Virus record (IMG/VR): IMGVR_UViG_3300043448_000620
Span: 1 to 22,707 of that record
Strand: one strand, 5' to 3'
Length of the DNA stretch: 22,707 bases
DNA from: a virus
The first letter of the stretch is position 1. Each line of letters starts with the position of its first letter. Positions 1-22,707 of this stretch are shown in pieces. The notes under the pieces were generated by a model, which made no database searches, was not told the DNA's origin, and saw only the letters and a program-made list of their open reading frames with translations. The position numbers and the translations under genes are program-made.

Positions 1-149
1 GTTGTGCCATTTGTGGAGTATCCATAGCCGCAGCATCTCCTACTGATGGTGCTGCTGGTTCTGGAACACTGGCTGCTGCTGTTGCTGCCTGTTGTGCCAT
101 TTGTGGAGTATCCATAGCCGCAGCATCCCCTACTGATGGTGCTGCTGGT
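1..149. repeat. 90-bp tandem direct repeat in the leftmost gene
   Basis: Bases 1-59 recur at 91-149 with one mismatch (tctcc versus tcccc), a period of 90 bp or 30 codons. The unit encodes an Ala-rich segment with the core SVGDAAAMDTPQMAQ. The array is cut by the left edge, so the copy number is unknown. Confidence 0.9.
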
Positions 150-676
150 GCTGCTTGTGCTGGTGCATCACTACCTGAGTATCCATATACTTCAGGATTA
201 GCATCTGCTGCTGCTTGTGTGGCCGCTTGGCCTTGTTTTGCTCTACGTTGTGCTAATCTATCTTGATTAGCTGCTTTAACATCAGCAATGATATTACCTG
301 TACCTTGTCCATAACTTGGATGACCTGGCATTTGTCCTCTAGCCTGTTGCATGGCTAGGTCATAATCGCCCTCTTCATCCAATCCCATATCCTGCATCAA
401 AGCACGAGCGATACTGCCCATACCTTCTTTGGTTGGCTTGTCTGTTGATCTAGCAGGCTTAAATCCTGGTTGTGCTTTTTTGGCAGACTTTTCAGCATCA
501 TCTGCTGCCTTATACATGCCTTTTTCTTTGAACTGATCAATATGTTTTTGCCAGTTCTTGATTTTTTCGGCATCAGTACCGCCCTTATATTCAACTACTG
601 GTGCTGCTGACTCAGCGATATATTTTTTACCTTTTTCAATAGCATCCATCTGTGCTATAAGATTTTTCATACTCAT
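1..676 (-). CDS. Ala/Gln/Pro-rich repeat protein, N-terminal part (runs off left edge)
   Basis: The open frame starts at ATG 676, three bases after the stop of the upstream gene, with AAGGA about 9 nt upstream. It stays open to base 1, so about 225 residues are present and the C-terminus is missing. The N-terminus (MSMKNLIAQMDAIEKG) is amphipathic like those of its neighbours and is followed by KKYIAE-S, an I-x-E site resembling a T4 prohead-protease site. A charged helical region follows, then a low-complexity tail rich in Ala, Pro and Gln. The tail ends in a 30-residue tandem repeat containing APSVGDAAAMDTPQMAQ. No enzyme motif is visible and I do not recognise the family. It is the last gene seen in the unit that starts at 4448. 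A structural or capsid-internal protein is an inference from context only. Confidence 0.75.
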   Translation of the reverse strand, partial: MSMKNLIAQMDAIEKGKKYIAESAAPVVEYKGGTDAEKIKNWQKHIDQFKEKGMYKAADDAEKSAKKAQPGFKPARSTDKPTKEGMGSIARALMQDMGLDEEGDYDLAMQQARGQMPGHPSYGQGTGNIIADVKAANQDRLAQRRAKQGQAATQAAADANPEVYGYSGSDAPAQAAPAAPSVGDAAAMDTPQMAQQAATAAASVPEPAAPSVGDAAAMDTPQMAQ

Positions 677-679
677 AGT

Positions 680-2998
680 TTAGTCCTTATCGCTACCGTC
701 TGCTTTTTTATGACTCTTGTAGCCTTTGTTTTTCATATGCCAAGCCAATGCCCAAGGATTCTTTTCCTTGCCATCTTTGGTCTTACCCTTGGTAAGTTCA
801 GGGTGTTTTTTCATTGCCTTCACTGTGCCCTTAAAACCAGGTGGGCTTTTTTCCTGTAGGCTTTCTGCCTTCACACAGTTATCTACCGTACGACGACCTT
901 TCTTCTTTGTGCCCATACGCTTGTAGCCTTTCCAGCAGGCCTTACCATCTACGCCTTTTTGTTTTTCTTCAATCATACGCACGATGTTTTTTAGTTCTGG
1001 ATAACTTACTGTTTCTAATGTATCTTTTTTAACGCCACTTACTGATTCTAAAATATGGTCAATGTATAAGTTTTTAAGATCACTCTTAGCGCCACTACTT
1101 AGTTGTAGGTAATAACTATCAGGAAGTTTTAGATCACGCTGGATGGCTTCAAAATGTACTTTAAATCCACCAGGTAATGTTCGTGTGCCAGGTGGGTCAC
1201 GTTTTACTTTTGGTTTATCTTCCTTATCACGCATTTGTTTATCTGCTAGAGCAGCAAGACTCATCTTAGGCTCATCGTCGTCACGAGTTTGAGCGTGAGG
1301 TTGTGGTTCCTCTCCTCTACTGCGTAGTGGATTTCTTTTCTCCCAACCCATAGTTCCATCCCAACCACCGTCTCTATCCCTTCTACCTTCCGCCACACCT
1401 TGCTGTTTAGGTTCTTTCGGTTCAAACTTTGTGGGACCATAGTCAGTGTAGCCCACAGCAGTTTTGGTACCCTTAGGGCACTTGCCTCTCTGATGCTCAC
1501 CTTGACGCTTGCCACAGTGTTTACATACAGGAGGTTGTGAGCCTTCCGCCACACCTTCCTCCATACCACGCTCACCCTGACGCATACTATAATCAGTATA
1601 ATCAAAATCGTCATCTTGATCTATATGAAAGAATCTATCATATGCCATACCGAATGCTCGTCTAAATAGTTTAGGATTGGCTTTCACTATACGTGGCATT
1701 TCTTGGGCCACCAGTTTCATATATGTATTTTTATCACCACCGCGTGGATAAATGCTTTGTATTATTTGACTAATATGTGATACCATATTGTCAGTTTCCA
1801 GTGAGCCTTCCGCCACACCTTGCTTGTGTTTTTTAATCCAGGCATGTGCTTCATCTCTGCTCTTGAATGGTCCCGCCACTGCCACCGCTTGCCCATCCTT
1901 GAACACACGCCAGGTTCCGTCTTTGGTTTCACGACCGGTATAGCCTTCCGCCACACCTTGCTCTTTGATGTTTAGTTGCTTTTTTGTATAGGCCACTGCG
2001 TCATCCAATGCGGCCAACCCTTTCTGTTCTGAATTCTTACTTAATCCAGTATCATATAGTTCATCACCATTATAGATTCTAACCTGCCAACCAAATCCGG
2101 TATCAACTAAATCGTGCCTAAAGTTTCCTACCTTGACAGACTTGACTACATTCTTTCCTGAGCCTTCCGCCACACCTTTCTCTGCTTTCTTTTCCTGTTC
2201 TCTACGACGAGCATAATCACTGGTTTGAGCAGGTTGTTTTTTGCGAGCAGGTTTTTGACCACTGATTATTGCTTCTTCACGCTCCCTACGACGGAAATAG
2301 TCTGATGTTTCCGCCACACCTTGTAGTTTCTTTAGTTCTAATTCAAGTTCTTGGACTTTTAGTTGGCGACCTTGTTCTTTGTACTTGGCAATAAGATTCT
2401 TAAGACTGCGGATCTTGTCTGCTTTCATTGAGTCTTTGGTCATTGGGCTGTAGTCTGCTTCCGCTACACCTTGTTCCATAAAAGGCTTTTTATGTTTTTC
2501 CTTACCCTGTTTCTGATCCCGCTTTTTATCCTTATGTTTGCCCGCACCTGTTTGTGGGCGTAGTGGTCCTTGACGGGGTTTTTGTGGAACACGAGCATCT
2601 TCCATCATACGTTGTACTATACTGCGTACCTGCTCACTGCTTTCATAAGTTTCTTGAACACCACCTTGAAGTATGCCTGCTTTTTTCATTGCTTCTTGAG
2701 TTTTTGGACCAACACTCATGACCATGTCTATTTTGCCGTTTCTTATCATTATAAAAGGTGCCATGTTTCTAATGATGGCGCCGCCGCCTTCAGGTCTATT
2801 ATTGGGAGTAAGATATGTATTTGTAGTGGTATCTAACACGGCCTTTACTGTGAATCCGCCCACGTCAACAGTTGTTGCTACAAACCCATCGCCTAAATCT
2901 TGTTGACTATCGCCAGATGTTGGATTACCAAATCCTCTGTCATCTGGACCTCCAGGGGCAACCCTTTCAACTATTTTGATATATTTTTCTAGACTCAC
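680..2998 (-). CDS. Modular mosaic protein with seven GVAE linkers
   Basis: I chose GTG 2998 (772 aa): it lies two bases after the stop of the upstream cysteine-rich gene and GAAGGA precedes it by 6 nt. A TTG at 3034 in the same frame lacks such support. The N-terminus MSLEKYIKIVE resembles those of neighbouring genes. A domain of about 130 residues is followed by a Lys/Gln-rich stretch and then short modules separated by seven GVAE motifs. The modules include a coiled-coil-like KELE segment, twin TSDYxRRRE units, a WQVRIYNGD module, a WRVFKDG module, a helical module, a CCHC-like knuckle (CKHC, then H and C) and an Arg/Asp-rich linker. The C-terminus carries a GKACWKGYKR module and a PGFKGTVKAMKKH/NPWALAWHMKNKG module, types I have seen in other marine T4-like phage proteins. 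No catalytic site is visible. A packaged polyprotein or modular virion protein is inference. Confidence 0.85.
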   Translation of the reverse strand: MSLEKYIKIVERVAPGGPDDRGFGNPTSGDSQQDLGDGFVATTVDVGGFTVKAVLDTTTNTYLTPNNRPEGGGAIIRNMAPFIMIRNGKIDMVMSVGPKTQEAMKKAGILQGGVQETYESSEQVRSIVQRMMEDARVPQKPRQGPLRPQTGAGKHKDKKRDQKQGKEKHKKPFMEQGVAEADYSPMTKDSMKADKIRSLKNLIAKYKEQGRQLKVQELELELKKLQGVAETSDYFRRREREEAIISGQKPARKKQPAQTSDYARRREQEKKAEKGVAEGSGKNVVKSVKVGNFRHDLVDTGFGWQVRIYNGDELYDTGLSKNSEQKGLAALDDAVAYTKKQLNIKEQGVAEGYTGRETKDGTWRVFKDGQAVAVAGPFKSRDEAHAWIKKHKQGVAEGSLETDNMVSHISQIIQSIYPRGGDKNTYMKLVAQEMPRIVKANPKLFRRAFGMAYDRFFHIDQDDDFDYTDYSMRQGERGMEEGVAEGSQPPVCKHCGKRQGEHQRGKCPKGTKTAVGYTDYGPTKFEPKEPKQQGVAEGRRDRDGGWDGTMGWEKRNPLRSRGEEPQPHAQTRDDDEPKMSLAALADKQMRDKEDKPKVKRDPPGTRTLPGGFKVHFEAIQRDLKLPDSYYLQLSSGAKSDLKNLYIDHILESVSGVKKDTLETVSYPELKNIVRMIEEKQKGVDGKACWKGYKRMGTKKKGRRTVDNCVKAESLQEKSPPGFKGTVKAMKKHPELTKGKTKDGKEKNPWALAWHMKNKGYKSHKKADGSDKD
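1386..2473. repeat. Seven dispersed copies of a 12-18 bp in-frame repeat (GVAE linker)
   Basis: The copies lie at 1386-1402, 1541-1557, 1805-1822, 1943-1960, 2162-2178, 2308-2323 and 2458-2473. On the coding (minus) strand the core GGTGTGGCGGAA is identical in six copies; the seventh has GTA for GTG. Most copies extend to CAAGGTGTGGCGGAAGGC, encoding QGVAEG. Spacing varies from about 140 to 265 bp and always keeps frame. The identity includes synonymous positions and uses GTG and GCG codons, which are G/C-ending in an AT-rich genome. Confidence 0.95.
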
Positions 2999-3000
2999 TT

Positions 3001-3165
3001 TTATTCCTTCACCATACAATCTACACACTGACAATCTGGGCAGTTGCTACAATCATTACAACTATGACCGCAATGTGGAGTACATTTACAGGCATAGCAT
3101 ACAGGCTCACTTATTTTTAGAGCCATATATGATCCGTATTCATCCACCCAGTTAGGTAATGTCAT
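3001..3165 (-). CDS. Small cysteine-rich protein (54 aa, 10 Cys)
   Basis: ATG 3165 overlaps the TGA of the upstream gene as ATGA, and its TAA lies two bases before the GTG of the downstream gene, so it fills the gap exactly and is probably translationally coupled. The first 20 residues (MTLPNWVDEYGSYMALKISE) have no Cys. The rest carries Cys at 23, 26, 28, 32, 36, 39, 42, 45, 47 and 50 plus two His, in repeated CxxC and CxC spacing. This looks like a metal cluster-binding peptide (zinc or metallothionein-like) or a disulfide-rich knot. No signal peptide is present, so cytoplasmic or virion metal binding is more likely than an exported disulfide protein. The family is not recognised. Confidence 0.75.
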   Translation of the reverse strand: MTLPNWVDEYGSYMALKISEPVCYACKCTPHCGHSCNDCSNCPDCQCVDCMVKE

Positions 3166-4448
3166 TTCAAACGACCATCTTTCTCAGCACTCTTAAGCAT
3201 GGCAGCACGATCACTATAACCCTTTACACCAGGCTTAATATCTTTTGCTGCTTTCTTTTCACCTGCTGTAGGATTCTTAACATGTTTCATTGTGGTCTTA
3301 GCCTGATGACTAGCCTCACTCATGCCACTACATTCTTTCATACCATGTACTGGGCAACTTTTACCTTTTGGTGTATGATTACATTTGGTTGCTTCACTTA
3401 CCTTCTTATCCTTGGCTGCTTTTCCTATAGGTTCTTTTGTGTTTCCGTCGTTGTCAATATCAGGAAAATCTGGCTTGGCTGCTTCTTTAAATGGCTTGCC
3501 TGACTTAGCAGCGGCCTTAGCACGACTACCCCAAACTTCATCTTTAGGAGTTTCTACATTGCCATCACCATCATAATCTTTCTTGGCCTTTTTTGACTCT
3601 TGTGTTTTCTTACGTATGCTATCTACACTATAACCTGTGCTCTTATGATCACGTCCAGCACGATCACGTACATCACCTTCGCTTTCGCCCTCGTCTGCAT
3701 CATAGTGAACGTTCTTAGTCTTAGCACCGTCTTTGTGCATTAGTTTTACGCTGTACTGTGATTTAGTACTGGCAGCAGCCTTTTTCTCTGCTGTACCAAC
3801 ACCTTTACCAGCCCTATGACCTGTAGCCTCAGATGTTTTTTGACGAATACTATCTACACTATAGCCTGTGCTCTTATGATCACGCCCAGCACGATCACGT
3901 ACATCACCTTCGCTCTCACCTTCATCTGCGTCATAGTGAGCATTCTTTGTCTTAGAACCATCCTTGTGAACTAGTTTTACACTGTATTGTTTTTTAGTAC
4001 TGGCAGCAGCTTTTTTTTCTTGCGTACCAACACCTTTGCCAGCCCTATGACCAGTGGCTTCTTCTACCTTTTCTTCTTTCTTTTCATCCTTCTTCTTCAT
4101 CTTTTCAGCCTGGGCCTTCTTAAGAGCTTTCATTTTCTCTTTGGCTTCCATTAGCTTACGACCGAGGATACGTTTTTCTTCAGGAGTATACATATCACTC
4201 ATTTCAAGTTTCTGTCCATACTCGCTGAATTTCATTTCATATTCTAAATAGTGATACACACTGGCCATATAGTCTGCGGCCTTAGTGATTTTAGCCTGTA
4301 CCCAACCATCTAGTTGTGCATTATCATCCATCATTTTAAATAGTTTTAACGCATATCTAGCAGTCTTATAAAGGTCAGCCTTGGCCATTTTACCTTCATC
4401 TTCGTGCTCTGGGTCTGGTAAAGATTGCTGTTGCATAATAGGATCCAT
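3162..4448 (-). CDS. Modular Lys-rich protein with 77-aa tandem duplication and EF-hand-like loops
   Basis: The 428-aa product starts at ATG 4448, 20 nt downstream of a CGATAAATA box, with GGAG upstream. Residues about 25-75 form a helical domain (DGWVQAKITKAADY, then VYHYLEYE) of a type I recognise as widespread in marine T4-like phages, function unknown. A charged coiled-coil segment (about 90-127) follows, then two 77-residue repeats (130-206 and 207-283). DYDGDGN (291-297) and DIDNDGN further on are calcium-loop-like. Near the C-terminus there is a His/Cys cluster (CNH, then CPVHGMKEC), then a Lys-rich end. Modules are bounded by E-A or E-S steps: VEE-A, TSE-A, TQE-S, VSE-A, MSE-A. These look like prohead-protease-type sites, but cleavage is inference. 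No catalytic residues are visible. Confidence 0.85.
   Translation of the reverse strand: MDPIMQQQSLPDPEHEDEGKMAKADLYKTARYALKLFKMMDDNAQLDGWVQAKITKAADYMASVYHYLEYEMKFSEYGQKLEMSDMYTPEEKRILGRKLMEAKEKMKALKKAQAEKMKKKDEKKEEKVEEATGHRAGKGVGTQEKKAAASTKKQYSVKLVHKDGSKTKNAHYDADEGESEGDVRDRAGRDHKSTGYSVDSIRQKTSEATGHRAGKGVGTAEKKAAASTKSQYSVKLMHKDGAKTKNVHYDADEGESEGDVRDRAGRDHKSTGYSVDSIRKKTQESKKAKKDYDGDGNVETPKDEVWGSRAKAAAKSGKPFKEAAKPDFPDIDNDGNTKEPIGKAAKDKKVSEATKCNHTPKGKSCPVHGMKECSGMSEASHQAKTTMKHVKNPTAGEKKAAKDIKPGVKGYSDRAAMLKSAEKDGRLK
3600..4061. repeat. 231-bp tandem duplication within the modular gene
   Basis: Bases 3831-4061 and 3600-3830 encode two adjacent copies of a 77-residue unit beginning EATGHRAGKGVGT and ending in YSVDSIRxKT. 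The period of 231 bp was measured from shared anchors (3619 and 3850). About 70 of 77 residues match, and many of the DNA differences are synonymous, so the duplication is not very recent or the unit is under selection. Confidence 0.95.
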
Positions 4449-4468
4449 GTTCTACTCCGAATTTAGTA

Positions 4469-4477
4469 TATTTATCG
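4469..4477 (-). promoter_or_regulatory. Late-promoter-like box CGATAAATA
   Basis: On the minus strand this reads CGATAAATA, one base from the T4 late consensus TATAAATA in its last eight positions. It lies 20 nt before the ATG at 4448. The same nine bases recur at 9497-9505 and 18279-18287, each 17-24 nt before a start codon. The box overlaps the stop codon of the upstream 75-aa gene. Promoter activity is inferred. Confidence 0.55.
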
Positions 4478-4699
4478 TTTAAGCGTTGTTTGTCCAAATA
4501 AGCTGATATTGCTATCTAGTGCGTTTTTGGCTGTTCCATTAGTGTTTTTTAGGGTTGCTACTTTAGGTGGCTTGGGTTTACTACCTTTACCATATTGCTT
4601 TATATTACCTATAGCTACATGAGGGTTAGGCACTGCTACTACATTTCCTGCACTTGTAACACCTGCGCTCGCCGTTTCAAATAGCTCTCTCAGTCTCAT
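4472..4699 (-). CDS. Small conserved T4-like phage protein, capsid-targeting-like N-terminus
   Basis: The 75-residue product starts at ATG 4699, directly after the TAA of the upstream gene, with GGA 6-7 nt before the start. The N-terminus MRLRELFE-TASAG resembles a T4 capsid-targeting peptide followed by an L-x-E cleavage site. The remainder is a Gly/Ser/Asn/Lys-rich basic chain (TSAGNVVAVPNPH, KGSKPKPPK) with little predicted globular structure. I recall similar short proteins near structural genes of marine T4-like phages, without a known function. A DNA-associated internal capsid peptide would fit its basic, low-complexity composition, but this is inference. Its stop codon lies within the promoter-like box for the next gene. 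Confidence 0.75.
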   Translation of the reverse strand: MRLRELFETASAGVTSAGNVVAVPNPHVAIGNIKQYGKGSKPKPPKVATLKNTNGTAKNALDSNISLFGQTTLKR

Positions 4700-5056
4700 T
4701 TATATTCCATATTGATTACGTTTGATCTTGGCCACAGGACTCACTGTATTAGTTGTTTTAAGCTCTTCACTAGGACCAGATTTAATTATACTTTTTCCTT
4801 TCACACCCTGATTTTTTTCAGCTTGCTTAAGTATATCTTCTTCACCTTTACTATATAACCAAACGGTAGGATTATCCTTAGCTGGCCCTGCTTTATTAAT
4901 TGATTTATCAGGTGCTCCAGCCATGGCTATTCCTAGGCGATACATTCCATAATACTGATCCATATCCTGATATTGTTTGGCATGAATGCCAGATTGTTTA
5001 ATATTTTTACCAAGATGTTTTTCTGCTTTTTCGTTTATGATTTCACGTATTTTCAT
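4700..5056 (-). CDS. Conserved phage protein of unknown function (118 aa)
   Basis: ATG 5056 overlaps the TGA of the upstream gene as ATGA, and AAGGG lies 7 nt upstream. The N-terminus MKIREIINE-KAEK is amphipathic with an I-N-E site, like its neighbours. The central part contains YYGMYRLGIAMAGAPD, a segment I associate with a conserved small protein of T4-like marine phages (the MxYRFGVAMAGSP type). The C-terminal half is Lys-rich and includes SKGEEDILKQAEK. There are no Cys residues, no membrane segment and no catalytic motif. The position among genes with similar N-termini suggests a virion-associated product; function is unknown. Confidence 0.8.
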   Translation of the reverse strand: MKIREIINEKAEKHLGKNIKQSGIHAKQYQDMDQYYGMYRLGIAMAGAPDKSINKAGPAKDNPTVWLYSKGEEDILKQAEKNQGVKGKSIIKSGPSEELKTTNTVSPVAKIKRNQYGI

Positions 5057-5283
5057 CGCATACCCTTCCCAATTGGTTTTTCACCTGTGAGGTATGGTAA
5101 ACTAAACCATAGTTGAAACCATTCTTTAGTACCTGGTTTAATATTATGCTTCTTTTGTAGTTCACCTTTTTCATTACCACTTAAACTGATATTGATGCCA
5201 GCGTAAGGATCCACTGGGTCATACTTAACATAGCCCTTGAACTCGTTAATACCTGCTAACTTTTTTAGTTCGCTCAGTGTCAT
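5053..5283 (-). CDS. Small conserved phage protein of unknown function (76 aa)
   Basis: ATG 5283 overlaps the upstream TGA as ATGA, and the gene ends in the same kind of overlap with the next. The N-terminus MTLSELKKLAGINE-F is a short amphipathic helix ending in an I-N-E step. The body contains DPYAGINISLSGNEKGELQKKH and then KPGTKEWFQLWFSLPYLTGE, aromatic-rich and probably folded. I have the impression that this WFxLWFSxPxLTGExP pattern recurs in marine T4-like phages, but no function is known to me. Tight coupling to both neighbours implies co-expression with the nucleotidylyltransferase gene upstream. Confidence 0.78.
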   Translation of the reverse strand: MTLSELKKLAGINEFKGYVKYDPVDPYAGINISLSGNEKGELQKKHNIKPGTKEWFQLWFSLPYLTGEKPIGKGMR

Positions 5284-6638
5284 TGCTTAAACATGCCCTT
5301 CTGACCAAATACGCTTTGGAACTGTGTGCCTAACATATTTTTTAACTTGTCTCTCTGATCTGCTCTCAGTATGATTTGATTACCATCAAACTTGAATCCC
5401 ATACTGCGTAGTTTAGGTAATAGATCAGTTTTCAATAATGTGTATTTAAACGTATCTGGTTGTGCCACAGCGTGTCCACCCATCTGTGTATTAGGTTTAC
5501 CTGGTATGGCCACACGATGTCTCTTACCATCTGGACCTACTACAAAATGATCTACACCACTGGGCTTACGATCTGGTTCATCTGGTTCTTTGTCTCTAAA
5601 TAGTTCATAACGTTCATCGCCACCCTGTTCTATATAATCTTTGATTTGATATAGTTCTGGACCGTGTTCGCTACGTAGCACACTGGGTGGGAATACAAAC
5701 TGAGCCTTTTCAGCACCAATAAAGTCTACATCACGTAGACTATCTTCAAGTTCACCTAAAGCACTAGTTGCATCTGTAAATAGGAAGTTTACTCTCAGGG
5801 GACGAACTTTGCCACCCTTCTTATCCTTAATGCCTACAGCGTTGGCCTTTTGTACAACTTCTTGAGGGCGAGTACCAAAGTCTCCTACAACACGTACATT
5901 GCCAGTGTTGTCTAATTTGAATACAATATATAATGTGCCACTGGGCTGTTCTAATTCATATAGTCTCATTTCTTTAGCCTTCTTTTTAGGTTTGGCAGCA
6001 GTCATCTGTGCCATACGGTCTTTGGCCTTACGCATAAGATCCATAACTGTATCGTCATCAATCTCTGGGCTCATAGCATCACGCCAAACTGCGAATTGTT
6101 CTTGTTCACTCTTATTTGGATCTGTCAATACCTGACGCATTGGTGTAGCACGTGGTCCTTCTTCACCAGCACTGGGATCACCGGTCTCTTGACGACTAAT
6201 AACATCTAAACTATCAAAGTTAAAGGGAACTTCACCTTTCTTATTAGGTTTACCGTTATATTGTTTAAGATATTGGAAAGCAGTGACCTGATCAGCACCA
6301 ACTACTACAGTGACGTTATTATAGCCTTGTTGGTTAAGGTTGCTTAGTACTCTGGTTAGATCTGGTAGTTCATCTGTAGCAGTTTGAAATATATGACTGC
6401 TATCAGGGAACACACGTTTATAAATGCTGAGTTTTTCTTCAGGTTGTAAAGGGTCATCAGGTCCATATGTCCTACTAACCACAAAGTAGGGATCACCTCC
6501 AATCTTATCAGAATAGGTTAGTACACTGCTGGCCAACATCATATGACCTTTGTGACCCATGCCTCTACCCCAACCTACTACAGCAGTGTTCTTTTCTCCG
6601 GTACGTGCCAAGTTTTCAAATAGTTGTCTGAGCCTCAT
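5280..6638 (-). CDS. HxGH-family nucleotidylyltransferase with extra C-terminal domain
   Basis: The 452-aa product starts at ATG 6638, in ATGA overlap with the upstream gene. After an MRLRQLFE N-terminus comes a Rossmann-type nucleotidylyltransferase domain (about 17-175). It shows the HxGH signature HKGH at 29-32, a VVVGAD strand near 111-116 and ISRQ followed by RATPMRQVL, matching the distal S/TxxxR motif of cytidylyl- and NMN-adenylyl-transferases. Such enzymes transfer a nucleotide to a phosphorylated small molecule; the substrate is not evident. A Lys-rich linker (216-222) leads to a second block that itself begins MRLYELE (224-230), then an alpha/beta region of about 220 residues that I do not recognise. 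Its overlap with the NTase/ligase-like gene suggests a joint nucleotide-transfer role. HxGH enzymes with capsid-targeting-like N-termini occur in other T4-like phages as far as I recall. Confidence 0.8.
   Translation of the reverse strand: MRLRQLFENLARTGEKNTAVVGWGRGMGHKGHMMLASSVLTYSDKIGGDPYFVVSRTYGPDDPLQPEEKLSIYKRVFPDSSHIFQTATDELPDLTRVLSNLNQQGYNNVTVVVGADQVTAFQYLKQYNGKPNKKGEVPFNFDSLDVISRQETGDPSAGEEGPRATPMRQVLTDPNKSEQEQFAVWRDAMSPEIDDDTVMDLMRKAKDRMAQMTAAKPKKKAKEMRLYELEQPSGTLYIVFKLDNTGNVRVVGDFGTRPQEVVQKANAVGIKDKKGGKVRPLRVNFLFTDATSALGELEDSLRDVDFIGAEKAQFVFPPSVLRSEHGPELYQIKDYIEQGGDERYELFRDKEPDEPDRKPSGVDHFVVGPDGKRHRVAIPGKPNTQMGGHAVAQPDTFKYTLLKTDLLPKLRSMGFKFDGNQIILRADQRDKLKNMLGTQFQSVFGQKGMFKQ
5967..5982 (-). 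promoter_or_regulatory. Candidate internal ribosome binding site and start for the C-terminal half
   Basis: Within the nucleotidylyltransferase gene the minus strand reads GAAGG, 8 nt, then ATG at 5969. The peptide from this ATG, MRLYELE-QPSG, resembles the N-termini of neighbouring proteins. Initiation here would yield a separate 229-residue protein (5280-5969). The alternative is a fossil gene fusion that kept the motif. Confidence 0.35.
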
Positions 6639-8527
6639 TCATCTCTCCTAGGGGCCCAAGCATCCTGATCTATGGCCTTAATAAATTGTCCTGGTAAATC
6701 ATTTTTAAATGGCGTACCAGGATGTGCGCTTACATATCCTTCTGGCTTGGTTTGTCTAATACCACTATGTGTACCACTGCTTAAACCATTAATCATTTCT
6801 AGTTTGGCCTTGGTTAATAGTTCAACAGCCATTAGTACAGCATCAATTCCAACACGATCTTTTAATATTGTCTCTGCTTGTTTTGAACTGACATTACGAC
6901 CTACCCATTCAATAAATTTTTGTTTTACACCAGGTATACGTAGGTTTTGATTATAAAATTTGTAAAGGACTTCTCCTGGTTTACTTAGGCCAGGCTTTGG
7001 TGATAAAAAGTTATTGATTTGATTAGCATTAGCTTGTATAAATTCTTGTACACTATCTAGGCTATTTTCTACAATCTGTGGTGGCTCCTCTACATAGACA
7101 GTTCCTTGTACGATAACATCAGGAGTACTTAAACTTTCTGGTTGAGGATATCTAGTTTCTTCATTGCTGCCTAATGATGGATAGTACCCAGTAGCAGCTA
7201 CCATTACTTTAGCTACTCTTATTCTACGACCAAGGTCACTGTTTTTACCAATATGGAATGTAGTAATATTTGGTGTGAATTCATACTCTTGTGTTTCTGG
7301 ATTTAGTATAGCTTTGGCACTGCCGCCATCAGGTTTGTTTCCTGGATAAAATAATAATCCACCTTCTATAAATCCTTCTGCTGGACTTACTTGTTCAAAA
7401 TAAGTCCATAAACTGGCTAACTGTTTAGCATATTGTTTACGTTGTGCTTCCTTAGTTGGATCAGGACGTCCAGTACTTAGTAAGAATTTTTGTACTTCAT
7501 CTGAACTGCGTGGAGCAGTTCTTACACCATTATCTAATTCTGTTTTACCACGTTTAAGATAATCCCAAGCATTTTTAGGAATCATCATAAACACGCCATC
7601 TTGTTTCCCCCAATATACAACAGGACTACCGTCCCACTTAAGTTCAATATTACCACCTTGACCAGTCATATGTCTCATACGTTCTACAGCATGTAGACCA
7701 CCTTGTGATCCATTGGTAAACACTAGATCTTCTATGTGTTGATACTTACGTCCTATAGCTGGTGCTGCTGCTTCAAAAAACTTTTGTTCTGGTCCTTTTA
7801 GTGGAACACTTTTCCAACTTTGCCCACCAGCAGCTAAACTATAAATTTTTTGTCTTGTTGCAGCATCAGGTAGTGCTGCCATAATACTTTCTACACTGCC
7901 TAAACTACGAGCATTGGCTCTAGGACCAATTAAGTAACGTGCTATCTCATCCAAGTCAGTGCTGATTAAATCTGCTTTTTTACCTTGTTGATCACGAGCA
8001 TATAATCCTTCATCAGGACTCCATAGCATGTTTTGACTGCTAGCCAATGCGTTCATGATCATTTGTTTGTGTACACCTTTGTATGAACTACCTTGTGGTA
8101 TTTGGTGTACATGGAACTTATGTACGTTAGCAGCATTACGTACTACCTTAACGTCTACTTGATGACAAGTTGATCCAAAGGGTAATTTAATATGTACTGT
8201 TACTGCTATACGTTTTGTTTCTAAACCTTTATCGTTTAAATATTTTTCTAGATTTATCCGTATTTTTTTAGGATCTTCTTCGTTAAAGAACTGAGCAGCA
8301 GTGTCCAAGTCTACCATAACATCTAAGTCACCACTCATAACTCCTGGAGTTGGTGTTGCTCCACTGCCTATTCTATGTACTTTGAGTCCTGTGCCTCTAA
8401 GATATCTTTCAAGTTGTGCTTCAATTTGAGGTGCTTTACTTTGGTCGAATGGTTCACACTCGTCCCAAATATTGCCACCCTCCATCAAAGGAGTACGTAC
8501 CTTAGAGAACAACTCACGTAGCATCAT
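6635..8527 (-). CDS. Pol-beta-type nucleotidyltransferase fused to KxDG ligase-like domain
   Basis: The 630-residue product starts at ATG 8527 (ATGA overlap; a second ATG follows at once). After MMLRELFS, residues about 25-200 show a pol-beta superfamily NTase: GSG at 54-56, DLD with Asp67 and Asp69, and a third carboxylate Asp125 in CHQVDVKV, the pattern of poly(A) polymerase or CCA-type transferases. From about 260 onward a second domain has ELKWDGSP, a KxDG ligase/capping motif with Lys297 as the candidate nucleotidylated lysine. EGFIEGGLLF (384-393) follows, like the EG-containing motif of ATP-dependent ligases, then a basic RRIRVAKV segment. The C-terminus is helical. A reasonable guess is RNA or DNA end modification: tailing plus ligation. 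The ligase assignment rests on motifs alone. Confidence 0.72.
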   Translation of the reverse strand: MMLRELFSKVRTPLMEGGNIWDECEPFDQSKAPQIEAQLERYLRGTGLKVHRIGSGATPTPGVMSGDLDVMVDLDTAAQFFNEEDPKKIRINLEKYLNDKGLETKRIAVTVHIKLPFGSTCHQVDVKVVRNAANVHKFHVHQIPQGSSYKGVHKQMIMNALASSQNMLWSPDEGLYARDQQGKKADLISTDLDEIARYLIGPRANARSLGSVESIMAALPDAATRQKIYSLAAGGQSWKSVPLKGPEQKFFEAAAPAIGRKYQHIEDLVFTNGSQGGLHAVERMRHMTGQGGNIELKWDGSPVVYWGKQDGVFMMIPKNAWDYLKRGKTELDNGVRTAPRSSDEVQKFLLSTGRPDPTKEAQRKQYAKQLASLWTYFEQVSPAEGFIEGGLLFYPGNKPDGGSAKAILNPETQEYEFTPNITTFHIGKNSDLGRRIRVAKVMVAATGYYPSLGSNEETRYPQPESLSTPDVIVQGTVYVEEPPQIVENSLDSVQEFIQANANQINNFLSPKPGLSKPGEVLYKFYNQNLRIPGVKQKFIEWVGRNVSSKQAETILKDRVGIDAVLMAVELLTKAKLEMINGLSSGTHSGIRQTKPEGYVSAHPGTPFKNDLPGQFIKAIDQDAWAPRRDE

Positions 8528-8907
8528 TTATACATACCATCCTTCATATGTTGTAGTTCTGTTTCGTATATATGTTGTGCTACCTGTTCTGTAAATTCTT
8601 CTTCTAATGTATCGTCAAGTTCTCTAATGGGAAATTCTTGTTTATAACTTTCATATGCTTTTTTAATTACAGGTTTAAACACTCTATGACTAAATTTACT
8701 ACCACTTTCGAATTGTGCTTTACATGTTTTTAGTATAGGAAAGAAATGACGACGATAAAAATCATCATTGTGATGCATATAAAAAACAAGATCTTCTGCT
8801 AGGTCAAATTCATATTTGCCTTGCTCATCTTTTATAATTTTACTATCAGTCTTTAACATGTCATCAACTGATAGTTCTTTATTACCAAACATTTCAAATA
8901 ATTTCAT
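8524..8907 (-). CDS. Unknown acidic helical protein (127 aa)
   Basis: ATG 8907 follows the upstream stop by 6 nt, with GGTGA about 7 nt before it. The stop forms an ATGA overlap with the NTase/ligase-like gene. The N-terminus MKLFEMFGNKELS is amphipathic like its neighbours. The body looks all-helical and charged, with an aromatic/His cluster (YMHHNDDFYRRHFFP) and acidic helices towards the C-terminus (DDTLEEEFTEQVAQH). I do not recognise the family. It has no membrane segment and one Cys. Coupling to the NTase/ligase-like gene makes an accessory or co-packaged protein plausible, but nothing in the sequence proves it. Confidence 0.78.
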   Translation of the reverse strand: MKLFEMFGNKELSVDDMLKTDSKIIKDEQGKYEFDLAEDLVFYMHHNDDFYRRHFFPILKTCKAQFESGSKFSHRVFKPVIKKAYESYKQEFPIRELDDTLEEEFTEQVAQHIYETELQHMKDGMYK

Positions 8908-8913
8908 AATAGT

Positions 8914-9480
8914 TCACCAAGCACGACAAGACCAATAACGAGCTTTCCATTTTGGTCCTGGATTAGCACAATTATGTCTTGCCCTAAAATTCTTACGTCT
9001 ACTAGGTATATGTTTTTTTATACTTAATTTTTTATCACCAAAGTTAACTTTAACAATTTTACCATTAGGTTTACGAACATATACTTTACTTTTGGCTACA
9101 TCACCTTTCATAGGTTTACCTAGGGGAACATTATGTCCTTGATGCATGGCTTCTGCTGCTCCCCCTACTAATTTACCCTTAGGATTAGTAGGTCCAGGAC
9201 TGCGTAATTGACCAGCCTGGCCTATTTTATGTTTACCTAATCCAGCAAATGGCCATGTAGACTCATCCAATTCTTCAAAAAAAGTAATGCCTACTTCCTG
9301 TAATAAGGCTAATGCTAAGTTATCTAGTTCAACTAATATAGAATCTTCTGATACTATCAAAACATCAGTTTCTATAGCATCTCTTTCATTGAGATCAAAA
9401 TAGAAGCCATCTCCAGGATGTATGTCTACATCCTCGGATTCTACTTGTTCTACATATTCTAATATACTTTTATTAGTCAT
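8914..9480 (-). CDS. DUF5872-like conserved phage protein
   Basis: I prefer ATG 9480 (188 aa) because GGGA lies 6 nt upstream; an in-frame GTG at 9492 would add four residues. A CGATAAATA box lies 17 nt before it, so this is probably the first gene of the unit running to 4472. The N-terminal 85 residues are acidic. A Gly/Pro-rich linker (GLGKHKIGQAGQLRSPGPTN) follows, then a basic C-terminal domain with KVYVRKPNGKIVKVNFGD, RRKNFRARHNC, PGPKWKARYWSCRAW. That end, with its two Cys and conserved Trp/Arg residues, is the signature I associate with DUF5872, common in marine T4-like phages and of unknown function. The family name is from memory and should be confirmed. Confidence 0.82.
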   Translation of the reverse strand: MTNKSILEYVEQVESEDVDIHPGDGFYFDLNERDAIETDVLIVSEDSILVELDNLALALLQEVGITFFEELDESTWPFAGLGKHKIGQAGQLRSPGPTNPKGKLVGGAAEAMHQGHNVPLGKPMKGDVAKSKVYVRKPNGKIVKVNFGDKKLSIKKHIPSRRKNFRARHNCANPGPKWKARYWSCRAW

Positions 9481-9496
9481 AGCGATTCCCACTTAA

Positions 9497-9505
9497 TATT
9501 TATCG
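9497..9505 (-). promoter_or_regulatory. Late-promoter-like box CGATAAATA
   Basis: Minus-strand CGATAAATA lies 17 nt before the ATG at 9480, in the short gap after the gene ending at 9533. It is identical to the boxes at 4469-4477 and 18279-18287. It sits where a new transcription unit would be expected, because the gene chain on either side is otherwise nearly continuous. Confidence 0.6.
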
Positions 9506-9532
9506 ATATTAAAGGTAATACTATAGCCAAAT

Positions 9533-10180
9533 TTAAGCAGGATTTTTTACAACTCTGTCAATTCGTTGTATGTTTGAGCCTAAAAACATCTGTACCATGC
9601 TTAATGTTTTAGCGTCTTTTACGTAGAAATAACTATCCCCACTGCGCCAACCTCGTCTAACATGGTCACGACAACGACGGGGCATACGGATTTTATCATT
9701 TCCTGTACACCATTTAAAGAAACTTTCGTTATTAGGAACACGTTGTGTTAAGGTGATTTTGAAGTCATAATCAACACGTTTGAGATAAACTGTATTTTTT
9801 TCTAACACAGGTCTTGAATCTTCAGGCATACTGATATATTTGATGTAGTCAAAAAGTTCTTTACTTACCTGTTTAAAATCATCAAACTTATCTGTGTAGA
9901 AAGTTAGGAAAGGACTACTTACCATAAGTTTATAGTCACTGACCTTTTGAAATGCTTTTACTATATTATGTGCTCGGTCCAAGTCACTAGCAACGCCGTT
10001 ATAAACCCAACCAGGAAAAGTTTTATTTTCCCTCCAGTGGGCGATTTTTTCTGCGGCATCCTCAATGTCTCTACCTCTAAAAGTTGTGGCAAGTTTAGAT
10101 ATAAGGACTATCTTATACCTATACTTGTCCAAAAACAGTTTATTGGTTTTCTTCGTTGGTAACAATTTCAAGTGATTCAT
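9533..10180 (-). CDS. Unknown conserved phage protein downstream of clpA (215 aa)
   Basis: The frame starts at ATG 10180 and overlaps the 3' end of clpA by 41 bp in another frame. The upstream ribosome site is weak. A shorter start is possible, but the basic N-terminus KTNKLFLDKYRYKIVLISK looks like part of the folded protein, so I keep the long form. The sequence is basic and alpha/beta-like, with FRGRDIEDAAEKI near residue 35 and WCTGNDKIRMPRRC near 160. An Arg-rich patch follows (RRCRDHVRRGWRSGDSYFYVKD), which could contact nucleic acid or phosphate. No known catalytic motif is visible. It is the last gene of the dnaJ-def-clpA operon, yet nothing in it suggests a chaperone. Confidence 0.78.
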   Translation of the reverse strand: MNHLKLLPTKKTNKLFLDKYRYKIVLISKLATTFRGRDIEDAAEKIAHWRENKTFPGWVYNGVASDLDRAHNIVKAFQKVSDYKLMVSSPFLTFYTDKFDDFKQVSKELFDYIKYISMPEDSRPVLEKNTVYLKRVDYDFKITLTQRVPNNESFFKWCTGNDKIRMPRRCRDHVRRGWRSGDSYFYVKDAKTLSMVQMFLGSNIQRIDRVVKNPA

Positions 10181-12407
10181 TTTCAGTTACTTTACTTTGT
10201 CTTACACGTTTAGTCAATGTAATTTGGTCACCGTCTAATCCAATAACCAAACTACCACCGTCCTTAAGTTCACCAAATAACATCATACGACTTAATGGGC
10301 GTTTGATCTCTTTATCTATGACACGCTGTAATGGACGGGCACCCATTTTACTATCGAACCCTTTTTCAATCAAATGATTTATAGCAGCATCATTAATTTT
10401 GACGCGAATTCCCTTTTCTGATACTTGTTGTTTAAGTTCGTCAATAAACTTAACAACAATCTTATACATAGTTTCCTTTGTAAGTTTGCCAAATGTGATA
10501 ATAGCATCTAGCCTGTTTCTAAACTCAGGAGCAAAGAATTTCTTAAGATCCTTATCATCATAGTCCTTTTCCTGTTTGCCAAAGCCTATCTGATTCTTCT
10601 CAGCACTTTGAGCACCAGCATTAGTAGTTAAGATGAGGATGATATTACGGCAGTCTGCTTTCTTACCATTACTACCTGTGACAAAGCCATTGTCCATCAT
10701 CTGTAGTAGGATAGTACTTACATCTGGGTGACTCTTTTCAACTTCGTCAAACAATAGTACACAGTAAGGATTTTCTTGGATTTGTGTAATAAGTAAGCCA
10801 GCATTTTCTTCAAAGCCAACATAACCTGGTGGGCTACCAATCAGTTTACTTACGCTGTGTTTTTCCTGATATTCACTCATATCAAAGCGTATGAGTTTTA
10901 CTCCTAAATGTTTGGATAGCATCTTGGCTGTTTCTGTTTTACCACATCCAGTTGGGCCCATAAAAACAAATGAACCGATTGGTTTGTTCTCAGGTTTAAG
11001 TCCAGCACGAGCAACAAGTATTTTATCTACTAGCTCAGTTACAGCAGTTTCTTGTCCAAATACTTCGCTATTAATCTGATTCTCTAAATTAGCTAAGTTA
11101 TTACTTTCAGTTTCTGCGATTTGTTCTTCAGGCATTTGAATAGCCTGTGCTAGTTCGTATTGAATTTCTGTTTCACCAATAACACGCTCTTGATCCAGTT
11201 TTAAGTTAAATCTACTACAGGCGCAGTCAATAAGATCAATTGCTTTATCTGGAAGTTTTTTATCTGTTTGATATTTTACACTGAGTTTTACAGCAGCTTG
11301 AATGGCATCTTCTGTAATCTTAACTTTATGGAATTGTTCGTAGTATTTTTTAATACCTTTTAGGATCTGTAGGGTGGTATCATATGTAGGCTCATCAATA
11401 GTAATACGTTGGAACCTACGCATTAGAGCACGATCTTTTTCAAAATATTTGCGATATTCTTCCCAAGTTGTACTTGCTACTACCTTAATATTACCTTTAC
11501 TTAAGGCTGGTTTCATCATATTGGCTAAGTCGTTAGCACTGTTACCAGCACTACCAGCTCCGCTAATCATATGAGCTTCGTCAATAAAGAGAATAGTCTT
11601 GCCTTTATTTTGTAAGCCTTTTAATACTAGTTTAAAACGTTCTTCAAAATCTCCTCTATATTTGCTGCCAGCTAACATACTGCTGATATCAAGATTGAAA
11701 ACTTTATAATCTTTTAAGAATTCTGGTACATGACCTTTTACAATATTATAGGCTAGTCCTTCGGCAATAGCAGTTTTACCAACACCTGGCTCGCCTACTA
11801 ACATTACGTTGTTTTTGTTACGACGACCCATGGCCAAGGCAATACTTTCAAGTTCAGTAACACGACCAATTACAGGATCTACTTTGTTTTTCTTAACTGC
11901 TTCGTTAAGATTACTAGTAAATGCTTTTAGGGCACGATCTACTTGATGATCATTAACATGTTCTTCTTCTTCACTTTGAATTTCATTGTTCAGATATTCT
12001 GCGAATTTATTTTTGTCGATGCCAGCTTGTTGAATATAGTAACTGGCATAACTACGCTTTTCGCCCATCATGCTTAGGAATACATCACTAAGCTCCATAG
12101 TTTGACGACCATTAAAAAGGCTTTGGGTAAATGCTCTATTAAGTACACGTTCAACAGCCTGGGTTTTCTTTGGTTTAGTTACATTTTCATTAATGATGTC
12201 ATCAAGTTTATTTTTTAAGTAGTGCTCTAAATTTGTTTTGATGTAAGTTGGATCAGCCCCATATCCTTGAATACTATTAACGAAATGTTCCTCGTTGAGC
12301 ATGGTGTATAACAAGTGCTCAAGAGTCAAATACTCATGCTTATAGCTCTTAGCTAATTCAATTGCTTGTTCAAAAACAGCTTTAAGACTGTCGCTGGGCT
12401 CTACCAT
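10140..12407 (-). CDS. clpA: ClpA-type AAA+ unfoldase with ClpP-docking loop
   Basis: The 755-aa product is close to E. coli ClpA in length (758). ATG 12407 overlaps the end of def by 26 bp, with AAGGA about 6 nt upstream. Residues 1-140 hold the two Clp N-repeats. AAA domain D1 has Walker A GEPGVGKT (205-212) and Walker B LFIDEAH (273-279). D2 has GPTGCGKT (484-491), LLFDEVE (551-557) and PEFRNRLDAI. There is no ClpB-type middle coiled coil. An IGF tripeptide (607-609), following TTNAGAQSAEKN, sits where ClpA and ClpX carry the loop that docks on ClpP. This predicts a phage unfoldase that feeds substrates to host ClpP; no clpP gene is visible in the window. Targets are unknown. The downstream C-terminus is Glu/Asn-rich. 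Confidence 0.95.
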   Translation of the reverse strand: MVEPSDSLKAVFEQAIELAKSYKHEYLTLEHLLYTMLNEEHFVNSIQGYGADPTYIKTNLEHYLKNKLDDIINENVTKPKKTQAVERVLNRAFTQSLFNGRQTMELSDVFLSMMGEKRSYASYYIQQAGIDKNKFAEYLNNEIQSEEEEHVNDHQVDRALKAFTSNLNEAVKKNKVDPVIGRVTELESIALAMGRRNKNNVMLVGEPGVGKTAIAEGLAYNIVKGHVPEFLKDYKVFNLDISSMLAGSKYRGDFEERFKLVLKGLQNKGKTILFIDEAHMISGAGSAGNSANDLANMMKPALSKGNIKVVASTTWEEYRKYFEKDRALMRRFQRITIDEPTYDTTLQILKGIKKYYEQFHKVKITEDAIQAAVKLSVKYQTDKKLPDKAIDLIDCACSRFNLKLDQERVIGETEIQYELAQAIQMPEEQIAETESNNLANLENQINSEVFGQETAVTELVDKILVARAGLKPENKPIGSFVFMGPTGCGKTETAKMLSKHLGVKLIRFDMSEYQEKHSVSKLIGSPPGYVGFEENAGLLITQIQENPYCVLLFDEVEKSHPDVSTILLQMMDNGFVTGSNGKKADCRNIILILTTNAGAQSAEKNQIGFGKQEKDYDDKDLKKFFAPEFRNRLDAIITFGKLTKETMYKIVVKFIDELKQQVSEKGIRVKINDAAINHLIEKGFDSKMGARPLQRVIDKEIKRPLSRMMLFGELKDGGSLVIGLDGDQITLTKRVRQSKVTENESLEIVTNEENQ

Positions 12408-12909
12408 ATCGTTTCCTTAGTTTGTTAAGTTTTTTCATAGCCATTTCCTGCTTTAGTTTGCTTACACGATCAATCATACATATACCGTCCAAGTGATCTA
12501 GTTCATGTAAAAAACATTTAGCATCTATGCCATGTAGTGATATTACACAATTATTGCCCTCGCTGTCAAGATATTCTGCCATGATTGTTTCCGGCCTTTT
12601 AACAGGAATAACCAAATTAGGAAAACTCAAACATCCTTCCATGGCTTCAATCATTTTATCACTAGCGGCTCTAAGCACAGGGTTAAACATGGCAAAAGGG
12701 CCCAGCTCTAAACTTAGGTCTTTGGGAAAGATTGCTATAACTCTAGCAGCCAAACCTACTTGATTGCCACTTAGTCCTATGCCTCTTTCTCTAATCATAA
12801 GTTCAATCATTTCCTTTTCCACATATTTGGGATCCATGATAGGATGTTCAAAATCAAAGTCAGGCATACGCTCTCTTAAGATTTCATTTGGAAATGTTAT
12901 CAATTTCAT
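12382..12909 (-). CDS. def: Peptide deformylase
   Basis: This 175-aa metalloenzyme removes the formyl group from the N-terminal methionine of new proteins. All three family motifs are present: GIGLSGNQ (43-50; Ser replaces the usual Ala), EGCLS (91-95; Cys metal ligand) and HELDH (135-139; two His ligands and catalytic Glu). ATG 12909 lies inside the 3' end of dnaJ (26-bp overlap), with AGAGGA about 8 nt upstream. Its own 3' end overlaps clpA. The basic C-terminal helix after residue 150 (KLKQEMAMKKLNKLRKRYG) is also seen in bacterial enzymes. Phage deformylases are known from cyanophages. Here the operon with dnaJ and clpA points to control of nascent-protein maturation and turnover. Confidence 0.95.
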   Translation of the reverse strand: MKLITFPNEILRERMPDFDFEHPIMDPKYVEKEMIELMIRERGIGLSGNQVGLAARVIAIFPKDLSLELGPFAMFNPVLRAASDKMIEAMEGCLSFPNLVIPVKRPETIMAEYLDSEGNNCVISLHGIDAKCFLHELDHLDGICMIDRVSKLKQEMAMKKLNKLRKRYGRAQRQS

Positions 12910-13738
12910 TTTTTAATTCCTCTAATTTCTTTTTTAATTCAATGTCAGTTATTGCGGGTATTCTAATATACACAATGACAATAAAATTTCCTGTAATGCC
13001 AGTTCTAAGATTTTTAAATCCTAATCCTGTAGCACTATATTCACCACCATGTGTCATACCAGGTTTTAGTTTAATATTAAGTAATCTACCATCTATAGTT
13101 TCAATAGGCTTACTACAGCCTACCATGGCTTCAATAGCATCTATCTCTATTAGAGTGGTAATATCGTCACCACGTCTAGCAAAATTTAAATCCTCGGCAA
13201 CCAATACTGTGACATTAAGATCGCCTCTATTAACTTGAGGATATGTGTCATCGCCCATACCACTAAACTTTAATACATCACCACTTTCAATTCCAGGTGG
13301 TATATTGATATGTGCTGTTTCTTTACGCCCAGAAGGTAGCATATAACTGGCTTCAATTTCTTTGCCTATATAACTATCTAATAGAGTAATTTTAACTTTA
13401 ATATTGAGGTCTAAATTCTTAGCCCTAGTTCTTCCATGCCCGGATCTACCTCTGCCAAAATCAAATGTACTACCTCCTCTGAACATTTGATTGAACATAT
13501 CATGAATATCTTCAAAACTTCTTTGATTGCCCTCGCCTGCTCTAAAGTGGCTTTCAGTATCATATTGAGTTCTTTTTCTAGGATCACTTAATGTGTCATA
13601 GGCTTGATTAATTTTTTGAAAGGTAGATTCATTACCACCTCTATCCGGATGGTGTTCCATTGCCAGCTTACGATAAGCTGATTTAATTTGTTGTGGTGTT
13701 GCTTCTCTAGGAACACCCAGTATGTCGTAGTAGTTCAT
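12884..13738 (-). CDS. dnaJ: Type II DnaJ/CbpA-like co-chaperone
   Basis: The 284-residue protein has an N-terminal J domain (about 2-65) with HPD at 30-32, the motif that stimulates the DnaK ATPase. A short Gly/Phe/Arg linker (FRGGSTFDFGRGRSGHGR) follows, then two beta-barrel substrate-binding domains (LDLNIKVKITLLDSYIGK, then IPPGIESGDVLKFSGMGDD) as in DnaJ C-terminal regions. The Cys-rich zinc-finger domain is absent, so it is the CbpA/type II kind. It ends in a charged dimerisation-like helix. It would recruit host DnaK. ATG 13738 comes immediately after the U-tract of a terminator, with no Shine-Dalgarno sequence, which is odd. It is the first gene of the proteostasis operon with def and clpA. 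Confidence 0.94.
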   Translation of the reverse strand: MNYYDILGVPREATPQQIKSAYRKLAMEHHPDRGGNESTFQKINQAYDTLSDPRKRTQYDTESHFRAGEGNQRSFEDIHDMFNQMFRGGSTFDFGRGRSGHGRTRAKNLDLNIKVKITLLDSYIGKEIEASYMLPSGRKETAHINIPPGIESGDVLKFSGMGDDTYPQVNRGDLNVTVLVAEDLNFARRGDDITTLIEIDAIEAMVGCSKPIETIDGRLLNIKLKPGMTHGGEYSATGLGFKNLRTGITGNFIVIVYIRIPAITDIELKKKLEELKNEIDNISK

Positions 13739-13767
13739 AAAAATTAAGGCTGTTTAACAGCCTTAAT
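13739..13767 (-). terminator. Intrinsic terminator closing the lysis/envelope unit
   Basis: Bases 13743-13752 pair perfectly with 13758-13767 (ATTAAGGCTG / CAGCCTTAAT) around a 5-nt loop. On the minus strand the stem is followed by TTTTT and then directly by the dnaJ start codon. It lies 25 nt after the stop of the gene at 13792. On the plus strand no proper U-tract follows, so it acts for minus-strand transcription. Confidence 0.88.
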
Positions 13768-13791
13768 ATTTAACCTACTAGGATTAGACTA

Positions 13792-14025
13792 TTACTTTTT
13801 TGTGTCTTTCTTTGCGTCTTCAATCTTTGTTGCTTCGTGTTTTTCGTGCTTCTTAACTTCTTTACAATCTTGTTTAGGCTTGTTGGTTTTTGGATCCATT
13901 ACTGGCTTACCATCTTTACCCTGTACATCAACACATACTTTACGTGTTTCAGGTTTCTTTTCCTCAGCCTCGGCTACTTGAAATGTAAGACCTACTGCTA
14001 ATAATGTTGCTAAAAAATATTTCAT
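13792..14025 (-). CDS. Small exported Lys-rich protein
   Basis: This 77-residue product starts at ATG 14025 with a strong AAGGAG 5 nt upstream. Residues 1-20 form a signal peptide (MKYFLATLLAVGLTFQVAEA) with an AEA site suitable for signal peptidase I. The mature part is short, highly charged and Lys-rich, with two Cys (CVDV and QDCKEV) that could form a disulfide in the periplasm. A region around DGKPVMDPKTNKPKQ looks like a loop, and the tail is almost all Lys, Glu, His and Asp. It is the last gene before the terminator. I do not recognise the family. A periplasmic accessory of lysis or an envelope-modifying peptide is possible but unproven. Confidence 0.8.
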   Translation of the reverse strand: MKYFLATLLAVGLTFQVAEAEEKKPETRKVCVDVQGKDGKPVMDPKTNKPKQDCKEVKKHEKHEATKIEDAKKDTKK

Positions 14026-14034
14026 AATTGCTCC

Positions 14035-14532
14035 TTATAGTTCTGGAAATGGTGGTTGTCCAGGCATTGGTTTGCCTCGACTACTATTACTTACTTGTCC
14101 CCAGTTGTCCATCTGAGGCATTGGGGCTGCGCCAAATCCTCCTCCAAATGCTGGTGGTGCGCCAAATCCTCCTGGTGAGCCAAACCCACCTGTCATTGTA
14201 GTTGTTGTAGTCATTGATGGGGGTGGTGCTGGTGGAGGGGGTGGTCTATTGGCCGCTTCTAATGCTTTGGCCTGTAGGTCCTTATCGTTACCCGCTAGCA
14301 TAATACCAGATAGTGTACCTGTTAAAAATGTAGCAATAGGAACAATAAGTTCAAAAAACTTTTGATCAATTGGACTGATAGCGTTAAGAGGCTGTGTTAC
14401 AAATATTAAACTATACAATACTACGAACACAATACCAGTTAAGGTCAATGATAAACAAATCCCAATAAAGAATTTGAGTCGTGCCATCAGTTGTTCTTCA
14501 GTATAGATTACTGGTTGATTACTATTTTCCAC
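14035..14532 (-). CDS. Two-TM membrane protein with Pro/Gly-rich tail (holin-like candidate)
   Basis: I place the start at GTG 14532, because AGGAGG lies 5 nt upstream. The in-frame ATG at 14607 would put a basic leader inside the upstream gene and has no such signal. The resulting 165 aa has TM1 at about 20-45 and TM2 at about 59-81 (FFELIVPIATFLTGTLSGIML). The short loop contains NAISPIDQ, and a cytosolic-type charged segment follows TM2. From residue about 96 the tail is Pro-rich, then Thr-rich, then Gly/Phe repeats (GGFGSPGGFGAPP). A two-TM layout near the endolysin gene fits a holin or a membrane anchor, but the long tail is unusual for a holin. Confidence 0.82.
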   Translation of the reverse strand: MENSNQPVIYTEEQLMARLKFFIGICLSLTLTGIVFVVLYSLIFVTQPLNAISPIDQKFFELIVPIATFLTGTLSGIMLAGNDKDLQAKALEAANRPPPPPAPPPSMTTTTTMTGGFGSPGGFGAPPAFGGGFGAAPMPQMDNWGQVSNSSRGKPMPGQPPFPEL

Positions 14533-14827
14533 AATTACCTCCTTGTGTGTTGTTTGCTGTGTTCTGCCCCCAAACAGGAGCGCCCGGACCCGTGTTAGGT
14601 ATTTCATTTTTTCCCTTTCCTAATGTTCTTGGATCTATTTGACCTTTAAATACGTGTTCTGGACAAGTTCTTGTTACATCGCATAATGGCACTTTACAAA
14701 TTTCCTTTTCCCAATTAGCGGGATCCTGACAAGGATATCTAAATCTATCCCCACCAAATACTGCTACGCCTAGTGGTAAAACTATTAATACGGCTAGCCA
14801 TTTAAATAACTTTTTATCCTCTGCCAT
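14522..14827 (-). CDS. Single-TM protein with Cys-containing periplasmic part
   Basis: The 101-residue product starts at ATG 14827 with AAGGAG 6 nt upstream. After a charged MAEDKKLFK, residues about 9-25 (WLAVLIVLPLGVAVFGG) form one membrane segment. The remainder has five Cys (YPCQ, EICK, PLCD, RTCP, GNCG), a His and many Asn/Gly/Pro, consistent with an oxidised periplasmic domain. Its 3' end overlaps the next gene by 11 bp, supporting coupling. The family is not recognised. Location in the lysis and envelope block suggests a role at the inner membrane; a pinholin or antiholin is possible from topology only. Confidence 0.8.
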   Translation of the reverse strand: MAEDKKLFKWLAVLIVLPLGVAVFGGDRFRYPCQDPANWEKEICKVPLCDVTRTCPEHVFKGQIDPRTLGKGKNEIPNTGPGAPVWGQNTANNTQGGNCGK

Positions 14828-14857
14828 TACACGCTCCTTATAATTGGCATAATGTAT

Positions 14858-15103
14858 TTACTTTATTTCTATTCTATTTTTATACTCGTTATACTTGTGT
14901 TGAGCAGCCAATAGTTCTATGTTACGTTCTTCTTCACCTAGTTGTTCAGCACGATGAATATCTTTTTGATATAAATCTTCTATAAGTTTAGTTGCTTCGT
15001 CTCTTTTTTTAGTTAATTCTTTATAGACAATATTGAATTCGGCAATAGCGTATTCAATTTTACGTTCCTTACCTATAAAAAGATTCAATATACTCTTAAA
15101 CAT
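14858..15103 (-). CDS. Small coiled-coil protein (81 aa)
   Basis: ATG 15103 follows the stop of the upstream lipoprotein gene within a few bases and lacks a clear Shine-Dalgarno sequence, so it may depend on reinitiation. The N-terminus MFKSILNLFIGKERK is a short amphipathic, possibly membrane-associated helix. The rest is one long charged helix with heptad-like hydrophobics (YAIAEFNIVYKELTKKRDEA, then AEQLGEEERNIELLAAQHKY). No Cys, no signal peptide and no catalytic motif are present. A peripheral partner of the neighbouring coiled-coil membrane protein is possible. Function is unknown. Confidence 0.75.
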   Translation of the reverse strand: MFKSILNLFIGKERKIEYAIAEFNIVYKELTKKRDEATKLIEDLYQKDIHRAEQLGEEERNIELLAAQHKYNEYKNRIEIK

Positions 15104-15104
15104 T

Positions 15105-15350
15105 TTAATTATTTTTACAGTCTATTTGAAGTTGGCGAATATCATTTTTTTGTAATAACATTAGGCCTGTAGCACGTACTGAAGGATCATTACTTTTGGT
15201 CATTTCAATAAGAGCCTGAATACGGGCAGCTTCCATAACTACCATATCCTTGGCCATTTTTTCCTGTGTTTGCATACAAACAGCATAGTTATTGGTAAAC
15301 GCACATCCTGATAGCAATAATGAACCTAGCAAAAGTAATTTCTTAATCAT
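15105..15350 (-). CDS. Small lipoprotein, second of a pair
   Basis: I choose ATG 15350, which overlaps the TGA of the upstream lipoprotein gene as ATGA and gives MIKKLLLLGSLLLSGC, a typical lipoprotein signal with lipobox LLSG-C. An ATG at 15365 would only add MGKET. The 81-aa precursor leaves a mature chain of about 66 residues, mostly helical, with AVCMQTQEKMAKDMVVMEAA and a second distal Cys near the end (QIDCKNN). It would be anchored to the outer membrane, or the inner membrane if an Asp+2 rule applied; position +2 is Ala, so outer membrane is expected. It could be an o-spanin or an accessory lipoprotein. Confidence 0.82.
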   Translation of the reverse strand: MIKKLLLLGSLLLSGCAFTNNYAVCMQTQEKMAKDMVVMEAARIQALIEMTKSNDPSVRATGLMLLQKNDIRQLQIDCKNN

Positions 15351-15625
15351 GGTTTCTTTTCCCATATCTTTTTCTGTGTGTTATACCATTCGATCCAGCC
15401 ATCATTTTTTAGGCTACATTCATAATATAATTTGTAATTATCGGTAACTGCTTTTAAGAATTCTGTAATACTCACAGTGTCAGTCTCTATTGTTTTAAGA
15501 TCTGGACATTTTTCAAATAGCGCAGGATTTTTTTGTTCTGGGAATTGAGGATACCAAGGCCAATATTTTTGGTAAGCACATCCTGATATGGTCAAACTTA
15601 AAAGGAGAATAGTTAGCAATCTCAT
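15347..15625 (-). CDS. Lipoprotein, candidate o-spanin (Rz1-like)
   Basis: This 92-residue precursor starts at ATG 15625 in ATGA overlap with the upstream coiled-coil membrane gene. MRLLTILLLSLTISGC is a lipoprotein signal with lipobox TISG-C. The mature part is aromatic and Pro-rich at first (YQKYWPWYPQFPEQKNP), then carries CPDLKTIETD and YKLYYECSLKNDGWIEW. That pair of Cys and the KLYYEC-type helix resemble regions I know from phage Rz-type proteins. Spanins join inner and outer membranes in the last step of lysis of Gram-negative hosts. Placement directly after a TM/coiled-coil gene, itself following the endolysin, supports the assignment. It is not embedded in another frame as lambda Rz1 is. 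Confidence 0.65.
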   Translation of the reverse strand: MRLLTILLLSLTISGCAYQKYWPWYPQFPEQKNPALFEKCPDLKTIETDTVSITEFLKAVTDNYKLYYECSLKNDGWIEWYNTQKKIWEKKP

Positions 15626-16326
15626 TTCTTATCTCCTTTTTGTTTTGAATCATTAAAGTTTTTAATGGCCTGATTATATTGTTGCATTACTAGTTTAGGA
15701 ATATTAGGATGATCGGCTAGTTCTTTCATTCTAGTTTCGTATTCTTGTCTTTCTTTATCACTCATATTGATAACTTTTTCCTGATCTTCCTTAGGTAATG
15801 CGGCCAATGAAAGTTTGCTGTCCTCAAACTTAACTTTTTCTTCGGCAGTCATAGCTTCATATTTCTTTAATTCTTCTGGAGTAAGAAGTTTGACTATGAT
15901 TTTTTTGCGTTCTTCAGCTGGTAGACTACGCAGTCTATCCATTTCCTTTTTAAGTTTATCTAATTTATTTGCTGCTTCTTTATTGATCACATCTATTCTA
16001 GCCAGTGCTGCTTCTTTGGCTTTTTGTTCGGCAACTAGTTTATCGTTAGCAGCATCGGCTTCTTGTTTTTTCTGTTCTATTAATCCTTCTGCTTCTTTAA
16101 CTTTTTCTTGCCAATGATCATTAATTGTAGTTCCGCCGTACATAAAAACACTACATAGTACAATAATACCGCCTACTGGTTTAACAAACATCATATAAGG
16201 ACGTAATGGTGGAATGTGGCTGAAGATACTGGCAAAGAAAAATGCTACTAGTCCTAAACAGGCCAGTATGAGCCAGAACAGAGGAGGCAAATTAAGTATA
16301 GTATGTTCTACTAGCCACATTAACAT
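15622..16326 (-). CDS. Two-TM coiled-coil membrane protein, candidate i-spanin or holin
   Basis: The 234-aa product begins at ATG 16326, sharing one base with the endolysin stop (TGATG). Two hydrophobic segments, about 14-36 (PLFWLILACLGLVAFFFASI) and about 49-66 (VGGIIVLCSVFMYGG), are followed by about 165 residues of charged helix. Long Ala/Lys/Glu heptads (KVKEAEGLIEQKKQEADAAN) lead into a region of helical hairpins with the phrases LTPEELKKYEAMTAEEK and MSDKERQEYETR. Coupling to the endolysin upstream and the lipoprotein downstream is the order expected for endolysin, i-spanin, o-spanin. However, i-spanins usually have one TM, so a holin-like or structural coiled-coil role remains possible. 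Confidence 0.72.
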   Translation of the reverse strand: MLMWLVEHTILNLPPLFWLILACLGLVAFFFASIFSHIPPLRPYMMFVKPVGGIIVLCSVFMYGGTTINDHWQEKVKEAEGLIEQKKQEADAANDKLVAEQKAKEAALARIDVINKEAANKLDKLKKEMDRLRSLPAEERKKIIVKLLTPEELKKYEAMTAEEKVKFEDSKLSLAALPKEDQEKVINMSDKERQEYETRMKELADHPNIPKLVMQQYNQAIKNFNDSKQKGDKK

Positions 16327-16955
16327 CAGTGTACTCCAAATACGTGTAAGGCGTGCTTATAATGTTTTTCACGATCTGCTAGGCCAATAGTGCCACCATT
16401 AATCTTCTTAGTCAATGTAAGTATATCACCCTGATCAGCCCAAGTGTTAAGTTTATTCATTTCCCAAAAGAAACAGCCACTTTGTACAGCGCCTTCAAAT
16501 GTTTCTAAATATTCGCTGGCTTCTTCTACAGGAATATCCAAACTACCAGCAAAGAAAGTATAATTGTTTTTACCAGTAAGTTGTATCAATCCCCTACCAC
16601 AATATCTAAAACCATCTCCTGATTCTTCAGGACCATTGCCCATACGATTAGCATATACACGGTTAGCAATTTTTTCTGGCTTGTTAGCATAGGCAGCAGC
16701 AGTGGCATCATCTGGAAAGTATTTAGGAAATACTTTGCGTAGGCTGGCTGCTCTATAGTTTAAGTTTTCTTTAAGGAATTTGAACCCGCCACTCTCATGA
16801 GCACATTGAGCAATAAATGCTGCTACTCTTTGCGGTGTATTGATTTCGTATTCTGGTAGTATAGTATGTAAAGCATTGAACCAATAATCAACATATGGAT
16901 TACCTGGTATCATTTGTTTAAGTTGCTCTTTGTTAAAATCAAAAGTAAAACTCAT
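16326..16955 (-). CDS. GH19-family endolysin (chitinase-like muramidase)
   Basis: This 209-residue enzyme has the GH19 core. AHESGG (52-57) carries the catalytic Glu54. The YANRMGNGPEESGDG region and YCGRGLIQLTG (118-128) form the substrate groove. KINGGTIGLADR near the C-terminus is the typical terminal motif. The usual YRGRG is YCGRG here, a conspicuous substitution. It would cleave the glycan strands of peptidoglycan during lysis. There is no signal peptide, so a holin must release it. ATG 16955 overlaps the upstream gene as ATGA. The following genes encode a TM/coiled-coil protein and lipoproteins, forming a recognisable lysis module. Confidence 0.92.
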   Translation of the reverse strand: MSFTFDFNKEQLKQMIPGNPYVDYWFNALHTILPEYEINTPQRVAAFIAQCAHESGGFKFLKENLNYRAASLRKVFPKYFPDDATAAAYANKPEKIANRVYANRMGNGPEESGDGFRYCGRGLIQLTGKNNYTFFAGSLDIPVEEASEYLETFEGAVQSGCFFWEMNKLNTWADQGDILTLTKKINGGTIGLADREKHYKHALHVFGVH

Positions 16956-17683
16956 CTCGCTCTCTCCAGTACTAGTGCTTGATCTTCGTTTTCAAAAACA
17001 AACACATTGTTTACTTTGGTTATGTTATAATTACCCAAGTACTTGGTAAGGAATATACTTTCACTGATAGCTTTACTACCTACGTCAATCCTCCCACCAA
17101 GATTCTCATAAACTTGTTTTCTAGGACCAAAGTCCTTAATCTTCATTTGTAAACTTTCGGCATATATTTTACGGAACTGTATACTATCATCTAATAGTTC
17201 TATATTATCCAAATAACTACGACTAAAAAAATTACGCCAATTATTCAATCTATTTTCTTGTATACTTATGGAATAAGCATCCTTATCTAGTGGTACTGTA
17301 TTTCTAATATTAGTTTCATCAGCAGGCAATGTTTTAAAACTTTTATAATATCTAAATCTAAAATTTTCTATTTTAGTTAATTTCTTGACCGCTTCTAGTA
17401 GTTCTAATAATCTTTCTGGTATATGTTTGTTACGCTCTAGTTCTACAAATACTTTATATTTTCCAGTATCAATAGGTCCATCAGTAGCATCAGCATCCAC
17501 CACCCAATCAAAACCAAGTTCTAAAAAACGTGCTAGATCATCTGCTGGTTCTTTGTCATCCACATTAAAGCTTAGAACCACCATCTTTTCATCATCGCCG
17601 ATCTTACTTTTGTAGCTGTCAATCTCTACTACACTGCTGACCAATAGTTGTAGATCACCTGCTAGTAATGTTTCGTTCAGCAT
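16952..17683 (-). CDS. Conserved phage protein of unknown function (243 aa)
   Basis: ATG 17683 overlaps the upstream stop as TAATG; GGGAG lies about 10 nt before it. The sequence is an acidic alpha/beta protein with no membrane segment. Its first part includes KMVVLSFNVDDKEPADDLARFLELGFDWVVDADATDGP, which looks like a beta-strand, helix and acidic loop arrangement. The middle contains FRFRYYKSFKTLPADE and a helical RLNNWRNFFSRSYLDNIE. The C-terminus ends in KVNNVFVFENEDQALVLERAR. I have no firm family. Placement between the first gene of this unit and the endolysin is compatible with a virion or assembly factor. No catalytic residues stand out. Confidence 0.8.
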   Translation of the reverse strand: MLNETLLAGDLQLLVSSVVEIDSYKSKIGDDEKMVVLSFNVDDKEPADDLARFLELGFDWVVDADATDGPIDTGKYKVFVELERNKHIPERLLELLEAVKKLTKIENFRFRYYKSFKTLPADETNIRNTVPLDKDAYSISIQENRLNNWRNFFSRSYLDNIELLDDSIQFRKIYAESLQMKIKDFGPRKQVYENLGGRIDVGSKAISESIFLTKYLGNYNITKVNNVFVFENEDQALVLERAR

Positions 17684-18255
17684 TACATTGGTGCTCCCGC
17701 TACTGGTGCTGCTGGTGCCGCTGCCGGTGCTCCCCCCATTGGTGCTGCTGGTGCTCCCCCCATTGGTGCTGCTGGTGGTGCCATTGGACTTGGTTGTTGT
17801 TTTTGTTCTTCGTCGCCCTTACGTTCTTCTCTAATACGATCCATATAACTATTAAAAATATCAAATACTAATTTTTTAGGCATTAGTATTTTGACTACCC
17901 ATACTGGATGTGCGTCTAGTTTGCCCTTTTTAGTATTTGGTCTAAAGTCATCTGGTGTGCGTATTTTACGTGGTTCTATCATTTCATCCCGTGTAAATTT
18001 TACACGACATCCTATTTCCTTAAGTCGTCGAGCACCATCTGGATCAGGCATCTTATCCTTGGGCCACATGAATTCGGCACTGACCCAATGACGGCTGATC
18101 TTGGGGCCGCTGAGTAGTTCACCATCTAACCAGTTTTTATACACATAAATGTCCATTTCATCGAGGACACGCTCAAAGTCTTTCAATACAGCTAGGCTGC
18201 TATTATTGTTATAGATAGTATCTACATTGCGAATAACGTCTAAAATATCTTTCAT
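17683..18255 (-). CDS. Conserved phage protein with Pro/Ala/Gly repeat tail (190 aa)
   Basis: ATG 18255 is the first start after the CGATAAATA box at 18279-18287; the Shine-Dalgarno match is poor. Residues 1-145 are a folded alpha/beta domain with MDIYVYKNWLDGELLSGPKI, RHWVSAEFMWPKDKMPDPDG and HPVWVVKILMPKKLV. From about 150 the chain becomes Gln/Pro-rich and ends in PMGGAPAA repeats. I recall this combination of a WLDGE.L and FMWP core in marine T4-like phages as a conserved protein without a definite role. It heads the transcription unit that includes the endolysin, so late expression and a structural role are likely but not shown. Confidence 0.82.
   Translation of the reverse strand: MKDILDVIRNVDTIYNNNSSLAVLKDFERVLDEMDIYVYKNWLDGELLSGPKISRHWVSAEFMWPKDKMPDPDGARRLKEIGCRVKFTRDEMIEPRKIRTPDDFRPNTKKGKLDAHPVWVVKILMPKKLVFDIFNSYMDRIREERKGDEEQKQQPSPMAPPAAPMGGAPAAPMGGAPAAAPAAPVAGAPM
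17726..17773. repeat. 24-bp tandem repeat encoding PMGGAPAA
   Basis: Bases 17726-17749 are repeated exactly at 17750-17773, with degenerate copies on both sides. The unit contains a run of six C and encodes Pro-Met-Gly-Gly-Ala-Pro-Ala-Ala in the C-terminal tail. Such a repeat is prone to copy-number change. Confidence 0.9.
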
Positions 18256-18278
18256 AATGGGCCCATAATTACTAGTAT

Positions 18279-18287
18279 TATTTATCG
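18279..18287 (-). promoter_or_regulatory. Late-promoter-like box CGATAAATA
   Basis: Minus-strand CGATAAATA lies 23 nt before the ATG at 18255. It is in the divergent intergenic region with phoH and matches the boxes at 4469-4477 and 9497-9505 exactly. It would drive the unit ending at the terminator near 13750. Confidence 0.6.
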
Positions 18288-18341
18288 CTAGCGAAATCTA
18301 GTATAACCTTATGATTATTAGGTATAAGATTAAATAAAAAT

Positions 18342-18397
18342 GTAGGACCTCTGTAGATATCGGGCGGTACTACAAGTCCTACTTTTCTAAGTAGGAG
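18342..18397 (+). promoter_or_regulatory. Candidate RNA switch over the phoH ribosome binding site
   Basis: The 149-base gap 18256-18404 holds a leader with two alternative stems. GTAGGAC (18342-18348) pairs with GTCCTAC (18376-18382), extended inside by GTAG (18353-18356) with CTAC (18370-18373). Alternatively CCTACTT (18378-18384) pairs with AAGTAGG (18389-18395) round a TTCT loop, trapping part of AGGAG (18393-18397), the Shine-Dalgarno sequence 7 nt before phoH. The shared TCCTAC makes the stems mutually exclusive: the first would open translation, the second close it. The trigger is unknown. No convincing sigma70 promoter was identified for phoH. Confidence 0.5.
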
Positions 18398-18404
18398 TTA
18401 ATGG

Positions 18405-19121
18405 ATGAGCAAAAGAGTGAAAAAACGCTTTACCTCTAATGTGAATGTGATTGATTTCGCCACATTTATCCCCCAAAAAAATTGTAGGGTACACTTGTAT
18501 CCTCGAAATGAAACCCAAAAATCATATATACAAAAACTTCAAAATGAAGATAATAGTATACTATTTGCTATAGGACCAGCAGGTACAGGTAAAACTTTAC
18601 TGGCAGTTCAAGCAGGGATCAAGTTTTTTCAAGAGGGTAAGGTAGACAAGCTCATAGTAACAAGACCCGCCGTTAGTGTAGACGAAGACTTGGGATTTTT
18701 GCCAGGCACATTAAATCAAAAGATGGAGCCATGGACCAAGCCTATATTTGACGTTTTAGGAGAATATTATAGTCAAAGAGATATTGTAGAAATGTTAAGT
18801 GAGGGTGTGATTGAGATCAGCCCTTTGGCCTATATGAGAGGGCGCACATTTAAACGTGCCTGGATCATAGCCGATGAGATGCAGAATGCTACAGCAAATC
18901 AAATGAAAATGCTACTGACAAGATTAGGAGACCAAAGCCGCATGGTAGTCACAGGTGATCTGGCACAAGCAGATAGACTTGAGGACAATGGATTGGTCGA
19001 ATTTTGCAACCTACTCGGGAAACATAAAAGAACAGAGCATATCGATATCGTTAGATTTGAAGCCAAAGATATCGAACGCCATCAAGCCGTGAAGGAGGTG
19101 TTATCAATATACGGTGATTAA
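18405..19121 (+). CDS. phoH: PhoH-like ATPase
   Basis: The 238-aa product is the only plus-strand gene in the window. It starts at ATG 18405, seven bases after AGGAG; an ATG at 18401 is in another frame. It has Walker A GPAGTGKT (57-64), TRPAVSVDEDLGFLPGT, and Walker B IIADE (154-158) followed by MQNATANQMKMLLTR and VTGDLAQAD, which define the PhoH family (cytoplasmic P-loop NTPase, possibly acting on RNA). It is common in marine phages and its role there is unsettled. It diverges from the 18255 gene and converges with the DUF2452 gene, overlapping it by 4 bp inside TTAATTAA. Its leader may be structurally controlled. Confidence 0.95.
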   Translation: MSKRVKKRFTSNVNVIDFATFIPQKNCRVHLYPRNETQKSYIQKLQNEDNSILFAIGPAGTGKTLLAVQAGIKFFQEGKVDKLIVTRPAVSVDEDLGFLPGTLNQKMEPWTKPIFDVLGEYYSQRDIVEMLSEGVIEISPLAYMRGRTFKRAWIIADEMQNATANQMKMLLTRLGDQSRMVVTGDLAQADRLEDNGLVEFCNLLGKHKRTEHIDIVRFEAKDIERHQAVKEVLSIYGD

Positions 19122-19612
19122 TTAACTGGCTCGCCTTGGGCGTCTACTTCTATCCAGCTGTAGTCGCCCAGCCATTTAACACGAGTTATATACTCGTATT
19201 CCACAGGGGGTGCTGTACACCAATCATCAGGCCCTAACATACTTAATCTTGTACATTGATCCTTATTGTCGTACAAGAGCCAATAAGTATTCCCATGAAA
19301 AATCTGAAACTGATATTTGGCTGCGTGTACAGCATCAGTAACTTCTAATCTACGTTTGATTTGATCTGCCTGCTTTTGTAGCACTGCCACAAGATCCATA
19401 ATACGTTGATATTCTTGTTGGGCATGTAGGCGTGCTACATTGACCATTAGATCTTTTTGTTTTTCAATAGGAATCAGATCAAACTTTGGAGCACCTATGT
19501 CTGTAGGATAGGGAGTAACATTCTTATTAAAGAAGTTAATTAAACTACCGCCAATTTCGGAGTCGTAGCTTGTACGACCTTTGGCACTATTTGGTTTATC
19601 AGTCATTAACAT
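19118..19612 (-). CDS. DUF2452-like protein
   Basis: The 164-aa product starts at ATG 19612, overlapping the clamp-loader stop by 14 bp; ATG 19606 is an alternative and neither has a good Shine-Dalgarno sequence. The sequence has TDIGAPKFDLIPIEK, then a long helix (QQEYQRIMDLVAVLQKQADQ), then KYQFQIFHGNTYWLLYDN with a Cys-containing end (QCTRLSMLGPDDWCTAPP). The order of a GAPxF segment, coiled coil and FxIxxGxxYxLY strand is what I know as DUF2452, present in T4-like phages and bacteria, function unknown. It overlaps phoH tail to tail by 4 bp. The family assignment is from memory of the pattern. Confidence 0.82.
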   Translation of the reverse strand: MLMTDKPNSAKGRTSYDSEIGGSLINFFNKNVTPYPTDIGAPKFDLIPIEKQKDLMVNVARLHAQQEYQRIMDLVAVLQKQADQIKRRLEVTDAVHAAKYQFQIFHGNTYWLLYDNKDQCTRLSMLGPDDWCTAPPVEYEYITRVKWLGDYSWIEVDAQGEPVN

Positions 19613-20519
19613 GGGCCAATCTTATTAGTGTAGCAGCTAGGTTAATTTCAGGATCACTGACCAGTGTATGATCTACTAGGCCTTGTTTGATAATTAATAT
19701 GGCTTTTTCCTGTTTGATATCATCGCCAAACAGTTCTATGTTATCATATAACCAGCGATAAATTTCTTCCATCTCTTCTGGTCTAGCCTGCCCACATACT
19801 AGTTTTCTAGCATCGCCAATTTTTCCTTGTTTGAATAATTGGACCATTTCAATTTTATAATCATTATCAGTTTTATCATTAGCATCAGGTGGTAGTAAAA
19901 CACTGTTGATACAATTCATTTGTACTGTATTGATACATTTTCTCAGGTCAGGGTATGTGGCTTTTACAATAGTATCCAATGTGTCTAATTCAAAGTCTAC
20001 ATTTTCTTCCATTAGGATAGTGGCCACACGAGCCGTGAATTCTGTTTGATCAACACGTTCAATATGAAATCCCTGACAACGACTATGGATAGCTGGAATA
20101 ATCCTATTTGGGTAGTTACAGGTTAGAATAAAGCGTGATGTAGTATGATACTCTTCCATCACTCCACGTAGAGCAGCTTGAGCACTAGGGCTTAAAAAGT
20201 CTGCCTCATCTAATAGAACAATCTTAAAATCACCAAATGGAATCATTTGTACAAAGTTAATAATCTTATTACGTATGTCATCAACACTATTAGTACGACT
20301 AGCATTGATTTCAAGTACATCTAAATCATTTACACCTAATTCGTTTAGTAATATTTTAGCCAGCGTAGTTTTACCAATACCTGCGTTACCACTAAACAGT
20401 AAATGGGGAATAGTTCCGTCCTTGACCCAATTTTCTACCTGTTGGCGTTGATGATCGTCTCTGAAAACATAACCGTCCAGAGTTTGAGGACGATACTTCT
20501 CTACCCATAATTCTTTCAT
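19599..20519 (-). CDS. 44: Sliding-clamp loader large subunit (T4 gp44-like)
   Basis: This 306-residue AAA+ ATPase opens the sliding clamp and loads it on primer-template DNA. It starts WVEKYRPQTLDGYV as clamp loaders do. Walker A GNAGIGKT (44-51), Walker B LLDEAD (102-107) and the SRC motif with the trans-acting Arg (146-148) are present, followed by a helical collar domain. ATG 20519 lies two bases after the stop of the small zinc-finger-like gene, with AGAGG 6 nt upstream. In T4 it works with gp62 and the gp45 clamp; neither partner is visible in this window. The length is close to T4 gp44 (319). Confidence 0.95.
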   Translation of the reverse strand: MKELWVEKYRPQTLDGYVFRDDHQRQQVENWVKDGTIPHLLFSGNAGIGKTTLAKILLNELGVNDLDVLEINASRTNSVDDIRNKIINFVQMIPFGDFKIVLLDEADFLSPSAQAALRGVMEEYHTTSRFILTCNYPNRIIPAIHSRCQGFHIERVDQTEFTARVATILMEENVDFELDTLDTIVKATYPDLRKCINTVQMNCINSVLLPPDANDKTDNDYKIEMVQLFKQGKIGDARKLVCGQARPEEMEEIYRWLYDNIELFGDDIKQEKAILIIKQGLVDHTLVSDPEINLAATLIRLAHVND

Positions 20520-20521
20520 TT

Positions 20522-20668
20522 TTACCTCTTAAAAAAGTTTTTAATAGCGTTGAATAAATTATAAAATCTTAAGTGATGAATGTCAAGGAAACTTGGATGA
20601 TGTGGGCAACGTCCCTGCCTATAATCACAGGCAGGGCTATATTCTTTTTTACAGATATCGCATTTCAT
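20522..20668 (-). CDS. Small zinc-finger-like protein (48 aa)
   Basis: ATG 20668 overlaps the TGA of the MazG-like gene as ATGA, and TAA at 20522-20524 lies two bases before the clamp-loader ATG, so it fills the gap between two certain genes. The sequence begins MKCDICKKEYSPACDY and continues GRCPHHPS, giving Cys3, Cys6, Cys14, Cys21 and His23/His24: enough ligands for one zinc. A basic aromatic helix follows (FYNLFNAIKNFFKR). No family is recognised with certainty. The setting between MazG-like and clamp-loader genes suggests a nucleotide- or DNA-related accessory, which is inference. Confidence 0.78.
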   Translation of the reverse strand: MKCDICKKEYSPACDYRQGRCPHHPSFLDIHHLRFYNLFNAIKNFFKR

Positions 20669-21033
20669 CTGTGTAAAAATGGTTTAAGATTGGGTGGTTG
20701 CCAGCCTTCTGGCTTTAGAACTTTGCCATCTTCACGCTTACGAACTTTACCAGTTTTACTATCAATTTTGGCAAAGTTGGTTCGCATGACTTCTTTCCAA
20801 GCTCCCTCACCATCAGCCCCCATAGAATTAATAGCACCAATAGTCACAACAAGGATGTCAATTAATGCGTCTAACATTTCTAATCTATCATCTTCGTTGT
20901 TAGCTACAAACAATTCATTGTATTCCTCTTTGATGAGATTTATATACAGTGTAAACTGTTCTTTGTTAAAGCCTTGGATAGTTTGATCGCAGGCTTGCAT
21001 AAATTTAGTTTGATCTTGGAAAGGTTTTGTCAT
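20665..21033 (-). CDS. MazG/PRA-PH-like nucleotide pyrophosphohydrolase
   Basis: The 122-aa product starts at ATG 21033, immediately after the TAA of the co-chaperonin gene. The all-alpha MazG fold signature is present: EEYNE (36-40) followed by E52, D55 and D59 in EMLDALID, the metal-binding carboxylates that hydrolyse nucleoside triphosphates or phosphoribosyl-ATP to monophosphate and pyrophosphate. The second half has WKEVMRTNFAKIDSKTGKVRKREDG and KVLKPEGWQPPNL, the substrate-gripping loop typical of phage versions. It may clear non-canonical nucleotides or alter alarmone levels; the sequence does not decide. It is coupled to the zinc-finger-like gene by ATGA. Confidence 0.88.
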   Translation of the reverse strand: MTKPFQDQTKFMQACDQTIQGFNKEQFTLYINLIKEEYNELFVANNEDDRLEMLDALIDILVVTIGAINSMGADGEGAWKEVMRTNFAKIDSKTGKVRKREDGKVLKPEGWQPPNLKPFLHR

Positions 21034-21354
21034 TTAGAATTCGCTTGGTCGTTCATCGGCTATGGCCATAACACAATCAGTATCAATACGACGGATAACA
21101 GTTTCGTTGCCATCTTGATCTTCAACCTTGATACCTCTGGTCCAACGCCCATGTTCCACTAGAACCCAATCGCCAACTTTGAATTCTTTTTGTTCTTCAC
21201 CTACGGCCCAAACACGCCCCCATCTTGGTCTGATACCAGTATCTTTACCGTCATCGTTTAATAAGAAGATACCAGTTTTAGTAGTTCTAGCATCAAAGTC
21301 CATGTCTGATACTAGAATATTATCACGTATTGGAGTAACTTTACCTTTGATCAT
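21034..21354 (-). CDS. GroES/gp31-like co-chaperonin
   Basis: The 106-residue product starts at ATG 21354 in ATGA overlap with the upstream gene, with AAAGG about 7 nt before it. It has the Cpn10 pattern: TPIRDNILVSDMDF at the N-terminus, then a TTKTGIFLLNDDG stretch corresponding to the mobile loop that contacts GroEL, RPRWGRVWAVGEEQ, FKVGDWVLVEHGRW and a C-terminal strand. In T4, gp31 replaces GroES to fold the large capsid protein; a similar role is expected here with host GroEL. With DnaJ and ClpA it gives this phage a broad proteostasis set. Confidence 0.9.
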   Translation of the reverse strand: MIKGKVTPIRDNILVSDMDFDARTTKTGIFLLNDDGKDTGIRPRWGRVWAVGEEQKEFKVGDWVLVEHGRWTRGIKVEDQDGNETVIRRIDTDCVMAIADERPSEF

Positions 21355-21545
21355 TTATTACCTTTATAGTATTCGTTTTGAACTTCTTCACGCTTTCTAA
21401 TGATTTTACCACCAGGGCCAATTTCATCTCCACGAGCGTTTATTTTGGCATTGCCAACTGCTAGGGTAGTTTCATACATGTTTTTAAGTTTTTCCATATC
21501 AACTTCCCTTCCCTGCATACTTCTATGTAATTTTTTTTGGCTCAT
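21351..21545 (-). CDS. Small conserved T4-like phage protein (64 aa)
   Basis: ATG 21545 has a strong AGGAG 7 nt upstream, and the stop overlaps the co-chaperonin start as ATGA. The product is highly charged: SQKKLHRSMQGREVDMEKL, then AVGNAKINARGDEIGPGGK and IIRKREEVQNEYY. The NARGDEIGPGG core is one I recall as conserved in T4-like marine phages and near replication or head genes, without a known function. There is no Cys, signal or membrane segment. Its Gly-rich loop between two charged helices may be a binding motif, but this is not established. Confidence 0.82.
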   Translation of the reverse strand: MSQKKLHRSMQGREVDMEKLKNMYETTLAVGNAKINARGDEIGPGGKIIRKREEVQNEYYKGNK

Positions 21546-21566
21546 ATTAATTCTCCTGTAAATTAC

Positions 21567-22055
21567 TTATCTTAAAAATTCACGCCAATCTAAATTATAT
21601 TTGATAGGATCTATTTTATGAACACCGATCAAATAAAGCACATAACTAGATACACTGCTGCCTCGACCTACTCCCCATACTACATTATTTTTTCTACAAG
21701 TATCCACAAAATATTTCAACCAACGTAGTAAAGGCATCATATTTCTTAATTCAAATTCTCTAAGTTCTTCAAAAAGTCTGTCATTGCCATCATCCCAAGG
21801 TGGAATTTGATTGAATAACCAAGTTACAATATCAAATTCTTTATATTCTTCTGGCAATAACCATTCATTTTTACAAACATTGTCATAGTCTTCTATGCTT
21901 ACATTATATAAATCTGAATCAATTTTTTGAGTTTTAATGCCCTCAATATCAAAGTCAGTAAAAACTTTTAGAATATCATCGGTCTTGTTTTGGTATACAA
22001 GTTCCAATATATCCTTTTCTTCGTAAATTACGTGACCAAATTTATCAGTTTTCAT
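21567..22055 (-). CDS. DnaE-like fragment with GRGS nucleotide-binding motif
   Basis: The 162-aa product starts at ATG 22055; AAGG is too close for an ideal ribosome site and a TTG further in is possible. Residues about 120-162 read VVWGVGRGSSVSSYVLYLIG and DPIKYNLDWREFL, closely matching the palm segment of bacterial DNA polymerase III alpha (GxGRGSxxGSLVxYxLGI, IDPIKYNLxFERFLN). The upstream part (RLFEELREFELRNMMPLLRW) looks helical like the region before it in DnaE. The PHP domain and catalytic Asp residues are absent, so it cannot be a polymerase. It may be a stand-alone conserved module or a relic, but the frame is intact and coupled with well-kept genes. Confidence 0.75.
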   Translation of the reverse strand: MKTDKFGHVIYEEKDILELVYQNKTDDILKVFTDFDIEGIKTQKIDSDLYNVSIEDYDNVCKNEWLLPEEYKEFDIVTWLFNQIPPWDDGNDRLFEELREFELRNMMPLLRWLKYFVDTCRKNNVVWGVGRGSSVSSYVLYLIGVHKIDPIKYNLDWREFLR

Positions 22056-22064
22056 CCTTATATT

Positions 22065-22298
22065 TTAATTTACATTTATAAGATTGTCAAGTCCTTTGTC
22101 TTGCTGTTTTTGAAATTGTTGTTCATAAACTTGCATACGTCTATTATGTAATTCTATTTTATAAATTTCTAACAGTCTAACAATTTGTATTTTAATATCT
22201 CCGCTGCCCATCATAAAATACTTACGACCTAATTCCTGTATTTTACTTTCTAACTGTTGATCAGTCAATTCGGTTAGGTCAACTAAGGGGTGAATCAT
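22065..22298 (-). CDS. Small helical conserved protein (77 aa)
   Basis: ATG 22298 overlaps the upstream stop as ATGA. The sequence is helical and Gln-rich: LTELTDQQLESKIQELGRKY, MMGSGDIKIQIVRLLEIYKI, then NRRMQVYEQQFQKQQDKGLD. No Cys, signal or membrane segment is seen. It has a two-helix or coiled-coil appearance that I have seen in short T4-like phage proteins, with no known function. It is followed after 9 nt by the DnaE-like fragment gene. Confidence 0.8.
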   Translation of the reverse strand: MIHPLVDLTELTDQQLESKIQELGRKYFMMGSGDIKIQIVRLLEIYKIELHNRRMQVYEQQFQKQQDKGLDNLINVN

Positions 22299-22707
22299 AT
22301 ATAACTTCCTATATAGTTAACATATACATCATTGCCGTTATTATAGCTCCATGCTTCTATTACGTGTTCATAATTATTGACTACGTCTGTTATGTCAAGA
22401 TTAACATAAGGCTTGATAAACCATCCACCTAAACCTGTGTTATAATATACGGGATGGCCTTTAGTATAGGACCTAATTTGACCACCAATATCAGTACTAA
22501 AATTTACTCTATAGTCCATTAAATTAGGATCGCTTTGACTTAATTGAAATCTTAAACATAGAGTGATTTTATGATATCTAGCACGATCAGTATTATTAGG
22601 CCAATTACTAAATCTAACAGTAGTATTACCCTGTGCTACAATCTTTTGTACCTGTGCTTCTTGTACATCTAAAGTTATTAAATTGCTGCTTTCTCTTACA
22701 ATGAATA
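22295..22707 (-). CDS. Beta-rich protein, C-terminal part (runs off right edge)
   Basis: The frame is open from the right edge to TGA at 22295-22297, so about 136 C-terminal residues are present. An internal ATG at 22519 is not the start, because coding sequence continues upstream without a stop and keeps the same character. The sequence is rich in Asn, Tyr, Thr and alternating hydrophobics (VQKIVAQGNTTVRFSNWPNN, ITLCLRFQLSQSDPN, VYYNTGLGGWFIKPYVNLDI), typical of beta-strand proteins such as tail or fibre components. No catalytic motif is visible and I do not recognise it. Confidence 0.78.
   Translation of the reverse strand, partial: FIVRESSNLITLDVQEAQVQKIVAQGNTTVRFSNWPNNTDRARYHKITLCLRFQLSQSDPNLMDYRVNFSTDIGGQIRSYTKGHPVYYNTGLGGWFIKPYVNLDITDVVNNYEHVIEAWSYNNGNDVYVNYIGSYI

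Follow-up and report, generated by a model that had tools for sequence, protein, structure and literature searches.

Six back-to-back genes on the minus strand of a freshwater T4-related giant phage share a short N-terminal leader and most probably encode capsid-targeted head cargo that is processed by a gp21-type prohead protease, a reading to which we attach a probability of about 85%, with injection and the roles of the enzymes presumed as part of it. The window is the whole 22.7-kb IMG/VR virus record, whose clamp loader shows 56% identity to Pseudomonas phage PA5oct and related jumbo phages. Judged from sequence, packaging and processing of the chain proteins are well supported, because the motif is not equally common on cytoplasmic enzymes of the phage, homologues occur in cyanophage virions, and the leaders contain a capsid site and a scaffold tail; injection into the host is suggested by analogy. 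The chain is a variation on the T4 internal-protein system. All six open reading frames of 4472-8907 are present with the starts given in a sequence-only reading of the window, stop and start codons overlap in parts of the row, neighbours at 1-3034, 3162-4448 and 8914-9480 adjoin it, and the six protein bodies belong to different families. The features are as follows (arrows mark predicted cuts; genes are named by their first coordinate).

1-676, minus strand: beginning of a protein that is truncated at the window edge and reads MSMKNLIAQMDAIEKGKKYIAE↓SAAP; weak candidate.
680-2998, minus strand: 772-aa putative cargo polyprotein, leader MSLEKYIKIVE.
3162-4448, minus strand: 428-aa lysine-rich protein with a duplicated module; weaker candidate.
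4472-4699, minus strand: 75-aa putative cargo protein, leader MRLRELFE (4676-4699), then TASAGVTSAGNV.
4700-5056, minus strand: 118-aa protein, leader MKIREIINE (5030-5056).
5053-5283, minus strand: 76-aa protein, leader MTLSELKKLAGINE (5242-5283), gp22-tail-like.
5280-6638, minus strand: 452-aa protein, predicted nucleotidyltransferase of NMNAT/NadD fold (residues 15-207), leader MRLRQLFE (6615-6638).
6635-8527, minus strand: 630-aa fusion of a predicted polymerase-X-like domain (residues 20-213) and the putatively ligase-like DUF6267, leader MMLRELFSKVRTPLME (8480-8527).
7772-7783, minus strand: internal site KFFE↓AAAP of gene 6635, preceding the putatively ligase-like DUF6267 domain.
8524-8907, minus strand: 127-aa protein, leader MKLFEMF.
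8914-9480, minus strand: 188-aa protein, N-terminus MTNKSILEYVEQVE; weaker candidate.

The N-termini were compared by a 9-residue profile built from viral-contig homologues, excluding for each gene under test its own family as well as the genomes used for testing, and p values were taken against 1,840 internal Met windows of the 400-kb relative G011. With this own-family-excluded profile, all six chain N-termini reach p<=0.010 and five of the six p<=0.0011; genes 4472, 4700, 5280 and 6635 stand at the floor of 0.0005, gene 8524 at 0.0011 and gene 5053 at 0.0103. The next-best genes of the window encode a peptide deformylase and a protein with a lipoprotein signal peptide (p=0.029 each), none of the remaining window genes lies lower, and cytoplasmic-type proteins sit at background (ClpA 0.71, DnaJ 0.35, PhoH 0.44, clamp loader 0.52, GroES 0.95). 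The motif was thus not equally common on the cytoplasmic enzymes of the phage. The profile search proposed in the sequence-only reading found it confined to the chain in the window and sparse in G011, in which 8 of 442 N-termini have p<=0.001 against 0.4 expected. Five of these are chain homologues; as the chain families sit in the training set of the scan, only the other three are independent, namely proteins of 299, 80 and 98 aa that start MKLNELITE, MILRELF and MKIYEILNE, respectively; the gene for the 80-aa protein lies immediately downstream of that for the portal. The amphipathic moment is only modestly high, placing the chain leaders in the top 6-23% of G011 N-termini, so that amphipathicity by itself counts for little. 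Family-level and profile evidence is what is relied on here, because a loose regular expression for leader plus site did not separate virion proteins (5/47) from non-virion proteins (10/149) in S-SCSM1. Single N-termini such as that of gene 8524 should likewise not be over-read, since the start of T4 lysozyme, a cytoplasmic enzyme (MNIFEML), is superficially alike and has p=0.035 with the window-clade profile.

T4 gp21 cuts after L/I-x-E; targeting by the T4 leader depends on its residues 4 and 7, processing on residues 8 and 10 (PMC9026906). The site definition used here, [LIVM]xE↓[AGST], is validated by gp22, the protein shredded by T4 gp21, which tops the G011 proteome with 12 sites against 2.8 expected. 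In the window, the leaders end in LFE (4472 and 5280), INE (4700 and 5053) and LME (6635). Among distinct N-termini, [LI]xE occurs in 27/30 for the 4472 family, 30/42 for 4700, 26/42 for 5280 and 43/82 for 8524, as compared with 11% of internal Met windows. The claim that the six N-termini form one set holds for the shared profile and not throughout, as the leader of gene 5053 falls in a class separate from those of the other chain genes and window gene 8524 has no early [LI]xE, many of its relatives starting MRIRELLE. The MLLREFLNRTGE form of the 5280 enzyme is also without a cleavage site; such leaders are compatible with the T4 precedent, since targeting and processing are separable. Separately encoded DUF6267 proteins have leaders ending in [LI]xE in 22/22 distinct sequences, with A following in 20/22, and proteins with DUF6267 fused behind the polymerase-X-like domain have hydrophobic-x-E at the joint in 30/30. 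The structural model of gene 6635 has low confidence at residues 1-4, 8-16 and 252-263, corresponding to the leader and the joint, and the joint site falls in a disordered linker; at this point the protease would part the polymerase-X-like domain from DUF6267.

The window record is too short to hold gp21, gp22 and gp23, and the head genes were read from relatives. In G011, the genes for the portal, the prohead core protein, the gp21 protease (91575-92201), the gp22 scaffold and the gp23 capsid protein stand in T4 order; Pfam profiles identified gp21 and gp23, whereas the remaining three were assigned from their position and the character of their sequences. Both gp23 and gp21 are present in G011 and in the 76-kb relative G019, and neither was found in ten smaller relatives, which are fragments whose lack of these genes is uninformative. 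The G011 capsid protein reads YLAE↓TASAGTTSAGNVATLNRV, and the capsid site of the clade is YLxE↓[ST]ATAGATSAGN[VI]ATLNRV; in all 78 members the L and E of this gp23 site are unchanged and the residue after L-x-E is S, T or A. Gene 4472 carries behind MRLRELFE a copy of this maturation site and of the mature capsid-protein N-terminus. Among 118,651 20-mers of G011 outside the capsid protein, none matches the mature capsid N-terminus as well as one in the 4472 homologue, which begins exactly after the E of the leader; as the score of 45 is not extreme (maxima for shuffled queries averaged 34 and reached 46 once), the case is argued from position and chain membership. The leader of gene 5053 resembles the C-terminal tail of the gp22 scaffold (RRLAGL). 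Scaffold C-termini in the clade read DI[RK]RLAG[LI], and the tail pattern [DE][ILM][RK][RK]LAG[LI] is C-terminal in only gp22 and two other proteins of G011. As T4 and the scaffold-like leader of 5053 suggest, the short amphipathic leader would act as a capsid-targeting sequence that binds the prohead core. The gp21-type protease would then cut after the conserved [LI]xE at head maturation, and the mature proteins would stay with the DNA and may be ejected into the host.

The sequence-only reading placed two enzymes in the chain, and the fold assignments, which come from structural models, agree in predicting at least two, an NMNAT-like nucleotidyltransferase and a polymerase-X-like/ligase-like fusion. 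In gene 5280, the predicted enzyme fold begins after the leader; NadD is the best structural match to residues 15-207 (Z 9.6 over 158 residues), the motifs H29-G31-H32 (HxGH) and T165-P-M-R168 ((S/T)xxxR-type) are invariant, and the model is poor past residue 210 (mean pLDDT 65). The product may be called a putative NMNAT-like nucleotidyltransferase. For residues 20-213 of gene 6635, the structural match is to DNA polymerase beta/lambda, with Z 11.2 across 173 residues and a Foldseek probability of 1.00, and the polymerase-X motifs (G54-S55, D67, D69 and D125) are invariant, pointing to a polymerase-X-like domain whose activity may also be that of a CCA-adding-type transferase. In the phage collection, no named phage has a relative that covers the full length of gene 6635. 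DUF6267 contains KWDG (motif I, KxDG) and, downstream, EGxV (motif IV) and the K of a lysine motif, all three invariant in 18 homologues, cyanophage ones included; KWDG and EGxV are typical of ligases and make the domain putatively ligase-like. PDB sequence searches with three alignments, DUF6267 among them, gave no real match. The two domains of gene 6635 may constitute a kit for the repair of incoming DNA by gap filling and ligation, or alternatively one for RNA repair, comprising a CCA-type transferase and an RNA ligase. The cargo enzymes would most likely act on the incoming genome or on the host nucleotide/NAD pool early in infection.

Published mass spectrometry has shown relatives of the 5280 enzyme in cyanophage virions, namely those of S-SM1 (PMC3037559) and S-SCSM1 (PMC9602691); NMNAT-like or cytidylyltransferase proteins are also reported in S-CBWM1, S-SZBM1 and S-CREM2 (PMC10665884). 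Cyanophage NMNAT stays in mature CsCl-purified virions (PMC9602691), and passages of two of the accounts consider that virion enzymes could be carry-over (PMC9602691, PMC10665884). Those passages do not mention a targeting leader. The cyanophage (Kyanoviridae) NMNAT-like cytidylyltransferase T4-GC190 is homologous to 5280 and often adjoins a DUF6267 gene. Its leaders, such as MKSFLQFLKE↓A, MKKFSAFLNE↓A and MKSFFQFLSE↓A, end in LxE↓A and follow a T4-like pattern, MK(S/K/R)FxxFLxE↓A, near the MKTYQEFIAE↓A of T4 IPII/IPIII, whereas the chain leaders differ. The gene for the S-SCSM1 enzyme belongs to a row of five protein-coding genes, each labelled as a virion protein. Whether cyanophage NMNAT in virions is cargo or contamination becomes directly testable, as its conserved leader carries a predicted protease site.

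The capsid arm in 4472, the scaffold-like tail in 5053 and the small MILRELF protein adjoining the G011 portal gene would also suit prohead-targeted assembly factors that are lost at maturation, like T4 gp22, gp67 and gp68, and are not injected. We regard this explanation as rather unlikely, because NMNAT-, polymerase-X- and ligase-like enzymes have no obvious role in head assembly and cyanophage NMNAT persists in mature virions. The leaders could also be interaction tags that build one intracellular complex instead of targeting the head, as might be expected of one tag on consecutive overlapping genes, some copies of which (MLLREFLNRTGE, window 8524) are without a cleavage site; this is quite improbable, since it leaves unexplained the capsid site and mature arm in 4472, the scaffold-like tail of 5053, the conserved [LI]xE↓A before DUF6267 and the detection in cyanophage virions. 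A constraint on translation initiation or mRNA, or a recent duplication of 5' ends, to which the stop/start overlaps in parts of the chain might point, was rejected: codons differ, each family retains the N-terminal residues in its 30-82 distinct homologues, [LIVFM]xE is also found at the joint of fusion proteins, far from any start codon, and other window genes with ordinary starts have no leader motif. The codons themselves (AGA CTG AGA GAG CTA TTT GAA for MRLRELFE, AGG CTC AGA CAA CTA TTT GAA for MRLRQLFE and ATG CTA CGT GAG TTG TTC for MMLRELF) confirm what the sequence-only reading had said against recent duplication.

Taken as capsid-targeted head cargo, the chain resembles T4 IPI, IPII, IPIII and Alt in its short N-terminal leader with spaced hydrophobics and an [LI]xE end, and in the functionally unrelated proteins that stand behind the leader. 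The clade and T4 have homologous gp21 and gp23 (by profile), together with a scaffold at the gp22 position in G011. The proposed likeness to T4 capsid-targeting leaders applies to the architecture and does not extend to the T4 sequence itself, as MKTYQEFIAE stands against MRLRELFE and IPII/IPIII reach only p=0.042 with the window-clade profile. T4-type leaders have about 10-19 residues, those of the chain 8-16. A T4-type late promoter (TATAAATA) was found nowhere in the window and showed no clear link to the chain in G011. Unlike T4 internal proteins, the chain would carry a nucleotidyltransferase and polymerase-X/ligase-like enzymes as cargo, and it includes fusions with internal sites as well as leaders that repeat the capsid site (4472) or are similar to the gp22 tail (5053). 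In giant phages, prohead proteases also cut ejection proteins, phiKZ gp175 and SPN3US gp245 being examples, and many head proteins are cleaved behind a glutamate by an enzyme like gp21; this lineage is a different one, with larger propeptides. The present case suggests a route by which enzymes may enter heads, either by gaining a short tag or by reproducing a signal of the head itself, the cleavage site of the capsid protein or the tail of the scaffold. A conserved leader that adjacent genes in a distinct clade of giant phages also carry would allow injected proteins to be predicted from sequence.

The row of cargo genes probably continues into 1-2998, where modular polyproteins may be cut by proteolysis. 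Gene 680 has 10 [LIVM]xE↓[AGST] sites against 2.6 expected, mostly QGVAE↓G/A; as its GVAE junctions have DNA in common (GGTGTGGCGGAA), they may also, or instead, represent a recombining repeat. Gene 3162 has four [LIVM]xE↓A sites against 1.5 expected (p=0.07) and no N-terminal leader. Tentatively, such modular polyproteins might be packed, cut in the head by the prohead protease into several effectors and injected, with modules exchanged among them and a polymerase-X/ligase/NMNAT kit alongside to repair the incoming genome. The module FAGLGKHKIGQAGQLRSPGPT of 8914-9480 is common to a putative polyprotein of G011 (285181-287439), a four-part protein in which the leader MRFKEIITE↓ and the junctions TLRE↓, QGLAE↓ and QGVAE↓ precede an acetyltransferase-like domain and a basic tail.

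A module beginning FAGLGKHKIGQAGQLRSPGPT forms the middle part of a separate window gene (8914-9480) and is also included in a long repeat protein of G011, a 400-kb relative carrying head genes (217070-219061, L201). Its presence in both proteins suggests that modules pass from one protein to another.

QGVAE or QGLAE junctions are common to otherwise different multi-domain proteins of the window and G011 that bear the leader, a short N-terminal tag proposed to direct proteins to the head:
window 680-2998, putative cargo polyprotein
G011 217070-219061 (L201), the long repeat protein
G011 285181-287439 (L205), multi-domain protein
Five of the seven occurrences in the G011 proteome lie in leader-bearing multi-domain proteins, and the DNA GGTGTGGCGGAA is common to the junctions within window 680-2998.

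The N-terminal arm of the mature capsid protein is resembled by two small cyanophage proteins, in parallel to the putative cargo gene at window 4472:
L230:1121-1306, S-SCSM1 ORF97, GPTAGYDP or GPNAGYDP resemblance, labelled as a virion protein
L219:7805-8353, S-SM1 ORF197, the same resemblance

Scaffold-type tails, KIAGLR or KKLAGL, form the C-termini of two G011 proteins (166415-168616, L199; 375302-376186, L209), the former of which is also among the top proteins of its proteome for candidate protease sites. The C-terminal ending K[RK]N[QK]YG[IV] is common to unrelated proteins in the window (4700-5056) and in a further sequence, G003 (14817-16456, L040).

G011 also holds another run of three genes whose N-termini resemble leaders (387024-388377, L210); one of these genes encodes peptidoglycan-binding and phage tail-lysozyme domains. 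A further leader-like N-terminus was found in the following protein (slash, candidate cut):
G011 319931-321226, 431-aa protein, leader MIMKITDIISE/D, kinase-like glycine loop GSGHFGKVYD
This protein had no match in Pfam; kinases are reported in cyanophage virions (PMC10665884). Very short leaders (MILLE/GGNIW) are found on stand-alone polymerase-X-like genes (L022, L026, L054, L063 and L128), in which the candidate cleavage site is present without the amphipathic part.
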